This document shows positions 1 through 64,000 of a stretch of 64,000 nucleotides of DNA, one piece after another. Source of the stretch: a candidate division WOR-1 bacterium RIFOXYB2_FULL_42_35 (GTDB lineage Bacteria > Margulisbacteria > WOR-1 > O2-12-FULL-45-9); contig MEUC01000011.1 of NCBI GenBank assembly GCA_001771545.1, positions 1 to 64,000 on the forward strand. Reading direction: 5' to 3'. The notes beneath the pieces were generated by a model. That model did not search any database. It was not told the origin of the DNA and was given only the letters and a program-made list of their open reading frames with translations. The position numbers were made by a program, and so were the translations under genes. Positions within the stretch are counted from its first letter, which is position 1; the number at the start of each line of letters is the position of its first letter.

Positions 1-2
1 GA

Positions 3-74
3 GGCAACATACTAGAAGCTTTACAATTAGCCGTTCAAGGATTGCCCCGCCTCCCCAACGCTACCCCAGCCTAA
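3..74 (+). CDS. 3' end of an upstream gene (partial)
   Basis: The frame beginning at base 3 is open from the window edge for 23 codons and stops at TAA 72-74. It reads as a plausible protein tail (ends PNATPA), whereas the other two forward frames look less protein-like. The family cannot be told from so short a piece. The stretch 75-265 after it is AT-rich and holds no feature I can support beyond the ribosome site of the next gene. Confidence 0.4.
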   Translation, partial: GNILEALQLAVQGLPRLPNATPA

Positions 75-278
75 AAAATAATACCTAAATAGTTACGTTC
101 TATCTGTCATAAAGTTAAACCAATTACACCCTCATTTTTGAAGCCTCCCAACAGAGACCTACGAAAAATTAAGTTTTTTAAAACTCTCATAAATTGTTAT
201 CGAACAATCTTTTCATAAATTTCAAATTAACTGAAATTTTTTTTCAAACCTGCCGAGAACATCTTGGAGGTAATTATT

Positions 279-1973
279 ATGACAACCGTAGGATCAACTT
301 TTTTGCCCCGAGTAAAAGCTGTAGCAAGAAACCCAAAGGACTGGATGCATGGCCTAGGCTCTTTTTCCAGAAAAACAGCTAGAGAATTAGGACGAAGTGG
401 CAGCACAACCCTTAGACTCTGGGAAAATGGAACAACCGTGCCAATCCGAGTTAGAGGTGCCCTAGGCTCCAGAACTTTCCAAGAAGTAACAATAAGAGCT
501 AATGAAGGGACTACCCCAACCGCCAAAGAAGTTCGCGCTGCTATTCGTCATCTAACAATTCACCAAGTTGAAGCAGGGGAAAGCATTGAAACTGACAACA
601 TTAAAGTACAAGTAAAGCAAGCAACTCCCCTTGATAGCGCTTATGAAGCCAAAACTGATGCCATCATGGCAAACATTCCTAAACCCAAACGCTTAAGCTT
701 TAACTTTTGGCGTGGAAAACTAGCTAAGATTGTTATGGCTGATGAGAAACTTATCCCTAAATTCGAAGCTGTAACCAGAAAATTATTAGACTTAGACAAG
801 ACCGATCTCTCGACTCGACAAAAAGCTCAGCAATTATCAACAGAGCTTAAGGAACAATTTCCTGCTGACCAACGTAAAACTTTACCAAAATTGTTAAGAT
901 TAGGTTTTTTTATCGCAGACATTCTGCCAACTGTTTTTTATCACTCTTTTAAAATCTTAATGAAACAAGCCGCCAAACTTTTTATTGGCGGAGAAAACAT
1001 AGCAGAGGCAAACAAAACCATTGAGCGACTAGCTAAAGATGAAGCTGGTTACGTTCTTGACTTCGTCGCCGAAGAAGCAACTACAGCAGAAGAAGCTGAA
1101 ATCAATATCCAAAGATACTTAGCTTCTATGGATACTTTAGCAGCAAGCCCTGAAAGGGTCATTTCTGTTAAATTAACAGGCTTGGTCCCTGGCTTCACCC
1201 CGGAAGACGGTCAACAATTCGATGCCAGCAAAATCCCAGCCGCACAAGCAGCATTACTAAAACTGGTCACAAAAGCTAAACAAAAGGATGCCGTAATTAT
1301 TATTGATATGGAAAGATATTCTGTTAAAGATGCAACTTTAGACATTCTTGAACAATTCCACGCACAAACAAACTATCAATATGTTGCCAACCTTGGAGTT
1401 GTTATTCAAACTTATCTAAAAGATTCTCTGGCTGATACCGAACTCTTAAACGCCTTTGCAGATAGGTGCTCAGAAAAAACTGGAGGAGAACAAAAACTAG
1501 CTGTCCGCTTTGTTAAAGGGGCTTATCAGGTCAAAGACAAAGAACATGTCTTACCAAACCACGAAGCAGTTAATCAACGCTATGTTGAGTGCGTTAACCT
1601 AGCTCTTGACCATAAAGAGGGAATGCGCATCATCGTCGCATCACATAACCCGAGAACAATCAGTGAGTGTCAAGCCAAGGCAGAAGCTAAAGGTGCTAAA
1701 TTAGAATATGAAATGCTACTGGGCATGCCAGCTTCCCCAGTTTTACTCTCGCTAGCCAAACAAGGCAATACAGTTAGGTTTTATTTGCCAGTCGGCTCTT
1801 TCGAAGAAAGCATTGGTTACTTCATGAGACGTATGGTAGAAAACGCTAATTCCAGCTCTTGTCAAAAGACTTTTACATTGTATTATGACAGTGTTATAAG
1901 TTTAGCTGAATACAAAGCCAGGGCATATGAGCCTGTGTCTATCCCAACACAAGCTATCACAGAAACAGCATAA
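279..1973 (+). CDS. proline dehydrogenase family protein with long N-terminal extension
   Basis: Predicted FAD-dependent proline dehydrogenase, oxidising L-proline to pyrroline-5-carboxylate. Family motifs run in order in the C-terminal half: IDMERY near residue 342, GVVIQTYLKDS near 373, VKGAY near 411, ASHNPRTI near 453, and LPVGS followed by RRMVEN near 502-525; the last carries the paired arginines that bind the substrate carboxylate in PutA-type enzymes. At 564 aa it is much longer than stand-alone enzymes (about 300 aa); the first ~230 residues match nothing I recognise. ATG 279 is chosen because GGAGG lies at 266-270; an in-frame TTG at 264 has no such site. No pyrroline-5-carboxylate dehydrogenase lies beside it. 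The catalytic assignment is strong; the role of the N-terminus is unknown. Confidence 0.85.
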   Translation: MTTVGSTFLPRVKAVARNPKDWMHGLGSFSRKTARELGRSGSTTLRLWENGTTVPIRVRGALGSRTFQEVTIRANEGTTPTAKEVRAAIRHLTIHQVEAGESIETDNIKVQVKQATPLDSAYEAKTDAIMANIPKPKRLSFNFWRGKLAKIVMADEKLIPKFEAVTRKLLDLDKTDLSTRQKAQQLSTELKEQFPADQRKTLPKLLRLGFFIADILPTVFYHSFKILMKQAAKLFIGGENIAEANKTIERLAKDEAGYVLDFVAEEATTAEEAEINIQRYLASMDTLAASPERVISVKLTGLVPGFTPEDGQQFDASKIPAAQAALLKLVTKAKQKDAVIIIDMERYSVKDATLDILEQFHAQTNYQYVANLGVVIQTYLKDSLADTELLNAFADRCSEKTGGEQKLAVRFVKGAYQVKDKEHVLPNHEAVNQRYVECVNLALDHKEGMRIIVASHNPRTISECQAKAEAKGAKLEYEMLLGMPASPVLLSLAKQGNTVRFYLPVGSFEESIGYFMRRMVENANSSSCQKTFTLYYDSVISLAEYKARAYEPVSIPTQAITETA

Positions 1974-2097
1974 GAATAAACAACAAGAGAAATTCCCATG
2001 CTACAGTCTTGGCATGCGCAATCTTTCTAACCGCCAAAATATATTCTCGTAATTCAGGCAAAAGCCCCCCTCAACAGGTGAAAAATAAGATTTTTCG

Positions 2098-2106
2098 TGC
2101 TAAAAT
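2098..2106 (+). promoter_or_regulatory. extended -10 promoter of leuA
   Basis: TGC followed by TAAAAT, an extended -10 element, lies 24 nt before the leuA ATG. GGAGG at 2118-2122 follows, so this transcript would have a short leader with a Shine-Dalgarno. No convincing -35 is seen. Confidence 0.5.
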
Positions 2107-2129
2107 ATCTTCTTAATGGAGGAAAACAA

Positions 2130-3653
2130 ATGACAAGAACCATTAAAATATTTGACACAACCCTAAGAGACGGCGAGCAATGCCCAGGCGCATCGCTTAA
2201 CCCCGAAGAAAAGCTGGAGATTGCCAGACAACTGGCCAAACTAAATGTTGACGTAATTGAAGCTGGTTTTGCCATTGCTTCACAGGGCGACTTTGAGGCC
2301 ATCAAAACTATTGCCCAACAAATCAAAGGCCCGGCAATTTGCTCCTTGGCTCGCTGCAAAAAAGAAGACATTATGCGGGCTTGGGATGCAGTCTCTTATT
2401 CAGATAAGCCTATGATCCATGCGTTTCTGGCCACCTCACCAGTTCACATGGCTAAAAAGCTTAAAATGACGCCGGCTCAAGTTTTGAAAGCAGCCCAGGA
2501 AATGGTAGCACTGGCAGCTTCGCTTTGTCCTTTCGTTGAATTTTCACCGGAAGACGCTGGCCGTTCCGAACATAAGTTTCTTTATAAAGTTGTAGCTGCA
2601 GTTATTGAAGCCGGAGCTAAAACTGTAAATATTCCTGATACAGTTGGTTACACTACTCCCTGGGAATTTGCCCAGCTAATCGAAAATGTCATCCAGAACG
2701 TGCCTGCCATCAAAAAGAAAAATATCATCATCAGCGTTCACGTTCACAACGACCTTGGTCTGGCAGTGGCTAATTCACTAGCTGCTGTAAAAGCTGGAGC
2801 CAATCAAGTTGAGTGTACTATTAATGGCATCGGAGAAAGGGCTGGCAATGCCTCTCTGGAAGAAGTTGTTATGGGCATCAACACTAGAAAATCTTTCTTT
2901 GATTGCAAAACCAATATTAAGACCAAGGAAATCTACAAAACCAGCAGATTGGTCTCCAATCTAACCGGCATGATGGTGCAACCCAACAAAGCAATTGTTG
3001 GCGCTAATGCCTTTGCCCATGAAGCCGGCATCCATCAACATGGCATGCTGCAAGACAGGACAACTTACGAAATCATGAAGCCGGAAGACATTGGCCTGAC
3101 CGAATCAAAAATTGTGCTGGGCAAACACTCGGGTCGTTTTGCTCTGCAAAAGAAACTCAAAGAGATGGGCTATGCCCTTGATAAAGAGGGACTGGAAAAA
3201 GCCTACCAACGTTTTCTGACCATAGCTGACAAGAAAAAAGATGTTTCGGAAAGGGATTTGGAAATTATTGTGGCTGAAGAAGTCTACGTTGTGCCTGAAG
3301 ATTATACAATTGAAAGCATTGAGATTAATTCAGGGACCAAAACGATACCAGAAGCCACGGTTACGCTTCTATATCAAGGCAAAGCCATTAAAAAGGTTGC
3401 CAATGGAGCTGGCCCGGTTGATGCTGTGTATAAGGCCATTGAACAACTGACCAAGGTTAAAGCTGCTCTGGTTGATTATTCTATCCAGGCAATAACCGGC
3501 GGGACTGATGCACTGGGTGAAGTAATTGTGCGTATTAAAGACAAAGACAAGATCTACGTAGGTCATGGTGCAGACACAGACGTTATTGTTGCTTCCGGTA
3601 AAGCCTATCTGGCAGCAATAAATCGTTTACTGTACGCCACTACTCAACGGTAA
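2130..3653 (+). CDS. leuA: 2-isopropylmalate synthase
   Basis: Condenses acetyl-CoA with 2-oxoisovalerate, the first committed step of leucine synthesis. The 507 residues match the family's usual length. The HMGL-like catalytic barrel starts with TLRDGEQCPGASL near residue 9 and has the metal-binding HVHNDLG near 205 and the NGIGERAGN loop near 238. The C-terminal ~120 residues form the LeuA regulatory dimer domain (ITGGTDALGEV near 460), where leucine normally binds for feedback control. ATG 2130 follows GGAGG 2118-2122; an alternative start at 2097 is unsupported. No other leu gene is adjacent. A citramalate or homocitrate synthase is possible from the fold, but the length and regulatory domain favour LeuA. 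The 3' end overlaps the convergent RAM gene by 14 nt. Confidence 0.92.
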   Translation: MTRTIKIFDTTLRDGEQCPGASLNPEEKLEIARQLAKLNVDVIEAGFAIASQGDFEAIKTIAQQIKGPAICSLARCKKEDIMRAWDAVSYSDKPMIHAFLATSPVHMAKKLKMTPAQVLKAAQEMVALAASLCPFVEFSPEDAGRSEHKFLYKVVAAVIEAGAKTVNIPDTVGYTTPWEFAQLIENVIQNVPAIKKKNIIISVHVHNDLGLAVANSLAAVKAGANQVECTINGIGERAGNASLEEVVMGINTRKSFFDCKTNIKTKEIYKTSRLVSNLTGMMVQPNKAIVGANAFAHEAGIHQHGMLQDRTTYEIMKPEDIGLTESKIVLGKHSGRFALQKKLKEMGYALDKEGLEKAYQRFLTIADKKKDVSERDLEIIVAEEVYVVPEDYTIESIEINSGTKTIPEATVTLLYQGKAIKKVANGAGPVDAVYKAIEQLTKVKAALVDYSIQAITGGTDALGEVIVRIKDKDKIYVGHGADTDVIVASGKAYLAAINRLLYATTQR

Positions 3654-3870
3654 TACAGGTTAAAGTCCGAGAAACGTTTCCAGAGGCCTGAATCTTCTTT
3701 ACAATTACCTCTCCAAGTGACTTTAAATCAGGGGCTTCAACAAAGACAATAACATCGTAAGGTCCAGTGACAAGATGAACTGTTTTAACCCCCTGGATGC
3801 TTTTAATGATATTGATTAATTCCACTGCTTTACCAGGTAGAGACTCGATTAAAATATAAGCTCTGGTCAT
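3640..3870 (-). CDS. stand-alone Lrp/AsnC-type ligand-binding (RAM) domain protein
   Basis: This 76-residue protein is a free RAM (ACT-like) domain, as found at the C-terminus of Lrp/AsnC regulators but without the DNA-binding half. It shows the typical order: IESLPGKAVE, the strand QGVKTVHLVTGPYDVIVFVEA, and a final IQASGNVSRTLTCI. Stand-alone RAM proteins bind amino acids and may tune Lrp-family regulators; no target is visible here. ATG 3870 is preceded by GGGGGA about 10 nt upstream; the longer reading back to 3966 is not supported. It is convergent with leuA and overlaps it by 14 nt, so the two transcripts are antisense over their ends. Confidence 0.8.
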   Translation of the reverse strand: MTRAYILIESLPGKAVELINIIKSIQGVKTVHLVTGPYDVIVFVEAPDLKSLGEVIVKKIQASGNVSRTLTCITVE

Positions 3871-4086
3871 CTTTAAATTCCCCCTTATTTTGAGTTGGCA
3901 AAGTATAACATGGGCTGGTTGCAAATGGCAAACCTCAGTGATACAATAAACACTGAATTTTAACATCTAAATCCCAAACAATATCAAAACGCTAAAATTC
4001 AAATACTTAAAGCATTGTGATTTAGAGTTTTGAGTTTGTTTAGAGTTTGGTGTTTAGAAATTGGGATTTGTTATAGGAGTTTAAAA

Positions 4087-4710
4087 ATGTGGCAAAAATT
4101 TAGCGCTTATTTTCTACGAGGACTCTTCACGCTGCTTCCCCTGTTAGTAACCATTTGGCTGCTCTATTTTATGTTTAACTTCCTTGATAGCATTTTGGGC
4201 AATATCATTGCCCTCATCATTGGCCGCCATATCCCAGGTCTGGGCTTAATTATTACCTTAGTAACAGTATTTTTAGTCGGTTTTTTCGCCACTCACATCA
4301 TTGGAGCCAAGCTTTTCCAGTTTGGAGAAGAGATTTTGTCTCGGGTTCCAATCGTTAAAAGCATCTATTTTGCGGTTAAACAGATCAATGATGCCCTTTT
4401 TATCCAAAAAAGCGCCGACGAATACAGGCGGGCTTGTTTGGTGGAATATCCGAGAAAAGGACTCTGGTCAATTGGCTTTATAACCTCGGACGCAGCCACT
4501 GAAATTGAGGCTAAAATCAAGGAAAAAATGATCAATGTTTTTGTGGCTAATACCCCAACACCTGCCACAGGCTTCTTAGTCTTAGTCCCAGCTCGGGAAG
4601 TTATCCTGCTTGATATGAAAATTGACGATGCCTTCAAATACGTTGTTTCTGGCGGAGTTTTAAAACCTGAAGCCTTGCCGCCGGAAATGCCTCCTAAAAA
4701 GGATCACTAA
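4087..4710 (+). CDS. DUF502 family membrane protein
   Basis: A 207-residue inner-membrane protein of the DUF502 family. It has an N-terminal amphipathic start, two hydrophobic segments near residues 10-45 and 52-80, then a soluble half containing the family stretch FGEEILSRVPIVKSIY and PTPATGFLVLVP. The biochemical role of DUF502 is unknown. GGAG at 4076-4079 supports ATG 4087. It is followed after 3 nt by the TrkA-like gene, so it probably heads the potassium-transport operon 4087-7852. The DNA just upstream (about 3965-4075) is low-complexity TTTAGAGTTT-like repeat. Confidence 0.8.
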   Translation: MWQKFSAYFLRGLFTLLPLLVTIWLLYFMFNFLDSILGNIIALIIGRHIPGLGLIITLVTVFLVGFFATHIIGAKLFQFGEEILSRVPIVKSIYFAVKQINDALFIQKSADEYRRACLVEYPRKGLWSIGFITSDAATEIEAKIKEKMINVFVANTPTPATGFLVLVPAREVILLDMKIDDAFKYVVSGGVLKPEALPPEMPPKKDH

Positions 4711-4713
4711 GGC

Positions 4714-5193
4714 GTGCACATCATTATTGTTGGTTGCGGCCGGGTTGGCGCTCAATTGGCCCAAGCCCTTTCCTCTGATGGTCATAATGTTGTGATTATC
4801 GATAAGAAAACCGAGTCATTTAAACGCCTAGGTTCTGATTTCAATGGGATCACCATTACCGGAGTCGGTTTTGATTCGGAGATTCTCAAACGGGCTGGGA
4901 TTGAAAGAGCCAATGCCTTAGCGGCAGTTACCAACGGTGACAATTCCAATATCATGGTTTCTGAAATTGCCAAGAAGATTTACAATGTCCCCCAAGTTAT
5001 TACCCGCATCTATGATCCGCTGCGTGCCGATATTTACAAAAAGTTTGGTTTAAACACAATTAGTACCACCTCTATTGTGGCAGAGATCTTTAAAAGTGCC
5101 ATTCTCAAAAAATCTTCAAAATTTGAATTTGCCATTGGCGATGATGTTGGTTTAGTTGAATATCGAGCCAAAGAAGATAAAGGAGCAGCCTGA
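4714..5193 (+). CDS. half-size TrkA: RCK N-terminal (NAD-binding) domain only
   Basis: A 159-residue protein consisting of one TrkA-N/RCK_N Rossmann domain: GCGRVGAQLA near residue 7, an acidic end of the second strand (VVIIDK), and the family GVGFDSEILKRAGIERA. RCK proteins gate TrkH/KtrB potassium channels in response to nucleotides. It lacks the RCK_C (TrkA-C) domain that follows in complete subunits. The start is GTG 4714, 3 nt after the DUF502 stop. Its TGA overlaps the ATG of the next TrkA by one base (TGATG), so the two are translationally coupled and may form a mixed gating ring. Confidence 0.85.
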   Translation: MHIIIVGCGRVGAQLAQALSSDGHNVVIIDKKTESFKRLGSDFNGITITGVGFDSEILKRAGIERANALAAVTNGDNSNIMVSEIAKKIYNVPQVITRIYDPLRADIYKKFGLNTISTTSIVAEIFKSAILKKSSKFEFAIGDDVGLVEYRAKEDKGAA

Positions 5194-5855
5194 TGTACGT
5201 TCTTATTGTAGGCGGAGGCAAAGTTGGCAATTCGCTGGCTGGCGCCCTATCTCACGGAAAATTTGAAGTAGCTCTTCTTGAGAAAAACGAGACTTTTGCT
5301 CGTCGATCGGCAGAAGAATTGGACAATGTTTTAGTAATTGCCGGCGATGGTTGTGACCCTGCCCGGCTCGAAGACGCCGGCATTAACAGGGCGCAAGTGG
5401 TAACAGCTGTTACCGGAGATGACGAAGACAATCTAATCATTTGTCAACTGGCTCGTGATACTTTTGGGGTTCCTCGGGTCATTGCCAGGGTCAACAACCC
5501 CAGAAACGAAATCACTTTTCAAAAACTTGGTATTGATACTGTTTCCAGCACCACAATCATTACTAAACTAATTGAAGAAGAAACGACCGTTAGCGACATG
5601 TTTAGCTTACTCGCCTTAAAGCGAGGCAAACTATCAATTGTTGAAGCTAGCCTTGACACCAAGTCTCCTGTGATAGAAAAACCGATCAAAGATTTAAAAT
5701 TACCTGCAGATTCTATTCTGGCTTCAATTGTTCGGGGCAATCAGATTATTTTCCCTAAGGGCGACACCAGGCTCCAGCCAGGAGATTCTGTTATTGCCCT
5801 GGTTACTATTGAGCAAGAAAAAGCCCTGCGGGAAACCCTGCTTGGGAAAGAATAA
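5193..5855 (+). CDS. trkA: TrkA potassium-uptake regulatory subunit
   Basis: A 220-residue RCK protein with an N-terminal nucleotide-binding domain (GGGKVGNSLAGAL near residue 7, then AGDGCDPARLEDAGI near 50-65) and a C-terminal TrkA-C domain from about residue 135 (ending in RLQPGDSVIALV). This is the size of KtrA-type gating subunits, half of E. coli TrkA, which has two such units. Together with the preceding half-protein it would regulate the TrkH channel encoded 3 nt downstream. Confidence 0.9.
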   Translation: MYVLIVGGGKVGNSLAGALSHGKFEVALLEKNETFARRSAEELDNVLVIAGDGCDPARLEDAGINRAQVVTAVTGDDEDNLIICQLARDTFGVPRVIARVNNPRNEITFQKLGIDTVSSTTIITKLIEEETTVSDMFSLLALKRGKLSIVEASLDTKSPVIEKPIKDLKLPADSILASIVRGNQIIFPKGDTRLQPGDSVIALVTIEQEKALRETLLGKE

Positions 5856-5858
5856 AAG

Positions 5859-7376
5859 ATGCTGCTTCGGCCAACAAACGAAGATTTTAGAACTGTCGCT
5901 TATTACATCGGCAGATTAACGGTTGCCTTAGGTATCGTTCTCATTGTTCCCCTGATTACTGCCTTACTTTTTAAAGAATGGGATCGAGCCATTGATTTTT
6001 TTCTCAGCATGCAGCTAGCTATTTTCCTGGGTCTTTTGCCGCAAAAATTCTTTCTTTCTCATCGAGATATGAATTGGAGCCAGGGACTGGCAGTCACTTC
6101 CATTTCCTGGCTTGTGGCTATGTTGATTGGGGCAATTCCCCTGGCCCTCTCAGGACACTATGCTTCTTATCTGGATGCCTGCTTTGATGCCATGAGCGGC
6201 TTTGCTACCGCCGGGCTATCCTTAATCCAAAACCTGGATCACGCCGCCTATTCCATTAACATGTGGCGACATCTGATGATGTTCCTGGGTGGTCAAGGGA
6301 TCGTGTTAATTGGCTTAACCTTTTTTATGCGGGGCACAGCCGGCGCTTATCGAATGTATGTTGGTGAGGCCAGAGAAGAAAAAGTCTTGCCTAACGTTAT
6401 CCACACATCCCGTTTTATTTGGATTGTCAGCTTGATCTACCTGACGCTCGGAACAATCACTCTAACAATTGTGGGGTTTCTAGAAGGCATTCCCCTGCTA
6501 CGTTCTTTACTCCACGGCTTATGGATCTTTATGGCTGGCTTCGACACCGGTGGTTTTGCCCCTCAATCACAAAACATTCTGTATTATCACAGTTTCCCTT
6601 ATGAAATGGTTACTATGGTGCTAATGATCTTAGGAACATTAAACTTTAGCCTGCACTACGCTTTGTGGAATAGGAGATTCAGAGAATTATTTAAAAATCT
6701 CGAATCACGCACCCTGTTCTTTTCCATAATAACCCTTTTTATGGGAACAGTCATTGGTTTGACCCGATTACACACCTACCCTAGTTGGATCGCAATTTTC
6801 CGCAAAGGTTTCTATCAGCTGATTTCTGCCCACACAGGAACCGGTTTTATGAATATTTATCCACAGCAATTCTCTCTTGAATGGGGACACTTAGCATTGC
6901 TAATGGTGATCATCGCCATGGGCTTTGGTGGTTCTGCCTGTTCAACTGCCGGCGGGATCAAAGCGCTACGAATTGGTATTTTCTGTAAGTCCTTAATCCA
7001 GGACATTCGCCGAATTATGGCACCTGGCTCAGCAATCATCATTAGTAAATTCCATCACATTAAAGATGTTTTTCTTGAAGACAGGTTAGTCCGTTCCTCC
7101 TTTCTAATCTTAATTCTCTACATAATCACCTATTTTGCGGGGACGATTGTCGGACTTTTTTATGGCTACCCTTTTTATCAAGCCTTTTTTGAATCAACCT
7201 CAGCAGCAGCCAACGTCGGCTTGTCAACGGGGATTACCAACCCGAGCATGCCAACAGGTTTAAAAGTAACCTATATAATTCAGATGTGGATGGGCAGACT
7301 CGAGTTCATGTCCGTCTTTATTCTGCTGGGAGTAGTGTTTGCCAGGCTTACAGGGGCGAGAGGGAGAAGCAAATGA
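5859..7376 (+). CDS. trkH: TrkH-type potassium uptake channel
   Basis: A 505-residue inner-membrane protein with the four pore repeats of the TrkH/KtrB superfamily, each with a filter-like glycine: SGFATAGLS, AGFDTGGFAP, SAHTGTGFMN and SAAANVGLSTGI. It imports potassium with its RCK partners encoded directly upstream. The N-terminal segment before the first repeat is long, as in TrkH rather than the shorter KtrB. GGGAAAG lies about 8 nt before ATG 5859. Its stop overlaps the next gene by an ATGA junction. Confidence 0.93.
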   Translation: MLLRPTNEDFRTVAYYIGRLTVALGIVLIVPLITALLFKEWDRAIDFFLSMQLAIFLGLLPQKFFLSHRDMNWSQGLAVTSISWLVAMLIGAIPLALSGHYASYLDACFDAMSGFATAGLSLIQNLDHAAYSINMWRHLMMFLGGQGIVLIGLTFFMRGTAGAYRMYVGEAREEKVLPNVIHTSRFIWIVSLIYLTLGTITLTIVGFLEGIPLLRSLLHGLWIFMAGFDTGGFAPQSQNILYYHSFPYEMVTMVLMILGTLNFSLHYALWNRRFRELFKNLESRTLFFSIITLFMGTVIGLTRLHTYPSWIAIFRKGFYQLISAHTGTGFMNIYPQQFSLEWGHLALLMVIIAMGFGGSACSTAGGIKALRIGIFCKSLIQDIRRIMAPGSAIIISKFHHIKDVFLEDRLVRSSFLILILYIITYFAGTIVGLFYGYPFYQAFFESTSAAANVGLSTGITNPSMPTGLKVTYIIQMWMGRLEFMSVFILLGVVFARLTGARGRSK

Positions 7377-7852
7377 GATTAACTGTGCTACTGGCTGCGG
7401 TGCTGCTATGTCTATCCTTTTCTGCTAGTGCGGATATTATCTCCAGCCAAGATTTGATCAATAACGCAGCTCAATATGACAGTCAAACAGTTGAATACGC
7501 CGGCGAAGCAATTGGCGATGTGATGATTCGCGGTCAATATGCCTGGGTTAATGTCAACGACGGTAACACAGCTCTTGGCATTTGGTTGTCAAAAGAGTTA
7601 GCTCGGCAAATCAAAATCACTGGCAGTTACCACTTTATTGGTGACAAGGTTAAAGTAACAGGGACCTTTCATCGCACTTGTGTTCAGCACGGGGGCGATT
7701 TAGATATTCACGCCACAAGCTTGGAAGTTATTGACCCCGGGTTCAGGAGAACACTGACTATTAATTATCAAAAGCTGCTTATTTCAGTAATTCTTTTATT
7801 GGGGACTTTAGCAATAATTTTTCTACCCAGGTTCAGTAGTACTAAACCCTAA
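7373..7852 (+). CDS. secreted OB-fold protein with C-terminal membrane anchor
   Basis: A 159-residue protein with a cleavable signal peptide (hydrophobic residues 4-16, ASA cleavage site near 19), a central beta-rich domain reading like an OB-fold (GEAIGDVMIRGQYAWVNV then DKVKVTGTFHRTC) and one C-terminal membrane helix near 135-153. ATG 7373 overlaps the trkH stop (ATGA), so it belongs to the Trk operon. OB-fold membrane proteins of this sort are found near various transport genes but have no assigned function. The gene's last 11 nt overlap the convergent amrS gene. Confidence 0.65.
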   Translation: MRLTVLLAAVLLCLSFSASADIISSQDLINNAAQYDSQTVEYAGEAIGDVMIRGQYAWVNVNDGNTALGIWLSKELARQIKITGSYHFIGDKVKVTGTFHRTCVQHGGDLDIHATSLEVIDPGFRRTLTINYQKLLISVILLLGTLAIIFLPRFSSTKP

Positions 7853-8867
7853 TCTTTATAGTTTGACCACAAACCTGACATTTTATCTCAACTAACCCTT
7901 TTATAATTGTCTGATAGCCTACCCGTTCAATCAAAAGATTCTTACACTTATGACAATAAGTATTCTCTGCCTGATGGCCAGGAACATTACCGATATAAAC
8001 ATATTCTAAACCAACGTCCAAACCAATTTGTCTGGCTTTTTCTAAAGTTTCCACTGGTGTTGGCGATAAATGCTTATAGTCCAAACAGGGCATAAAACGA
8101 CTAATGTGCCAGGGAGTCTCTGCTCCAAGTTTTTCCACCATCCAAGTAGCAATACCCTTAAGCTGCTTTTCATCATCATTAAGAGTTGGAATTATCAAGG
8201 TTGTAACTTCAACATGCATATTCCATTTTTGTTTAGCTCGCTCGGTCGCCCGAAGGATCGGCTGAAAATCTTTTATCTTGGCTACTTTTGAATAAAATTC
8301 ATTAGAAAACCCTTTCACATCAACACTATAGGCATCTAAGTATGGGCCAATCATATCCAAGGGTTCAGGATTAATATAACCGTTAGTGACAAAAACCGTA
8401 TAAAGCCCGGCTTCTTTGGCTAATTTGGCTCCTTCTAGTGCATATTCAAACCAAATCGTCGGCTCATTATATGTCCAAGCAATTCCCTGACAACCTGCTT
8501 TTTTCACAGTTTCAACTAATTTATCTGGAGCAATAGACTCAGGACTCAGGACACAGGACCCAAGACCATAATTTACGTGGGCGATTTGCCAGTTTTGACA
8601 ATGACCACAAGGCAGGTTACATCCGTAGGTTCCAAGAGAAAGGACTTTCGAACCGGGGTAGAAATGAAAAAGTGGCTTTTTTTCGATTGGATCAGCAGCT
8701 ATTGAGGAAATTTTGCCGTAGATTAAACTATAAAGGTTACCATCAATATTTTGACGAACCCCACAATTACCAACCTTGCCAACAGTCAATTGACAGTCCC
8801 AAGGGCAAAGAAGACATTGGACAGTATCATTTGCCAACTTTTTATAGAACAGGGCTTCTTTGTTCAT
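7842..8867 (-). CDS. amrS: AmmeMemoRadiSam system radical SAM enzyme
   Basis: A 341-residue radical SAM protein of the AmrS family. The iron-sulfur motif is C-x3-C-x2-C in GTYGCNLPCGHCQNW near residues 79-93, and the family-typical CLLCPWDC occurs near residue 18. Two CxxC pairs near the C-terminus (CHKC and CQVC) suggest a bound metal. AmrS is usually linked with AmmeMemoRadiSam proteins B and A; neither is in this window and the substrate is unknown. Bases 8536-8565 inside the gene are a degenerate tandem of ACTCAGG/ACACAGG words coding GLGSCVLSPE, which looks like an in-frame repeat insertion. There is no Shine-Dalgarno before ATG 8867; see the promoter entry. Confidence 0.9.
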   Translation of the reverse strand: MNKEALFYKKLANDTVQCLLCPWDCQLTVGKVGNCGVRQNIDGNLYSLIYGKISSIAADPIEKKPLFHFYPGSKVLSLGTYGCNLPCGHCQNWQIAHVNYGLGSCVLSPESIAPDKLVETVKKAGCQGIAWTYNEPTIWFEYALEGAKLAKEAGLYTVFVTNGYINPEPLDMIGPYLDAYSVDVKGFSNEFYSKVAKIKDFQPILRATERAKQKWNMHVEVTTLIIPTLNDDEKQLKGIATWMVEKLGAETPWHISRFMPCLDYKHLSPTPVETLEKARQIGLDVGLEYVYIGNVPGHQAENTYCHKCKNLLIERVGYQTIIKGLVEIKCQVCGQTIKIRV

Positions 8868-8876
8868 CGTGGGTAA

Positions 8877-8885
8877 ATTCTAGCA
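8877..8885 (-). promoter_or_regulatory. extended -10 promoter of amrS (leaderless)
   Basis: On the minus strand TGC TAGAAT ends 9 nt before ATG 8867. Transcription would begin at or within a few bases of the start codon, and there is no room for a ribosome site. Confidence 0.55.
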
Positions 8886-8959
8886 TAGGTCTAAACATGC
8901 TGGTAGACAAAAAAAGTTAAAATTGCTAAAATAACTTTAGACCGATATAGTTAATGCAT

Positions 8960-9031
8960 TCCCCGATAGCTCAATGGTAGAGCACTTGACTGTTAATCAA
9001 GTTGTTGCTGGTTCGAGTCCAGCTCGGGGAG
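8960..9031 (+). tRNA. tRNA-Asn (GTT)
   Basis: A complete cloverleaf is visible: acceptor TCCCCGA 8960-8966 pairs with TCGGGGA 9024-9030; anticodon stem CTTGA/TCAAG encloses the loop with GTT at 8992-8994; the T-loop is GTTCGAGTC. The 3' CCA is not encoded. A broken copy lies about 530 bp downstream. Confidence 0.95.
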
Positions 9032-9050
9032 CATAACTTTTACTGCGCAA

Positions 9051-9416
9051 ATGTTAAATTTAGTAACCAACAATTTTGATGGCGATTATGTCAAAAACAT
9101 TTTATGTCCAGGAATTCTCTGCACTTTTGGCCTCTTTATATTCCTTGACCAGTTTCTTCCTCGTTCCTTAAATAATTTCGCATTAGAACAAACAACTTTG
9201 TTTTCTTTCGCCTTTATTGTGACCTCAATAATCATTGGTCAACTCAATGCGATTATTAGCGTGCTTATTTCCCATTCCTTATATGCTTTTTTACAAATAA
9301 TTTTTTTTCAGAGGGAAAAACTCTCAAATCTTAGACAGACAAGCAGCTGGCATGATATGCATTATATTATTATTTATTGGAAGCTACTCCTACGCTGTTC
9401 ACTCTTCACTTGCTGA
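9051..9416 (+). pseudogene. hydrophobic protein, probably a truncated membrane protein gene
   Basis: This frame codes 121 residues with two clear hydrophobic stretches (about residues 15-35 and 47-80). Its first ~90 residues read like a real membrane protein, then the composition changes (REKLSNLRQTSSW onward), as if the end were shifted or recombined. There is no Shine-Dalgarno; it begins 19 nt after tRNA-Asn and lies between the tRNA and its broken copy. I do not recognise a family. Bases 9417-9491, between it and the tRNA remnant, show nothing else. Confidence 0.35.
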
Positions 9417-9491
9417 AACAAAAACATAATAGAATTAATGCATTTAAGAGATTATAAGTTCTCCCAGGAATAATTATTTATAAATAATTAT

Positions 9492-9651
9492 TGACGAGTC
9501 AGCTTCGGAGAGCACTTGACTGTTAATCAAGGTGTTGCTGGTTCTCCCGACGCTCATTCTTCTATGATAACTGTGGAACCGTCGGGATCCCGATGATTAC
9601 ATTATCATCATATTTATAATGTCCATCGGGAGAGTCCAGCTCGAGGAGCTT
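9492..9651 (+). pseudogene. broken tRNA-Asn copy interrupted in the T-loop
   Basis: Bases 9509-9544 repeat the tRNA-Asn sequence from the D-stem end through the anticodon stem-loop to GGTTC with one inserted G, and 9632-9648 continue with GAGTCCAGCTCGAGGAG, the rest of the T arm and the 3' acceptor strand. The two parts are split exactly in the T-loop by 87 bp (9545-9631). The 5' acceptor and D-arm are degenerate, so no functional tRNA is expected. The T-loop is the usual core of integrase attachment sites. Bases 9652-9842 hold only a TATAGT-like box near 9763. Confidence 0.75.
9545..9631. repeat. twin-hairpin insertion element
   Basis: The insertion consists of two back-to-back hairpins of 43 and 44 nt. 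The first is closed by TCCCGACG (9545-9552) and CGTCGGGA (9580-9587). The second is closed by TCCCGATG (9588-9595) and CATCGGGA (9624-9631) and has an inner stem ACATTAT/ATAATGT (9599-9605/9616-9622). The outer ends TCCCGA and TCGGGA are inverted, as in small palindromic mobile repeats. No coding capacity. Confidence 0.7.
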
Positions 9652-9842
9652 TTTATTTGCAGAAAACGTGGACGAGAACGGGAAAACAGGGGGAGTTCGC
9701 TAAATTTGCTCTCACTACATCTAATCTGTAACCAGGATTACATACTTTTTTCCTAATGCACTATATAGTTTATGCTGATGATAGTAATCAGCCATATCCT
9801 GAGACAAAAGGAATGCTGCTCTATAAGGGAGGGGTGAAAATC

Positions 9843-10004
9843 ATGGGTAACAAAGAAACCATCGGACAGCGTATCGATAAAGTTGTGAGCAAAGTGTCGG
9901 AAAATGTTGAAAAGGCAAAAAGCAAGATCGCTACAGCGAAAGAGGACGCGACTGACATAGCACACGATATATCAAATAGCGTAAAGAAGGCAGTCAAACA
10001 TTAA
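9843..10004 (+). CDS. small charged amphipathic helical protein
   Basis: A 53-residue protein of heptad-like, lysine- and glutamate-rich sequence (KVVSKVSENVEKAKSKIATA) with no membrane helix or cysteine. It should be a single amphipathic helix or coiled coil and resembles in style YtxH/LEA-like stress miniproteins, though family membership cannot be shown. GGGAGGGG at about 9828-9835 places the start at ATG 9843; the longer frame from 9756 lacks a site. It stands alone, followed by 174 bases with no feature, then another miniprotein. Confidence 0.65.
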   Translation: MGNKETIGQRIDKVVSKVSENVEKAKSKIATAKEDATDIAHDISNSVKKAVKH

Positions 10005-10178
10005 GTTGATTTAAACTGTGCGTTCAAAAATGCCCGGAGGTGTTTGAGCTTCGTTGATGAAGCCAAGCAATTTAACCCATCAAGCAGGTTCTAACATCAT
10101 CCAGCCAGCGGAGCTTTACTTTTTGATTGATTTCCATTCAAACAAGAGTATGATTAATTGTAAGAGGGAGTGATATAA

Positions 10179-10379
10179 ATGAAAAAACTTTTTGCGATCG
10201 CGTTGATTGTGATAGGCATTCTGAGCTTGGTATATGGCGGGTTTACTTTCACAACTCAAACCAATAAGGCTACTCTGGGCCCAATCAATGTCTCAACAAA
10301 TGAAAGGCATACGGTCTTCATCCCGATCGGGGTTGGGGTGGCAGTTTCAATAGCAGGCCTCGCGCTACTAATCTTTTAA
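10179..10379 (+). CDS. small two-helix membrane protein, DUF3185-like
   Basis: A 66-residue protein with a hydrophobic N-terminal helix (residues 3-20, ending LVYGG), a polar loop TKATLGPINVSTNERHTV and a second C-terminal helix (49-66). The pattern, a MKKL start, a GG turn, a loop containing LGP, and a second helix, is that of small inner-membrane proteins often annotated DUF3185. GAGGGAG at 10164-10170 supports ATG 10179. Function unknown. Bases 10380-10524 hold only a 46-codon TTG-start frame that I do not accept as a gene. Confidence 0.65.
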   Translation: MKKLFAIALIVIGILSLVYGGFTFTTQTNKATLGPINVSTNERHTVFIPIGVGVAVSIAGLALLIF

Positions 10380-10524
10380 CTTGAAGCTTGATTGATAGGA
10401 TTAAGGATGAGAAAGTTGCGAAACTCGTCCAAAAAGGTGGGTCAAACTTTGCAAACAAACTATTGCGGGACAGTTTGGAAATGCTATGGATAAATGTAAA
10501 GATTTTTCAGATCGTTATAATGGA

Positions 10525-10938
10525 TTAATAAAATTGCTTGGGAATAAAAAGCAATCTGCAGTCATTATCCCCGCTCCCCAAGCCCTGATACTGATTGCCA
10601 TTATTAAACTTAAAATCCAACCGGGCAGCTAGTCCATCGTGATCATCTCTCTGCCAAAAATGATACTTTGCATGTAGATAGATATCATTTAATCCCGCTG
10701 GGGCGGATATTGTATAAGGGACTGCAACTGCTAAATCGAAGTGGGGCAAAATACCATGTCTAAAAACAAGACCAACTGCATTAGTTAAAACTGTATGCGT
10801 ATTGGTAGTTCCCAACCCCGCGTCAATCTCTGATCTTTTGGGGGCGACAGTATAGACTGTATCCGTCACCAAGGGAACAGCGGCAAAAACAGGTGCAAGT
10901 AAAAATAATAGAATAAAAAAAACCAGGAAAAGCTTCAT
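10525..10938 (-). pseudogene. C-terminally truncated outer-membrane protein (phenol-degradation MetA-like)
   Basis: A signal peptide (MKLFLVFFILLFLLAPVFA) is followed by sequence typical of the putative MetA-pathway-of-phenol-degradation barrel family, including LNDIYLHAKYHF and LDFKFNNGNQYQGLGSGDND. Full-length members have roughly 230-280 residues; this one stops after 137 in an unrelated tail (LLFIPKQFY), so the second half of the barrel has been lost, probably at a recombination junction near 10525. ATG 10938 overlaps the stop of the permease gene (ATGA), showing that it was the second gene of that operon. Possibly still translated, unlikely to fold as a barrel. Confidence 0.6.
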
Positions 10939-12302
10939 ACTTTTTGTTTTTTCAAAGAATAGCCAATTAACACTTCCCCAATAATTACGGTGACAATTGT
11001 TCCTACAATGATCGGTAAAGCGATCCACATAAAATCTTTTCCCGGCTGGAGGCATAAGATTATAATCGTCACCAAGATTATGATTTCGGCTACTGCTGCC
11101 AGCAGAAAGGCAAACCAATCTGGACCTGGAACCTGGTAAGGCCGCTTAATATTTTTATCCCGCTTTCTTAAAGCGACATAAGCCGGAAAAAGGATTAAGT
11201 AAGAAAACAGTTCTATGACCAGGCAAAAAGCTGTGACATGCCAAAACATTTCCGCTGCATTATCTGCAAAAAACCAATAGACAACTATTATAATAGTAGA
11301 AATTATTCCCGATGCGACCGAGGCTCCGATTGGCGCATTATTTTTACTCATTAAACCAAATATTTTAGGCATTTCGCCATTATTGGCTGCTTCTGCTATG
11401 GCCCGGTTTTGACCCAGAGTCCAGGCCACAATCCCCGTAAAAAGAGTGCTTAGTATCAGCATCCCAATACTAATCGTCACTACCCTGCTCAACGCATGCG
11501 TATCAAAGGCAATTATAAACATTTGTATAATCCCGCTGGAAACATTGATTTCGTTCGCCGGAACAATCACCCAAATTAAAAGTGTGGAAATAAGATATAA
11601 AGCCGCAATAGCAAAAGCAGATAGAATTATCGCTTTGGGGACATCCCTTTGGGGATTTTTCATCTCTCCTGCAGCGCTAGAAACCAGTTCGCAGCCCAGC
11701 AGGTTATAGATGATGATTGGGATAAAAATTACCGCGGCATTAAGGCTGGGCAAGATATTAACCAAATTAATCTCATTGGCAATGTGACCATGTTTCAAGA
11801 AAAACATCGCGGCTGCCAAAATCATCCCGAGGGCAATTAAGACTTTAGAGATTGAACCAATATTGGTTACCCATTTTGAAGATTCCAGTGAACAGATATT
11901 TACAGCGGTTGTTACCCAAATCATTACAATCCCGATTAAAACCTGATCCCAAAGCGTAAGCCCTGGAAAAAACATATGTCCCAAGATTTCCGCAAACGCA
12001 ATATAGATTGCCGGAATCCAAATCGGCAAAGAGACCCAATAATACCAGATAGTACGCGCTGCCCACCTTTTCCCAAAGGCCCTCTTAACCCAAGCATATA
12101 TCCCCCCCTGCTCAGGATAGGTGGAGCCTAATTCAGCTGAAATTAATCCGGAAGGCAAAAAATAACCGACAATAAAGATTAACCACCAAGATATGGCCGA
12201 AGGGCCAATTGCAGCAGCAGTAGCAATTGCTTCTACGCCAAAAATGGCACAAAAGGCAAAAAGAAAAAGATCCCAAAACCCTAAAACCTTTTTCCTTTCC
12301 AT
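10935..12302 (-). CDS. APC-superfamily amino acid permease
   Basis: A 455-residue polytopic membrane protein with about 12 hydrophobic segments. The first helix has the broken, glycine-containing pattern of APC transporters (AIFGVEAIATAAAIGPSAI, residues 19-37), and the ELGSTYPEQGGIYAWVKRAFG loop near residue 56 is typical of the amino acid/glutamate-GABA exchanger branch. The substrate cannot be read from the sequence. No Shine-Dalgarno precedes ATG 12302; TATAAT sits 7 nt upstream. It is coupled to the truncated barrel gene downstream. Confidence 0.85.
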   Translation of the reverse strand: MERKKVLGFWDLFLFAFCAIFGVEAIATAAAIGPSAISWWLIFIVGYFLPSGLISAELGSTYPEQGGIYAWVKRAFGKRWAARTIWYYWVSLPIWIPAIYIAFAEILGHMFFPGLTLWDQVLIGIVMIWVTTAVNICSLESSKWVTNIGSISKVLIALGMILAAAMFFLKHGHIANEINLVNILPSLNAAVIFIPIIIYNLLGCELVSSAAGEMKNPQRDVPKAIILSAFAIAALYLISTLLIWVIVPANEINVSSGIIQMFIIAFDTHALSRVVTISIGMLILSTLFTGIVAWTLGQNRAIAEAANNGEMPKIFGLMSKNNAPIGASVASGIISTIIIVVYWFFADNAAEMFWHVTAFCLVIELFSYLILFPAYVALRKRDKNIKRPYQVPGPDWFAFLLAAVAEIIILVTIIILCLQPGKDFMWIALPIIVGTIVTVIIGEVLIGYSLKKQKV

Positions 12303-12309
12303 TGTTGGA

Positions 12310-12318
12310 ATTATACCA
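12310..12318 (-). promoter_or_regulatory. extended -10 promoter of the permease (leaderless)
   Basis: TGG TATAAT on the minus strand, with only 7 nt to ATG 12302 and no ribosome site. Just upstream, about 12337-12365 carries a 14-15 bp direct repeat (AAGGATTAGAAACA twice). Confidence 0.55.
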
Positions 12319-12376
12319 AAAGCTATTAAAGACTTAAAGGATTAGAAACAAGGATTAGAAACAAGATCAACTGGCT

Positions 12377-13153
12377 TTATTTATCGTTTTCCAAAAATTC
12401 CACTGCAAGCTTCGTAAATAGCGAGGGATTTTCTAAGTGGACATCGTGGGCAGCATTTTTTATTAGTTGAATTCTACTGCCCGGGATCTGTTTTACCAGT
12501 ATTCTGGCCTCATCCGGCAGGATAAGGATATCATCTTCTCCTTCGATTATTAAAGTCTTGGCTTTGATGCCAGATAAACGGCTGCGAGCATCAAATTTAG
12601 CCATTACAGCTACTTGAGCCTTAAAACCTTCAGGGGTCAAAGGATAAGGATACTTACTGGCATTCTTAATAAAAGTTTTAACAAACGATCCGGAATCAAA
12701 AGTCTTAGGAGAAAATAGCCAGGAGCTCCAGGCTGTAATCCACTTTTCAATAGTTTCTTTCTCTTTGAGTTTTTTTGCAAACCCGAAAAAGAGGGCATTA
12801 TTTCGGCTAGAGGAAACAGGAGCAGTTCCTTCCAAGATCAGTTTATTGACCCGTTTTGGATAATTGATAGCAATCTCCTGGGCAATATATCCTCCCATTG
12901 AGTGGCCAATTAGATGTGCCCGCTTAATCCCTAAATAGTCGAGCAACTTTACTGCCTCATCTGCCAAATGACGGATAGTATGGGGCTTTTTAAAGTAACT
13001 GCTTCGGCCAGAACCTGGATTATCAAAAATAATAGTTTGAAACCGTTTAGAAAAAACTTTAACTACCCCACCCCAGCTCGAATTATCCGCCCCTAACCCA
13101 GCAATTAACAGCAGCGGCTCGCCGCTGCCGTGAACCTCGTAGTAAAGCTGCAT
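12377..13153 (-). CDS. alpha/beta hydrolase
   Basis: A 258-residue hydrolase of the alpha/beta fold. The nucleophile elbow GHSMGG places the serine near residue 99; the oxyanion-side motif is LLIAGLGADNSSW near 15-27; a catalytic aspartate follows IIEGEDD near 205 and the histidine is in NAAHDVHLE near 235. It resembles BioH/pimeloyl-ester or 3-oxoadipate enol-lactonase type esterases, but the substrate is open. AGGGAGATG before ATG 13153 is a good ribosome site, and TATAAT further upstream is a likely -10. Confidence 0.85.
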   Translation of the reverse strand: MQLYYEVHGSGEPLLLIAGLGADNSSWGGVVKVFSKRFQTIIFDNPGSGRSSYFKKPHTIRHLADEAVKLLDYLGIKRAHLIGHSMGGYIAQEIAINYPKRVNKLILEGTAPVSSSRNNALFFGFAKKLKEKETIEKWITAWSSWLFSPKTFDSGSFVKTFIKNASKYPYPLTPEGFKAQVAVMAKFDARSRLSGIKAKTLIIEGEDDILILPDEARILVKQIPGSRIQLIKNAAHDVHLENPSLFTKLAVEFLENDK

Positions 13154-13270
13154 ATCATCTCCCTATAAACATTTCTCGTGTTCGAATTATATCAGAATTT
13201 CCTGGACGCTTGAAGGATCCAACACAGGAACCCGCTTCACTTAATTCTTACTAAACTGTATACTTTTTAG

Positions 13271-14539
13271 ATGATGCCCACTAAAAACAAAGATCAATTT
13301 GACCTTGTCGTTATCGGCGGAGGACCAGCAGGAATGATGGCTGCAGGCAGGGCTGCGGAATGCGGAGCCAAAGTACTGCTAATTGAAAAAACTTATCGCC
13401 TGGGCAGTAAATTATTATTAACCGGCGGTGGAAAATGCAACATCACCAACAACGCTGAAATGCCGGAGATGATTACTGCCTTTGGTAAAGATGGCAAATT
13501 TCTCTATCGAGCCTTAACTGTTTTCTCCAGAGACGATCTGATTGAATTTTTCACTTTACGTGGAGTGACAATGCAGACTGAACCAGATGGCAGAGTTCTC
13601 CCCTTAAATAAAAAGGCCGAAGATGTGCTGGCAGTTTTGCGCACCTATCTGGAAGAACATAATGTCTCCATCCTTCATAACACGACTGTTGCCACCATCC
13701 AATACGGTTCAAAAAACAAAACCGGCCTTAAAGGGATAACAACATCTGATGGCAAAATGATCAACACCACCAAATTAATTATTGCGACTGGAGGAAAATC
13801 ATATTCGGCTACCGGATCTACCGGTGATGGGTATGAAATGGCTAAACAATGTGGACATACTATTGAGAAGATTAGCCCGGGACTTAGCGCCCTTGAATCT
13901 AATAGCTTCTTTATTAAAGAGCTCCAAGGCCTGACCCTTCAAGATATTGGCATTTCAGTGATTGTCGGCGACAGTAAAAAGTCCACAGCAAAAGGGAACC
14001 TCTTGTTTACTCATTTTGGAGTGTCGGGGCCAATTGTTCTCAACCTGAGTGGCACAATTATTGACGCACTTGCCAACAAAAGCCAAGTTGAATTAGCATT
14101 AAACTTGCGCCCTGATTATAGTGACAAAGAGTTTGATAAGATATTGTCAAAAGATATTTGTTCGTTTGGAAATAGAACTGTCTCTCAATATTTCAAAAAA
14201 ACTTTACCCCCTTCCCTTGCCTCTGTCATGGAAAAACTTTGTTCTGCAATTATCAATAAAAAATGCAGTGTGGTTAATCGCGAGGAACGCCAGAGAATTG
14301 CATCCTTATTGACTGATTTTAGAATTACCATATCCAGAGCCAGGCCCATCGAGGAAGCAACAATAACCAGAGGTGGTGTTTCGCTAAAAGAGCTTAATCC
14401 ACAAACGATGGAGTCAAAGCTGGTCAAGGGACTCTATTTTTGCGGCGAGGTAATTAATCTGGCCGGGCTAACAGGTGGCTATAATCTACAAGAAGCCTTC
14501 TCAACCGGATATCTGGCCGGTCAATCGGCGGCTAAGTAG
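13271..14539 (+). CDS. NAD(P)/FAD-dependent oxidoreductase, HI0933/YhiN family
   Basis: A 422-residue flavoprotein. The N-terminal dinucleotide-binding fold has VVIGGGPAGMMAAGRAAE near residue 13; the family-specific GGGKCNITNN follows near 55; IATGGKSY lies near 175, and the C-terminal FAD motif is CGEVINLAGLTGGYNLQEAF near 393-412. These are the hallmarks of HI0933-like proteins (BaiN/YhiN relatives), a mostly uncharacterised class. TATACT lies 6 nt before ATG 13271 and no Shine-Dalgarno is seen, so the message may be leaderless; ATG 13274 is an equal alternative. Confidence 0.88.
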   Translation: MMPTKNKDQFDLVVIGGGPAGMMAAGRAAECGAKVLLIEKTYRLGSKLLLTGGGKCNITNNAEMPEMITAFGKDGKFLYRALTVFSRDDLIEFFTLRGVTMQTEPDGRVLPLNKKAEDVLAVLRTYLEEHNVSILHNTTVATIQYGSKNKTGLKGITTSDGKMINTTKLIIATGGKSYSATGSTGDGYEMAKQCGHTIEKISPGLSALESNSFFIKELQGLTLQDIGISVIVGDSKKSTAKGNLLFTHFGVSGPIVLNLSGTIIDALANKSQVELALNLRPDYSDKEFDKILSKDICSFGNRTVSQYFKKTLPPSLASVMEKLCSAIINKKCSVVNREERQRIASLLTDFRITISRARPIEEATITRGGVSLKELNPQTMESKLVKGLYFCGEVINLAGLTGGYNLQEAFSTGYLAGQSAAK

Positions 14540-14661
14540 AACAAATTTTTCTTTTGACCAGCGAAACAAGACCTGCAGCGGTGGGGGGAAGACTCGGTTA
14601 AGACTGGCAAGTAACAGTAACAACTTGTCAAATAATCATTGTTATCTTTACAATTGAAGAC

Positions 14662-14721
14662 AAAAAAATGGGGGCCAACCCGTTCAAGCAGCCTTGTTTC
14701 CTTTGAACAGATTAGACCCCC
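14662..14721 (-). terminator. Rho-independent terminator of the 14.7-18.5 kb envelope gene run
   Basis: Read on the minus strand, a long hairpin formed by GGGGG (14721-14717) and CCCCC (14674-14670), with an inner stem GTTCAA/TTGAAC, is followed by A and seven T. It sits 38 nt after the stop of the 14759 gene. Confidence 0.75.
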
Positions 14722-14758
14722 GTGCAAATACAAAACTATCGACCCATAATTTCAGATA

Positions 14759-15553
14759 CTAGAATGTGATCCCGTATCCAATCTTGAGGTCAACACCTTT
14801 CAATGCCGCCTGGTCAGCAGAATATTTAAGAACTCCGTATCCCATCTCGAAATTAACTACTCCCATCTCAGGTACGTTGTAATTTGCGCCTACACAGCCT
14901 TCAAGACCCCACACGCCTGTTCTGGAATCATTAACTTTGACCGGTATAAGATATGCCCCACCCAAATACCAAGTAAGAGGCATGCCTAGCTCCGGAAGAA
15001 ATGGACTGATGTAATAAACAGCTCCAAGCTTCGCGAAAATGGCTTGCATCTCGTCTCCACCGCTGGGATTTGTGCCTGTAATATAATTAGCTCCAACTCT
15101 CATCTTTAGGCCTTGAGCCGGCAGCCCTGACAGGTCATAATCAAAATTCCCGGAAAACCCAACCAACCCCGCATTAAATCCGCCATTGAAATACAAATCA
15201 ACACCCCTACCTACCTCCTTGGTGTTTGGAACAGTAACAATCACCGGAGGGGGAGCGGGAATTCTTATAACCACTGGAGGGGGAGCGGGCGTTCGTATAA
15301 TCACTGGCGGTTTTGGAGTTTCCATCGTAGCTTTCAGCTTTTCCCAGCGAAGCAGAGTGGCGGCCTTTTCCTTGTGCAACAAAGCTACCCTGGCCGTATC
15401 TTTAGCCTGCTTGGCGGTTGCCAGCTTTGCATCAACAACATTAAGGTAATCCCTGACCGCAGTCATCTCTTCTGCCATGGTCCGGCCAAAAGACATACTG
15501 GCCAAACCAGTGGAAAGAGCGAAAACCATTAGATAAACAATAAATTTCTTCAT
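14759..15553 (-). CDS. outer-membrane beta-barrel protein with periplasmic coiled coil and Pro-rich repeat
   Basis: A 264-residue secreted protein. The order is: signal peptide (residues 1-23), a charged helical segment likely to form a coiled coil (27-76), a proline-rich linker with three copies of an (I/R)xPAPPPV-like unit (80-108), and a beta-rich C-terminal domain (115-264) with alternating strands ending in DLKIGYGITF, a barrel-like aromatic terminus. This suggests a small barrel carrying a periplasmic stalk. AAGGGAGGTG is a very strong ribosome site before ATG 15553. It is the last gene before the terminator at 14662-14721. The family is unrecognised. Confidence 0.7.
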   Translation of the reverse strand: MKKFIVYLMVFALSTGLASMSFGRTMAEEMTAVRDYLNVVDAKLATAKQAKDTARVALLHKEKAATLLRWEKLKATMETPKPPVIIRTPAPPPVVIRIPAPPPVIVTVPNTKEVGRGVDLYFNGGFNAGLVGFSGNFDYDLSGLPAQGLKMRVGANYITGTNPSGGDEMQAIFAKLGAVYYISPFLPELGMPLTWYLGGAYLIPVKVNDSRTGVWGLEGCVGANYNVPEMGVVNFEMGYGVLKYSADQAALKGVDLKIGYGITF

Positions 15554-15612
15554 TCTTTTTCACCTCCCTTCACAAAAAATACGCTGCCCAACAATAGCTA
15601 CCAATAATTATT

Positions 15613-16005
15613 TCAGTGCTGTTGTTTCCAGTGCCCATACTTAATGATCCTCTCTTTTTTATAGACTACACGATAATTCTTTGGCACTTTAAACAAATGA
15701 CCGGGAACGTCATTATTGTGCACATATCCCCACGGACCATTGTACTGCCCCGCCCTATACCAGCGCTCACCCCTGGGAGACCACCAGTAACCGTTATAAA
15801 AGAAAACATCAAAGTTATTACTGGGGACAAAATAGATGTTAGTCCCTGGCATCATAACCACTTCGGAAGGCGCTGAAACCATTATAGGTGGTGGGCCTAG
15901 ATCAATAGCAACCTTAACCTTTGCTGGTGTCCTTCCCGAAAATCCTAGAACCGAGGACTCGAGTAATAAAACCAATCCAAGTAATGCCCAAAAACTTTTT
16001 TTCAT
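15613..16005 (-). CDS. secreted aromatic-rich protein (YNGYWW type)
   Basis: A 130-residue exported protein with a signal peptide (hydrophobic 5-21), then a conserved-looking domain rich in Tyr/Trp: PPPIMVSAPSEVVMMPG, FFYNGYWWSPRGERWYRA and YNGPWGYV, followed by a basic tail (VPKNYRVVYKKER). Proteins of this appearance occur in Deltaproteobacteria and other diderms; none has a function I can name. Its 3' end and trailing DNA (about 15571-15720) are duplicated in degraded form at 18108-18260. Confidence 0.7.
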   Translation of the reverse strand: MKKSFWALLGLVLLLESSVLGFSGRTPAKVKVAIDLGPPPIMVSAPSEVVMMPGTNIYFVPSNNFDVFFYNGYWWSPRGERWYRAGQYNGPWGYVHNNDVPGHLFKVPKNYRVVYKKERIIKYGHWKQQH

Positions 16006-16020
16006 ATTACTTATATTCCT

Positions 16021-16170
16021 TTACATTATTGGCTTGCCCTTAATGATCCGGACCAGGATCATCAGAATGGCAATGACCAGCAAAATGTTAATAAACCCAC
16101 CAAGCGTGGTTGAAGTAACCATACCCAACAGCCAGAAGATCAACAAAACAACAATAAGGGTCTCAAGCAT
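16021..16170 (-). CDS. lmo0937-family small membrane protein (copy 1)
   Basis: A 49-residue protein with two hydrophobic segments: MLETLIVVLLIFWLLG, then TTLGGFINILLVIAIL and a basic end. This is the pattern of the lmo0937/DUF5670 miniprotein family, often stress-associated. AAGGAG lies about 10 nt before ATG 16170; the longer reading to 16218 is not supported. A paralogue lies at 16993-17142. Confidence 0.8.
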   Translation of the reverse strand: MLETLIVVLLIFWLLGMVTSTTLGGFINILLVIAILMILVRIIKGKPIM

Positions 16171-16201
16171 GTTTATCTTTCTCCTTTCTATCATCATATC
16201 C

Positions 16202-16621
16202 TTAGAAAAAATATCCAACCTGGAACTGTAGCCTTCCGGAGTGAACTACATCAATGCCTACTTCCAAAAACAATGGTGTTACATCAAGAAACCGTTCAAA
16301 AATAAGGGAAATATAAGGGCCAGCTGTTGAATTATTCCCCAGATATCCAACCAGTCCGCCACTTAAATACATAGGGAATCTGCTGCTAACACTACTAAGA
16401 AACCATTTTCCACCGATAAAGATAATCCCAGGCGTATTTGAAGTATTGGCTTCAAAACCATATCTTAGTGTCGCGCCGTTCGTCAGCCCGTTTTCCGCCA
16501 TTATTCCCAGTGCCATCCCATCCCTGATTCCGCCGATAACTGCGGGTTTGTAAGCAAGACATTCCGATCCTAACAACAGAACCAAGAGAGCAACCGCGAT
16601 AAATATATTCCTGCTCATCAT
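16202..16621 (-). CDS. small secreted beta-barrel-like protein
   Basis: A 139-residue protein with a signal peptide (ending SECLA near residue 23) and alternating glycine/aromatic beta strands (NGATLRYGFEANTSN, GIIFIGGKWFLSS, MYLSGGLVGYLG), ending in LQFQVGYFF, an outer-membrane-like terminal strand. AAGGGAGGTGAG precedes ATGATG at 16621/16618. The family is unrecognised; at this size it would be an 8-strand or incomplete barrel. Confidence 0.65.
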   Translation of the reverse strand: MMSRNIFIAVALLVLLLGSECLAYKPAVIGGIRDGMALGIMAENGLTNGATLRYGFEANTSNTPGIIFIGGKWFLSSVSSRFPMYLSGGLVGYLGNNSTAGPYISLIFERFLDVTPLFLEVGIDVVHSGRLQFQVGYFF

Positions 16622-16641
16622 CTCACCTCCCTTATTCCCTT

Positions 16642-16836
16642 TTATGGCAACGTTACGGTAACGGAGTCTAATGTCACGGCAGTCATTGATAATAACCTAC
16701 CGTTCAGAGTTGCGCCGGTATTCAAAGCAATCAGCGTTTGACAGATAAAATTCCCATTCGTTAAAGACAATGTTTTCTGAATAATCATTACAAACAAAGT
16801 ATGCGCAGTTATAAGAAAACACGCAGTAATATGCAT
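16642..16836 (-). pseudogene. remnant of an ice-binding-like (DUF3494) domain
   Basis: The last ~37 codons of this frame (GNFICQTLIALNTGATLNGR, then TAVTLDSVTVTLP) match the very characteristic C-terminal end of DUF3494 proteins, where a GN-LALTSITLNTGAT-NGR-LA-GAVTLD pattern closes the beta-helix. The rest of the ~200-residue domain is missing and the frame's N-terminal part is unrelated, so this is a decayed fragment. The 371 bp between 16622 and 16992 otherwise hold only unclear open stretches. Confidence 0.6.
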
Positions 16837-16992
16837 AGACGAATAACTGTGATCTATATTACAACTCCGTTTGCCCCAAGTTTCGAAATTATCACATCAG
16901 CCAGCGCAACTTCATCAAGCGAACTGAGATCATACAAGCAAAGACCCCTAATAAAAATAAATATATCCACTGCAAGGGAAAACTGGATATTT

Positions 16993-17142
16993 TTACAGGA
17001 CCTTTCTGACCTTAATAATCCTAAACAAAACCATCACAATCGCAATGACCAACAAAACGTGAATCAGTCCGCCCATGGTGGTTGTTGTGACCATCCCCAG
17101 CAGCCATAAGATCAGCATGATTACGACAATAGTTTCTAGCAT
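16993..17142 (-). CDS. lmo0937-family small membrane protein (copy 2)
   Basis: A 49-residue paralogue of the 16021 protein, same length and layout: MLETIVVIMLILWLLG, then TTTTMGGLIHVLLVIAIV and a basic tail RIIKVRK. AAGGAGGTG lies about 4 nt before ATG 17142. It is too short for ordinary ORF cut-offs, but the paralogy, ribosome site and exact length make it a real gene. Confidence 0.8.
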   Translation of the reverse strand: MLETIVVIMLILWLLGMVTTTTMGGLIHVLLVIAIVMVLFRIIKVRKVL

Positions 17143-17171
17143 GTTGCACCTCCTTCAAACCAAATTTAAAC

Positions 17172-17717
17172 CTAAATCAGCCAAATCTTTGTCCCCAGGC
17201 TTATCGTCCCAGCCGCCTGGTTGATCGTAGTGCCAAGAAAGGAAAAGGATGCGGCCATATATGTGTATTTAAGTTCTAAATTGCCAAAAATTAAGTTGTC
17301 CAAACCAGCGTAAACCTGATAGCCTATACCATTGTTTTCACTAATGCTATTTCCACCTATCGACGAGGTCCATAAGGTGTAATTTATCCCGCCGCCAAGA
17401 TATAGGCCACCAGCATTAGTCTGCAAGCTAACTTGCAGAGGAAACATGCTCAGATCAGTTTTTTGTCCCAAGCCATTGGTAAAACTTGCCAAGGTATTAT
17501 ATTGCCCCTCAAAACGCAAAGAAAGCTTTTTCTTTAACGGGACGCTTAGCACTATGCCGATTCCGTATATGGGATCAATATTCTTGGTAGAACTGTAATT
17601 ACCGACGCTGGTAACATAGCTGACTGTCTTTGCATCCAAGCTAAAAGCAAGACTAGCGGCAAAAGAGGCCTGTCCCAAAAAAACAAGTAATAAACAGGTG
17701 ATCAATACATTTCTCAT
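17172..17717 (-). CDS. outer-membrane beta-barrel protein
   Basis: A 181-residue protein with signal peptide (cleavage after ASFA near 20) and amphipathic strands throughout (YSSTKNIDPIYGIGIVLSVP, KLSLRFEGQYNT, GGLYLGGGINYTLW, LELKYTYMAASF). The size suits an 8-strand OmpX/OmpW-like barrel. AAAGGAGA precedes ATG 17717. The gene is expressed in the direction of the surrounding envelope run. No specific family recognised. Confidence 0.7.
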   Translation of the reverse strand: MRNVLITCLLLVFLGQASFAASLAFSLDAKTVSYVTSVGNYSSTKNIDPIYGIGIVLSVPLKKKLSLRFEGQYNTLASFTNGLGQKTDLSMFPLQVSLQTNAGGLYLGGGINYTLWTSSIGGNSISENNGIGYQVYAGLDNLIFGNLELKYTYMAASFSFLGTTINQAAGTISLGTKIWLI

Positions 17718-17763
17718 TTATTTCTCCTTTAGCATCAAACTTTCTCTGATTTTAGCCGTACAC

Positions 17764-18093
17764 TCAAACCAAACTCCTTTCGGTCGTTCGCCAGTAAGTA
17801 ATGATAACTGGAGAAAAGTTCCCACCCTCTCCCAGCGTCATAGCCTTAAACGAAACTAAAAAAAGCTCGTTAACTATCCCGGGGGGGGATCCAGCCGCGT
17901 TGCTATCAGGTGATTGATAGCCCAAACCTATCTGCGTGCTAACAGTATCAGTAAAATTCATTCTAACAGTGGGGGTTGTGCCAAAGAGCCCGACACCCCA
18001 CTTACCACTCATTTGATCTATGTCCGCGGCAAAGGTCGAGGAAACCAAAACAATTGAGAAGACTACAATCCCTATAAATGCTTTTATTTTCAT
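17764..18093 (-). CDS. secreted barrel-like protein, probably truncated
   Basis: A 109-residue product with signal peptide (ending TFAA near 23) then DQMSGKWGVGLFGTTPTVRM and VSTQIGLGYQSPDSN, the start of a small outer-membrane barrel. It ends abruptly after GGNFSPVIITYW in a charged tail, shorter than expected for such a fold. The middle codes through a run of eight C (plus-strand G at 17881-17888), a site where slippage would change the frame. GGAGGATTGAA before ATG 18093 is a good ribosome site. Confidence 0.5.
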   Translation of the reverse strand: MKIKAFIGIVVFSIVLVSSTFAADIDQMSGKWGVGLFGTTPTVRMNFTDTVSTQIGLGYQSPDSNAAGSPPGIVNELFLVSFKAMTLGEGGNFSPVIITYWRTTERSLV

Positions 18094-18149
18094 TTCAATC
18101 CTCCTGACACAAAAAATATACTACTCCATATTAGCTACCAATAATTATT

Positions 18150-18260
18150 TCAGTGCTGCTTTTTCCACTGCCCGCACTTAATAGACTTCTCTTTCTTATA
18201 ATGTTCACGATAATTACTTGGTATTTTAAACAAATGAGCTGGAACATGGCTTTGTTGTAC
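18150..18260 (-). pseudogene. degraded partial copy of the 15613 protein gene
   Basis: Read on the minus strand in the frame ending at TGA 18150-18152, this codes SHVPAHLFKIPSNYREHYKK and then GQWKKQH, clearly homologous to the end of the 130-residue protein at 15613-16005. The trailing non-coding DNA (18108-18149, including GCTACCAATAATTATTTCAG) matches too. Everything upstream of the last ~35 codons is missing. Confidence 0.7.
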
Positions 18261-18283
18261 CACAATTACCGGTGCAAAATAAT

Positions 18284-18475
18284 TCAAAGCCCTCTCCTTT
18301 GTTCTACATTTCCATTCCTGATATCGTGCATATCTAACGAAGTAAGTTGCTTGTGGTTATTTCTTAAAGAGTATTCGTAACCGGACAATTGGCCAACCCA
18401 AAACGCAGGAGCATTATAGACAGCATAGATTTTCTTTTCCGAAGTTTTAGTTATTTCTCTTAGAAATTGCGTCAT
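18284..18475 (-). CDS. short protein of unknown function
   Basis: A 63-residue frame beginning MTQFLREITKTSEKK with a perfect ribosome site (AGGAGGTGAA, 8 nt before ATG 18475). The middle, VYNAPAFWVGQLSGYEYSLRNN, is compact and polar; there is no signal peptide. The end runs directly into the degraded copy at 18150-18260, so the 3' end may be a recombination product. It is the first gene of the envelope run downstream of the Crp paralogue. Unrecognised. Confidence 0.5.
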   Translation of the reverse strand: MTQFLREITKTSEKKIYAVYNAPAFWVGQLSGYEYSLRNNHKQLTSLDMHDIRNGNVEQRRGL

Positions 18476-18656
18476 ATTATTTCACCTCCTTTTTTTTATG
18501 ATTCCGACTTGAACTTGCTTCATTGTTTTTATTGGCAAGCATTCAATGGTTTTAGGCATAAATTATGACTGATGGCAAAAAGTTGTACAGTAACACAAAC
18601 TGCTGTTTAGGTGTAAGAGGGATAACAAACCACTAAAGGGCTAAATATTGATAAAT

Positions 18657-19304
18657 CTAAAATAATTCGGACTCTAATCTATTAATACTCTCAAAGAGCA
18701 TTACTCGACCAACATATTTTACTAAGCCTTTTTCTTCTAATTTGCCCATTTCAATACTGGCTGTCTCTCTGGCCACACCCACTAGTGTAGCTATATCCTG
18801 TTGCGTAAAGCGGTGATTGACAACGACCCCTTTCCCCTTGTCTTCTCCAAAATGCTTGGCAATATACAACAAGACTGAAATCACCCTGCGATATGCGTCA
18901 CTGAAGACTAAATGTTCCATGCGGGTCAGTGTTTCAGCATAATCCTCTAACAATTCACTCATCAACTCAAAGATAATAGTAGGTTTATCTTTGATAAAAT
19001 TTACCACTTTATCCTTGGGGGCACGACCCACTTGGACTTCAGTTAAGGCTTCGAAAAAGTAAACATTGGGCGTACCATTAATTGCCCAAACCATGGGAAA
19101 ATAGGAGATGGGCTTGAGGATATGAAGCGTTAGTTCAAAACCTGCTTTAGAAATAGTGTACTGTCTAACATACCCTTTGGTTAAGCAAAAAATACCTTGA
19201 GGATCATCATCTGCCCTAATAAGCATTTCCCCTTTTTTATAATCCCGCACAGTAAATTGCTCATAAAAGGTTTCAAAGTCTTTAAGTTTTAGTTTATTTA
19301 TCAT
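18657..19304 (-). CDS. Crp/Fnr-family transcription regulator (copy 1)
   Basis: A 215-residue regulator: cyclic-nucleotide-binding-type beta roll (residues ~10-120, with YKKGEMLIRADDDPQGIFCL), a dimerisation helix (DAYRRVISVLLYIAKHFG), and a Crp-type helix-turn-helix (FTQQDIATLVGVARETASIE, about 165-184). Only one cysteine lies in the sensor domain, so it is not an oxygen-sensing FNR. It shares most residues with the 23095 protein. The start is set at ATG 19304 by alignment with that paralogue; TATACT lies 6 nt upstream, so the mRNA is probably leaderless. It sits downstream of the YaiO-HEAT-glycosyltransferase operon and upstream of the small envelope genes. Confidence 0.9.
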   Translation of the reverse strand: MINKLKLKDFETFYEQFTVRDYKKGEMLIRADDDPQGIFCLTKGYVRQYTISKAGFELTLHILKPISYFPMVWAINGTPNVYFFEALTEVQVGRAPKDKVVNFIKDKPTIIFELMSELLEDYAETLTRMEHLVFSDAYRRVISVLLYIAKHFGEDKGKGVVVNHRFTQQDIATLVGVARETASIEMGKLEEKGLVKYVGRVMLFESINRLESELF

Positions 19305-19438
19305 TATTTTAGTATAGGCTAAGGCATGAAAAGGGACAGTAATATGTATAGATAACAAACCGTGAGCTGGCTAACAGAGTAAATATCGCCAAAAACTGGG
19401 CACTCAAGGTGCTCTCCAGTTAATTAACAGCTTAATTA

Positions 19439-21033
19439 TTATACGTGATGGTTTCTAAACCCGCTTCGTGCGGTTGACCCCCAAGATTTTTCTCCGCGCA
19501 TAAAATCAAACAAACCGTGCAGCCGCCAGACAACGTTCATTTGTCTGTAGCAGACATTTTCCAGGATCGCAAACAAGATTAGAGTAAGGATGTGGTACCA
19601 GTGTTTGTACCATTTAAAATTAATATCTTCATAAAGCACAGCTAACATTGAGAGAAAAGTCCCCCACAGGATAGAAACTGCCAGAAAAAGAAAAAACCAG
19701 GGCCAGTGCACTGCACCTGTAATAAAACTGTATAGTATATATCACTACTGTCCCAACGTTTGAATTTTTGACGTAAATCCTCCAACCCTCTCGACGAGAT
19801 ATAAACTCCAGAACTCAAAAACTGATTTCAAATCGACTACATTCATGATTGCCAGATATCCCTTACCCATCAAGCATTACAACGTTTCGACCCCTTCAAC
19901 GATGGGACGCTAGTGAGTATATATATGTAGCCAATACCCTCAACAATCGGCCCCATAAATTCAAATAAAAAGAAAAACGGCAAGCTAAACAAGCCTATAC
20001 TGCCGTACCTGGGATTAAACAACATCTTTTCATGTTTTTGCAAAACGCCAGTCAGCCCCCGATGCCAGCGGTTTCTTTGTTTGGCCAACGCTTTTATTGT
20101 GGACGGAACTTCAGTCCAACAAATAGGATAGGCTCTGAATTTAACTTCATAATCCCTTTTCTTTTCCCTCATCGTCCTGTGAACCCTGGTAATAAACTCA
20201 AAATCCTCTCCAATCGCGTTGGGGTCATAGCCGCCCATTTCCCTAGCCATGGTAGTGTTGTAAAGGCTAAAAGCACCAGATGCTATGGGCAATGATTTCA
20301 GCAAAGAAAAACCTGTCCTGCCAGCAGTAAAAGCCCTGATATATTCGAGGATCTGAAATATTACCAAGGGATTTCTGCTCATCCTAATCTCTTTTACCTG
20401 GCCATCCTCCAAATCGCAGTCATTCATCACGCGGATAATACCGCCCACACCTACTACTTTGTTAGGGTTCTCGTATATCGGCTTCATTATTCTTAACAAG
20501 GCATCCCCCTGAAGTATCGCATCTCCGTCCAGGCTGGCAAAATACGGATAATGGGCCGCATTAATCCCGGCATTGAGGGCGTCAGCTTTTCCTCCGTTTT
20601 GCTTGTCAATAACAATTAGGTTGGAGTCTCTTTCCGTAACATAATAGCCTTTAACTGGTTTGCATCTTGCATGGGTGCGCAACCTCTTGAATGTTTTTAT
20701 TAGTCCAAATTCTTTAGCCAGGATTTCCAGCGTGTCATCTGTGGAGCCGTCGTTTACAACGATGATTTCAAATCTGGGATATTGAAGATTAAGATAACTC
20801 CTGACAGAATCTTTGATCAAGACCCTTTCATTGTATGCGCTAACTATTAGTGAAACCCCGGGAGCAAGCTTGGAATTATTCAAATGCTCATAATCATCGA
20901 TAAAGGCTCTTCTGTTTTGTATTCTAACCTCAAAAAAAGAGACCAGAAAAACCATCGTATACATTGAGTTGATCACTAAAAAATACAGTATTACAAAAGC
21001 TTCAAATATTATCCTACTATTATTCCAAATCAT
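19439..21033 (-). pseudogene. family 2 (BcsA/YaiP-like) glycosyltransferase broken by an insertion
   Basis: A membrane glycosyltransferase that would polymerise a cell-surface sugar chain. It has an N-terminal helix, the GT-A fold starting VSLIVSAYNER, DGDAI (nucleotide-metal site), GEDFEF (catalytic acid) and the KQRNRWHRG QxxRW-type motif, followed by membrane helices. A 173-bp element at 19743-19915 splits it: the 5' part stops early at 19870 with a foreign tail (VPSLKGSKRCNA), and the 3' part (19439-19733) codes the remaining helices and tail (GAVHWPWFFLFLAVSILWG). Removing the element and one 9-bp duplicate restores a single 470-codon frame. ATG 21033, with GGGGAG upstream, overlaps the HEAT gene by 14 nt. 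A 387-residue product with intact catalytic motifs could still be made. Confidence 0.85.
19743..19915. mobile_element. 173-bp transposon remnant (MITE-like) with inverted repeats
   Basis: The ends are inverted: CACTACTGTCCCAACGTTTG at the left against CACTAGCGTCCCATCGTTGA at the right on the opposite strand, about 18 of 21 positions alike, continuing to GAA. The element is flanked by an exact 9-bp duplication AGTATATAT (19734-19742 and 19916-19924). On the minus strand the end nearest 19743 can be read as GLEDLRQKFKRWDSS, which resembles a transposase C-terminus, so this is probably an internally deleted insertion sequence. The IS family is not determined. Confidence 0.85.
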
Positions 21034-22135
21034 TGATATCCAGCTCCCCACCTGCAAGCTCTTTACATCTTACCCACGCTTCAGCAAAAGAACAGGTGGG
21101 ATCAATTTTTAGCGCGCTCTCCACTTTTTCAGCCCCAAAATTTACCAAGGCAAGACTTGCGTTATAGCTTACTTCCCAGCTTTTGTCCTTCATGGCTTCC
21201 ACCAAACCCACGATAATCGAATCAGTGTTTAACATGCCAAGTGCCCCTGCGGCATATGACCTAACCAGGGGATGCTGATCATTTTGTAATAACTTAAGGA
21301 TCTTGGCCGAGGAGTTTTTCTCGCCAAGCTTGGCCAGACAAACCGCGGCAAAAGCCCTAGTCTCATAATACTGGTCGTTGAGGAGGGTGATTATTTTACT
21401 CTTCATCTCCTCATAAAAAGGAAGATGGACGGTTATATCAATCTCAACTAAAGTCCTTAAACACCAAAACCTGGTGTTAGAGTCTGGGCTGTTAAGGTAT
21501 TTACAAAGTAGCGGCAGGGCTTTGTAGTGGAAATCAATCAAAATATCGGCAACAACCATGCATCTTTCATAGGAAAAGCTCTTAAAAAGCCCAATTATTT
21601 TTTCTAAAGAGTCGGTCGCCTCAAGCTTGCCCAGTGATTTTAAAGCCACAAACCTGACATCTTCATTACTGTCATGCAAAGAGATCTCGGTAAGTGGTTT
21701 CACGGCTTTTTTGCTTAAAGAGCTGCCCAAATTATAAGCTGCAATTTTTCTTTTGCCTGAGTTTAGGCTTTTGAGCTGTCCTACCCTCCAATCAACCAGC
21801 CCCAACTCTTCGTATATTCGAGTCAATAATTGCTTAAGATGTCTATTGCGTGACTTGTCCTGCTTTTCTATCAAAATGCTTTCCAGGACATTTTTGTCCA
21901 TAAAATTTCTGACCCGCATAAACCTACTGTGCAATATTTTGACAGGCTTCTTATGGTATTTGACCATATTTACCAGCATCCTGGTGTAAACACTTCTGCG
22001 CTTTTTATCCCAGTACTGGAACGGAAAAAGCAATATCCTCCTGGCAAAGATAAAGACAATCATGGCAAGAATTGAGTAGGAAAAAAACCAGACAAGTAAA
22101 ACTATCAACCCATGGTCAAGGTATGATTCTACCAT
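21020..22135 (-). CDS. membrane-anchored HEAT-repeat protein
   Basis: A 371-residue protein with one N-terminal membrane helix (about residues 8-32), a basic juxtamembrane stretch (ARRILLFPFQYWDKKRRS) and then about six HEAT/PBS-lyase-type repeats between 130 and 350 (for example DSNEDVRFVALKSLGKLEA, NDQHPLVRSYAAGALGML, DKSWEVSYNASLALVNFGA). The repeats should form a cytoplasmic scaffold. It lies between yaiO-like and glycosyltransferase genes, overlapping both (7 nt and 14 nt), so it is probably an assembly partner of that exopolysaccharide machine. Confidence 0.8.
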   Translation of the reverse strand: MVESYLDHGLIVLLVWFFSYSILAMIVFIFARRILLFPFQYWDKKRRSVYTRMLVNMVKYHKKPVKILHSRFMRVRNFMDKNVLESILIEKQDKSRNRHLKQLLTRIYEELGLVDWRVGQLKSLNSGKRKIAAYNLGSSLSKKAVKPLTEISLHDSNEDVRFVALKSLGKLEATDSLEKIIGLFKSFSYERCMVVADILIDFHYKALPLLCKYLNSPDSNTRFWCLRTLVEIDITVHLPFYEEMKSKIITLLNDQYYETRAFAAVCLAKLGEKNSSAKILKLLQNDQHPLVRSYAAGALGMLNTDSIIVGLVEAMKDKSWEVSYNASLALVNFGAEKVESALKIDPTCSFAEAWVRCKELAGGELDINDLE

Positions 22136-22935
22136 TGGTAAGCAACCCCATAATTTGTAGACAAGCCGGTCACCCCATTATCACGGATTTCCCGAGAAAT
22201 ATCTAATTTCAATGACAGGCCCTTTTTAAGCTCTATTTTTATTCCAGCCATTGTCGTAGTTGAGTTAAAGGCAAAAGTCGTTGCCAAGCTTATATCCTTG
22301 TACGCTTCATTACCAGAGGCATAACCAAGGTATATTCTGGCAAAATCATTTGGCTCATAAAAAAGCTTGATTGAACTTGAATTTGACATGGTAGAGTCGC
22401 TTGCTTTAGAGACATAATACCTGGCACTTATCCAGCCCGGAAAAGGCAGGTAATAATCAAGGCCAGGGGAATATGTATCTAAAAAGCTTTGTAAAAAATT
22501 CCTTCTTTTGTAATTGGCTACAAAAACCCAAGGCTTTGCTACGCTGTAGCCCACTTCGGCCTCAAAAGCGCTTGAGACCAACAGAGAAGGGCTGGTATTA
22601 TAGGTTCCATTTACATATAAGTAGAGTGCTTGGCTGAAATTATGATAAACCCCCAAAGAAACAAGGACGTCCTTGTTTTTGTTGTTGTTATAATCACTAA
22701 AGAGTAAGCCTAAGACAAAAGTATTATCTGGCAGTTCACTGACCAGGATGTACTTATAACTCAGGTTGAGCTGGCCGTTGGATAAGGTCTCTTTGGTATA
22801 GTCAAATTCAAGCCTCTGAGCAAAAGAGGCTTGACTAAAGAAACAAATTAAAACGAACAGCCAAAATAAAGTTTTGTTAGCACAATTATTTTTTAACAAT
22901 TTTAACACGAATCCTCTTCTCCCTGTTTTTTTCAT
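22129..22935 (-). CDS. yaiO: YaiO-family outer-membrane protein
   Basis: A 268-residue protein with a signal peptide (hydrophobic 23-36, ASFA cleavage near 39) and a 12-strand-like barrel domain of YaiO type: DYTKETLSNGQLNLSYKYI at the start, EAEVGYSVAKPWVFVANY, SARYYVSKASDSTMSNS and the final IRDNGVTGLSTNYGVAYQW. In E. coli yaiO lies beside the glycosyltransferase gene yaiP; the same pairing here (with a HEAT protein between) supports the call. It could be the outer-membrane exit for a secreted glycan. GAGAAG precedes ATG 22935. Confidence 0.75.
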   Translation of the reverse strand: MKKTGRRGFVLKLLKNNCANKTLFWLFVLICFFSQASFAQRLEFDYTKETLSNGQLNLSYKYILVSELPDNTFVLGLLFSDYNNNKNKDVLVSLGVYHNFSQALYLYVNGTYNTSPSLLVSSAFEAEVGYSVAKPWVFVANYKRRNFLQSFLDTYSPGLDYYLPFPGWISARYYVSKASDSTMSNSSSIKLFYEPNDFARIYLGYASGNEAYKDISLATTFAFNSTTTMAGIKIELKKGLSLKLDISREIRDNGVTGLSTNYGVAYQW

Positions 22936-23094
22936 ATCTTCTCAATTTAAACATTTGAGGGGCTGGTTAGTAGTTAGTATACGAAGTTGGATAAAATTAC
23001 GCAGTAACACCAATCAACAACCAACGATTAGACAAATTAACAAGTAGGTGTAAGAAGGCTAACAAATTTTCTGGGGTTTATCCTGCTGTTATGC

Positions 23095-23745
23095 TTAATT
23101 GCTGATCAATTCAAGCTCTAATTTCTCGATACTTTCCAATACAATTGCATGATCAGAATATTTAATTAATCCTTTGTCTTCCAATTTTCCCATTTCAATG
23201 CTGGCGGTTTCTCTGGCCACTCCCACTAGTGTGGCAATATCATGCTGAGTAAAACGGTGCTTAACAATGACCCCTTTGCCTTTGCCTGCCCCAAAATGCT
23301 TGGCAATATACAACAAAACCGAAATTACCCGGCGATAGGCATCACTGAAAACCAAATGTTCCATGCGGGTCAGTGTTTCCGCATAATCATCTAACAATTC
23401 ACTCATCATACCAAAGATAACGACAGGTTTATCTTTGATAAAATTTACAACTTGATCCCTGGGTGCGCGTGCTACCTGAACCTCGGTTAAGGCTTCAAAA
23501 TAGTAATCATTAGGCGTTCCATTAATTGCCCAGACCAGGGGAAAATAGGAGGTGGGCTTAAGGATATGAAGCGTTAGTTCAAAACCTGCTTTAGAAATAG
23601 TGTACTGTCTAACATACCCTTTGGTTAAGCAAAAAATACCTTGCGGATCGTCGTCTGCTCGAATAAGGATCTCACCTTTTTTATAACGGCGAAGAGGGAA
23701 TTGCTTATAAAAGGCTTCAAGGTCTTTAAGCTTTGGCTTATCCAT
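23095..23745 (-). CDS. Crp/Fnr-family transcription regulator (copy 2)
   Basis: A 216-residue paralogue of the 18657 protein with the same domains: beta roll with YKKGEILIRADDDPQGIFCL, the long dimer helix, and the helix-turn-helix FTQHDIATLVGVARETASIE. Large blocks are identical, differing mainly at the N-terminus and last 25 residues, so the two arose by a recent duplication and may bind the same sites. It precedes the YaiO-HEAT-glycosyltransferase operon on the same strand. No ribosome site is visible: ATG 23745 is directly preceded by a (AT)12 tract, and TATACT lies upstream of that. Confidence 0.9.
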   Translation of the reverse strand: MDKPKLKDLEAFYKQFPLRRYKKGEILIRADDDPQGIFCLTKGYVRQYTISKAGFELTLHILKPTSYFPLVWAINGTPNDYYFEALTEVQVARAPRDQVVNFIKDKPVVIFGMMSELLDDYAETLTRMEHLVFSDAYRRVISVLLYIAKHFGAGKGKGVIVKHRFTQHDIATLVGVARETASIEMGKLEDKGLIKYSDHAIVLESIEKLELELISN

Positions 23746-23767
23746 ATATATATATATATATATATAT
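23744..23767. repeat. (AT)12 dinucleotide tract in the leader of Crp copy 2
   Basis: Twenty-four bases of perfect AT repeat run from within the start codon (23743-23745) to 23767. Read on the minus strand the order is TATACT (23778-23773), TTAAT, (AT)n, ATG. Slippage would change the distance from promoter to start codon without touching the protein. Confidence 0.9.
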
Positions 23768-23847
23768 TAAGTAGTATACGGATAGTTGTCAAGGCTAAAA
23801 AGATAATGTAGCACCAGCAAGCTTATTTATGCCAACAAGAAGATAGC

Positions 23848-24606
23848 CTATCTCCTATCCCAAATCAACTTTGTGCCAAAAACATGGGCGAACTCCCAAT
23901 TAGGAGTAAGAAAGATGGTTCGGTCTGACTCAAAGATATAGTATAAATCAAGCGTAAAATCCTTATAAGGGTGAACCCAGCCGAGCGTCGTCCAATTACG
24001 ATAAACTTCCCCAAACTTGAAGCTGTAAAAAATATCATCGCGCAGATAATAAGTCTCAACACCACGTTGCCAACGCAGCTCCGGTCTAAGCTGAAAAACC
24101 AGATTAAGCTTGCCCAGATCGTTGAGGTCAAAATCATGAACTTCAAATTCAGCATAAGACAAGACATCAAGAAACCTCAAAGTTGCATCATTGGCCTGCT
24201 TGACGAAATCATTTTGACCGACCCGTGCTTCGGCCTTTTCCACGATTTGACTAAAATCAATAATAATCTTTGGGTCAACGACAAACTCGAAAAAATTGTC
24301 CGGATCCCAATTGCCGGATAAATTCTTTTCGTTATTAAAACCAACATAAAAACCAAGATCAAGCCACTTACTAGGATGAAAAAGCCAGCCAGTTCTAACA
24401 TGGTAGTAATATAATTCCTTGGCTCCATGCTCAAAGCGAAATTCCGGGGTAAAAGTATAGTCTGAACCCAGAATAGAAGCTTGCTTGTAGGTAAAAGCAG
24501 AAAAATATTTGGTGTCAACGGCTTGGGCTGAGGTAGCAAGCATTAAAACAAAAATAATCCCTAAAATTCTCGGCCAATTTAGCATGATTAAGTTCAATAT
24601 ATGCAT
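23848..24606 (-). CDS. DUF2490-like outer-membrane protein
   Basis: A 252-residue exported protein. The signal peptide has its hydrophobic core at about 13-25 and ends SAQA. The rest is barrel-like: YTFTPEFRFEHG, YYYHVRTGWLFHPSKWLDLGFY, a mid-protein LVFQLRPELRWQRG and the terminal FAHVFGTKLIWDRR. The R-x-RPE-rW pattern and size agree with DUF2490. Function unknown. GAGG before ATG 24606 is unusually close (3 nt); the next ATG, 7 codons on, has no site. Confidence 0.65.
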   Translation of the reverse strand: MHILNLIMLNWPRILGIIFVLMLATSAQAVDTKYFSAFTYKQASILGSDYTFTPEFRFEHGAKELYYYHVRTGWLFHPSKWLDLGFYVGFNNEKNLSGNWDPDNFFEFVVDPKIIIDFSQIVEKAEARVGQNDFVKQANDATLRFLDVLSYAEFEVHDFDLNDLGKLNLVFQLRPELRWQRGVETYYLRDDIFYSFKFGEVYRNWTTLGWVHPYKDFTLDLYYIFESDRTIFLTPNWEFAHVFGTKLIWDRR

Positions 24607-24740
24607 AATCCTCTGCGAAAATAACTGCCCCCTCTAAACTAAAAACCCTTGCAGGTAAATTAGCATCAAAAACCATCCCTAAACGCTGCCGATAAGCCTA
24701 CTTATGCAAAGACGGCAAAAAAGCAGCCTATAGATAATTT

Positions 24741-25355
24741 TTATAAGACACCTGTGTTAATATGTTGAACCAGCTCAATTACACCAGAACTGATCAACTG
24801 CACAGCAATAGCGGCCAAAATAATTATCATAACCCTGGAAATAGCCTTAAAAAAGCGACCACCAATATGAGAATAGAAAATTTCACCAAAATGTAAAATC
24901 AACCAAACAAGAACAAAATTAACAATAATTGCCAGGGTCGTTACCCTTAAGCCAACCAGTCCAATCGACACCATAGCGGTAGTAATAGCGCCTGGCCCAA
25001 CCAATAAAGGACAACCTAGCGGCATAATCCCAACATCCTCTGTCCCCTCAGGCAAACGATGCCCTCGAATCAAAATTGTAATGGCAATGGTTAAGAGCAG
25101 AATCCCGCCGGAGATTTTAAAATCCCTTAAAGTAATATGGAAAATATTTAAGATTACCGAACCAAAAAAAGTAAAAATGACAATTAAAATCAGTCCGAAC
25201 AGGATTGCCTTATTAAACTGTGCTAGGCGTTCTTTTTCTGTAAGGCCTTCGGTTAAGCCCATAAAAATCGGCAGATTCCCCAAAGGATCGGTAATAATAA
25301 AGAGCGCGATCACTGTTTGAAGCAAGAGCGAGAAATTAATATTCATTGCCAACAT
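24741..25355 (-). CDS. marC: MarC-family integral membrane protein
   Basis: A 204-residue protein with six hydrophobic segments and the MarC signatures DPLGNLPIFMGL near residue 24 and PLLVGPGAITT near 115. Despite the name, the family is not shown to confer drug resistance; its transport role is unknown. GAGGTGG 8 nt before ATG 25355 sets the start; the longer frame from 25403 and ATG 25346 are less likely. TATAAT upstream of the Shine-Dalgarno is a probable -10. Confidence 0.9.
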   Translation of the reverse strand: MLAMNINFSLLLQTVIALFIITDPLGNLPIFMGLTEGLTEKERLAQFNKAILFGLILIVIFTFFGSVILNIFHITLRDFKISGGILLLTIAITILIRGHRLPEGTEDVGIMPLGCPLLVGPGAITTAMVSIGLVGLRVTTLAIIVNFVLVWLILHFGEIFYSHIGGRFFKAISRVMIIILAAIAVQLISSGVIELVQHINTGVL

Positions 25356-25442
25356 ACTTAAAACCACCTCGGGGATATTATAACACACCCGATAAATTGT
25401 CATTATTTCAGCCGCAATCGTCGATGTAACAAAAAAGTTAAA

Positions 25443-26513
25443 CTAAAAGGCTTGGTTATAAAAGAAATAAGCATTAGTCCCTTCAGTGCCATGACCAAAG
25501 TCACCACGCACAATAACATTGCCGCCTAGATTGAGATGAAGGCCCAAGCCGGCATCAGTCGCCCAATTATCAAAGCCTAGGCTGGAAAGATTTGGCCCAA
25601 CTTTACCTGCTTCAAAGAAAAAGACCGTACTTAAACCTTTAAGAAAAGGGACTGGGGTTGGCAGACGATATTCTAAATTAACCAAGCCTAAGCCTTTGTC
25701 CCGCCAGCGATTAACCGTATAGCCACGCATCGTATCCTTGCCGCCCAGGAACGGATATTCATAGATGGGGATTTTATCTCCCCCAGCCTGCTCCAGCATG
25801 AACCGTGTGGCCAAAACCTGGTCTGCCGCAATTGGAGTGTGATAACTTCTGAAATCAAAGCCAGCCTTAACATACTGCGCATTAGTTAAACCAAAGTCGA
25901 TATTAGTTGAACAATAGATCCCCTGATGGGGATCAAGGACCTGGTCTCTTTTGTCCAGGGTCAACTTAAAACTAACTCCCAAATAGTTGCTGGCTAAATT
26001 AGTAATTTGAGGAGTCAAAGCATTCGCCCCTTGAGAGATATTAGTATAATTATTATTGGCGACAAAAAAGTCAGCCGCTAATTGTGTTACCGGGCTGATG
26101 GCACGTGAGAACTGAAAATCCAACTTGTTATGGACATTATCCATGGTCGTGTATCCAGTTGCTGGAGTTGAGTTGCCTAAACCATAGTAACGTTCCTGAA
26201 CAGTTTTTCCGATTGCTCCGGTTAAATCAAAAGTCAAACCGAGCATTTTGTCGTGACGATCAGCAGAATCTGGCAGAGAAAAAACAAAGTAAGCGCCATT
26301 GCCGCCATTACTGATCAAATAAGCAGATAAAGTTAATGATTCGTCTTGATTGAAGAAGTTTTTACCCTTACCTATCACCCCATAATAAGCGCCATAGGTC
26401 GAGTTATAAATTAGGTAAGGGATCCCATTAACAACCCCTGTTGGCCCAACTTTAAAAGCCAACGCCGGACCAACGAAAACTAGTATCATCAATAAAATTA
26501 AAAATCTTTTCAC
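25443..26513 (-). CDS. Omp85/BamA-type surface antigen barrel
   Basis: A 356-residue outer-membrane protein: signal peptide (1-19), short N-terminal segment without POTRA domains, then a 16-strand-sized barrel. The key motif LGGKDTMRGY near residue 265 is the VRGF-like loop of Omp85 proteins, followed by LVNLEYRLPTP and the terminal NAYFFYNQAF. Without POTRA repeats it resembles the short surface-antigen (TamA-barrel or patatin-linked) members rather than BamA. It follows the 26526 gene by 12 nt, so the two are one operon. Confidence 0.85.
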   Translation of the reverse strand: MKRFLILLMILVFVGPALAFKVGPTGVVNGIPYLIYNSTYGAYYGVIGKGKNFFNQDESLTLSAYLISNGGNGAYFVFSLPDSADRHDKMLGLTFDLTGAIGKTVQERYYGLGNSTPATGYTTMDNVHNKLDFQFSRAISPVTQLAADFFVANNNYTNISQGANALTPQITNLASNYLGVSFKLTLDKRDQVLDPHQGIYCSTNIDFGLTNAQYVKAGFDFRSYHTPIAADQVLATRFMLEQAGGDKIPIYEYPFLGGKDTMRGYTVNRWRDKGLGLVNLEYRLPTPVPFLKGLSTVFFFEAGKVGPNLSSLGFDNWATDAGLGLHLNLGGNVIVRGDFGHGTEGTNAYFFYNQAF

Positions 26514-26525
26514 CCTTGTCTCCTT

Positions 26526-27200
26526 TTAGTTTTGCAAAAAAACTGCTCGACCATCATGATCACCGGTAGTTAGCTTTGATTCTGCCGGCAAGTTATTGGC
26601 CAGATCAATAAAGCCAGTAAGTTTGAAGTCGGTTTTTTGATCAAGCTTTTGAGCAAAATCATCCCTAGCCTGGACAAAAGAACCAAACTGGTGAATTTCT
26701 CTGATTTTGAACCAGTTGACCAATTCACGACTAAAAGCCGCAATAAAATAATATTTGTGATCAGAAAAATAAGGGCCAAAAACACGTCCATGACTGTTAT
26801 TAACGGCAAAGATTGCATTGGAAAAAGCTTGTCTTTTCCCTGGAGGCAACTGTTCTGCCAACTGACCATTAAAATAACCTTTGTAACCGGTAGAATGGCC
26901 CCATCTGGCTGGGTAGCCAGCCATTGTACAAGCAACAACTAAATTTTGTTTGGCTGCTGCAATTGATTTAGCTTGCTGGTCAACAATAATAACATTGATC
27001 GGCTCACGCATCTCTTTACCCTGATATTTCTGACCAAGCCAGTTGGCTGATTTTAGATCAGGGGTAATCATCCACTTACCAATAACCGGCAGACCAGCTG
27101 AATGAGAAATATCAGCAGCTACTGGTTGATAAGCTACAGCAGGAGCAATAAGAAGAACAACCAGGAAGAAATAGAAAAAAGACTTTTTAAATATTTTCAT
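26526..27200 (-). CDS. secreted protein of unknown function (LssY-C-like appearance)
   Basis: A 224-residue protein with a signal peptide (hydrophobic 9-23) and a compact alpha/beta domain: EPINVIIVDQQAKSIAAAKQ, a Gly/Tyr loop GYPARWGHSTGYKGYFNGQ, then HGRVFGPYFSDHKYYFIAAF. The order of these pieces recalls the C-terminal domain of LssY-like proteins, but the resemblance is weak and I do not claim it. ATG 27200 is preferred to TTG 27209. It is followed 12 nt later by the Omp85-type gene, so it may act with that barrel. Confidence 0.5.
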   Translation of the reverse strand: MKIFKKSFFYFFLVVLLIAPAVAYQPVAADISHSAGLPVIGKWMITPDLKSANWLGQKYQGKEMREPINVIIVDQQAKSIAAAKQNLVVACTMAGYPARWGHSTGYKGYFNGQLAEQLPPGKRQAFSNAIFAVNNSHGRVFGPYFSDHKYYFIAAFSRELVNWFKIREIHQFGSFVQARDDFAQKLDQKTDFKLTGFIDLANNLPAESKLTTGDHDGRAVFLQN

Positions 27201-27305
27201 AATATGCAAGTTGCATTATAACAAATCGAAGAAGGTTAGCAAGTAATGAAATTTTGTTGAAATTATTATAAATCTTTGAAGATAATAAACTAGAGAGGAA
27301 AACCA

Positions 27306-28667
27306 ATGAGCGTGGATCTCAACAAACAAAGTTTAGCTATAAGACAAAGAATGAAAAGTTGTCCACTTCCTGGCGGCTATGCTTTACCAGTAATGGATAG
27401 ATCAGAAAAAGCACAAAGACTCGCCACTAGACTAATGCTCCAAGCCTTATTGGCTGCTCATAGAACTGCACATACATACCCAAAAATTGCTGAGAATTGG
27501 CAAAGATTACTTTTGTTAAGCCAAGAGTTGAGAAAAACCACTACCAATAATCATCAACCAGTAGATAAAGACTTAACTCCAACAGCTCTCTGGAGGAAAG
27601 AATCATTTAGTCTGCGAGGAACAACTGGCCAAGAATACCAGGTGGCACAACTTAATCCAACAACAACTCCCAACAACAAATTAGTAGTCTTACTAGGCGG
27701 TCTGGGGATGTCCACAGAGGCCTATTTTCGTATTGGCGAAAAATGTTCTGCAGTAGGTGAACCAATTTTAGATCGTCTAACTAAACGTGGTTTTACGGTT
27801 ATTATTTTAGACTTGCCTGGCATTGGTAAAAACGATCGTTATCAAGCAGCAAACAGAGAGATGGCCGCTATGCTGGCAGAAGTAATGCCAAGTTTTGTTG
27901 AGTTTTTAACTAGCCAGCAAAGACGTTTTTCTGCAGGATTATATTTTCTAACCCACAGCTTAGGTGGTTTAGTTTTAAATCTATATTTAGATCAACATCA
28001 AGAAGAGGTTAAGGCCAACAAAACCTTAGCTAAGCTTTTTAAAAACATTATGACTTTAGGTGGACCAGAAGTTCCTGTAATTGATGTCCATCCTATTTAT
28101 CCTTTAGCCATGGGACTAGTGGCTGGGTTTGGCCCCTTGCTACCAGCAATCCCTTATCAGGCTTTAGGCAAAGCGGCTGGCAGGTATATCCCTTACCCGG
28201 CTTTAATTGGCGGTAATTTAAGTTTAGTTTCTTATTATCGGGATTTTCCGCCACAGCTTTTACAGGAGATGTTTAATTATGCCACTAAAAACTTTTCTTT
28301 AGGCCTAGCACAAATGCTTTGCCAGGCTTTTTGGTCTGGCAGCTATCCTGGAGAAAATGGCCACGCCCCAATGGTTACAACAGGTCAAAGACACGTCCGC
28401 TTAATTGGGCACAATGATCCGTTAGCCCCTGTTGAAAGTTTATACTTAAGACTAGCTCATCCTGAAATTGCTGAACAAACTGCCTTAGTAAGAATTCAAG
28501 GAGATCAGACAGGTTTGCGACAAGCACAAGATTTCTTAAAAACAGTTCCACTGCTTGGCGTAGCAGTCGATAATCTTCACCACCTCGACTGCTCTTGTCC
28601 TAACCCAAACTTTGAAAAAACCGTTTGGCCAATGATTGAAGCGTTTTTGGGCTTGCTAAACAATTAA
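27306..28667 (+). CDS. alpha/beta hydrolase (large, non-secreted)
   Basis: A 453-residue hydrolase. The core begins near residue 120 with KLVVLLGGLGMSTEAYF (oxyanion side), DLPGIGKNDRY near 170, and the nucleophile elbow LTHSLGGLVLN near 216. The acid is likely in LIGHNDPLAPV near 365 and the histidine in VAVDNLHHLDC near 422. The first 110 residues are helical and unrecognised. The size and lid-like insert suggest a lipase or esterase acting on a bulky substrate. GAGAGG at 27293-27298 supports ATG 27306. Single gene, transcribed before typA. Confidence 0.75.
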   Translation: MSVDLNKQSLAIRQRMKSCPLPGGYALPVMDRSEKAQRLATRLMLQALLAAHRTAHTYPKIAENWQRLLLLSQELRKTTTNNHQPVDKDLTPTALWRKESFSLRGTTGQEYQVAQLNPTTTPNNKLVVLLGGLGMSTEAYFRIGEKCSAVGEPILDRLTKRGFTVIILDLPGIGKNDRYQAANREMAAMLAEVMPSFVEFLTSQQRRFSAGLYFLTHSLGGLVLNLYLDQHQEEVKANKTLAKLFKNIMTLGGPEVPVIDVHPIYPLAMGLVAGFGPLLPAIPYQALGKAAGRYIPYPALIGGNLSLVSYYRDFPPQLLQEMFNYATKNFSLGLAQMLCQAFWSGSYPGENGHAPMVTTGQRHVRLIGHNDPLAPVESLYLRLAHPEIAEQTALVRIQGDQTGLRQAQDFLKTVPLLGVAVDNLHHLDCSCPNPNFEKTVWPMIEAFLGLLNN

Positions 28668-28711
28668 ATCTCCTCTGCTTCCCCCCCCCCCTCCCTTCCC
28701 GCCCCAAAACC

Positions 28712-28720
28712 TGCTATAAT
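28712..28720 (+). promoter_or_regulatory. extended -10 promoter of typA
   Basis: TGC TATAAT 33 nt before the typA ATG. A run of eleven C (28681-28691) occupies the region where a -35 would be expected. Confidence 0.6.
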
Positions 28721-28728
28721 AGTCTATA

Positions 28729-28747
28729 AGCCGCGAGTTTAGCGGCT
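28729..28747 (+). promoter_or_regulatory. hairpin at the 5' end of the typA mRNA
   Basis: AGCCGC (28729-28734) and GCGGCT (28742-28747) form a perfect 6-bp stem with a 7-nt loop. It would be the first structure of the transcript and ends 6 nt before ATG 28754. No Shine-Dalgarno is present. Confidence 0.5.
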
Positions 28748-28753
28748 ATTATT

Positions 28754-30559
28754 ATGGTAAAAATAATCAACATCGCTATCATCGCTCACGTTGACCACGG
28801 TAAAACCACTTTGACCGACTTTTTGTTGCGTCAAGGAGGCGCTTTTGGAGAACGAGAAGAACTGCAAGATCTAGTTATGGACTCTAATGATCTAGAAAAA
28901 GAACGTGGTATCACCATTTTCTCCAAAAATTGCTCAATCCACTACAAAGATTATAAAATCAATATAGTGGACACCCCCGGCCATGCCGACTTTGGTTCAG
29001 AAGTTGAACGCGTCCTTAAAATGGTTGATAGCGTTCTCCTTCTTGTTGACGCCAAAGAAGGACCAATGCCACAAACTAAATTTGTCTTGTCCAAATCACT
29101 CAAACTGGGTTTAAAACCAATTGTCGTCATCAATAAAATTGATAAAACCGGTCATCGTGCCCACAACGTAGTTGATATGGTTTTTGACCTCTTTATTAAA
29201 CTTGAAGCCAACGACGAACAGCTAGACTTTCCCATTGTTTACACAATTTCCAGAGAAGGTATTGCCAAGTATAACTTAGAAGACGAAAATCCAGATTTAA
29301 CTCCTCTTTTTGAAACTATTTTAAAACACGTTAAGCCCTACCCTGATAAAAGCAACGAGCCCCTGCAAATGCAGGTAGCTAACTTAGCTTACAACGACTA
29401 TATGGGCCGGATTGGTATTGGTCGGGTTTTTTCCGGCCACCTAAAAATCGGTGACAACATCGTTGTCTGTAGAAGAGACGGCTCCATTCATCCGGCTAAG
29501 ATAACTAAGCTTACTAATTTTGAGGGTTTAAAAGAGGTTGAAATTGCAGAAGCTGCTTGTGGTGATATTGTTGCTGTGGCTGGAATTACCGATATAACTA
29601 TCGGAGAAACACTCTGTACTCATGATAACCCTCTGCCAATGCCCTTGCTGGTCATTGACGAACCGACCTTATCAATGGAGTTTTTGGTTAACAACTCCCC
29701 CTTTGCCGGCAAAGAAGGCAAATTTATTACGACGAGACATTTACGTGCTCGCTTGGAGCGAGAACTACAAACTAACGTGGGCCTGCGCATGGAACCCTTT
29801 GTAAATGGCGAAGGATTTAGGGTCGCAGGTCGAGGAGAGCTTCATCTTTCCATTCTTTTAGAGGAAATGCGCCGCCAGGGCTTTGAAGTACAAGTCTCCA
29901 TGCCCCAGATTATTTTTAAAACTATTAACAACGAAAAAATGGAACCGATTGAACAAGCCGTTATTTCTGTACCAGAACAATTTGCCGGGACTGTCATTGA
30001 AAAGCTGGGCCAGCGCAAAGGCGAAATGATTGATATGCAGGTTAAGAATGGCATTACTAATTTAACTTATAATATCCCCACTCGAGGCTTGCTCGGTTTT
30101 CGAGCTGAATTCATCATGGATACTAAGGGCGAAGGCATTTTAAACCATGGTTTTTATCGTTACGAAAGATATAAGGGTGATATTGCCAAACGCAAGAATG
30201 GCACCTTGGTTGCTTGCGAAGGGGGCAAAACCGCCGGTTATGCGCTGAACAACATTCAAGAACGCGGTCGACTTTTTATTGAGCCTGGCGTTCAGATCTA
30301 TGAAGGCCAGATAATTGGGGAAAGTTCTCGCGACAAAGATATCCCAGTCAATGCCTGCAAAGAAAAGAAGAAGACCAATATCCGTGCTGCCGCTGCTGAT
30401 ATAGCCATTAAACTCACCCCACCAATAAAACTGACCATTGAATCTGCGCTGGAATTCATCTCTAACGACGAGTTAGTAGAGCTTACTCCACATAGTATCC
30501 GTTTAAGGAAAAAATTCTTAAAAGAACATGAACGGAAAAGAGCGGAATCAAACTCCTAA
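28754..30559 (+). CDS. typA: ribosome-associated GTPase TypA/BipA
   Basis: A 601-residue translational GTPase, the family's usual length. The G domain shows [10 protein letters not shown] near residue 10, the switch motif [10 protein letters not shown] near 48, DTPGHADFG near 72 and NKID near 126. Elongation-factor domains follow, then the BipA-specific C-terminal domain with [16 protein letters not shown] near 490. It acts on the ribosome under stress and low temperature and helps late subunit assembly. It is read from its own promoter and has a leader hairpin instead of a Shine-Dalgarno. Confidence 0.95.
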
Positions 30560-30582
30560 ACCCCATTTTGAAACTTTTAGGC

Positions 30583-30588
30583 TATAAT
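30583..30588 (+). promoter_or_regulatory. -10 box of the ECF sigma operon (leaderless)
   Basis: TATAAT lies 8 nt before ATG 30597 with no ribosome site. Transcription would begin almost at the start codon. Confidence 0.5.
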
Positions 30589-30596
30589 ATTGTCTA

Positions 30597-31178
30597 ATGG
30601 ATAGCAATGACCAAGAATTAATCAAACGCTTTCAACAAAACAATGGCTTAGCTGTCTTTGATCAATTGGTCATAAAGTATAAGGACATGGTTTTTAACCT
30701 GTGTTATCGCTTTATGGGCAATTATGATGATGCTAATGATTGTGCTCAGGATACCTTTTTAAAAGCTTTTAAAGGCTTGAAAAAGTTCCGGGCTGAGGCA
30801 AATTTCTCAACCTGGCTCTATCGGATTGCAGTTAATACTTGTAAGAATAAGCTGGCATCACTGACCTATCGCTTTAGCAAGATGTTAATAAGAATAGATC
30901 AGGCAAAATCAGAAGAAGAAAGAGGGACAATCAGGGAAGTCAGAGATGATTCAATGTCTCCAGTTAGCCTGTTAATGAAGAAAGAGACCGACAGATTAAT
31001 TCAAAAAGCCATTGACTCGTTGCCTAAAGATCAAAAGATAGTCGTGGTTTTACGCGATGTTGAAGACCTGGCCTATGAGGAAATTGCCGCAATAACCGGC
31101 CATAATCTAGGCACAGTTAAATCAAAGCTGTTTCGGGCCAGGGAACAATTGAGAAATAAATTAAAAGGACTGATTTAA
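30597..31178 (+). CDS. ECF-type RNA polymerase sigma factor
   Basis: A 193-residue extracytoplasmic-function sigma factor. Region 2 includes MVFNLCYRFMGNYDDANDCA near residues 31-50 and FRAEANFSTWLYRIAVN near 62-78; region 4 has SLPKDQKIVVVLRDVEDLAY and the recognition helix GTVKSKLFRAREQLR near 170-185. It resembles the RpoE/SigW side of the group. The next gene, starting directly after its stop, is a single-span membrane protein, evidently its anti-sigma factor, and a VIT-VWA protein follows; the three probably form one regulated unit. Confidence 0.92.
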   Translation: MDSNDQELIKRFQQNNGLAVFDQLVIKYKDMVFNLCYRFMGNYDDANDCAQDTFLKAFKGLKKFRAEANFSTWLYRIAVNTCKNKLASLTYRFSKMLIRIDQAKSEEERGTIREVRDDSMSPVSLLMKKETDRLIQKAIDSLPKDQKIVVVLRDVEDLAYEEIAAITGHNLGTVKSKLFRAREQLRNKLKGLI

Positions 31179-31826
31179 ATGGATGATAATAAATTAAAAT
31201 CTTTAGAGTCACTAGAAAGAGTTAAAGCCCCGGCTAATTTTGTAGAACAAGTACGCTCTCGCTTGGAAAAGAAAAGTCTTTGGCAAAGGATCTTTTTACC
31301 ATTACAGATAAAAATCCCTCTTCAGCTAGCTGGCACGCTGGTTACAGTACTATTAGTAACATTTATTTATAATGCTTATCAACCCGAACAATTAATGGTT
31401 AGCAAAGAGAGATTAAAATCCGAGAAAACAGCTAAATTATCGGCCCCAAAAGCAACTGCCAGTGGTGCTGGGGCCAAGAGCAAAATTTATCAAGAGCCAA
31501 TCGAACTGGCTTTGGTCATGGCAGCACCTGCTGCCCCAGAAAAATCAATGATGAGAGAAAGCGCAGCTAGTGGAATGTCACTTAATTTGGAGCTCGCAGA
31601 CGAAAAAACAGCAGTTTCTCAAGCAGACCCCCTTCAAACGATTATCTTATCAGTTCAAGGCAAAGTTATCTCTAAAATTAATAATCAATATATTATTGAA
31701 GTTCCCCAGAATAGATATAAAGTTCTAGTCAATGAATTGGAACAACTAGGGAAGATAACTTCAAAAACCCCTCCTACGATAACAGACCAAGAGACCCTGC
31801 TGATTTATTTAACTGTTAAGAAATAA
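31179..31826 (+). CDS. membrane-bound anti-sigma factor (putative)
   Basis: A 215-residue protein beginning directly after the sigma-factor stop. It has a short cytoplasmic part (residues 1-48, VKAPANFVEQVRSRLEKKSL, typical of sigma-binding segments), one membrane helix near 49-67, and a periplasmic part with an Ala/Lys/Pro-rich linker and a small C-terminal domain (LSVQGKVISKINNQYIIEVP). The absence of a zinc-binding HxxxCxxC shows it is not a ZAS-type anti-sigma. The role is inferred from position and topology. Confidence 0.7.
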   Translation: MDDNKLKSLESLERVKAPANFVEQVRSRLEKKSLWQRIFLPLQIKIPLQLAGTLVTVLLVTFIYNAYQPEQLMVSKERLKSEKTAKLSAPKATASGAGAKSKIYQEPIELALVMAAPAAPEKSMMRESAASGMSLNLELADEKTAVSQADPLQTIILSVQGKVISKINNQYIIEVPQNRYKVLVNELEQLGKITSKTPPTITDQETLLIYLTVKK

Positions 31827-31892
31827 TCGGGAACTTTTCCTCTCCTCCCCTGTCTAACCACTAGACCGCAAGAAAAATAGGAGGAGAAGATT

Positions 31893-34022
31893 ATGCGAAT
31901 TAGAAGTTTAGTTATAGGGATTGGTGTCGTGTTAGGCTTAATTTTAGGAGCCAACGTAGTCAAAGCAGATGGTTTTATGATTGTGGAACCAAGACCTGTC
32001 TATCAACCTTGGTTAAAACAACCTACCCCCTTATCGGTCAAATATCATCATGTTACAGTCACGATTAATGATAATATTGCTACTACCACAGTAGATGAAG
32101 TCTTTCTCAACGATTTTGATCATGAGATCGAAGGGACCTATATTTTCCCTTTGCCGGCAGAAGCAGCAGTTACCGAATTTGCCATGTATGTTAATGGTAA
32201 AAAAGTCAGCGGCCAGGTTTTAGATAAAGGCCAAGCCCGTAAGATCTATGAAAACATTGTCCGGCAGATGAAGGATCCAGCTCTTTTAGAATATGTGGGG
32301 AGGAACCTATTTAAGGCCAGCATTTACCCAATTCCGGCCAAAGGGGAGAAAAGAGTCCAATTAACTTATAAACAAGTACTTACCTACGACGCTGGCAGCT
32401 ATAAATACGTTTATCCTCTGGACACAGAGAAATATTCGCCTAAACCAGTTAATGACGTAACAATCTCAACAAAGATTAACTCAAAAATCCCCATTAAGAG
32501 TCTGTACTCGCCTAGCCACAATATTTCCAGCAAAATTGAAAGATACAAAGCCTCTGCTGGTTATGAAGCCCAAAATGTTAAACCCGATAAGAATTTTGTA
32601 CTCTACTACACAGTTTCCGACCAAGATATTGGTTTAAGCTTACAAACTTACCAACAGAACAGTGAAGACGGCTATTTTATGATGTTGCTCTCCCCTGGTC
32701 AACTCAAGAGCAAGGCTAGTGCTAAAGATCTTATTTTTGTACTGGACACTTCTGGCAGTATGAGCGGAGAGAAGATCAGACAAGCTAAAGAAGCCTTGCG
32801 CTTTTGTTTAAGCAAATTAAATTCGGATGACCGTTTTAGTGTAATAGGTTTTGAAACCAACATAAATATTTATAAACAATCTCTAGTTTCTGCTAACGAT
32901 AACAATATTAATAAGGCCTTGGAGTTCGTTGATCAATTTGAGGCCAGCGGCGGCACCAATATTAACGAAGCCCTGGTTAAAGCCTTAGGAATGATTAAAT
33001 GGTCAACCAGGCCACGCATGATCGTCTTTTTAACCGACGGCGAACCAACCGAAGGGGTAACTGAGATGAAAGATATTATTGCCAATGTCAAAAACGCCAA
33101 TAAAAACAAGGCTCGTCTCTTTGTTTTTGGTGTTGGTGATGATGTAAATACCCATCTTTTGGATAAGATCGCCGAAGACAATCGTGGGGCTTGTGAATAT
33201 GTTGATCCAGGTGAAGATATTGAAAAGAGTGTTTCAACTTTTTATAGCAAGATTAATGAACCTGTTCTGGCTGATATTAAATTAGATTTTGGCGGCATCA
33301 GGATTTATGACCTCCAACCGAGAGTATTCCCGGATATTTTCAAGGGGACTCAGTTAGTCCTCTTGGGTCGCTACAACGGCGATGGCAACAGGAAAATAAC
33401 CTTAACCGGTTATGTTAATGGCCGGAAGAAACAGTTTTTTTACGAAGCCAAATTTACCAGAGAAGACTCAAGCAACAACTTTATTCCTAGGCTATGGGCA
33501 ACCAGAAAGATCGGATATCTAACCAGTGAAATCCGTTTAAGGGGAGAAAAGAAAGAGTTGATTGATGAGATCATCAAACTCAGCAAAAAGCACGGAATTA
33601 TGACCGAATACACCTCATATTTAGTCATGGAAAATGACCAGGATTACAAACGTTATGGTCTTAATGAAGCTATGGCTCCTAAGCTAAAAGAAGCCGGCAA
33701 TAAATTTGCTCAAGCCATGAAAAGCTATACCGGCAGTGGGGCTGTTTCCAGCGCCAGAAACATTCAAGACATGCAACAAAAAGCCTTGCCAGCTGCTCCA
33801 GAGCTAGAGACAGTCAAATACGTTGGCAATAAAACTTTTTATCTTCAAGATCTGACTTGGACTGATTCAGAATACACGCAAGGAATGAAAACTATCAAGA
33901 TTAAATATTTAAGCCAAGAATACTTTGCGCTCTTAAAGGCTAGTCCGGAATTGGGCAAGTATTTTGCTGTGGGAGAAAATATAATTGTGGAACTCAAAGG
34001 AACAGTTTACAAAATAATGTAG
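31893..34022 (+). CDS. secreted VIT and von Willebrand A domain protein
   Basis: A 709-residue exported protein: signal peptide (1-26), VIT domain (about 45-170, with the family's EGTYIFPLPAEAAVTEFAMY and YENIVRQMKDPALLEY), a VWA domain (about 277-450) with an intact MIDAS (DTSGSMSG near 285, TNIN near 355, LTDGEP near 380), then a C-terminal region whose last 60 residues (GNKTFYLQDLTWTDSEY) recur in this family. The protein should bind a divalent metal and a partner protein outside the inner membrane. GAGGAGAAG precedes ATG 31893. It lacks a sortase signal. It follows the sigma/anti-sigma pair after 66 nt. Confidence 0.9.
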   Translation: MRIRSLVIGIGVVLGLILGANVVKADGFMIVEPRPVYQPWLKQPTPLSVKYHHVTVTINDNIATTTVDEVFLNDFDHEIEGTYIFPLPAEAAVTEFAMYVNGKKVSGQVLDKGQARKIYENIVRQMKDPALLEYVGRNLFKASIYPIPAKGEKRVQLTYKQVLTYDAGSYKYVYPLDTEKYSPKPVNDVTISTKINSKIPIKSLYSPSHNISSKIERYKASAGYEAQNVKPDKNFVLYYTVSDQDIGLSLQTYQQNSEDGYFMMLLSPGQLKSKASAKDLIFVLDTSGSMSGEKIRQAKEALRFCLSKLNSDDRFSVIGFETNINIYKQSLVSANDNNINKALEFVDQFEASGGTNINEALVKALGMIKWSTRPRMIVFLTDGEPTEGVTEMKDIIANVKNANKNKARLFVFGVGDDVNTHLLDKIAEDNRGACEYVDPGEDIEKSVSTFYSKINEPVLADIKLDFGGIRIYDLQPRVFPDIFKGTQLVLLGRYNGDGNRKITLTGYVNGRKKQFFYEAKFTREDSSNNFIPRLWATRKIGYLTSEIRLRGEKKELIDEIIKLSKKHGIMTEYTSYLVMENDQDYKRYGLNEAMAPKLKEAGNKFAQAMKSYTGSGAVSSARNIQDMQQKALPAAPELETVKYVGNKTFYLQDLTWTDSEYTQGMKTIKIKYLSQEYFALLKASPELGKYFAVGENIIVELKGTVYKIM

Positions 34023-34126
34023 ACCTCAGAAACTTAGTGACTTTGTGCCTTAGTGGTAAATAAAAAATAGCCGCAAAGGCACGAAGCCTCAAAGGGACAC
34101 AAAGGAAAAATCCGAATAGTTAAAAC

Positions 34127-34468
34127 CTACAGCACCGTCATCAAAACCCCACCAAATATGGTGGCTAACAGATCCCAGTTGTCCCACTTTTGCGCATAAT
34201 ACTGATCGAAAGCTTCGCGTAACAACCCAACTGTAGCAGCACTTAAGACCATTGTATTAGAATCTGCTCCATGTTTATAAGCTCCAGCAGCTACAAAACC
34301 TCCCAAGAGAACATGTGCCGCCTTGTCAGAATACTGATCAAGTCGTCGCTTCAAATTTATACTTTGAACTTCAGAAGTTTGAGCCCAACATGTCCCTCCC
34401 ATTAACAATAATAACAATATAACAATCCCCTTTATAACAATTAACTTCATAATAATTATTTTTCTCAT
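34127..34468 (-). CDS. small exported YfiM/DUF2279-like protein
   Basis: A 113-residue protein with a signal peptide (hydrophobic 7-23, CWAQ cleavage near 28) and a compact second half: DKAAHVLLGGFVAAGAYKHG, LREAFDQYY and WDNWDLLATIFGGVL. The DK-x-H-G, E and D-W-D positions match the pattern of YfiM-like lipid-associated or DUF2279 membrane proteins. AGGAGGTAGGAG gives a strong ribosome site before ATG 34468. It is convergent with the VIT-VWA gene; bases 34024-34105 between them are a degenerate CTTTGTGCC/AAGGCAC repeat. Confidence 0.65.
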   Translation of the reverse strand: MRKIIIMKLIVIKGIVILLLLLMGGTCWAQTSEVQSINLKRRLDQYSDKAAHVLLGGFVAAGAYKHGADSNTMVLSAATVGLLREAFDQYYAQKWDNWDLLATIFGGVLMTVL

Positions 34469-34692
34469 CTCCTACCTCCTAGATATTGGTTATGCAGTTA
34501 TCCTATCATGATACTTATTCTTAGCAATAGAATTTTCAGACAAAAAATGCCTTTCTATCGAACGGCTAGTCTTACACTATTATATAGCTTTGTATCCCTT
34601 ATGGCTCTAAGAAGATATTTAGATTTGTTTTGCCGAAAAGTGAAATCGCCCACCAATAATGCGGACATAGAAGTATAACAAGGAGATAAAAA

Positions 34693-36858
<2,166 letters not shown>

Positions 36859-36906
36859 TAATTTAAAAGATTCTAAAGGCGTTCACTAGTTTTAGCCTCT
36901 AAATTC

Positions 36907-36915
36907 TGCTAAAAT
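36907..36915 (+). promoter_or_regulatory. extended -10 promoter of pyrK (leaderless)
   Basis: TGC TAAAAT ends 8 nt before ATG 36924; no Shine-Dalgarno is present. Confidence 0.55.
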
Positions 36916-36923
36916 TACAATTG

Positions 36924-37721
36924 ATGCCTATTCAAGAGAAATGCCGAATCTTAGACCACCAGAAAGTTGCCCCTTTCCATTTTAAAATTACCCTTGTTTC
37001 TAAATATATCTCTTCACACGCAGAACCAGGCCAATTTGTTAACGTCCGCTGCTCACAAGATTACGATCCCCTACTTAGACGACCACTAGGAGTTCATAAC
37101 GTTAACCCAGAAGAAGAAATCTTTGAATTGCTTTATGAGATCGTTGGCAAAGGGACAGAATTACTTTCCAAGCATCAAGTTGGACAGGAAATAGATATCC
37201 TTGGTCCTTTGGGGAACGGATTTGATATCAATAAAGACAAAAAGGTTGCTATTCTAGTTGCTGGCGGAATGGGCGTTGCACCTCTGCTCTACTTAGCTAA
37301 ATTCCTACGATCCACGATCCACGATCCACGATCAATCCACATCCTAATTGGCACTAAGACAAAAGAGCTGATTCTTGCTGAAAAAGAATTTAAAACTTTA
37401 ACAGATAACGTTATCGTTTCAACAGATGATGGATCTTACGGCAAAAAGGGTTTTGTTTCTGATGTCCTACTTGAAACTTTGGACCCAAGAACCATTGATG
37501 CTTCAGCAACCATATACGCTTGTGGCCCCAAACCAATGCTCAAGGCCATTGCAGAAATTGCTTTCCAAAAGAAGATCGACTGCCAAGTTTCCATGGAAGC
37601 TAGAATGGCTTGCGGGATTGGCACTTGCTTGGGTTGTGTGATTAATACGACAAAAGGTTATCAAAAGGTTTGTGACGACGGCCCGGTTTTCGACGCAAAG
37701 GAGATTGTATGGACAAGCTAG
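36924..37721 (+). CDS. pyrK: dihydroorotate dehydrogenase electron-transfer subunit
   Basis: A 265-residue iron-sulfur flavoprotein that passes electrons from PyrD to NAD. It has the FAD-binding RRPLGVH near residue 51, the NAD-binding AGGMGVAPLLYLA near 112, and a C-terminal 2Fe-2S cluster with cysteines in ARMACGIGTCLGCVI and a fourth in KVCDDGPVF. Bases 37308-37340 code an odd RSTIHDPRSIH from three perfect copies of CGATCCA, an apparent in-frame repeat insertion between two conserved strands. The gene overlaps pyrD by 13 nt. ATG 36924 is preferred over TTG 36921. Confidence 0.93.
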   Translation: MPIQEKCRILDHQKVAPFHFKITLVSKYISSHAEPGQFVNVRCSQDYDPLLRRPLGVHNVNPEEEIFELLYEIVGKGTELLSKHQVGQEIDILGPLGNGFDINKDKKVAILVAGGMGVAPLLYLAKFLRSTIHDPRSIHILIGTKTKELILAEKEFKTLTDNVIVSTDDGSYGKKGFVSDVLLETLDPRTIDASATIYACGPKPMLKAIAEIAFQKKIDCQVSMEARMACGIGTCLGCVINTTKGYQKVCDDGPVFDAKEIVWTS

Positions 37722-38620
37722 CTATTGAACTCTGCGGTATCAAATTAAAGAACCCGGTCATGGTTGCCTCTGGCACTTTTGGTCACGGCGAAGAAGCAGC
37801 TAAGTTTGTTGATCTAGATAAACTTGGGGCAATCATCACCAAAACTATCACCCTAGAACCACGCCAAGGCAATAAACCACCACGAATCTGCGAAACAGCT
37901 TCTGGCATGCTCAACTCCATTGGCCTACAAAACAAAGGAGTTAAGGATTTCTTGGAAAACCGTCTACCTACACTGGCCAAATATAAAACCCCTGTAATTG
38001 TTAACATTGCCGGGGAATCAGCTAAAGAGTTTGAAGAGCTGACCAAGATATTAAATAAAGAACCGTTAGTTAAAGGGATTGAAGTTAACATTTCCTGTCC
38101 TAACGTGTCTAAGGGTGGAATGCTCTTCTGCTTTGATCCCAGGGCAACCAGAGAATTAGTTGCCACTGTTAGGAAAGCAACTAGTCTTCCGGTAATTGTT
38201 AAATTGTCACCCAACGTTACAGACATCGCTTTAATCGCTAAAGAAGCAGAAAATGCCGGGGCTGATGTAATTTCTTTAATCAATACTCTCTGGGGCATGG
38301 CCATCGATACCAATACCCACAAACCAAAACTGGGCAACATCACTGGCGGCCTCTCTGGTCCTGCCATTAAACCAATTGCCATCAGAATGGTTTGGCAGGT
38401 TGCTCAAGCTGTTAAAATCCCGATCATCGGAGTTGGAGGAATTATGACCGGAGCAGATGCAATTGAATTTTTCCTAGCCGGCGCTTCCGCAGTTCAGGTT
38501 GGTACAGCTAATTTTGTTGATACACAGGCACCTGTAAGGATTGTCGAAGAAATCAAAGAATATTTAGATTCCCACAATATCAGCCACTACAAAGAATTGG
38601 TTGGAAAAGTAACTGCGTAG
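37709..38620 (+). CDS. pyrD: dihydroorotate dehydrogenase, class 1B
   Basis: A 303-residue FMN enzyme for the fourth step of pyrimidine synthesis, working with PyrK. Motifs: KNPVMVASGTFG near residue 12, the NSIGLQNKG loop near 69, VNISCPNVSKGG near 127 (the NxSCP motif with class 1B catalytic cysteine), GGLSGPAIKPIA near 213 and GVGGIMTGADAIEF near 243. Its start overlaps pyrK; AAGGAG precedes ATG 37709 within pyrK. Confidence 0.95.
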   Translation: MDKLAIELCGIKLKNPVMVASGTFGHGEEAAKFVDLDKLGAIITKTITLEPRQGNKPPRICETASGMLNSIGLQNKGVKDFLENRLPTLAKYKTPVIVNIAGESAKEFEELTKILNKEPLVKGIEVNISCPNVSKGGMLFCFDPRATRELVATVRKATSLPVIVKLSPNVTDIALIAKEAENAGADVISLINTLWGMAIDTNTHKPKLGNITGGLSGPAIKPIAIRMVWQVAQAVKIPIIGVGGIMTGADAIEFFLAGASAVQVGTANFVDTQAPVRIVEEIKEYLDSHNISHYKELVGKVTA

Positions 38621-38638
38621 CTATTCCCCAAACTTAGG

Positions 38639-38734
38639 CTAATCCGGCGGTTGAAACTTACCTTTGTACATCAGAATAAATATCACTACAATGATGAAGA
38701 TTATTAGAACTAGAACTGCTTGTGATTCGGTCAT
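38639..38734 (-). CDS. 31-residue single-helix membrane peptide
   Basis: A short frame codes MTESQAVLVLIIFIIVVIFI followed by LMYKGKFQPPD. It is one membrane helix with a short basic-proline tail. AAGGA lies about 11 nt before the ATG. Its form resembles genuine tiny membrane proteins, but without homologues in view it remains tentative. Confidence 0.4.
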   Translation of the reverse strand: MTESQAVLVLIIFIIVVIFILMYKGKFQPPD

Positions 38735-38744
38735 GGTTTTATGG

Positions 38745-38884
38745 TCCTTAGAACATCAGTGAACCAGAATATCAGAGCAAGATTATCAGATTATTAGATG
38801 ATCAGAATACCAGGAAACAACTTATATTCTGATTCTCTATTACTCTGATATCCTAGTTCTGATAAACTAATATTCTGATGATCT
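38745..38884. repeat. degenerate TATTCTGAT/ATCAGAATA inverted repeat
   Basis: The 140 bp between the small ORF and uvrA consist almost entirely of variants of ATCAGA, ATCAGAATA and their complements. AGATGATCAGAATA (38796-38809) faces TATTCTGATGATCT (38871-38884), 13 of 14 paired, giving a long imperfect hairpin that ends at the uvrA stop codon. It might act as a transcription end for both pyrD and uvrA. Confidence 0.7.
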
Positions 38885-41697
38885 CAAAGAACTCTCTTCA
38901 AAAACATCCCCGTATAACTCTTTGAATTATTGCTAACCTGTTCAGGAGTCCCCTCCGCCACCACAAAGCCCCCCTCATCCCCACCACCTGGTCCTAAGTC
39001 AATAATATGATCCGCAGTTTTGATTACATCTAAATTATGTTCAATCACAATTAAAGTATTGCCAGTTGAGACTAAGCGTTTAAGTACCTCCAATAACTTC
39101 TTAATATCAGCAAAATGTAAGCCAGTGGTTGGTTCGTCTAGAAGATATAATGTTCTGCCTGTTGAGCGAGTTGCCAACTCTGTGGCCAATTTAATCCTCT
39201 GGGCCTCACCACCAGACAAAGTAGTCGCTGGTTGGCCTAATTTTACATAACTTAAACCGACATCATTTAAAGTCTCTAACTTTCGCCTAATTTGGGGAAT
39301 ATTCTCGAACAAATCCAAAGCCTCTTCAACTGTCATATCCAACACATCATAAATGGACTTACCACGATAATGAACTTCCAATGTTTCTCGATCATAACGC
39401 TTACCCTTGCAAACATCACAAGGCACATAGACATCCGGCAAGAAATGCATTTCAATCTTGACTAAGCCATCACCGGAACAAGCTTCGCAACGTCCCCCTT
39501 TGACATTGAAGGAAAAACGACCCGGCTTGTAACCCCTGATTTTAGCCTCATTGGTCATAGTAAATAAGTCACGGATATGAGTAAAAACTCCCGTATAAGT
39601 TGCTGGGTTAGAACGTGGAGTGCGACCAATCGGCGTTTGATCAATAATCACAACTTTATCGATATGCTCAATGCCATCAATTCGATCATGTATCCCGGCC
39701 TTATCCAAAGCACGATAAAACTTTTTAGCTAAGGCACGATACAAAATATCATTAACCAAGGAACTTTTACCGGAACCGGAAACACCGGTCACACAAGTAA
39801 AGGTTCCCAAAGGAAAAGAGACATTAACTTTCTTTAAGTTATTATGTTCCGCTTTAACAATTTTAAGAAATTTGCCGTTACCGGGCTTGCGTTCAACTGG
39901 AACCTCAATCTTTTCCTTGCCAGAAAGAAATTTTCCTGTAATTGAAGCTGCTGTCTTTTCAATCTGCGCTACTGTTCCGCTGGCTACAATCTCCCCCCCA
40001 TGCCTCCCTGCCCCCGGCCCAATATCAACCAGATGGTCTGCCAGCCGCATCGTTTCTTCATCATGCTCTACTACTATTATAGTATTACCCAAATCCCTTA
40101 AACGGAACAAAGTCTCAATTAAGCGTTTATTATCACGCTGGTGCAAACCAATTGAAGGCTCGTCTAAGATATAGAGCACTCCGACTAAGCCAGAGCCGAC
40201 TTGGGTGGCCAAACGAGTCCTCTGTGCTTCTCCGCCAGAAAGTGTGGCAGATTGGCGGTCAAGGGTGACGTAATCCAACCCAACATCAACTAAAAACATT
40301 AAACGTGCGGTTAGCTCTTTAACAATTTGTTTGGCAATAACTGTTTCCCGCTCTGTGAGCTGCAAATCAGTTAAAAAAGCCATCACTTTGTTGATTGATA
40401 AAGCTGAAATTTTGGCAATTGATTTGCCGGCAATTGTCACTGCTAAACTTTCCGGCCGCAGTCTCTGCCCATGACAAACAGGACAGCTGACACTACTCAT
40501 GTAGCGATAAAGACTAAAACGCACATTTTCTGATTTGGTCTCATAATAGCGCCGTTTAAGCCAGTTAATTATGCCTTCGTAAGAGCCCTCATGCTCCCAA
40601 TAGCTGCGATCCATACGATGTTTAAACATAATTGGTTTATCGGAACCATAAAACAAAACCTTAAGTTGTTTTTTGTTTAGTTTCTTAACCGGGGTAAAAA
40701 TATCAAAACCATAGGTTTCCCCCACAGATTCCAATTTTTGGATAAAATATGAAGCTGCCTCACCCCAACAAGCGATGGCTCCATCGGCAATAGTCAGGCT
40801 TTTATCAGGAATGACCAGATCAGGATCAAATTGCAGCTTATCTCCCAACCCCTTACACTCTGGGCAAGCGCCATAGGGACTATTAAAAGAAAAGATCCTG
40901 GGAGTGATTTCATCAAGGGAAAGGCTACAACTGGCACAAGCAAACTTTTCACTATAACTCTTCGGCTTAGCCCCTTTTTTCTCGCTTAAAATCTCAACCA
41001 CGCCATTACCAAAGCGCAAAGCTGTTTCTACTGATTCGTTTAAACGTTTTTTGTTTGAGGTTTTGACAACTAAGCGATCAATTACTATTTCAATATTATG
41101 TTTCAGTTTCTTGTCTAAAACCGGAACTTCGGCAATTTCATAGACCTTGCCATCAACCCGAGCTCGAATAAAACCGTCTTTTTGGATATCAGCAAAAAGT
41201 GTTTTATACTCCCCCTTACGTCCACGGATAACCGGTGCAAGGATTTGGATTTTCTCCCCAGCTGGCAATTGAAAAATCTGATCAACAATCTGCTGTGGAG
41301 TTTGCTTTTCGATCTTTTTCCCACATTTAGGACAGTGCGGAATACCAATATTAGCAAAGAGGAGTCTTAGATAATCATAAATCTCTGTGACAGTCCCAAC
41401 AGTTGATCTTGGATTTCTGGGTGGAGATTTTTGGTCAATAGAAATAGCCGGAGATAAGCCTTCAATTGAATCAACATCGGGCTTTTGCATTTGTTCTAAA
41501 AATTGTCGAGCGTAAGCAGAAAGAGATTCAACGTAGCGACGCTGGCCTTCAGCATAAACAGTGTCAAAGGCTAGTGATGATTTACCTGAACCAGATAGAC
41601 CAGTAAAGACAATAAATTTATTGCGCGGAAGTTCTAAACTAACGTCTTTTAGGTTATGCTCGCGGGCACCTTTGATGATGATTTTGTCTGAGTTCAT
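38884..41697 (-). CDS. uvrA: excinuclease ABC subunit A
   Basis: A 937-residue nucleotide-excision-repair ATPase of usual length. The first Walker A is [14 protein letters not shown] near residue 33 and the second [13 protein letters not shown] near 635. Both ABC signatures ([12 protein letters not shown] and [12 protein letters not shown]), the CPKCGKK and CPECKG zinc sites and the CEACSGDG zinc finger are present. It binds damaged DNA with UvrB. No Shine-Dalgarno precedes ATG 41697; TACAAT lies 10 nt upstream. It is divergent from the 41774 gene. Confidence 0.97.
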
Positions 41698-41707
41698 GGA
41701 ATTTTCT

Positions 41708-41716
41708 ATTGTAGCA
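41708..41716 (-). promoter_or_regulatory. extended -10 promoter of uvrA (leaderless)
   Basis: On the minus strand TGC TACAAT ends 10 nt before ATG 41697. No LexA-type box (CTGT-N8-ACAG) was seen beside it. Confidence 0.5.
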
Positions 41717-41758
41717 AAAAAACCTGAAACTATCGAGTAAATCTAAAACGATGTAGTA

Positions 41759-41767
41759 TGTTATAAT
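41759..41767 (+). promoter_or_regulatory. extended -10 promoter of the 41774 operon (leaderless)
   Basis: TGT TATAAT ends 6 nt before ATG 41774, too close for a ribosome site. Confidence 0.55.
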
Positions 41768-41773
41768 AACTCA

Positions 41774-42019
41774 ATGAAAAAACTACACTATTTCACAGCA
41801 ATCTGCTCTGCCCTGGTTGTTGGGTTGGGTCAAATTATTGAGGGTGAAAGCAAAAAAGGTCTTCTGCTCCTGTTGGTTTTTTACTTTGCTCTGCCTGCTC
41901 TGACCTATTTAGCCTTATTAACTGGTGGCTCCCTCCCTCTTTACATTTGGGGACTAACAATTGTGGCTGGCTTAATTATTTGGACCTATAGTGTTGGGGA
42001 GGCCCTTTTTAAATCATGA
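41774..42019 (+). CDS. small TM2-like membrane protein
   Basis: An 81-residue inner-membrane protein with three hydrophobic segments. GLGQIIEGESKKGLLLLLVFYF near residue 17 has the G-x-GQ and basic-glycine turn of TM2/DUF5683-type domains. It overlaps the M50 protease gene by an ATGA junction and is presumably expressed with it. Function unknown. Confidence 0.75.
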   Translation: MKKLHYFTAICSALVVGLGQIIEGESKKGLLLLLVFYFALPALTYLALLTGGSLPLYIWGLTIVAGLIIWTYSVGEALFKS

Positions 42020-43143
42020 GAAGATCCTTCAAACTATTTACCATTTTTAATATTCCGATTGAGATAAATATCAGCTGGTTCATTATTCTCAGCTTGATTG
42101 TCTTTACGCTGGCTCGAGGGTATTTCCCTTATACCAATCCAGAACTTTCAACTACTAGCCATTGGTTGATGGCGCTAATTGCTGCGCTGCTACTATTTGC
42201 CTCACTTTTAGCCCATGAAATGGCCCATTCCTTAGTAGCCATAAAACATCAGCTGCCAATTCATGGCATAACTTTATTTGTTTTTGGCGGTGTGGCACAG
42301 CTGGAAAAAGAACCGGACTCTCCCGCTGTTGAATTTAGAATGGCCATCGCTGGCCCAATTATGAGTTTTTCTTTGGCGGTATTGTTTTTTAGCTTAACCA
42401 AAACTTTCTACAATTTAGGCTTGCCTTCCCCTATCTTAGCCATTACCAATTATCTTTTTATGCTCAATTTGGTGGTAGGGATGTTTAACCTTATCCCTGG
42501 CTTTCCGCTTGATGGTGGTCGAGTGTTGCGTTCCATACTCTGGGCCTGGTTCAAAGATTTAAGAAGGGCGACTAAAATTGCCAGTGCATTCGGCAAAACA
42601 TTTGCTTTTGTTTTAATTGCCTTTGGTTTGTTTAATTTGTTTTCCGGGGCTTTTGTTTCCGGCATCTGGTTTATTTTTATCGGCTTATTCTTGCATGAAG
42701 CAGCTGGATCAAGCTATCGGCAAGTTGCCATGAAAAAGCTTTTAAGCGGAACAAAAGTAGCAGCGATGATGACCAAGAATGTTATAACAGTTCCTGCTGA
42801 AATCACTTTAGATAAACTGGTTGACGATTACTTTTTTAAATATCGGCACGCCACTTTCCCAATCATGACAGATGATAATATTATTGGACTGGTAACTTTT
42901 CATGACATCAAAGAAGTAACCAAAGAAAAGTGGTCAACCACAACGGCACAGGACATCATGATTCCACTAATTCATGATTTTGTGATTGACGCCCAAGCTG
43001 ATGTCATGGAAGCCATGCCAATCTTAGCCAGGAACGGCCTGGGTCGCGCACTTATTATCGAAAATAAAAAACTGATTGGTATCCTCTCGCAAAAAGATAT
43101 CCTGCAATTATTTAAGTTTAAGTCGGCGATTGGTGGGAAATAA
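42016..43143 (+). CDS. site-2 type zinc metalloprotease (M50) with CBS pair
   Basis: A 375-residue membrane protease. The zinc site HEMAHSLVA lies in a membrane segment near residue 71, and the third ligand is in NLIPGFPLDGGR near 160. After about residue 245 come two CBS domains (MTKNVITVPAEITLDKLVDD and ISQ-like NKKLIGILSQKDILQLF), which sense adenine nucleotides. This is the SpoIVFB/Rip3-like CBS subgroup of intramembrane proteases. No substrate is nearby, although the ECF anti-sigma in this window would be a reasonable kind of target. Confidence 0.92.
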   Translation: MRRSFKLFTIFNIPIEINISWFIILSLIVFTLARGYFPYTNPELSTTSHWLMALIAALLLFASLLAHEMAHSLVAIKHQLPIHGITLFVFGGVAQLEKEPDSPAVEFRMAIAGPIMSFSLAVLFFSLTKTFYNLGLPSPILAITNYLFMLNLVVGMFNLIPGFPLDGGRVLRSILWAWFKDLRRATKIASAFGKTFAFVLIAFGLFNLFSGAFVSGIWFIFIGLFLHEAAGSSYRQVAMKKLLSGTKVAAMMTKNVITVPAEITLDKLVDDYFFKYRHATFPIMTDDNIIGLVTFHDIKEVTKEKWSTTTAQDIMIPLIHDFVIDAQADVMEAMPILARNGLGRALIIENKKLIGILSQKDILQLFKFKSAIGGK

Positions 43144-43151
43144 TCTCTACT

Positions 43152-43715
43152 ATGGAGAAACTCATCTGGCAACCAGGGACAATGGTCTACCCCGCTCCAG
43201 CAGTGTTAGTTAGCTGTGGGGATAAGCCAGAAAACTACAATATCATTACCATTGCTTGGACAGGCACAATTTGTTCTGACCCAGCAATGACCTATGTTTC
43301 CATCCGTCCCTCACGACATTCATATGCACTCATTAAGAAGAACAAAGAGTTTGTCATTAATTTGACAACGAAGCGATTGGCTTTTGCGACCGACTTTTGC
43401 GGAGTAAAATCTGGTCGAGATATAAATAAGTTTGAGCGGCTAAAACTAACTCCTCTCAAAGGAGAAAAGGTTGCTGCCCCTTTGATCGAAGAGAGCCCCA
43501 TTAACATTGAATGCCAAGTCACAGAAATAAAATCTTTGGGATCACATGATATGTTTCTAGCTAAGGTTTTGTGTATCCACGCCAGTAAAGAGTTTATGAA
43601 TAAAGCGGGCAAGTTTGACCTGCGTAAAACTGACCCAATTTGTTATTCACATGGCAACTATTATGCGCTGGGGAAATGCCTGGGACACTTTGGATATTCA
43701 ATTAAGAAACGTTAG
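43152..43715 (+). CDS. flavin reductase-like FMN-binding protein
   Basis: A 187-residue protein of the flavoredoxin/flavin-reductase split-barrel fold: PAPAVLVSCGDKPENYNIIT near residue 14, IAWTGTICSDPAMTYVSIRPSRHSY near 35-59, and NLTTKRLAFATDFCG near 69-83, where FMN phosphate is normally held. Members act in sulfite or iron-sulfur electron transfer or as FMN reductases. It starts 8 nt after the protease stop and is probably in the same operon. Confidence 0.85.
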   Translation: MEKLIWQPGTMVYPAPAVLVSCGDKPENYNIITIAWTGTICSDPAMTYVSIRPSRHSYALIKKNKEFVINLTTKRLAFATDFCGVKSGRDINKFERLKLTPLKGEKVAAPLIEESPINIECQVTEIKSLGSHDMFLAKVLCIHASKEFMNKAGKFDLRKTDPICYSHGNYYALGKCLGHFGYSIKKR

Positions 43716-43746
43716 CCTTTACCACTTACACCGTACACTTTAAACC

Positions 43747-44718
43747 TTAAACATTCCCCATCACACTATCAATCAACTCCAACAACTCTTCATAACTTTT
43801 AACTTCTGTAACCCTGCGACGGACTTCATCTTTTTTTAAATACCACATGGCAATCTTGCGCATAAAACCGATGTTCCCCCTAGGCCTTCTTTGTTTATAC
43901 TTTTGCACATAAGCAAGGTGCTTTTTTAAAACCGCTATCTTTAGTTCTAAACTAACTTGATCCGCAACAGTTCCTGTTGCCAAATACTGTTCAATATTTT
44001 TAAATATCCAAGGATCACCGAATGAACCCCGGGCAACCAAAACACCATCACAACCGGTGCGATCAACCATCTCCTTAGCCTTTTTCGGAGAGAAAACATT
44101 ACCAGAACCAAAAACCGGAATAGTAACATTATATTTTATGGCCTTGATAGCCTCATAATCAATTTCCCCGGTATAAGCCTGCTTTTGCGTGCGACCATGA
44201 ACAAAAAGCGCTGCTGCCCCACTCTGCTGGCATTTTTTAGCAATCTCGACAACACGAGCAACATTCCGCTCATCAAAGCCAGTCCGCAACTTAACTGTAA
44301 TTGGCAAAGAGATAGCTTGCGTTAAGCTACTGATAATTCTATAAAGATCCTCTGGTCGAGAAAGAAGATAGGCCCCAGCTTTTTTCTTGAGGACTTTTTT
44401 AGCCGGACAGGCAGCATTAATATCAATAAAAGTAGGCTGAACAATTTCTAGCAGTTTACGAGCAGCTTCAACCATTTTATCGGTACCAGAACCAAGCAGC
44501 TGCGCGGCAATTGGCTGATCATCCGGATGACTTTTGAGAATCTCAATGTTTTTACTGGCCCCATAGATCAAGGCATTAGCATCAAGCATCTCAAAAAAAC
44601 CAAAGCCTGCCCCAAACTCACGCGCAATCAGCCGAAAAGCCAAGTCGGCACAACCAGCTAAGGGAGACAGAAAAACGTTGGTCTCAATTTTTTTATTACC
44701 GATTTTTATACTTACCAA
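43747..44718 (-). CDS. dus: tRNA-dihydrouridine synthase
   Basis: A 323-residue FMN enzyme that reduces uridines in tRNA D-loops. The DusB-like motifs are SPLAGCADLAFRLIAREFGA near residue 18, the catalytic cysteine in DINAACPAKKVLKKKAGAYL near 98-117, KLRTGFD near 144, VHGRTQKQAYTG near 175 and GSGNVFSPKKA near 204. The start is TTG 44718 with GAGG 7 nt upstream, inside the end of the preceding gene, 1 nt after its stop. Confidence 0.93.
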   Translation of the reverse strand: MVSIKIGNKKIETNVFLSPLAGCADLAFRLIAREFGAGFGFFEMLDANALIYGASKNIEILKSHPDDQPIAAQLLGSGTDKMVEAARKLLEIVQPTFIDINAACPAKKVLKKKAGAYLLSRPEDLYRIISSLTQAISLPITVKLRTGFDERNVARVVEIAKKCQQSGAAALFVHGRTQKQAYTGEIDYEAIKAIKYNVTIPVFGSGNVFSPKKAKEMVDRTGCDGVLVARGSFGDPWIFKNIEQYLATGTVADQVSLELKIAVLKKHLAYVQKYKQRRPRGNIGFMRKIAMWYLKKDEVRRRVTEVKSYEELLELIDSVMGNV

Positions 44719-44719
44719 A

Positions 44720-45682
44720 TTAAAACCTCACGGCCAAGCCGATATTGTGGTTCACAACCCCAGCACTATTCCCGGCAATAACATAAGCTCCCCAGTAACC
44801 CAGTTCCCAACCATCATTAAGTTTATATCCATAACCTAAAGTCATAAAGCCCGGGGTTGTTACCGATTTATAATTATAGTACCCTGCTCGAAAACTACTG
44901 CGATAAAAACGCTGACCAGGTTGCGGCGAATATTCAAAACCACCAGAATAATATGGTCCACCGTATAAAGCCAATAAATCATACACCCCGGCATTGACAA
45001 CTAAACCCTGAAGTTTCCCCTTGGGGCTCCAAGCTAGAGCAGGTCGAACATTAGGCGACTGCAAAATCCCCTGGCAAACCTTTATTTGTAAACTGGAATT
45101 ATCCGGGGATGTGTACTCACCAGACAAAAGCCAAAAGTTTTCAATATGCACACCAAAAGACCACTCAGGATGAAAACGCCAAAGATAATCCAAATCAATT
45201 ACTCTTTCAAGATAATCCAGACGAACCAGCTGGCTTTGATAAATGCCATAGCCTTCTGTTCGATAAACAACATAACCGACACCCACCGACATAGCTTCGA
45301 ACCAGGGCAAACTAAAAGCCCGACCATAAGAAAGATAATATGAACCACCCCCACTCCAGGAAGCTGCTAAACTCAATCCATTCCCTTGATTAATTTTTTG
45401 GGCATAGTTGATTGAATCATAGTAAGTGTTGCCGGAACGCGGTTCAGTATTAAAATAACCGGCAGGACTCCAAGCTTGACTGGTTAAAACTAGTTGCTGC
45501 TCACCGTCTCGCCAATTTTCCAACTGCGCAGCCCCGGCCCTATTCCAATAAGCCAGATTAGCATCATCAGCAACAGCAGTAAAAATACCCCCCATGGCCA
45601 TGGGCCGAAAACCCCAACAGGCAAAAGAAGGAGAACTGATTACAAAAAGACACGTCAAAAATAAAAGATATTTTTTTATCAT
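44720..45682 (-). CDS. FadL/TraF-like outer-membrane beta-barrel protein
   Basis: About 320 residues: signal peptide (ending SPSFA), then FRPMAMGGIFTAVADDANLAYWNRAGAAQL, the RxxAMGGAFTAVADDxxAxxxNPAG pattern that opens FadL-, PorV- and TraF-type outer-membrane proteins, and barrel strands to the last residue (NHNIGLAVRF). The tryptophan in place of the NPAG asparagine-proline is a small deviation. ATG 45682 is preferred to 45691 because GAGGGGG lies 9 nt upstream of it. That ribosome site is in the 3' arm of a perfect hairpin (45692-45717). The dus gene follows 1 nt after its stop. Confidence 0.75.
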   Translation of the reverse strand: MIKKYLLFLTCLFVISSPSFACWGFRPMAMGGIFTAVADDANLAYWNRAGAAQLENWRDGEQQLVLTSQAWSPAGYFNTEPRSGNTYYDSINYAQKINQGNGLSLAASWSGGGSYYLSYGRAFSLPWFEAMSVGVGYVVYRTEGYGIYQSQLVRLDYLERVIDLDYLWRFHPEWSFGVHIENFWLLSGEYTSPDNSSLQIKVCQGILQSPNVRPALAWSPKGKLQGLVVNAGVYDLLALYGGPYYSGGFEYSPQPGQRFYRSSFRAGYYNYKSVTTPGFMTLGYGYKLNDGWELGYWGAYVIAGNSAGVVNHNIGLAVRF

Positions 45683-45691
45683 TTTTTTCAT

Positions 45692-45717
45692 CCCCCTCTC
45701 TTCCTTAAGAGAGGGGG
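45692..45717 (-). promoter_or_regulatory. hairpin hiding the ribosome site of the 44720 barrel gene
   Basis: CCCCCTCTCTT and AAGAGAGGGGG pair perfectly over 11 bp with a 4-base loop. In the minus-strand mRNA the 3' arm is the Shine-Dalgarno itself. The palindrome could instead be a member of a dispersed palindromic repeat family. Confidence 0.6.
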
Positions 45718-45753
45718 AGGTGTGCCAATCATAGATGGGGGTGAGTTAGTAAA

Positions 45754-45915
45754 TTACTTGTCGTTTTCTGCTACAAACTTTTTAATCTCTTCGATATTTT
45801 CCACGATCTTTTTGGCTTTTGACAAACCAAAAGAAAATGGGAATTTATCATTCTCATCATTTTTAATTACTATCATCGGCCGGCCCTTAAACTCTGATCT
45901 TTCAATAATCGCCAT
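45754..45915 (-). CDS. conserved-looking 53-residue protein
   Basis: The protein starts MAIIERSEFKGRPMIVIKND and continues KFPFSFGLSKAKKIVENIEE, ending FVAENDK. This beta-beta-alpha layout with an S-x-F-x-G-x-P start and F-x-FG-xx-KAK middle recalls a common uncharacterised miniprotein type in diderm bacteria. GGGAGGG lies about 5 nt before ATG 45915. It is on the same strand as, and upstream of, the barrel gene; the longer plus-strand frame over it is a shadow. Confidence 0.7.
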   Translation of the reverse strand: MAIIERSEFKGRPMIVIKNDENDKFPFSFGLSKAKKIVENIEEIKKFVAENDK

Positions 45916-46003
45916 TGTTACCCTCCCTTTTTATTTAGTCTTGGCATTATAACATAGAGAACAACAAGATAAAAAAACTTCCTTGAAAATTCCGGCGGAA
46001 TAC

Positions 46004-47965
46004 TTATTCGTAACGCAAAGCAACAATTGGCAAGAGCTTGGCCGCCCGCCAGGCTGGCCAGAGACCAAAGACTACTCCAACTAAAACCGAGAAAGTAAAA
46101 GCCAGGATGATCGAACCTAAAGAAATTAAAACATTCCAACCGGCAAAGGTAGCCAAGCTAAAACTAATCAACGAACCAAAGCCAATCCCCACAATCCCGC
46201 CAAAAAGACAGATTAAAATCGACTCAACCAAAAACTGGACCATAATATCACTTTTCTCCGCTCCCAAAGCCTTGCGCAGGCCTATTTCATGAGTCCGCTC
46301 CATCACCATCACCAGCATGATATTCATAATCCCAATACCACCAACCAGTAAGCTGACCGCAGCAATCGCCCCTAAAAGATAGGCCAAGGTTGAGATCATT
46401 TCGCCGGCTGCCTTTTGAATCTCCGCCATATTACGAACTTCAATACTATCGCTTTGAGACTCTGGTAAGCGATGCAGTTTCACCAGCTGCACGATGATTT
46501 CATCCTGAACATACTGCATTGAATTTAGATCACTAACCTGAACGTCAAAGTAGCTAATATAATCACTGCCTAACAAACGATACATCGCTGTTTTTATCGG
46601 AATAACTATTTGATCATCAACATTACGCCAGCCAGAGACCCCTTTTTCCGGCATCACACCAATAACATTAAAGCTGACCTTATTAATGCGAATCCATTTC
46701 CCCACAGGATTTTCGGCACCAAACAATTCAGTTGCCACCGTTTTACCAAGCACAGCAACTTTGGCTCGGCTGGCAGCCTCTGCGGCTGTAAAAAACCGGC
46801 CAATATCCGGCACAGATTCACGCACATACTGAAAATCGTAATTGGAACCAACAATTGAAGTATTCCAGTTACGATTTTGATAAACCGCCTGTCCTCGACC
46901 GCTAACATACGGCGCCACCTTTTCAACTGATTCAATTTGCTCGATCACAGCTAAATCAGCAAAGGTAAAACGAGTTACAGAATCTGAGCCCAGGGAAATT
47001 CCATGACTGCGCTGTGAAGTTCGCACCATCAATAAGTTTGTGCCTAAACCGGAGAGTGTCTTCTCCATAGCCTTTTGCGCCCCTGTGCCTAAGGCCAACA
47101 TGGTGATAACTGCAGCTACGCCAATCATCACCCCTAAAATAGAAAGGAAAGAGCGTAATTTATTATTTAGCAGAGATAAAGTTGCTTCATAGCAATAATC
47201 CTTAAGGCGCCCAAAAGAAAAAACACTTTTCCCTTTCTTATCTCCCCAATTAAAGACAGGAACAGAAGTTTTTATCCCGGGTTGTTTTCGATCGTCAGAT
47301 AAAATACTGCCATCACGCAAAGTGATAATTCGTGAGGCATGGGCAGCCACATCGTGCTCATGCGTAACCATGATAATCGTATTGCCTTGGGCATTAAGTT
47401 CTTTTAATAAATCAATGATTTCTTGCGACGATTTTGAGTCGAGGTTCCCGGTTGGTTCATCCGCCAGGATAACTAACGGCTTATTAGCTAAGGCACGGGC
47501 AATGGCCACTCGCTGCTGCTGCCCACCAGAAAGTTCATTAGGCCTATGATGTAAGCGGTCTTCCAAACCAATTTTCTTTAATACTTCGACACTGCGCTGA
47601 CGGTTCTCTTTTGAGGCTTCGCCGGCATAGATAAAAGGCAACATGGTATTATCGGTAACATTGAGTTTGGGCAGGAGATTGAACATTTGAAAAATAAAAC
47701 CAAAAAAGCGGTTGCGCAAACGGGCATACTCATTTTCAGTTAACCCGGTAATATCCTTGCCCAGCAATTTATACTCACCGTTATCGGCATTGTCCAGCAG
47801 ACCTAAAATCGCCAGCAGGGTTGACTTACCGGAACCGGAAGCCCCCATAATCGCCACGAATTCGCCTGCCTCAATCTTAAGGGAAACGCCCTGTAAGGCA
47901 TGGACAGGCAGGTTGCCGCCAATATAGTAAGTCTTAACAATAGAATTGAGTTCAATTAAAGACAT
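46004..47965 (-). CDS. macB: MacB-type ABC transporter (ATPase fused to permease)
   Basis: A 653-residue mechanotransmission ABC protein. The N-terminal ATPase has [12 protein letters not shown] near residue 39, Q-loop QMFNLLPKL near 93, [15 protein letters not shown] near 143 and [10 protein letters not shown] near 165. The membrane half has one helix near 275, a large periplasmic domain (300-525) and three C-terminal helices with the [25 protein letters not shown] coupling motif. It completes a TolC-MacA-MacB operon for export of a small molecule or lipid-like substrate. Start ATG 47965 touches the last base of macA. Confidence 0.93.
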
Positions 47966-48957
47966 TAGTTTTTCTTGGTAAAGGGATTAATTGGCCCCCG
48001 ACGACCAGTCTCCGGAAAAAGTTCCTTGGTCAGCTTCGAAGTCGGAACAACCAACGTTTGACCATCAGCAAGCCCGGAGAGCACCTCAAGATCAGTAGTA
48101 TTTTCTAATCCAACTGATATTTTAACGGCTTTAATCTCTTTGGATTCTTGATCACCAGTAAAAACATAAGCCTGCCCCTTGACCTTTTTGACAACTTTGA
48201 GAGGAACCAGCAAAGCATTGGCTTTCTCATTCAAAACAAAATCCACGGTAGCGCTCATCCCCGACCTAAAAAACGGGGGCACTTCATTTGGAATAACATC
48301 AACCGTATAAACGGTGACATTACTTATTTCTTCGGCTTCATAAGCAATGTGGGAAACATAACCGGGAATTTTCTTACCCTGATAAGCGTCAAGTTCAATG
48401 GCAACTTTTTGTTTAAGCTTGATCTGACCAATATCAGTTTCATCTACCTGAGCTTCAACGATTAAACGATCAGCCATAACCAAGATGGGATCAGCTGCTG
48501 TTACAGATTGTCCCGGCTCAATATCCCTTTTAACAATAAAACCGTTGAGGGGTGCAATGATTGGCGCCGGCTTATAAATATCCTGCCAATGTTTATATTC
48601 ATCTTCTCCTTGAGACCTGGCAGCATCCAACAAAGTTGCCCTCTCACTGGAGCTCATCCAGGCTAAAACCTGTCCAGTCCAAACCTTTTGTCCTTCTGTG
48701 ACTAAAACACTGTCAAGCCGTCCGGCAATTGGCGGTTTTATTTCTACACGATTTCTAGGCAAAACAATCCCTGTCGAAGGCAGGGTTGCCAAAATATTGC
48801 CCCGTTTAACTTTAACGAATTTGAGAGGCTCTTCACTCTTGCCAGCACAACCAAACAATAAAAGAACCAATCCCAAAACAAAAAAAGTCAGAAACTTTGT
48901 CTTAAAATAATTAATTCCATAATTTTGATCTTTGATTTTTGATCTTTGATTTTTCAT
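47965..48957 (-). CDS. macA: MacA-type periplasmic adaptor lipoprotein
   Basis: A 330-residue membrane-fusion protein linking MacB to an outer-membrane duct. A lipobox (LLLFGC near residue 38) indicates lipid anchoring. The lipoyl half-motifs (GIVLPRNRVEIKPPIAGRLDSV and FIVKRDIEPGQSV) flank a short hairpin, then beta-barrel and membrane-proximal domains. The first ~20 residues (MKNQRSKIKDQNYG) are coded by tandem AAATCAAAGATC-like words, an in-frame repeat insertion before the signal peptide. ATG 48957 has GGAGGGAC upstream and overlaps the tolC-like stop (ATGA). Confidence 0.9.
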   Translation of the reverse strand: MKNQRSKIKDQNYGINYFKTKFLTFFVLGLVLLLFGCAGKSEEPLKFVKVKRGNILATLPSTGIVLPRNRVEIKPPIAGRLDSVLVTEGQKVWTGQVLAWMSSSERATLLDAARSQGEDEYKHWQDIYKPAPIIAPLNGFIVKRDIEPGQSVTAADPILVMADRLIVEAQVDETDIGQIKLKQKVAIELDAYQGKKIPGYVSHIAYEAEEISNVTVYTVDVIPNEVPPFFRSGMSATVDFVLNEKANALLVPLKVVKKVKGQAYVFTGDQESKEIKAVKISVGLENTTDLEVLSGLADGQTLVVPTSKLTKELFPETGRRGPINPFTKKN

Positions 48958-50183
48958 TTTTTAGTCCCTCCATAAGCTTTATACCAGCTCGCTTCAGCCA
49001 AATAGGCAGCCTTGCGATAGGTTAGCAGGTTGTTTTGAGCCGCAACATAATCGTTTTCTATTCTATCCCAATCATCATAATTGATTAATCCATTTAAGTA
49101 TTTTGCACGAGCAATTATTGCCCGCTCCTTAGCCGCAGCCAGTGAAACAGTTTTAACCTCTAAAGCTTCTAGGGCATCACTAAAATCACTATAAGCTTTT
49201 TGAACACTATAGCGCAGATCATTTTCAGACTGCTTAAAATCCTGTTCGGCCTTTTCCAGTTTTAAGTTATAGATCATGGCATCAGCGATATTGCTACCAC
49301 CAGGAAAGAAAGAATAAGACAGACTTAGTGTCCAACTACTGTTTTCTGAATTTGGCGGCCAGCTGTTACCACGATTACTATAATTAGCACCTAAAGAAAC
49401 TGAAGGGAGAAATCCGGCAATAGTGGCGTTCTTGGCAATTTGGGCAGATTCCAACTGATATTTAGCCATAACATAGCTCGGTGACCTTTTAACCAGCTGA
49501 TCAAAATTATCTTGACTAACAGCTTCTACGGAACCCAAATCCTGCAAATCATCAACATTTTGTTCAATTAGTTGCGACAGATTAAGTTTGGCTAAGGCCA
49601 GATCCCTTTTGGCTGCAGCAAAATCATATTCCGCCTGCGCTTGATCAGCTTGAGTCCGCATCAAATTACCCTTATCTTCCTTGCCACTTTTATAGCGCAA
49701 AGCAATTAGGCGCGCGTTGCTAATCCGTTGTTCCAGGATTTTTTCTAGGATAGCAACATTCTCCTGGGCAAAAAATAGGTCTAAGTAAGCTGAACGAATA
49801 TTATAAGAAAACTCGGCTTCAGCCTTCTTTAAACTGGACTCATAATATTTTAGGTCGGCGTAGGCTGACTGCACATTGTAATAATTGTCTAGGCCGTCAA
49901 AAATAGATTGCGTGGCGCTTAAACCATAAGAATAAGTTCTCGCCGCAGCCCCAAAGCTGGCACTGGTTGATAAATTAGCAGACAATTGCGGAAGATAACT
50001 TGAATAAGCTTTTTTATATGTCCACTGATACGATTCCAGTTGTTTCTGGGCACTTTTTAAATCGTGGTTTTTTTCGCGGGCTAAAGATTCTACTTCCGAC
50101 CAATTCAAAGCAAAAACAACAGAGGAACAAACAACCATTGCTGTAATTAAAAAAAACTTCAGATGTTGCTTCGCATCACACAT
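48954..50183 (-). CDS. TolC-family outer-membrane efflux protein
   Basis: A 409-residue outer-membrane duct protein: signal peptide (ending VVFA near 25), then two related halves of long helices (QKQLESYQWTYKKAYSSYLPQLSANLS; KRSPSYVMAKYQLESAQIAKNATIAGFLPSVSLGANYS in part) and the C-terminal QNNLLTYRKAAYLAEASWYKAYG. It forms the trimeric exit channel for the MacAB pump encoded next. The DNA before ATG 50183 is a GAGTAATG-word repeat, and no clear Shine-Dalgarno is seen. Confidence 0.9.
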   Translation of the reverse strand: MCDAKQHLKFFLITAMVVCSSVVFALNWSEVESLAREKNHDLKSAQKQLESYQWTYKKAYSSYLPQLSANLSTSASFGAAARTYSYGLSATQSIFDGLDNYYNVQSAYADLKYYESSLKKAEAEFSYNIRSAYLDLFFAQENVAILEKILEQRISNARLIALRYKSGKEDKGNLMRTQADQAQAEYDFAAAKRDLALAKLNLSQLIEQNVDDLQDLGSVEAVSQDNFDQLVKRSPSYVMAKYQLESAQIAKNATIAGFLPSVSLGANYSNRGNSWPPNSENSSWTLSLSYSFFPGGSNIADAMIYNLKLEKAEQDFKQSENDLRYSVQKAYSDFSDALEALEVKTVSLAAAKERAIIARAKYLNGLINYDDWDRIENDYVAAQNNLLTYRKAAYLAEASWYKAYGGTKK

Positions 50184-50305
50184 AACACATTACTCTTTAC
50201 TCATTACTTATCAGTCTTTCCACTCATCATTATATTAGACATCCGAGAAAAAGGAAAGGTTCCTTTTTAATTCTAACAGTCCGGCTGTCATTTCCCCTCC
50301 TCGGC

Positions 50306-50334
50306 TTGACAAATATTACTTAACCGGTTAAACT
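50306..50334 (+). promoter_or_regulatory. sigma-70 promoter with MarR-type operator
   Basis: TTGACA (50306-50311), 17 bp, TAAACT (50329-50334): a near-consensus promoter driving the MarR-TolC-RND operon. The perfect 12-bp palindrome TTAACCGGTTAA (50320-50331) covers the spacer end and part of the -10, where a bound repressor would block polymerase. This is the expected autoregulatory site for the MarR domain encoded 23 nt downstream. Confidence 0.75.
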
Positions 50335-50356
50335 ATTTATCAGGTTAACTATTTTT

Positions 50357-52243
50357 ATGGCTAAAAACATCAAAGAATATGCTGATAAATTCGAAAGCGT
50401 TATGCAGGGCTTTATTAAAACCCTGCACTCCTCATCCGACTCTTCCCAGCCCAACAACCTGGATATAACCATTGGCCAATGTCTTGTTTTACAAAATCTA
50501 TATCAAAACGACAACTGCAAAATGTCCGACCTAAGCAAAGCCCTTGGCGTTACCCTCCCCAACATAACCGGACTAATTGATCGGCTAGAAAAAGAAGGCT
50601 TGGCAAAAAGAAACCACGACCCAAAAGATCGTCGCATAATTAGAATCACTCTCACAACAAAAGGCAAAAAAACCATCAAAAAGATCAAACAAAAAAAGCA
50701 GCAGCATCTCAGCTCAATTCTTGGTAAAATAACAAACAAAGAGAGGAAAACATTAATGGAAATCATGGAGAAAATTGCCGCGAAGCTAAAAAAAACCTGC
50801 GCTATCGTCACAATAGCCCTGCTCTGTTCCGGAGCTGTCTTTGCCAATAGTACGTTGAGCCTGGACGAATTCATCAAAACAGCCGTTAAAAATAACCCTC
50901 AATACCGAATCTCTGCCCAGGACTATCTAATTGCCTTAGAACAAAACAAATCGGCCAATTCCCTACAGGACTGGAACTTGGTAGCTTCAGGGTATTTTAA
51001 CGAGGCAAACCCACCGCAAGCCAGCTCTTTCTCCCCCAGCTACCAAAAAATTGCCAGCTACTCATTTGGAGCCAGCAAATACCTGGCGGCATCAGGAACC
51101 GGCATTGAAATTAAAAACAGTAATACCAGAATGGCAGCCAATTATGGCTCAGCCAGTGCATTTTTTCCCACCTCACCCTATTACACTTCTAATTTATCAT
51201 TAACCATTACACAACCACTCCTGCGTAATGCTTTTGGCCTGGCAACAAGAAACAACCTGGCCATGGCCGATAGCGCCCTGTCCATTGCCAAAGTCAAACT
51301 AAGTGAGGACTGGGAAAACTTTCTTACTACCCTAAAAGAAGAATACTTTAAATGGCAGTTGTGTCATTTAAACATTACCAATTACCAAACTAAAGTCAAA
51401 AAAGTTGAGGATCAGCTGGCCTTGGTAAAAAAACAGAACCGCTACGGTTTGTCAGAAGATCTTGACCTGGTGCAAATCGAACAAAAACTCCAAGGCTACA
51501 AAATTATGCTGGCACAAGCTGAAATGGCTTGCGATAACCAAACAGAGAAAGTCCTGGGTTTGATTAAAAAATCCAACCTTGACTATCCCACCATTAGCCC
51601 GGAAAAATTCGTTAAAGACGGTACCGTGCTGCCAAAAGAGCAAGCCATAGCTTACCTGCTTAACAACTCCAATTTAAAACAAACCACTGATCTTTTGGTC
51701 AAGATACAACAGCAAAATCTCAACTCCAAAGACAACCAATTACTGCCCGACCTTAACTTAATTGCCCAGTATAAGCCCAACGCCTTAACTTACAATTTTA
51801 GCGACAGTGTTATGCGGGTTGGCAGTAAAAGCGAATACAGCATTACCCTAAGTGCTTCCAGGACATTAGCCAACGACCAGGCCAACGCCGAAGCTAACAA
51901 AGCCAAGGCAGAATACGAAAAAGTCTTAAAAATTCAGGACAACACCCTGCTTAATGCCCAAGTTGGCCTGACCAATCTCTACACCACCCTCTCTTATTTA
52001 GATAGTATGCTGGAGCTTAATAAACAGAGCTTAAAATTGGCCCAAGAACGGTTAACACTGGAACAAAAAAAGTTTAATCAGGGCCGTAGTTCGGTCTTTT
52101 TTGTCCTGCAAGCTGAAGATGATGTTTTGGCCGCAGACAATACTTATCTGGAAATACTTTTTAACCGCGAAAAGGTTATCAATCAAATTAAATCATTTAC
52201 TGACCGTTATTTAATTGAATACAAGGAGCTGCTAAAAATATGA
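50357..52243 (+). CDS. MarR regulator fused in frame to a TolC-like outer-membrane protein
   Basis: One uninterrupted frame of 628 codons. Residues 1-140 are a complete MarR regulator (MSDLSKALGVTLPNITGLID helix-turn-helix near 56-75, wing DPKDRRIIRITLT near 93-105). Without a stop it continues into KLKKTCAIVTIALLCSGAVFA (a signal peptide, about 142-162) and a ~465-residue TolC-family protein (ending SFTDRYLIEYKELLKI). An internal ATG at 50756, with GAGAGG 9 nt upstream, could give the TolC part separately with its own signal peptide (residues 134-628). Full-length product would have DNA-binding and outer-membrane parts joined; either internal initiation or cleavage is expected. The next gene, an RND pump, overlaps by 4 nt. 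Confidence 0.85.
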   Translation: MAKNIKEYADKFESVMQGFIKTLHSSSDSSQPNNLDITIGQCLVLQNLYQNDNCKMSDLSKALGVTLPNITGLIDRLEKEGLAKRNHDPKDRRIIRITLTTKGKKTIKKIKQKKQQHLSSILGKITNKERKTLMEIMEKIAAKLKKTCAIVTIALLCSGAVFANSTLSLDEFIKTAVKNNPQYRISAQDYLIALEQNKSANSLQDWNLVASGYFNEANPPQASSFSPSYQKIASYSFGASKYLAASGTGIEIKNSNTRMAANYGSASAFFPTSPYYTSNLSLTITQPLLRNAFGLATRNNLAMADSALSIAKVKLSEDWENFLTTLKEEYFKWQLCHLNITNYQTKVKKVEDQLALVKKQNRYGLSEDLDLVQIEQKLQGYKIMLAQAEMACDNQTEKVLGLIKKSNLDYPTISPEKFVKDGTVLPKEQAIAYLLNNSNLKQTTDLLVKIQQQNLNSKDNQLLPDLNLIAQYKPNALTYNFSDSVMRVGSKSEYSITLSASRTLANDQANAEANKAKAEYEKVLKIQDNTLLNAQVGLTNLYTTLSYLDSMLELNKQSLKLAQERLTLEQKKFNQGRSSVFFVLQAEDDVLAADNTYLEILFNREKVINQIKSFTDRYLIEYKELLKI

Positions 52244-55200
52244 GAAACCTATTTAAATACTTTATTGAACATCCCAAATTAGTTAACCTCTTCCTTGTAC
52301 TGGTCATTATTATGGGCAGTCTCTCTTTTATTAATCTTAAACGTGACAGCATCCCTAACGTTGATTTCAAGATGATGTTTGTCAGCACAATTTATCCCGG
52401 AGCCGCACCAGAAGACGTAGAAATCAATGTCACGATTCCCATCGAAGAACAAATCCAAAGGGTAACCGGTATTAAAGATTTGCAATCGTTTTCAACAGAA
52501 AACATCTCCACAATTTTTATTGAAATTGACCCGGACGCCAAAGATGTGGAAGAGGTTAAGCGTGATATTTACAAAGCTGTTGATCGTGTTGCTAATTTGC
52601 CGCCGCAAGTCAAAGATAAGCCCTTGGTCATTGAGCTAAAATCAGAGGTCTTTCCTGTCTTTGAAATTGCGGTTTCCGGCAACGGCAATACCTCTGAATT
52701 AAATCTAAGAAAATATGTTGATATTTTGGATAAAAAAATCCGGCTTCTAGCCGGAGTAAGCGGCACAAAATTAGTCGGCTACCGCAAACGGGAGATCAGA
52801 GTCGAAGTTGACCCGCAAAAGCTGGAAGATCAATATGTTTCGCTGGCCGAAGCTATGGCTGCAATTAAAGCTACTAATGTACGCCTAAGCGGTGGCACCA
52901 TCCAATCTTTAGCTGCTAAGAAAAAAGTTATTACCCTGTCCCAATTTGATAATCCCCTTGAGGTAAAAGAGGTAATAGTCCGCTCGGCCTTTTCCGGTCA
53001 ACGTTTAATTATAAAAGACCTTGCCAAAGTTTCCGACAGTTTTGAAGACGAATCTAGATTAATTAAAACTAACGGCAATAAGTGCATTAATATAGTAGTG
53101 GATAAAAAAGCGACTGCCGATGCCGTTAAAGTTGCCGGTTCAGTCTCACAACTGCTAAAAAAATTCAACCAGGACTTGCCTCAAGGCATCAAGGCCCAAG
53201 TTGTTAAAGATTATTCTGTTTACGTAAAAACAATGCTTAGCGTAGTTATCTCCAATGCCTTATTTGGTTTTTTTCTGGTTGTCATCTGCTTAATGATTTT
53301 CCTGGATATCCGGGTCGCCTTTTGGACGGCGATGGGTATTCCCTTTTCTCTGCTGGTGGCTTTTTATTTTATGCCGATTTATGATGTCGCCGTCACCACC
53401 CAGGCACTACTCGCTTTTGTAATTGTTTTGGGTATGCTGGTAGATGATGCCATTGTGGTGGCTGAACATATTTTTTCCTATCGGGAAGAAGGCCTAGATG
53501 CCGTGGAAGCTTCTTTACGAGGAGTCAGCGAAGTCTTTTGGCCGGTCTGCGCTACAGTTGCTACCACCATTGCCGCTTTCCTGCCTATTTTACTGATGGG
53601 CGGTATTTGGGGTGATTTTATTAGGGCCATACCGATTGTTATTACCGTTACTCTTTTGGCCTCACTGTTTGAAGCCGCCTTTATCCTGCCGGCACATTTA
53701 GCCGGCACCAAGCTAAAACAAAAAGGCAAGCCAAAACTTCTGGTCTTTTTAGAAAATTGGTATCGCCGTAATCTCATTAGAGTTTTAAAGAAAAAAAATC
53801 TCTTTATCGGGCTTTTTATTTTAATCTTTATTTTTTGCACCGCTGTTATTCTTCCCAAACTTGGGTTTGTGCTTTTTCCTTCTTCAGACAATGATGTTGT
53901 TCAAATCAAGATTGAAACCCCTAAAGGGACCCCTCTTTATGAAACCGAGCATCGGGTAACTGAAATAGAAAAAATCATTACAGCAACAGTCCCTGAAAAT
54001 ATATTAGCGAGCTATGTTACCACTATTGGCGAAAAAGGGACTGATATGTGGGACACTGTTTCCGGCATGACACAAGACCATTGGGCCAGGATAGCAGTTA
54101 ATCTTATTCCAGCCCAAAAAAGGAAAATCTCGGCAAAAAATCTAGCCCAGCAGCTGCAGGTTAAACTAGAAAAACTTAAACAGTCTGACAAATTTACTGA
54201 CGTTGCTGTAATTGCCCTGCGCGGCGGCCCGCCTAGCGGCAGCCCAATTGACCTGACTTTTATTGGCAATAACGATGAGATCAGAACCAATTTAGCCGAT
54301 GAATTGGTCACCTTCCTAAAAAATACCGATGGGGTTTATGATCTTGATCGCAATGACGAAAAAGGCTTAAAAGAGCTCAACATTAAACTTAATTACAATT
54401 TGATGTCTGATCTAGGCATCACAGCCCTTGATGTGGCTCAAGTAGTAAGGGCGGCAATTGCCGGCACAGTTGTAACCTCTATCCGCAAAGAAGGCGAAGA
54501 AATTGATTTCAGAGTAATGCTAGCAGAACCGTACCGCAACAACCCCGAATATATCAAAGAATTAACAATTCCCAACCGTTTCGGTAAACTAATCAGCTTA
54601 GGCAGCTTTATCCGCTTTGAGGAAAAGATCTCTGCCCTGGGCATTCCCCATATGCAAGGAGATCGCTCGGTTAAGATCACCGCTGAAATAGATCAGAAAA
54701 AACTAAACTCCAAGGAATTTAATCTGGTTTTAAAAAATAAATTTGCGCCCCTGGCCTTAAAATATCCCGGTTTTAGGCTGGAGTTTGGCGGCGAAGAAAA
54801 GATCGCCAATGATTCATTGTCTAGATTTTTTCGCTCTATGATTATTGCCCTGGTAGTAATCTATATTATCCTGGTGGTATTGTTTAACTCTTTTACCGAG
54901 CCAATGATCGTAATGACAGCCATTCCCTTTGGTCTGGTGGGAGTGATTTTGGCTTTTGCTCTACATCGCGAACCGTTAAGCTTTTTAGCCTTGATCGGGA
55001 TTCTGGGCTTATCGGGTGTAGTTGTTAATAATTCCCTGGTTATGCTCGAATTTTTAAACAATGAAGAAGAAAGGGTTTGTGATCAGGGAGAAAAATTAAC
55101 CCTAGAACATATTGCTGATGCAGCTAAATTAAGATTTAGGCCAATCATCCTAACAACCGTTACAACTGTGGCTGGCATAATCCCTTCTCTCTATGGTTTC

Positions 55201-55353
55201 CTTGGCGGCCGGGTAGACTTTTTGTTCCCCCTACTGCTAGCTTTAAGCTGGGGACTGCTCTTTTCCACCTTTATCACGCTGTTTTTGATCCCGTGTTTTT
55301 ATCTGGTGGAAAAAGATGTCACTTGTTGGCTGTCTAGCAAATTAAAAAAATAA
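52240..55353 (+). CDS. RND-family efflux permease
   Basis: A 1037-residue AcrB/HAE-type inner-membrane pump with the usual twelve helices and two large periplasmic loops. The proton-relay acids are in GMLVDDAIVVAEH near residue 401, and the signature PGAAPEDVEINVT lies near 50. The end of the first helix reads NLKRDSIPNVD. It pairs with the TolC-like domain encoded just upstream. No periplasmic adaptor is in this operon; the only one nearby is the divergent MacA. ATG 52240 overlaps the previous stop (ATGA). Drug, lipid or metabolite substrate unknown. Confidence 0.95.
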   Translation: MRNLFKYFIEHPKLVNLFLVLVIIMGSLSFINLKRDSIPNVDFKMMFVSTIYPGAAPEDVEINVTIPIEEQIQRVTGIKDLQSFSTENISTIFIEIDPDAKDVEEVKRDIYKAVDRVANLPPQVKDKPLVIELKSEVFPVFEIAVSGNGNTSELNLRKYVDILDKKIRLLAGVSGTKLVGYRKREIRVEVDPQKLEDQYVSLAEAMAAIKATNVRLSGGTIQSLAAKKKVITLSQFDNPLEVKEVIVRSAFSGQRLIIKDLAKVSDSFEDESRLIKTNGNKCINIVVDKKATADAVKVAGSVSQLLKKFNQDLPQGIKAQVVKDYSVYVKTMLSVVISNALFGFFLVVICLMIFLDIRVAFWTAMGIPFSLLVAFYFMPIYDVAVTTQALLAFVIVLGMLVDDAIVVAEHIFSYREEGLDAVEASLRGVSEVFWPVCATVATTIAAFLPILLMGGIWGDFIRAIPIVITVTLLASLFEAAFILPAHLAGTKLKQKGKPKLLVFLENWYRRNLIRVLKKKNLFIGLFILIFIFCTAVILPKLGFVLFPSSDNDVVQIKIETPKGTPLYETEHRVTEIEKIITATVPENILASYVTTIGEKGTDMWDTVSGMTQDHWARIAVNLIPAQKRKISAKNLAQQLQVKLEKLKQSDKFTDVAVIALRGGPPSGSPIDLTFIGNNDEIRTNLADELVTFLKNTDGVYDLDRNDEKGLKELNIKLNYNLMSDLGITALDVAQVVRAAIAGTVVTSIRKEGEEIDFRVMLAEPYRNNPEYIKELTIPNRFGKLISLGSFIRFEEKISALGIPHMQGDRSVKITAEIDQKKLNSKEFNLVLKNKFAPLALKYPGFRLEFGGEEKIANDSLSRFFRSMIIALVVIYIILVVLFNSFTEPMIVMTAIPFGLVGVILAFALHREPLSFLALIGILGLSGVVVNNSLVMLEFLNNEEERVCDQGEKLTLEHIADAAKLRFRPIILTTVTTVAGIIPSLYGFLGGRVDFLFPLLLALSWGLLFSTFITLFLIPCFYLVEKDVTCWLSSKLKK

Positions 55354-55377
55354 ATGGTAATATAAATACCTTCATAT

Positions 55378-55452
55378 GGCGGCCTTGGTGTAGTGGCAAC
55401 ACAACAGATTGTGATTCTGTCGTTGCGGGTTCAATTCCCGCAGGCCGCCCCA
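55378..55452 (+). tRNA. tRNA-His (GTG)
   Basis: The acceptor GCGGCCT (55379-55385) pairs with AGGCCGC (55442-55448), with the histidine-specific extra G-1 (55378) opposite C73 (55449). The anticodon stem ACAGA/TCTGT encloses GTG at 55411-55413. CCA is encoded at 55450-55452. Confidence 0.95.
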
Positions 55453-55532
55453 GGGTTAGAAAGTAGATAGTGGATATTAGAAATTAGGAATGAAAAACAC
55501 TATCCTATTTTCTACACTCTACGCTCCACTTT

Positions 55533-56171
55533 TTACTTCACTAAATTAATTCTCCAGGGCAAAGATCTTCTTACTATTTCTTCCAGACTTTTATTCCCTT
55601 TTATTTCCGATGTTGGCTGGGGCATCTCTTTTAACCTATTATTTTCTGGCCCAACATTTAGATCATCAAGGTCTGGTGGCAAAACTCTTATGACTGGCTC
55701 AGCTTCTCTTTTTACCGGTTGCCATTTTATAGGAAGCTTAATATCAGGTAAACTTGCTGTTTGCTCTGGGTATGCTTTTAAATCATCTGGGTCTGCAGGC
55801 AAAGCTCTTATGACTGGTTCTTCAAGGGCTTCTGGGTTCGCTGGTATAGCCCTAAATACCGGTTCTTGCTCATCCGGGTTTTCTGGCAAAGCTGGCAAAG
55901 CTCTTATGACTGGTTCTTCAAGGTCTTCTGAGTTCGCTGGTATAGCCCTAAATACCGGTTCTTTAAGCTCATACGGGTTTTCTGGCAAAGCTGGCAAAGC
56001 CCTTATAACAGGTTCTTTTCCCACCAGAGAGACAAAGTCCTGGAAATCCTCCCCACTAATTCCTGGGTTTTCTGATTGGCAAGTTTTTCCATCCTTATTC
56101 TTATCCAAAGCCTTTACTGCCTTTTTGAAACCAGGCTTAACATCACCCGTATTTATACATAAATCTCCCAT
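55533..56171 (-). CDS. EF-hand-like protein with tandem EPVIRALP repeats
   Basis: A 212-residue protein with no signal peptide visible. Residues 18-36 (KALDKNKDGKTCQSEN) resemble an EF-hand calcium loop. From residue 53 there are about six proline-rich repeats of 15-18 residues alternating EPVIRALPALPENP and EPVFRAIPANxExLE, then a looser REAEPVIRVLPPDLDD. The tail ends in a basic stretch. The EF-hand start resembles that of the 34693 protein. AAAGGAGAA precedes ATG 56171. Unrecognised family; perhaps a calcium-responsive, extended scaffold. Confidence 0.65.
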   Translation of the reverse strand: MGDLCINTGDVKPGFKKAVKALDKNKDGKTCQSENPGISGEDFQDFVSLVGKEPVIRALPALPENPYELKEPVFRAIPANSEDLEEPVIRALPALPENPDEQEPVFRAIPANPEALEEPVIRALPADPDDLKAYPEQTASLPDIKLPIKWQPVKREAEPVIRVLPPDLDDLNVGPENNRLKEMPQPTSEIKGNKSLEEIVRRSLPWRINLVK

Positions 56172-56253
56172 ATCATTCTCCTTTTGGTATTAGTTGCGCT
56201 TCTACTATATATATCGAAAGAAGACCGATAAAACTTGTGTTAAATTACTATCC

Positions 56254-56916
56254 TTAGAAGCTTAAAAATCTAGTTCCACCATAGGGATCGGATTTCTTGG
56301 GAACAGACGAAGGCAGAGGCGCAGGCTGAGGAGAAGGTGAAGCAGAAGGCAAAGGAGGAACAGGCCTTGCTATCGGTTGAGCAACTGGTCGGGCAACTGG
56401 TTTTGGAGCTTCAACAACAGTGTTTTTTTGGAAATTAGCCATGGGAAACATCGGCTTTTGGATTAAAATTGATTTCTGTGTTTGCGGCTTGGGTTGAAGA
56501 TCTTTTGCTTCCGCTAAATAAACCACATCTTGTTCCCGCACTTTATGTTTAACCTTGATCCCAACCTCATCGCCTTTTTTAGCTTTCAAAACACTTTCAT
56601 GTTCGATTTGAATTGAATCAATTCTTTGGATAAAATCTGTCTTGTGACCTTTAATTAGAATAATATCGCCAACTTTTAGCGGGGCTTTAAGCTTGAAAGC
56701 AGCTACTGAGATTTTACCAAAGTAGTGTTCAATCTTGGCAATAACCCGAGGACCTTTGATTTTTTTTACGGTTTTCTTTCTATTGACACTCTTTTTAACT
56801 TTCTTACTGGTTAGTTTTTTTGGTTTCTTAGACTTCTTTTTCCCCTTAACCTTAGTCCTTCCCTCTTTCTTAGTCTTCGCCTTTGCCCTTAGCCTCTTTA
56901 TTTTCTTCTTCACCAT
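56254..56916 (-). CDS. basic protein with EF-Tu domain-2-like barrel
   Basis: A 220-residue protein in three parts: a very Lys/Arg-rich N-terminus (1-50, nucleic-acid-binding character), a ~75-residue beta-barrel (AKIEHYFGKISVAAFKL, LKVGDIILIKGHKTDFIQRI, VLKAKKGDEVGIKVKHKVRE) of the translation-factor domain-2 type, and a Pro/Ala-rich disordered tail. Such stand-alone barrels are annotated translation elongation factor-like proteins in several genomes. AGGAG 8 nt before ATG 56916 sets the start. It follows the decarboxylase gene after 11 nt in the polyamine operon. Confidence 0.65.
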   Translation of the reverse strand: MVKKKIKRLRAKAKTKKEGRTKVKGKKKSKKPKKLTSKKVKKSVNRKKTVKKIKGPRVIAKIEHYFGKISVAAFKLKAPLKVGDIILIKGHKTDFIQRIDSIQIEHESVLKAKKGDEVGIKVKHKVREQDVVYLAEAKDLQPKPQTQKSILIQKPMFPMANFQKNTVVEAPKPVARPVAQPIARPVPPLPSASPSPQPAPLPSSVPKKSDPYGGTRFLSF

Positions 56917-56927
56917 CGCTCCCACTC

Positions 56928-58073
56928 CTAAACCATAATAATTTTAGCCGGCGGAAACCCGTTAAAACCCGGAACCGCACTAGCACACGAGTAAGCCCCG
57001 ATATTTTTAACGTAAACAATATTGCCAACCTCCAACTCCGGTAAATCTTCACTAATGGAAATAGTGTCAAAAGAATCACAAGTTGGGCCAGCCAAAGTAC
57101 TTAAAAATTTCTGGCCGCGCCTTAAAGTCTTAAACTCATAACGACAATGATCAAAAACAATCCCGGAAAAATCGGCATAAACACCATCATTGAGATAATA
57201 ATAGTTTTTATTGTTGCGAAAAGTTCTACCCACAACTTGCGTAATCAGGGTGCCGGCTAACCCGGCAAAAAATCGCCCCGGCTCGGCAATAAAGTTCGTA
57301 TCCTTGGCAAACAAACGGCGTAGCTTTTTTCGTAAATGTTTGGCCATGTCCTTAAAGGTAATATGGTTATCACTGTCAAAATGACGAATCGGAAAACCAC
57401 CGCCAATATCAAGGGTGTCTAATTTTAAACCGTAACGCTCTGCCTCATTAAATATGGCGGCTGAAACCTCCAAAGCCTGTAAGTAATTCTCCACATTAGT
57501 ACACTGCGAACCAACATGAAAAGAGACCCCGGCCGGCTTTAAACCCAAGGACTTAGCCTTGCGTAACAGAAAGACCGACTGATCAGGGTCAGCGCCAAAC
57601 TTAAGGGATAATTCAACCGTACTGCCAATATTACTAACCTTAATACGCACCAAAACCCCGGCTCCGGGACAATACTTGGCAATCTTATAAAGTTCCGGTT
57701 CATTGTCAAAGGTCATAAAGCGGACTTTCTTTTTATAAGCCTCGGCAATATCCCGGTTAGACTTTATCGTATTAGCAAAAATCACCTTATCAGGAGAGGC
57801 TCCCAAAGAAAGAACCTGATTCATCTCCACAGCACTAGCCACATCAAAACCAGCTCCAAGCTTCACAAAGGTTTTAATAATTTCCGGATGGGGATTAGCC
57901 TTAATGGCATAATAAGGGGTGACGTCAGGAAGATATCTGGTAAAACGCTCATATTGCTGACGCAGGGCTTCACGATTAATTAACATTAACGGGGAACCGT
58001 ATTTCTTAACGGCATTGCGGATAGTTTTTTCTAAACCGCCGCGACCAGAAGCTTTAGCACCTTTAGTGGTCAT
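56928..58073 (-). CDS. ornithine decarboxylase (PLP fold-type III)
   Basis: A 381-residue alanine-racemase-fold decarboxylase. The PLP lysine is in PYYAIKANPHP near residue 58; HVGSQC near 196, GGGFP near 237 and EPGRFF near 276 bind the cofactor; the substrate-side cysteine is in GPTCDSFD near 331, the arrangement of eukaryotic-type ornithine decarboxylases (GPTCDGLD). Diaminopimelate or carboxynorspermidine decarboxylase are alternatives from the fold, but the neighbouring homospermidine synthase favours production of putrescine from ornithine. Start ATG 58073 overlaps that gene's stop (ATGA). Confidence 0.85.
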   Translation of the reverse strand: MTTKGAKASGRGGLEKTIRNAVKKYGSPLMLINREALRQQYERFTRYLPDVTPYYAIKANPHPEIIKTFVKLGAGFDVASAVEMNQVLSLGASPDKVIFANTIKSNRDIAEAYKKKVRFMTFDNEPELYKIAKYCPGAGVLVRIKVSNIGSTVELSLKFGADPDQSVFLLRKAKSLGLKPAGVSFHVGSQCTNVENYLQALEVSAAIFNEAERYGLKLDTLDIGGGFPIRHFDSDNHITFKDMAKHLRKKLRRLFAKDTNFIAEPGRFFAGLAGTLITQVVGRTFRNNKNYYYLNDGVYADFSGIVFDHCRYEFKTLRRGQKFLSTLAGPTCDSFDTISISEDLPELEVGNIVYVKNIGAYSCASAVPGFNGFPPAKIIMV

Positions 58074-59605
58074 GCAAATAAATTCAAAGGCTCGCCTTTT
58101 TTGCAGGCCTCTATCATTGCCTTTGCCTCATTTTCCGGTAGTAAATCAACTTTGTTGGTTAAAAATGTAGAAAATTGCCAGACATCTTCTTCAGGCGGTC
58201 TGGGCATATCATATTTTGTAAACTTGGTGTTAAGATTTTTTAAAGGGGTCCAATCAACTGCCTTAGAAACAAAGGGGCTAATATAAGGCATCGAAATTCT
58301 AAGTATTTCTTCAAAATCAATATCATCCGGCATACGAAAACCCATCTTAGGATTTTTAATCATCCAAATAGCAGCAGCTACAACAGAAACAGCTACTTGC
58401 ATAGTAGTTGCTTGTTGATGCGGCACCAGTTTTCTGGAAGTGTGGATATCAAGAATACTGCCGCACCACCAGGAATTAAAATCATGACCCATTAAAAGCA
58501 CGCCTAGTTGATCCTCCCCATCAATAATTTCGTCGTTCATAATACGTTGTTTTTCTTGTAAATGAAATTGCCGCATTTCCAGCTCGCGCAAAGAATTAAT
58601 TGCCGCATTAGATGGACAATAGGCATAATGCACCGTAGGCCGATAGACTGCTTCCCCATTTTCCCAGACGGTTAAGCGATCAGAAATACTAAAGGCTTCA
58701 CCATGGCGAATAACCATGCCAATAATTTCACCACAAGGCACCCAAGAACGCACTACTGTTCTCATCCCAAGAGAGCGCAGGCAAATCTGGTTTCTCGGCC
58801 CGGTCTTATGGAAGAAAGCAGTTTTGGGAATATTTCTCTCGTGAGTTCCCCAACCTAATTCTGCCGGCGCCACCCCCTCCTCATAAAAACCTTCTATACT
58901 CCAGGTATTAACGAATTCGTTAACCTGTTTGGGCCGATCTGTAATTTGGGTATCCCGCTCAGAAATATGGATAACCTTAACCCCTTCAAGCTGCGCCAGC
59001 TTAGCAAAGTTTTTCTCACTCAAAGCATCTTCTAAACTCTTCTTGCGTGGATCATGAGGTTTTTCTTGTAAGATTTTATTAGCAATCCCAATTAAAGCAT
59101 GTTTTGTGAAATGTGACACCAAGCCAGGATTAGCACCATGGTCAACAACTGCCGAAGTCCCCTTATTATCACCCCAACGCTTGACCATGTCTTTAAGCTG
59201 CATATGACGTTGATACAAGGTATATCTGGTGGGATCATTGCGTTCTTCATCTTTATAGGGATTCCATTCTTCCACGGAAGTATTAACATATAAAATTTGA
59301 TTGTTGCGGCAATAAGTTAGCATTGACTCGCAATCAATGTTCCAGGCCAAATCAACAATTAGATCACCAGCCCCAACATATTTTTTTAAAAGTTCCTTGT
59401 AATTATCTTTGGTAACTTTATCATTAACATAGGTAACCCCTTTAGCAAGAGAATCTTTAACGCGGGCTCGATTATCAACAAAATCCATAATAGTGATATT
59501 TTGAGGGGGAACATCGATTAATTGCAAGACAATGGGTACCGCACATTGCGAAACAGAACCACAACCAATGATCAGGATCTTACCGGGAAATTTGACATGC
59601 TTCAT
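58070..59605 (-). CDS. hss: homospermidine synthase
   Basis: A 511-residue NAD-dependent enzyme joining two putrescines into sym-homospermidine with release of ammonia. It has an N-terminal Rossmann motif ILIIGCGSVSQ near residue 10, the bacterial-family stretch DLAWNIDCESMLTYC near 84, VDHGANPGLVSHF near 153 and a long C-terminal domain with GHDFNSWWCGSILD near 371. Saccharopine-dehydrogenase-like proteins share the fold, but this length and these motifs are those of bacterial homospermidine synthases. AAGGAG precedes ATG 59605. It heads the operon with ornithine decarboxylase. Confidence 0.88.
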   Translation of the reverse strand: MKHVKFPGKILIIGCGSVSQCAVPIVLQLIDVPPQNITIMDFVDNRARVKDSLAKGVTYVNDKVTKDNYKELLKKYVGAGDLIVDLAWNIDCESMLTYCRNNQILYVNTSVEEWNPYKDEERNDPTRYTLYQRHMQLKDMVKRWGDNKGTSAVVDHGANPGLVSHFTKHALIGIANKILQEKPHDPRKKSLEDALSEKNFAKLAQLEGVKVIHISERDTQITDRPKQVNEFVNTWSIEGFYEEGVAPAELGWGTHERNIPKTAFFHKTGPRNQICLRSLGMRTVVRSWVPCGEIIGMVIRHGEAFSISDRLTVWENGEAVYRPTVHYAYCPSNAAINSLRELEMRQFHLQEKQRIMNDEIIDGEDQLGVLLMGHDFNSWWCGSILDIHTSRKLVPHQQATTMQVAVSVVAAAIWMIKNPKMGFRMPDDIDFEEILRISMPYISPFVSKAVDWTPLKNLNTKFTKYDMPRPPEEDVWQFSTFLTNKVDLLPENEAKAMIEACKKGEPLNLFA

Positions 59606-59714
59606 TTATCTAAAACTCCTTTTTTTAAAATACTTTTGTTTTTTTCATTGTAACAAATAAAATATTTTTTGGCAAATAATGTTGTCTAGATGTTGTATAA
59701 TGGATTAACAGAAT

Positions 59715-59788
59715 GCGCCCGTAGCTCAACTGGATAGAGCGTCTGCCTTCGAAGCAGCAGGTTAGAGGTTCAAGTCCTCTCGGGCGCA
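59715..59788 (+). tRNA. tRNA-Arg (TCG)
   Basis: The acceptor GCGCCCG (59715-59721) pairs with CGGGCGC (59781-59787). The anticodon loop CTTCGAA gives TCG at 59749-59751. The first pair of the anticodon stem (27-43) is a T-C mismatch, the rest is canonical. CCA is not encoded; a T-run follows. Confidence 0.93.
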
Positions 59789-59808
59789 CTTTTTTTATTA
59801 ACAGTATT

Positions 59809-60645
59809 ATGTCAGCAATGTTTTTATCAGCAATATTATTCGGTTTCATGGGCTTAATGGTTAAGATCTTAAGCCAATCAATCCCTGCTGAGCTGATTGC
59901 CTTTGGCCGTTTCTTTTTTGGTCTTTTCGCCGTCTCAATCCTGGTGGTTGCCAGGCTGGTTAAATTAAAATTCGTTAATCGCCCGCTGCTTATCTTTCGA
60001 GGAATTGTTGGCGGTTTTGCTATTCTCTGTTACTTTAAGTCTGTCAGCTTAATTCCTCTGGCAGATGCAGCTGTAATTTCTTTTTCTTACCCAATTTTTG
60101 GCACAATTTTTGCAGCAATCTTTCTTAAGGAAGAACTAAAGCCTCAAGCCTTGTTGGTCTTAATGATAGCCTTATTCGGCATGGTTTTAGTGGCTGATCC
60201 TAAATTCAGGACAATTAATATTGGTTACGTCTTTGCTTTAATTTCTTCGCTTTGTGCTGGCGCAGCAGTAACTTCTGTTCGTCAATTAAGGAAAACAGAT
60301 GACCCCTGGTCAATCTCTATTGCCCAAATGGTGGGAGGCATTATAATAGTTAGCCTGCTTAGTTTTAAGAGCCTTAGTATTCCCAACCCTAACATTCTCT
60401 TGTTGCTTGTTTTTGCTTCCTTAATTTCAACCATTGGACAATTATTATTAACTTATGCATATGAATTTTGCAGCGTGACTGTAGGGGGAACAATTTCTTT
60501 AGCGGTTGTGCCAACTACTGTTGTTTTGGCAATTGTTTTTCTGGGGGAAACTATTACCGCCTCATTCCTGGTGGGTAGCAGTATGATCTTTGGTAGTGCA
60601 ATTTATTTACTTAACAGCCAAACCGAAGCCGGTTCCAAAGGTTGA
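59809..60645 (+). CDS. EamA/DMT-family transporter
   Basis: A 278-residue inner-membrane transporter with ten hydrophobic segments made of two EamA repeats. The first repeat ends with ALLVLMIALFGMVLVAD near residue 120, and the second contains ITASFLVGSSMIFGSAIYL at the end. Close relatives of the RhaT/YdcZ-like S-adenosylmethionine or amino acid exporters share the layout; the substrate is not readable. The gene begins 20 nt after tRNA-Arg, with TATTAA 7 nt before ATG 59809 and no Shine-Dalgarno. Its stop abuts the convergent 60646 gene. Confidence 0.85.
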   Translation: MSAMFLSAILFGFMGLMVKILSQSIPAELIAFGRFFFGLFAVSILVVARLVKLKFVNRPLLIFRGIVGGFAILCYFKSVSLIPLADAAVISFSYPIFGTIFAAIFLKEELKPQALLVLMIALFGMVLVADPKFRTINIGYVFALISSLCAGAAVTSVRQLRKTDDPWSISIAQMVGGIIIVSLLSFKSLSIPNPNILLLLVFASLISTIGQLLLTYAYEFCSVTVGGTISLAVVPTTVVLAIVFLGETITASFLVGSSMIFGSAIYLLNSQTEAGSKG

Positions 60646-61425
60646 TTATTTATCTAACTGCATCAAAACGTATGGGGTCCCTAGCCCACTTTCCAAGCCT
60701 TCATACTTAATCCATTCTGCTGGTTTGGAATCAGAATACCAAAAATAGATCTTAGGCAAGAAAGCCCCAACAAAGCCCAAAGCTCCCAAATTAACAGTGA
60801 GTTCAACCTTATGACAGTCGAACTCACCTGCAGGAACAGTGACTTTTTCTTGATCACGATAAATTAGCGTATTGGAATAAATTTTTGGCTCATCGGAAAG
60901 GTAATGAAAAGCAAAGTCTTGTTTGCGCTGAAAATCATAGCCCTGTATTGCCAAGCCTAAGATATATTTATCCACAACATCATTTTCAAATTTAAAGATT
61001 TGCTTCTCGATTTTATTATTAACTTTGTCTTCGCGCCTAAAATAAATATTCTTATCCTCATCATCATACTGTAATATCTCTACCTTAAGCAGTTTGCCCT
61101 GATTGGAGAAGACTCTTTTCTCCGAATAATAGGGCCTAAGAGACGGCTCTAGATAATAGTAGCCGGTAACTTCCCATTTAAGGGGGACTTTTGACCCGCC
61201 GTATTTACCCTGACCTTTTTCCGAATAGCGAATATATTTTTGACCATCTTCAGTTGCCAACTGATATTGGATCTCCGACTGCCACAGTATTTTTCCAGAC
61301 TCCTTATCTAGGGTGATGATTTTGTTTTTGATTAACTGAGGAATTTCCGGCAGTTTAAAATTTTCGGCACTAACACTTATTGAAAAAAACAATAAACCCA
61401 GCATTACAACAATTATCTTTTTCAT
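60646..61425 (-). CDS. DUF3108-like periplasmic protein
   Basis: A 259-residue exported protein with signal peptide (1-20, SVSA). The mature part is beta-rich and carries the DUF3108-like end: EKVTVPAGEFDCHKVELTVN near 200 and PKIYFWYSDSKPAEWIKYE near 230, where a strand-turn precedes a W-x-(S/D) motif. Such proteins bind hydrophobic ligands or act in envelope maintenance; the function is unproven. Start ATG 61425 overlaps the rdgB stop, making it the last gene of the recJ-purD-rdgB operon. Confidence 0.75.
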   Translation of the reverse strand: MKKIIVVMLGLLFFSISVSAENFKLPEIPQLIKNKIITLDKESGKILWQSEIQYQLATEDGQKYIRYSEKGQGKYGGSKVPLKWEVTGYYYLEPSLRPYYSEKRVFSNQGKLLKVEILQYDDEDKNIYFRREDKVNNKIEKQIFKFENDVVDKYILGLAIQGYDFQRKQDFAFHYLSDEPKIYSNTLIYRDQEKVTVPAGEFDCHKVELTVNLGALGFVGAFLPKIYFWYSDSKPAEWIKYEGLESGLGTPYVLMQLDK

Positions 61426-61979
61426 AAGAGCTCCTTCAATTTCTTTAAGGCCCTACCCCTGTGACTCAAACGATTTTTCATCACCGGACTCATCTCGGCA
61501 AAAGTTTTCTTGTAACCTTGGGGAACAAAAACGGGATCATAGCCAAAACCACGCTCGCCCCTCATTTCGTGGATGATCTTCCCCTTACAAATCCCTTTGA
61601 CTGTTTTGACTTCACCATTTGGATAAACTATCGCTATCACGCAAACGAATTGAGCTATTCGCATTACTTCATTCACATTACTCATTACTCTCAAAAGTTT
61701 TGTGCAGAGTTTCTCCGGGGTTGGATTTGGTCCGGCAAAGCGAGCGGATTTAATCCCTGGTTTACCATTAAGGGCTTTAACTTCTAGCCCGGAATCATCG
61801 GCAATGGCAATTTGACCAGGCTTTAATTTAATGGCCTTGGCTTTTTTAATCGCATTGGCTTCGAATGTTTTTCCGTTCTCATGAACTCGCAATTCGCAAC
61901 CGGTAACCCGTAACTTGAGAATTTGTTTAACTTCGCGGAGTTTGTGTTTATTGCCCGTAGCAACCAGAATTTGCATCAT
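61422..61979 (-). CDS. rdgB: XTP/dITP diphosphatase
   Basis: A 185-residue house-cleaning pyrophosphatase that hydrolyses XTP and dITP. The family motifs are VATGNKHKLREVKQIL at residue 5, ENGKTFEANAIKKA near 36, DDSGLEVKALNGKPG near 62, and the C-terminal GERGFGYDPVF and MNRLSHRGRAL. Two segments are coded by repeat-like DNA: RVTGCELRV (61883-61919) and VMSNVNEVMRIAQ (61658-61691); both replace ordinary loop positions in frame. Overlaps purD by 4 nt. Confidence 0.93.
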   Translation of the reverse strand: MMQILVATGNKHKLREVKQILKLRVTGCELRVHENGKTFEANAIKKAKAIKLKPGQIAIADDSGLEVKALNGKPGIKSARFAGPNPTPEKLCTKLLRVMSNVNEVMRIAQFVCVIAIVYPNGEVKTVKGICKGKIIHEMRGERGFGYDPVFVPQGYKKTFAEMSPVMKNRLSHRGRALKKLKELL

Positions 61980-63244
61980 AAATACTTCAAGGCCTTTTTC
62001 CCAATATCCTTCCGATACTGCATCCCTTTAAACTTAATCATCTCAACAGCTTGATAAGCATTTTTAATCGCAAACTTAATGTTGTCTCCAAGTGCGGTAA
62101 CGCCTAAGACTCTCCCGCCAGAGGTGACTGGGCCAGGAAACTTTGTGCCTGCATGAAACACATAAGCATTGGCTAATTGGTCAACTTTATCAATGCCAGT
62201 TATTGGCATCCCTTTCTCATATTTACCAGGATAGCCGCCAGCTGCAATTACCACGCACACCGCAGCCTTCTCATGCCACTCAATCTCACGATTATTTAAC
62301 TTGCCATCAATGACTGCTTGAAAGATTGGCACAATGTCACTCTTCATCCGCATTAGAATTGGTTGAGTTTCTGGATCACCAAAGCGACAGTTAAATTCTA
62401 AAACCTTGGGTCCTTGTTTTGTGACCATAATCCCAGCATAGATAATTCCTTTATAAGGAATCCCTTCTTGTGCCATACCCGCCACTAAGGGACGCAATAC
62501 TTCTACATCAATTTGTGACATTAAATGATCGGTGATAACTGGTGCCGGTGAATAAGCCCCCATACCGCCAGTGTTTGGTCCTTTGTCACCATCATAAATT
62601 CGCTTATGATCTTGAGACGTTTCGAGTGGAACAATTGATTTGCCATCAGTTAGAGCAAGAATGGAAGCTTCTTCACCGACTAAACACTCTTCAATGACAA
62701 CTGTGTCTCCAGCAGAACCAAACTCTTTCTTTTCCATAATATCTTTAACTGCTGTGATAGCTTCCGCAGTGGTCTGACAAATCAAGACCCCCTTGCCTGC
62801 TGCTAAACCATCGGCTTTAACCACAATTGGCGCGCCCATTTCATTAATATAAGCAATGGCTTTAGCTGGATCGGTAAAAATACCGGTTTGCGCAGTAGGT
62901 ATATCGTATTTAACCATAATGTTTTTGGCAAAAGCTTTACTACCTTCTAATTGTGCTGCAGCTTTGCTAGGACCAAAGGCTTTTAAGCCGGCCTTGTCAA
63001 ATTCATCAACCACACCAAGGACTAGAGGAATTTCTGGGCCAACAACGGTTAGATCAATCTTCTTTTCTTGAGCAAAATTTAGGAGGCCGGCGATATCGTC
63101 AACTTTGATATTAACATTTTCCGCAAACTCTGCAGTCCCAGCGTTACCAGGCGCACAGTAGATTTTATCAACTTTAGGACTTTGGGAGATTTTCCAGACT
63201 AAGGCGTGCTCGCGACCGCCAGAGCCGATGACTAAGACTTTCAT
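61976..63244 (-). CDS. purD: phosphoribosylamine-glycine ligase
   Basis: A 422-residue ATP-grasp enzyme for the second step of purine synthesis. The start MKVLVIGSGGREHALVWK, GPEIPLVLGVVDEF near 70, the ATP-binding KADGLAAGKGV near 142, the DGDKGPNTGGMGAYSPAP near 213 and the acidic metal site FNCRFGDPETQP near 285 are all present. ATG 63244 overlaps the recJ stop (ATGA). No other pur genes lie in view. Confidence 0.96.
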   Translation of the reverse strand: MKVLVIGSGGREHALVWKISQSPKVDKIYCAPGNAGTAEFAENVNIKVDDIAGLLNFAQEKKIDLTVVGPEIPLVLGVVDEFDKAGLKAFGPSKAAAQLEGSKAFAKNIMVKYDIPTAQTGIFTDPAKAIAYINEMGAPIVVKADGLAAGKGVLICQTTAEAITAVKDIMEKKEFGSAGDTVVIEECLVGEEASILALTDGKSIVPLETSQDHKRIYDGDKGPNTGGMGAYSPAPVITDHLMSQIDVEVLRPLVAGMAQEGIPYKGIIYAGIMVTKQGPKVLEFNCRFGDPETQPILMRMKSDIVPIFQAVIDGKLNNREIEWHEKAAVCVVIAAGGYPGKYEKGMPITGIDKVDQLANAYVFHAGTKFPGPVTSGGRVLGVTALGDNIKFAIKNAYQAVEMIKFKGMQYRKDIGKKALKYL

Positions 63245-64000
63245 TTGTTAGCCTCCTTAATATCAACTAACGAGAGTTGAACGCTCTCAAACCCGTTCCA
63301 TAAATTTGTTTCTAAACGATAAGCAATGTCGTACATATTATTATAATTGAGTTCAGCCGCTTTTTCACCTAGGCCAAAGCCAATGGAATCAAAACTATTG
63401 CCCTCTTTCGCAAACTTGGCCTTAAGATGCCTGCCATCAGCGCCAACAGCTCTCATGCTCTCAATTTTCATCCCCTTAGTCACAAAGATAGGAACTCTGT
63501 TTCCTTCTCCATAAGGGCCTAAAACGCTTAACTCTTTAGCTAGGCTCATAGTAATAACCTTAGCCTCAAGTTCAGCATCAATTAAAAGCCTGGCCTTCAA
63601 ATCCTCGTCAGAAATTAATTCTGCAGCTTTTTCCTGTAAACGTTTTTTAAGTTCAGGGATTTTATCTACAGCCACTTCAAAACCAGCCGCTCCCTCATGC
63701 CCGCCAAAATCTAAAAACAAATCCCGGCAAGAATCCAGTAAAGCATAGATATTAACTCCACCAATTGAACGCGCAGAACCACGACCAACCCCATCGTTAA
63801 TACCAATTAAAACCGCTGGGCAACCTAATTGATCAACTACCCGTGAAGCCACAATCCCAATCACCCCAGGGTGCCAACCCTCACCTTCCAGCACCACAAC
63901 TTTAGCTCCTGCTGGTTGATCTTTTAATCTTTCAAAGACTTCCTCACGAATATCTTTGCCAATACCTTGCCGCCGCGTATTAATCTTATTAAGTTCAGCT
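63241..64000 (-). CDS. recJ: single-stranded-DNA exonuclease RecJ, C-terminal part (cut by window edge)
   Basis: The frame is open to the window edge and codes the last 252 residues of RecJ. The visible part holds the end of the DHH domain (AELNKINTRRQGIGKDIREE), VVLEGEGWHPGVIGIVASRV, then the DHHA1 region with GSARSIGGVNIYALLDSC and FLDFGGHEGAAGFEV (the GGH phosphate-binding motif) and the OB-like C-terminus. It degrades single strands 5'-3' in recombination and mismatch repair. It is the first visible gene of an operon with purD, rdgB and the DUF3108-like gene. Confidence 0.93.
   Translation of the reverse strand, partial: AELNKINTRRQGIGKDIREEVFERLKDQPAGAKVVVLEGEGWHPGVIGIVASRVVDQLGCPAVLIGINDGVGRGSARSIGGVNIYALLDSCRDLFLDFGGHEGAAGFEVAVDKIPELKKRLQEKAAELISDEDLKARLLIDAELEAKVITMSLAKELSVLGPYGEGNRVPIFVTKGMKIESMRAVGADGRHLKAKFAKEGNSFDSIGFGLGEKAAELNYNNMYDIAYRLETNLWNGFESVQLSLVDIKEANK

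Follow-up and report, generated by a model that had tools for sequence, protein, structure and literature searches.

In the stretch of DNA analysed here (the window; 64,000 nucleotides of contig MEUC01000011.1 from a candidate division WOR-1 bacterium), an intact tRNA-Asn gene is followed by a second copy whose T-loop is split by a pair of hairpins. The locus raises the question of how a tRNA gene came to stand beside a broken copy of itself, and of what the hairpins are. Integrases use tRNA genes as landing sites, and the first-pass annotation had proposed either that a lost island had left an att-like duplication, later hit by a small palindromic element, or that tRNA parts had been built into a structured RNA. 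The source genome was a 1.79-Mb assembly of 51 contigs and was 93% complete.

The intact gene, tRNA-Asn(GTT), lies at 8960–9032 on the forward strand, as do all features of the locus described here; it was called by ARAGORN and matched Rfam RF00005 at 74.6 bits. A spacer (9033–9495) separates it from the tRNA-Asn remnant, the 5′ part of which (9496–9544) ends in GGTTC. Within this part, 36 nt (9509–9544) were 97% identical to tRNA-Asn positions 20–55, covering the end of the D-arm, the anticodon arm, the 5′ strand of the T-stem and TTC. The 3′ part (9632–9649; 18 nt, 94% identity) runs from G57 to the 3′ end. Exactly 87 bp (9545–9631) stand between the two parts, placed in the T-loop between C56 and G57 (TTC^GAG, with ^ marking the insertion point). 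This insert is made of two abutting hairpins of 43 and 44 nt, each with an 8-bp stem: hairpin 1 (9545–9587; stem TCCCGACG/CGTCGGGA) and hairpin 2 (9588–9631; stem TCCCGATG/CATCGGGA), which is an inverted version of hairpin 1. Its fold had an energy of −31.2 kcal/mol (z = −4.26), and none of 200 shuffled sequences was as stable. The coordinates and the description given in the first-pass annotation therefore held when examined by ARAGORN, Rfam, alignment and folding.

The remnant has neither the 5′ acceptor strand nor most of the D-arm, and ARAGORN called no tRNA from it after deletion of the insert in silico. Based on this truncation and the missing call, the copy in the window is a dead 3′ remnant. 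The spacer holds a hydrophobic ORF (9051–9416, 121 aa) that matched no Pfam or NCBIfam family, and for that reason it was rejected as lost cargo. A profile search and a reading-frame check of the spacer for the GIY-YIG nuclease domain found none. A 16-nt stretch at 9429–9444 repeats, with 88% identity, the upstream flank of the intact gene (8945–8960), which suggests that the duplication may once have included the 5′ flank. Just 3′ of the locus, a small ORF (9756–10004) has a C-terminal part rich in lysine. The Rfam scan of the window at gathering score returned three tRNAs, no other family and no intron ribozyme. Taken alone, the motif TCCCGAYG showed no more than a slight excess in the window (5 occurrences, 1.7 expected), and the argument depends on complete elements found at other places.

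Such elements were found in number. A BLAST search of the organism's own genome returned 16 stretches matching the split copy, and a pattern search of its forward strand returned 12 hairpins, compared with none for the reversed control. The strict two-hairpin pattern was present in 12 of the 74 genomes of the phylum (Margulisiibacteriota), and the reversed pattern in none of the 74. A covariance model built from 34 twins without their flanks matched at least 22 of the 74 genomes at E ≤ 0.01, and among the matches listed the copies lay mostly in two families of the organism's own order. These genomes were drafts, one per species and none from the organism's own genus, and the counts take no account of shared descent. 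In genome_contigs, the strict pattern gave 28 loci, made up of 18 from Margulisiibacteriota/WOR-1/Saganbacteria, nine from Omnitrophota and one from Sphingomonadaceae. The last (L043) has no tRNA in its flank and looks like a chance match. A phage origin of the twin was rejected, as a distant blastn search of 50,697 phage records gave no match and the strict pattern gave no locus in viral_contigs. Searches of the open-licence PMC literature turned up no paper describing such hairpins within tRNA copies, nor any on tRNA-linked GIY-YIG genes in Margulisiibacteriota or Omnitrophota.

In the alignment of the 34 copies, hairpin 2 is again the inverted form of hairpin 1, with a lopsided internal loop close to the stem. 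The stems were paired in 99.4% of cells compared with 88.8% after shuffling, and two-sided stem changes numbered 47 compared with 11.5 in the shuffles; the letters vary while the pairs within each hairpin are kept. All 34 units start with TCCCG and end with CGGGA, an invariance that is partly a product of the search patterns, which required most of these letters.

To locate the insertion sites, the 45-nt flanks of each twin were joined and compared with 161 tRNA and tmRNA genes from the fetched DNA, using a threshold of 30 bits. The comparison took in 74 of the 78 places listed for the model; the other four were without fetched DNA. The joined flanks matched a tRNA or tmRNA across the junction at 54 of the 74 places and at none of 257 random control places. 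By arm, 35 of the 54 were in the T-loop (TTC^RA, between C56 and R57), 14 in the D-arm and five in the anticodon arm. However, 34 of the 74 places had been used to train the model, and the pattern that had retrieved most of these began with TTC. Among the 40 places outside the training set, 21 matched a tRNA (five in the T-loop, 11 in the D-arm and five in the anticodon arm). Hence, the link to tRNA copies stands, and the dominance of the T-loop is partly due to selection. The insertion points recur as GGTTC^RA, TTAG/CCAG^CTTGG, GTAG^CTCA and CTGT^AAATCAG, those in the D-arm being AG^CT-like. A tRNA-like flank was also recognized by eye at eight of the nine Omnitrophota loci, the exception being L047.

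Deletion of a single insert yielded a tRNA by ARAGORN at L013 (Lys), L027 (Gln) and L035 (Pro), and deletion of two inserts did so at L048 (Val), L042 (Met) and L032 (Pro). A tRNA-Arg was obtained from L180, a weaker case as the stretch also contains an intact tRNA-Arg, and no ARAGORN tRNA was obtained from L023, L073 or L187. No target duplication was visible in the restored genes, the empty sites being those made in silico by deletion of the insert. Insertion of the twin into tRNA arms is thus precise and without target duplication. The further searches for twin hairpins and for the same duplication in relatives that the first-pass annotation had proposed returned many copies of the former, in the own genome and in relatives, and an intact tRNA with a remnant at many different tRNAs. 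The hit by a small palindromic element that it had envisaged is upheld, many of the related twins sitting at the same point of the T-loop. The order in which it had placed the events, duplication first and hairpin afterwards, is not evident from the loci, as remnants and hairpins were mostly found together.

In three genomes (L004/L102 on contig C26 of the own genome, L056 and L061), the arrangement is seen at tmRNA: downstream of the gene lies a repeat of its 3′ end, and a twin interrupts that repeat. At L025 (genome G052), a unit of tRNA-Lys 3′ remnant plus twin occurs as a tandem repeat, as if two insertions had taken place. CCA was present only in the split copy for the own tmRNA, L034, L031 and L044, and the opposite was seen at L061; about seven of 46 genes of the own genome have CCA (all by eye). 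An origin of the split copies by reverse transcription of a CCA-bearing tRNA was dropped on this mixed evidence. A role of the twins in interrupting the homology of the remnant with the spare was set aside, since the tract-length test was confounded by some of the 60-nt flanks including the intact gene.

The junction had no tRNA match at 20 of the 74 places, including all eight of genome G048 and those on contigs C2, C7, C22 and C49 of the own genome. The flanks of such twins (L191–L198 in G048; L178 and L179 in G050; L189; L015 and L016 on own contigs C2 and C7) often read RTG/twin/AAATTT, and judging from these recurring letters they may represent a second type of target. The twins of G048 adjoin another repeated palindrome that is rich in AAATTTC.

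At 48 of the 54 tRNA-type places, the fetched stretch also contained an intact gene for the tRNA or tmRNA in question. Where a 3′ remnant has its split in the T-loop, the intact copy usually lies upstream, often by 13–70 nt. For splits in the D-arm or anticodon arm, it lies downstream in 16 of 19 cases, the exceptions being G053:C59, G059:C2:517346 and G049:C56:34379. At three loci, the intact tRNA is contained within the loop of hairpin 2 (Lys(CTT) on own contig C16, Val(GAC) at L048 and Met(CAT) at L042), in each case in a twin that splits the same kind of tRNA. The acceptor stems of these nested tRNAs are extended by 6–8 bp of inverted flank.

In relatives, the cargo, where one has been retained, is a GIY-YIG gene. 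Small ORFs beside several twins matched the GIY-YIG family PF01541, the three ORFs tested having E-values between 9e-15 and 5e-20. The twin-linked proteins are single-domain, mostly of about 80–130 aa, and their nearest solved sequences are the UPF0213 structures 1zg2 and 1ywl. The linkage was measured with 51 GIY-YIG genes and 78 twins from 20 genomes, among the matches listed. Two or three of the 51 were long proteins, one of them probably UvrC. Nine of the 51 genes lay less than 200 bp from a twin, compared with 0.09 expected if the two were independent. In eight of the nine, the nearest twin was upstream of the gene at a distance of 20–48 bp. The centre of the twin was 55–91 nt 5′ of the start of the GIY-YIG domain at eight loci, to which L175 can be added with a degenerate centre. 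The tRNAs concerned include tRNA-Asp (L104), tRNA-Pro (L112, L172, L174 and L175), tRNA-Tyr (L173) and tRNA-Ser (L164). Among the tRNA-type places with fetched DNA, 10 of 54 had a GIY-YIG gene within 1 kb, and most twins had none.

In both phyla, the order was 5′ tRNA remnant with twin, GIY-YIG gene, intact tRNA and 3′ remnant with twin. The full plan can be read at L231 of the Omnitrophota, where a 5′ remnant of tRNA-Glu with its twin is followed by the GIY-YIG gene, a complete tRNA-Glu and a 3′ remnant whose T-loop holds a twin-like double hairpin. At L126, the twin runs only to the first arm of its second hairpin; the GIY-YIG gene follows, and then a 3′ piece of a tRNA. At L044, the anticodon loop seems to house the cassette and the D- and T-loops the twins, an arrangement at odds with a twin that just plugs one cut site.

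Related arrangements with other hairpins were also observed. At L210 (own contig C47), the order is 5′ remnant, GIY-YIG gene, intact tRNA-Gln(TTG) and 3′ remnant, and the D-loop of the 5′ remnant is split by hairpins other than the twin. At L207 (genome G061, contig C41), a perfect CCCCGATTGGAAATCGGGG hairpin, or the inverse of it, stands in place of the anticodon arm in both the 5′ and 3′ remnants of a tRNA-Pro. These remnants lie beside a GIY-YIG gene and form a twin-free variant of the pattern.

Based on these data, the twin was postulated to belong to a family of mobile palindromes tied to GIY-YIG elements of the homing type, which break tRNA genes and carry a spare, a reading to which we give roughly even chances. 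The scattered copies and their recurrent insertion points suggest that the twins are mobile. The position of the nuclease genes would be explained most economically by a route in which a GIY-YIG nuclease would cut a tRNA gene, and repair would copy in a cassette from an allele carrying the GIY-YIG gene together with a complete tRNA. The complete copy within the cassette would keep the cell alive, and the remnants of the original gene would stay on both sides with twins in their arms. The nuclease might later be lost, either by decay or when the repeated pieces of tRNA recombine. Elements stripped of their left part would then form the commonest class, consisting of an intact tRNA, a spacer and a twin-split 3′ remnant, as is found in the window. 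As the window contains no GIY-YIG frame, its own history is drawn by analogy: the locus may once have held a nuclease and would now be a nuclease-free scar.

A more specific version of this proposal is a natural cleave-and-rescue gene drive on tRNAs, in which the nuclease would break an essential tRNA gene, the element would supply the spare, complete and at times with a swapped T-stem (at three loci within the loop of its own hairpin), and the twins would serve as its movable ends. This version we consider doubtful. When the T-stem of the split copy was compared with that of the nearest intact copy, about eight loci differed at two to six positions with both stems paired, as would be expected of a spare that had been replaced or recoded. 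At least 12 loci showed no difference from the complete copy and do not fit this expectation. Since these complete copies match the T-stem of the remnant, the spares do not seem to be recoded as a rule and should also be cut. This speaks against the homing-type proposal as a whole, as do the absence of a GIY-YIG gene from the window locus and from the vicinity of most twins, the layout of L044 and the 20 places without a tRNA match.

The alternative that survives best treats the twin as a non-autonomous element in its own right, moved by some other enzyme, preferring hairpin-forming targets such as tRNA arms and persisting only in dispensable tRNA copies, which may themselves stem from GIY-YIG elements or from other duplications. 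It would explain why some twins, among them those of G048, lie outside tRNAs, and why most twins have no GIY-YIG gene nearby. It also fits the GIY-YIG genes beside twin-free tRNAs: in 12 of the 30 fetched loci (L131 and L133 with tRNA-Asn), a tRNA was present within 1.5 kb of the gene and no twin was seen. The own tRNA-Gln and the tRNA-Pro of L207, with a GIY-YIG gene and remnants bearing other hairpins, point the same way. However, the linkage between twin and GIY-YIG gene is far above chance with order and spacing fixed, and random later insertion leaves the spare tRNA inside the twin at three loci unexplained. On balance, this alternative is possible but rather unlikely.

In the classic att layout, a 3′ remnant lies downstream of the intact gene and reaches to the 3′ end of the tRNA. 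The window has this layout, with 480 bp and a broken gene between the copies, and could be read as the scar of a tyrosine-integrase island in which the intact tRNA is attL, the remnant attR and the hairpin a later arrival. Against this, the same layout is found at many tRNAs with spacers mostly of 13–70 nt, and in some complexes 5′ and 3′ remnants both flank a complete tRNA. In addition, the retained cargo identified by the GIY-YIG profile search is the nuclease gene and not an integrase. The att-like duplication of the first-pass annotation was close as to layout, and its lost island would give way to a GIY-YIG cassette; an integrase scar is very improbable.

Slightly less probable still is that the twin is of the REP/REPIN type, two inverted REPs moved by a RAYT or another Y1 transposase. 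Each unit does contain two inverted imperfect hairpins, and the own genome carries one Y1 gene. That gene is truncated and IS200-like, and Y1_Tnp was found in nine of 13 twin-bearing genomes and not in G044, G055, G059 or G061 (G059 being a five-contig assembly), so Y1/RAYT was rejected as the general mover. Specificity for tRNA arms is not a REP feature that we know of, and no GTAG (or CGTC) tag was seen at the end of the unit. The twins share with REP, BIME and REPIN sequences the form of short imperfect palindromes in inverted pairs that are dispersed and non-coding (PMC3733652); they differ in having no GTAG tag and no constant Y1 partner and in sitting in tRNA arms. The truncated IS200-type Y1 gene of the own genome (L017, contig C23) has as its neighbours a pair of small duplicated genes, nearly identical to each other and preceded by nearly identical upstream regions.

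In a last reading, the split copy would act as an RNA in its own right or be a tRNA with an intron, the twin being removed from the transcript or acting in it. In its favour are the covarying stems, the canonical tRNAs restored by deletion at several loci and the split T-stems that retain at least four of five pairs at 33 of 35 T-loop sites. The reading is scarcely credible, as most remnants are truncated at the 5′ or 3′ side, 48 of the 54 places have an intact counterpart close by, the window holds no Rfam family other than tRNA, and covariation could also arise from palindrome correction or recognition by a mobility enzyme. The structured RNA of the first-pass annotation finds no support, given the truncated remnants and the intact gene next door.

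The proposed link between palindromes, GIY-YIG genes and tRNA breakage shares features with several known systems. The double-hairpin elements of mitochondrial genomes, likened here by description, are similar in their twin-hairpin form and inferred mobility and differ in having mitochondrial hosts. To our knowledge, targeting of tRNA arms is not known for them. Nucleases of the SegB type are phage-borne and longer proteins, unlike the twin-linked GIY-YIG proteins, whose genes lie in bacterial chromosomes. The T-even phage enzyme SegB is a free-standing GIY-YIG homing endonuclease that cuts within tRNA genes with the motif RAWTSGAAC (PMC13096335). By our reading, the reverse complement of this motif, GTTCSAWTY, resembles a T-loop and may correspond to one. 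The passages on SegB place its GIY-YIG gene beside tRNA genes and describe how repeats of tRNA and nuclease arise, and these same passages contain no twin hairpins or split tRNA remnants (PMC13096335). In CPR bacteria, insertion sequences with homing endonucleases are described in rRNA genes (PMC11270868). The likeness lies in homing endonucleases residing in essential RNA genes of uncultured bacteria; the difference is that those insertions are in rRNA genes, whereas the twins are in tRNA copies accompanied by a spare (PMC11270868).

The twin family accounts for the many broken copies of tRNA and tmRNA genes seen in Margulisiibacteriota and Omnitrophota, and the elements may explain turnover of the tRNA gene set in these lineages. 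If hairpins do enter tRNA arms in the way proposed, this would be a new way for selfish DNA to exploit essential genes. The twin loci offer natural material for testing cleave-and-rescue drives, and, should the gene drive reading prove true, tRNA genes in two candidate phyla would have been repeatedly broken and replaced.

Follow-up and report, generated by a model that had tools for sequence, protein, structure and literature searches.

A MarR repressor domain and a TolC-like channel in one reading frame at the head of an efflux operon in a candidate division WOR-1 bacterium

A single 628-codon frame on the forward strand (50357-52243), whose sole stop in ORF translation is the terminal one, encodes a MarR repressor domain followed by an outer-membrane channel (OEP) of the TolC type. 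This raises the question of whether the frame makes one protein or two, and of how a repressor and a secreted channel came to share it. Coordinates are those of the window, the whole stretch of 64,000 nt that was analysed from contig MEUC01000011.1; the source assembly is one MAG in 51 contigs, 93% complete, and its nearest named relatives in a search of GTDB contigs were Ca. Saganbacteria and Ca. Margulisiibacteriota MAGs. The features on which the argument turns are as follows.

50307-50335, + strand: putative promoter, TTGACA and TAAACT with a 17-nt spacer and the perfect palindrome TTAACCGGTTAA (sequence; pattern conserved in relatives)
50334-50348, + strand: second operator-like copy, TATTTATCAGGTTAA, 17 nt 3' of the first (sequence; pattern in relatives)
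50357-50797, + strand: MarR repressor domain, residues 1-147, DPKDRR wing intact, without its own stop (Pfam, alignment)
50740-50746, + strand: internal Shine-Dalgarno (SD) sequence AGAGAGG, 9 nt 5' of ATG 50756 (-8.0 kcal/mol; unpaired in the predicted fold)
50756-50758, + strand: ATG of M134, the probable internal start for the channel (in frame; SD strength)
50788-50795, + strand: A8 run at the join (CTAAAAAAAACC); A7 or A9 in the mRNA would give a MarR of 152 or 164 residues
50789-50845, + strand: residues 145-163, KKTCAIVTIALLCSGAVFA, a signal peptide whose likely cut lies between VFA and N (hydropathy, OEP alignment)
50846-52243, + strand: mature TolC/OEP outer-membrane channel (PF02321, E=1.3e-28; TolC fold match)
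52240-55353, + strand: RND efflux permease, with a 4-nt ATGA overlap with the OEP (ACR_tran, E=2.3e-180)

Domain content of the frame

Both halves of the frame are recognised by Pfam, with PF01047 (MarR) at residues 37-95 (E=5.4e-16; 58.7 bits against a cut-off of 24.6) and PF02321 (OEP) in two stretches, the best of which covers residues 428-614 (E=1.3e-28; 100.5 bits). Residues ~33-145 match solved structures of MarR regulators by sequence, the D-x-x-D-R-R wing reads DPKDRR, and the N- and C-terminal flanking segments align with MarR relatives. A Foldseek comparison of the predicted model returned E. coli TolC and OprM-type channels (best E=3e-17). The model has a mean pLDDT of 72.6 with low confidence in the MarR part, because the alignment contained only one MarR homolog; in it one helix, residues 127-162, spans the last MarR helix and the signal peptide. 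The Kyte-Doolittle peak of the whole protein falls in the 15-mers starting at residues 147-150 (2.0-2.4), after which comes VFA followed by N. A lipoprotein signal at the cysteine of IALLC was rejected, the preceding residue being L, contrary to the usual lipobox rule. An earlier note on this DNA had described a MarR domain, a signal-like stretch and a TolC domain in one stop-free frame, and the ORF, Pfam and hydropathy results bear this out. The frame is not a chance linkage of two ORFs: each half is significantly homologous to its family, and the homologies from the two sides cover the join (see below). A MarR-family regulator is expected to be a separate cytoplasmic protein of ~140-160 aa; here the frame runs on into the OEP, and the signal segment that precedes the OEP part is N-terminal only if ATG 50756 or ATG 50765 is used.

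The join and the layout in relatives

Homology from the MarR side continues in frame 0 to residues 143-147, beyond the internal ATG (identity with G012 and G010 is 45-46%; their C-terminal ends before the stop are IMGKIAAAMKEEGAK and IMEKIAEAMKGEKHE, respectively). From the other side, the signal peptides of OEP relatives (n=5) align from window residue 144-145 through 163. Each of the five closest OEPs (47-53% identity) is encoded by a gene of its own, which begins with ATG in four cases and with TTG in G006; in the alignment these starts fall at or beside the position where the window reads K-L-K-K; at the relatives' start position the window has CTA and no start codon. The join is tight: MarR lacks its final few residues as well as a stop codon, and the start codon that OEP genes usually have is absent too. 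The +1 frame contains a TAATG at 50754-50758, which was rejected as the end of MarR because the frame-0 homology passes beyond it and another +1 stop lies at 50730.

The same MarR-OEP-RND order is found in G020 (Ca. Margulisiibacteriota MAG, JAHJIW010000011.1, L035), with an OEP 51% and a MarR 37% identical to those of the window and a promoter/operator pattern that resembles it. G020 differs in having separate MarR (ending in KHE before the stop) and OEP genes with an 8-nt out-of-frame overlap, ATGAATAA; the statement of the earlier note that MarR and TolC are normally separate genes thus holds in this distant relative. Among the five closest OEP relatives four have no MarR gene directly upstream, and in G006 the contig stops 0.1 kb upstream. 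The closest MarR proteins (G010 and G012) precede HlyD-RND genes and abut or overlap the next start, and in more distant OEP-RND operons the OEP is overlapped by a TetR gene by 1 nt (G050) or by a PadR gene by 4 and 14 nt (G032 and G043). Such related operons (L007, L008 and L010, around 1510-1534) thus place regulators of different families (TetR, PadR and PadR) at one position, with an overlap of 1-14 nt in every case; read from sequence, this pattern is one in which the regulator is replaced and the overlap kept.

Overlapping stop/start pairs are widespread, and 13 of 14 pairs tested were found to be coupled (PMC6728339). The frame is like such coupled pairs of the ATGA/TGATG type (PMC6728339) in that the regulator end and the next start lie on the same nucleotides with the SD inside the upstream gene, but its two parts overlap in one and the same frame, with no stop between them. 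A stop that overlaps or abuts the next start is present in the relatives; in the window there is no in-frame MarR stop. Given the overlapping layouts of the relatives, the frame is best read as the usual overlapping pair turned in-frame, and the join would have arisen most simply by a small deletion between the two genes' A-rich ends.

The earlier note had proposed a search for other MarR-TolC fusions, and none emerged from 74 genomes of the phylum or from the GTDB-contig matches of an alignment-based scan. A scan of genome contigs with the fusion as a single protein gave zero relatives, whereas the alignment query did recover relatives. The whole fusion had no match among plasmids, and a search of open-access papers turned up none that describes a MarR-OEP fusion.

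One concern with any join seen once is an error of assembly or sequencing, the living cell having separate overlapping MarR and OEP genes as G020 does. The join comes from a single 51-contig assembly, and none of the genomes compared is of the same genus. Against this, a run of A7 or A9 would end MarR normally, yet leave no ATG, GTG or TTG before the OEP signal peptide. An in-frame stop made by substitution would leave the OEP startless until TTG 50855, past the signal peptide, and a frameshift 5' of 50756 conflicts with the frame-0 MarR homology to residue ~147. It would take two errors or more, or a collapsed stretch, to produce the join from separate genes. As judged from the sequence no single-base read error would account for the join and a read error is unlikely; an artefact of either kind is considered quite improbable.

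Starts and products of the frame

The anti-SD duplex at ATG 50756 has an energy of -8.0 kcal/mol, compared with -3.7 at MarR's own start and -3.3 at the second in-frame ATG (50765, M137), all computed with an assumed anti-SD sequence that may differ from this genome's own. Such a duplex is equalled at 4 of the 309 (1.3%) internal in-frame ATGs in the 52 called genes of the window and is reached by a third of the first ATGs of window genes. With two candidate ATGs looked at, the rank is therefore worth roughly p=0.03 and is not decisive. The gene at 27294 begins behind a near-identical SD string, AGAGAGGAAAACCA. The SD of 50756 being stronger than at about 98.7% of internal ATGs and stronger than that of MarR, the OEP by itself is probably the main product of the frame. 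The proposal of the earlier note that an internal start at 50756 yields TolC alone thus gains support from the computed SD strength and unpaired state, and a check of the leader shows that the OEP would then carry MEIMEKIAAKLKKTCAIVTIALLCSGAVFA, an acceptable though long signal peptide. The frame would give two products, mostly OEP and, in smaller amount, MarR-OEP. In-frame nested genes, where an internal start gives an N-terminally shorter product, are alike in having one frame, two starts and a shorter form made from an internal SD; the difference here is that the shorter form would be a whole secreted channel, and the extra part of the long form a full DNA-binding protein.

The account that is favoured, and considered reasonably probable, is that the frame is the head of a self-regulated MarR-OEP-RND operon with an in-frame join, from which OEP is made mainly from ATG 50756 together with a minor long form. 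The overlapping junction would have been swapped for the in-frame join, probably through a small deletion or rearrangement that took out MarR's stop codon together with the start that the OEP usually has. The OEP would initiate mainly at ATG 50756, within the C-terminal helix of MarR, by means of the strong internal SD and be exported with a normal signal peptide, while ribosomes at the weaker MarR start would give the long form; no other complete MarR product is encoded. The long form would repress its own operon either as an uncleaved cytoplasmic precursor or as an N-in, membrane-anchored MarR. If untargeted, it would be a cytoplasmic repressor with its tail unfolded or degraded; if Sec-targeted, it would be cleaved by signal peptidase behind residue 163, which would leave MarR at the inner membrane with the signal segment still attached. 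One point against this account is that a 147-residue domain before the signal peptide could block export of the long form.

The fate of the repressor after cleavage had been suggested by the earlier note to be release by signal peptidase, but the topology is against this. A cut after VFA keeps the hydrophobic segment with MarR, so that MarR would stay anchored unless a second protease acts. Judging from hydropathy, MarR would thus be membrane-anchored after cleavage if the long form is exported. A long form that works as a membrane-tethered MarR repressor derived from an exporter precursor, and whose amount or membrane cutting reports Sec export of its own channel, is considered unlikely, and the self-sensing circuit raised by the earlier note is a guess.

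It has also to be asked whether the frame makes one protein only, an obligate MarR-OEP precursor that would be cleaved to an anchored MarR and a channel at a fixed 1:1 ratio in a ToxR/CadC-type layout. The promoter and MarR start are intact, the modelled helix 127-162 joins MarR and the signal peptide (with low confidence in the MarR part), and membrane-bound one-component regulators are widespread, with >100 types of DNA-binding domain (PMC10269533). If the long form is inserted, it would be like the ToxR/CadC-like regulators in having an N-terminal cytoplasmic winged-helix and one hydrophobic segment; it differs in having a MarR domain in place of the ToxR type, a hydrophobic segment that serves as a cleavable signal peptide, and an outer-membrane channel on the far side (PMC10269533, PMC5430869). 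However, a strong internal SD and ATG sit just 5' of the signal peptide, signal peptides are ordinarily N-terminal and the architecture occurs in no relative among the 74 genomes of the phylum. An obligate precursor is accordingly given a slim chance.

A different route to a free repressor would be slippage at the A8 run, where A7 or A9 mRNA, or frameshifting on A_AAA_AAA, would release a MarR of 152 or 164 residues and the unslipped product would be the fusion. The A7 form would end in AAKLKKPALSSQ before its stop and its 152 aa are near the 148-153 aa of the nearest MarR relatives; the heptamer A AAA AAA is in the correct phase. Some bacteria use runs of 9A and shorter runs may slip in some species, but evident slippage is mostly at nine As (PMC1088944). 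Eight runs of eight A or T occur within the window, and lysine-rich signal peptides yield such runs by chance. No stable fold was found around the A8 run that could act as a frameshift-stimulating RNA structure (z=+1.3), and slippage is held to be very improbable.

Operator, operon and meaning of the join

In the favoured account the operon is self-regulated. The palindrome TTAACCGGTTAA (50320-50331) extends from the spacer into the -10 element, and the promoter/operator pattern is kept 5' of the MarR genes of seven relatives, with the consensus TTGACAAATATTAGTTAACATnnTAAACTATT. It therefore looks like an autoregulated MarR promoter, and a palindromic operator at the regulator's own promoter, as expected for the MarR family, is present here as a putative site. 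The fusion's MarR domain is the only one above the Pfam cut-off in the source genome.

These findings bear on a further explanation, that the fusion is a recent accident in which MarR regulation is being lost, the long form has no role and OEP is made from the internal start. The fusion is in one genome only of those searched, and a MarR gene directly upstream is absent in four of the five closest OEP relatives. MarR is nevertheless undecayed (45% identity over its full length), with the wing motif intact and the operator conserved, and an accident is regarded as distinctly improbable.

The MarR-OEP frame diverges from an OEP-HlyD-MacB operon at 50183-46004. Operator-like copies TACTTAACCGGTTAA and TATTTATCAGGTTAA (50317-50348, 17 nt apart) overlap the promoter and may control the divergent operon too. 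The operon of the RND permease (52240-55353) has an OEP partner and no HlyD-type adaptor, as is also the case for its counterpart in G020. There are two HlyD_3 proteins in the genome, one of which (47965-48957) is in the divergent MacB operon and might be shared with the RND permease. On the minus strand at 55533-56171 lies a 212-aa ORF in which EPVIRALPA/EPVFRAIPAN units are repeated; near its start it has an EF-hand-like stretch, DKNKDGKTCQSE, and Pfam gave no match for this ORF.

The locus is an ordinary, tightly packed efflux operon with ordinary parts, made unusual by the way in which these are joined in one genome. If it is merely an in-frame overlap, it warns that automatic annotation will list one MarR-TolC protein for a locus with two products. 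Should the frame be used the way it reads, a single gene would encode a repressor together with the secreted outer-membrane channel of the pump under its control, which would show that an overlapping regulator-transporter pair can become an in-frame fusion with both domains intact and would provide a natural test of how Sec handles a DNA-binding domain ahead of a signal peptide.
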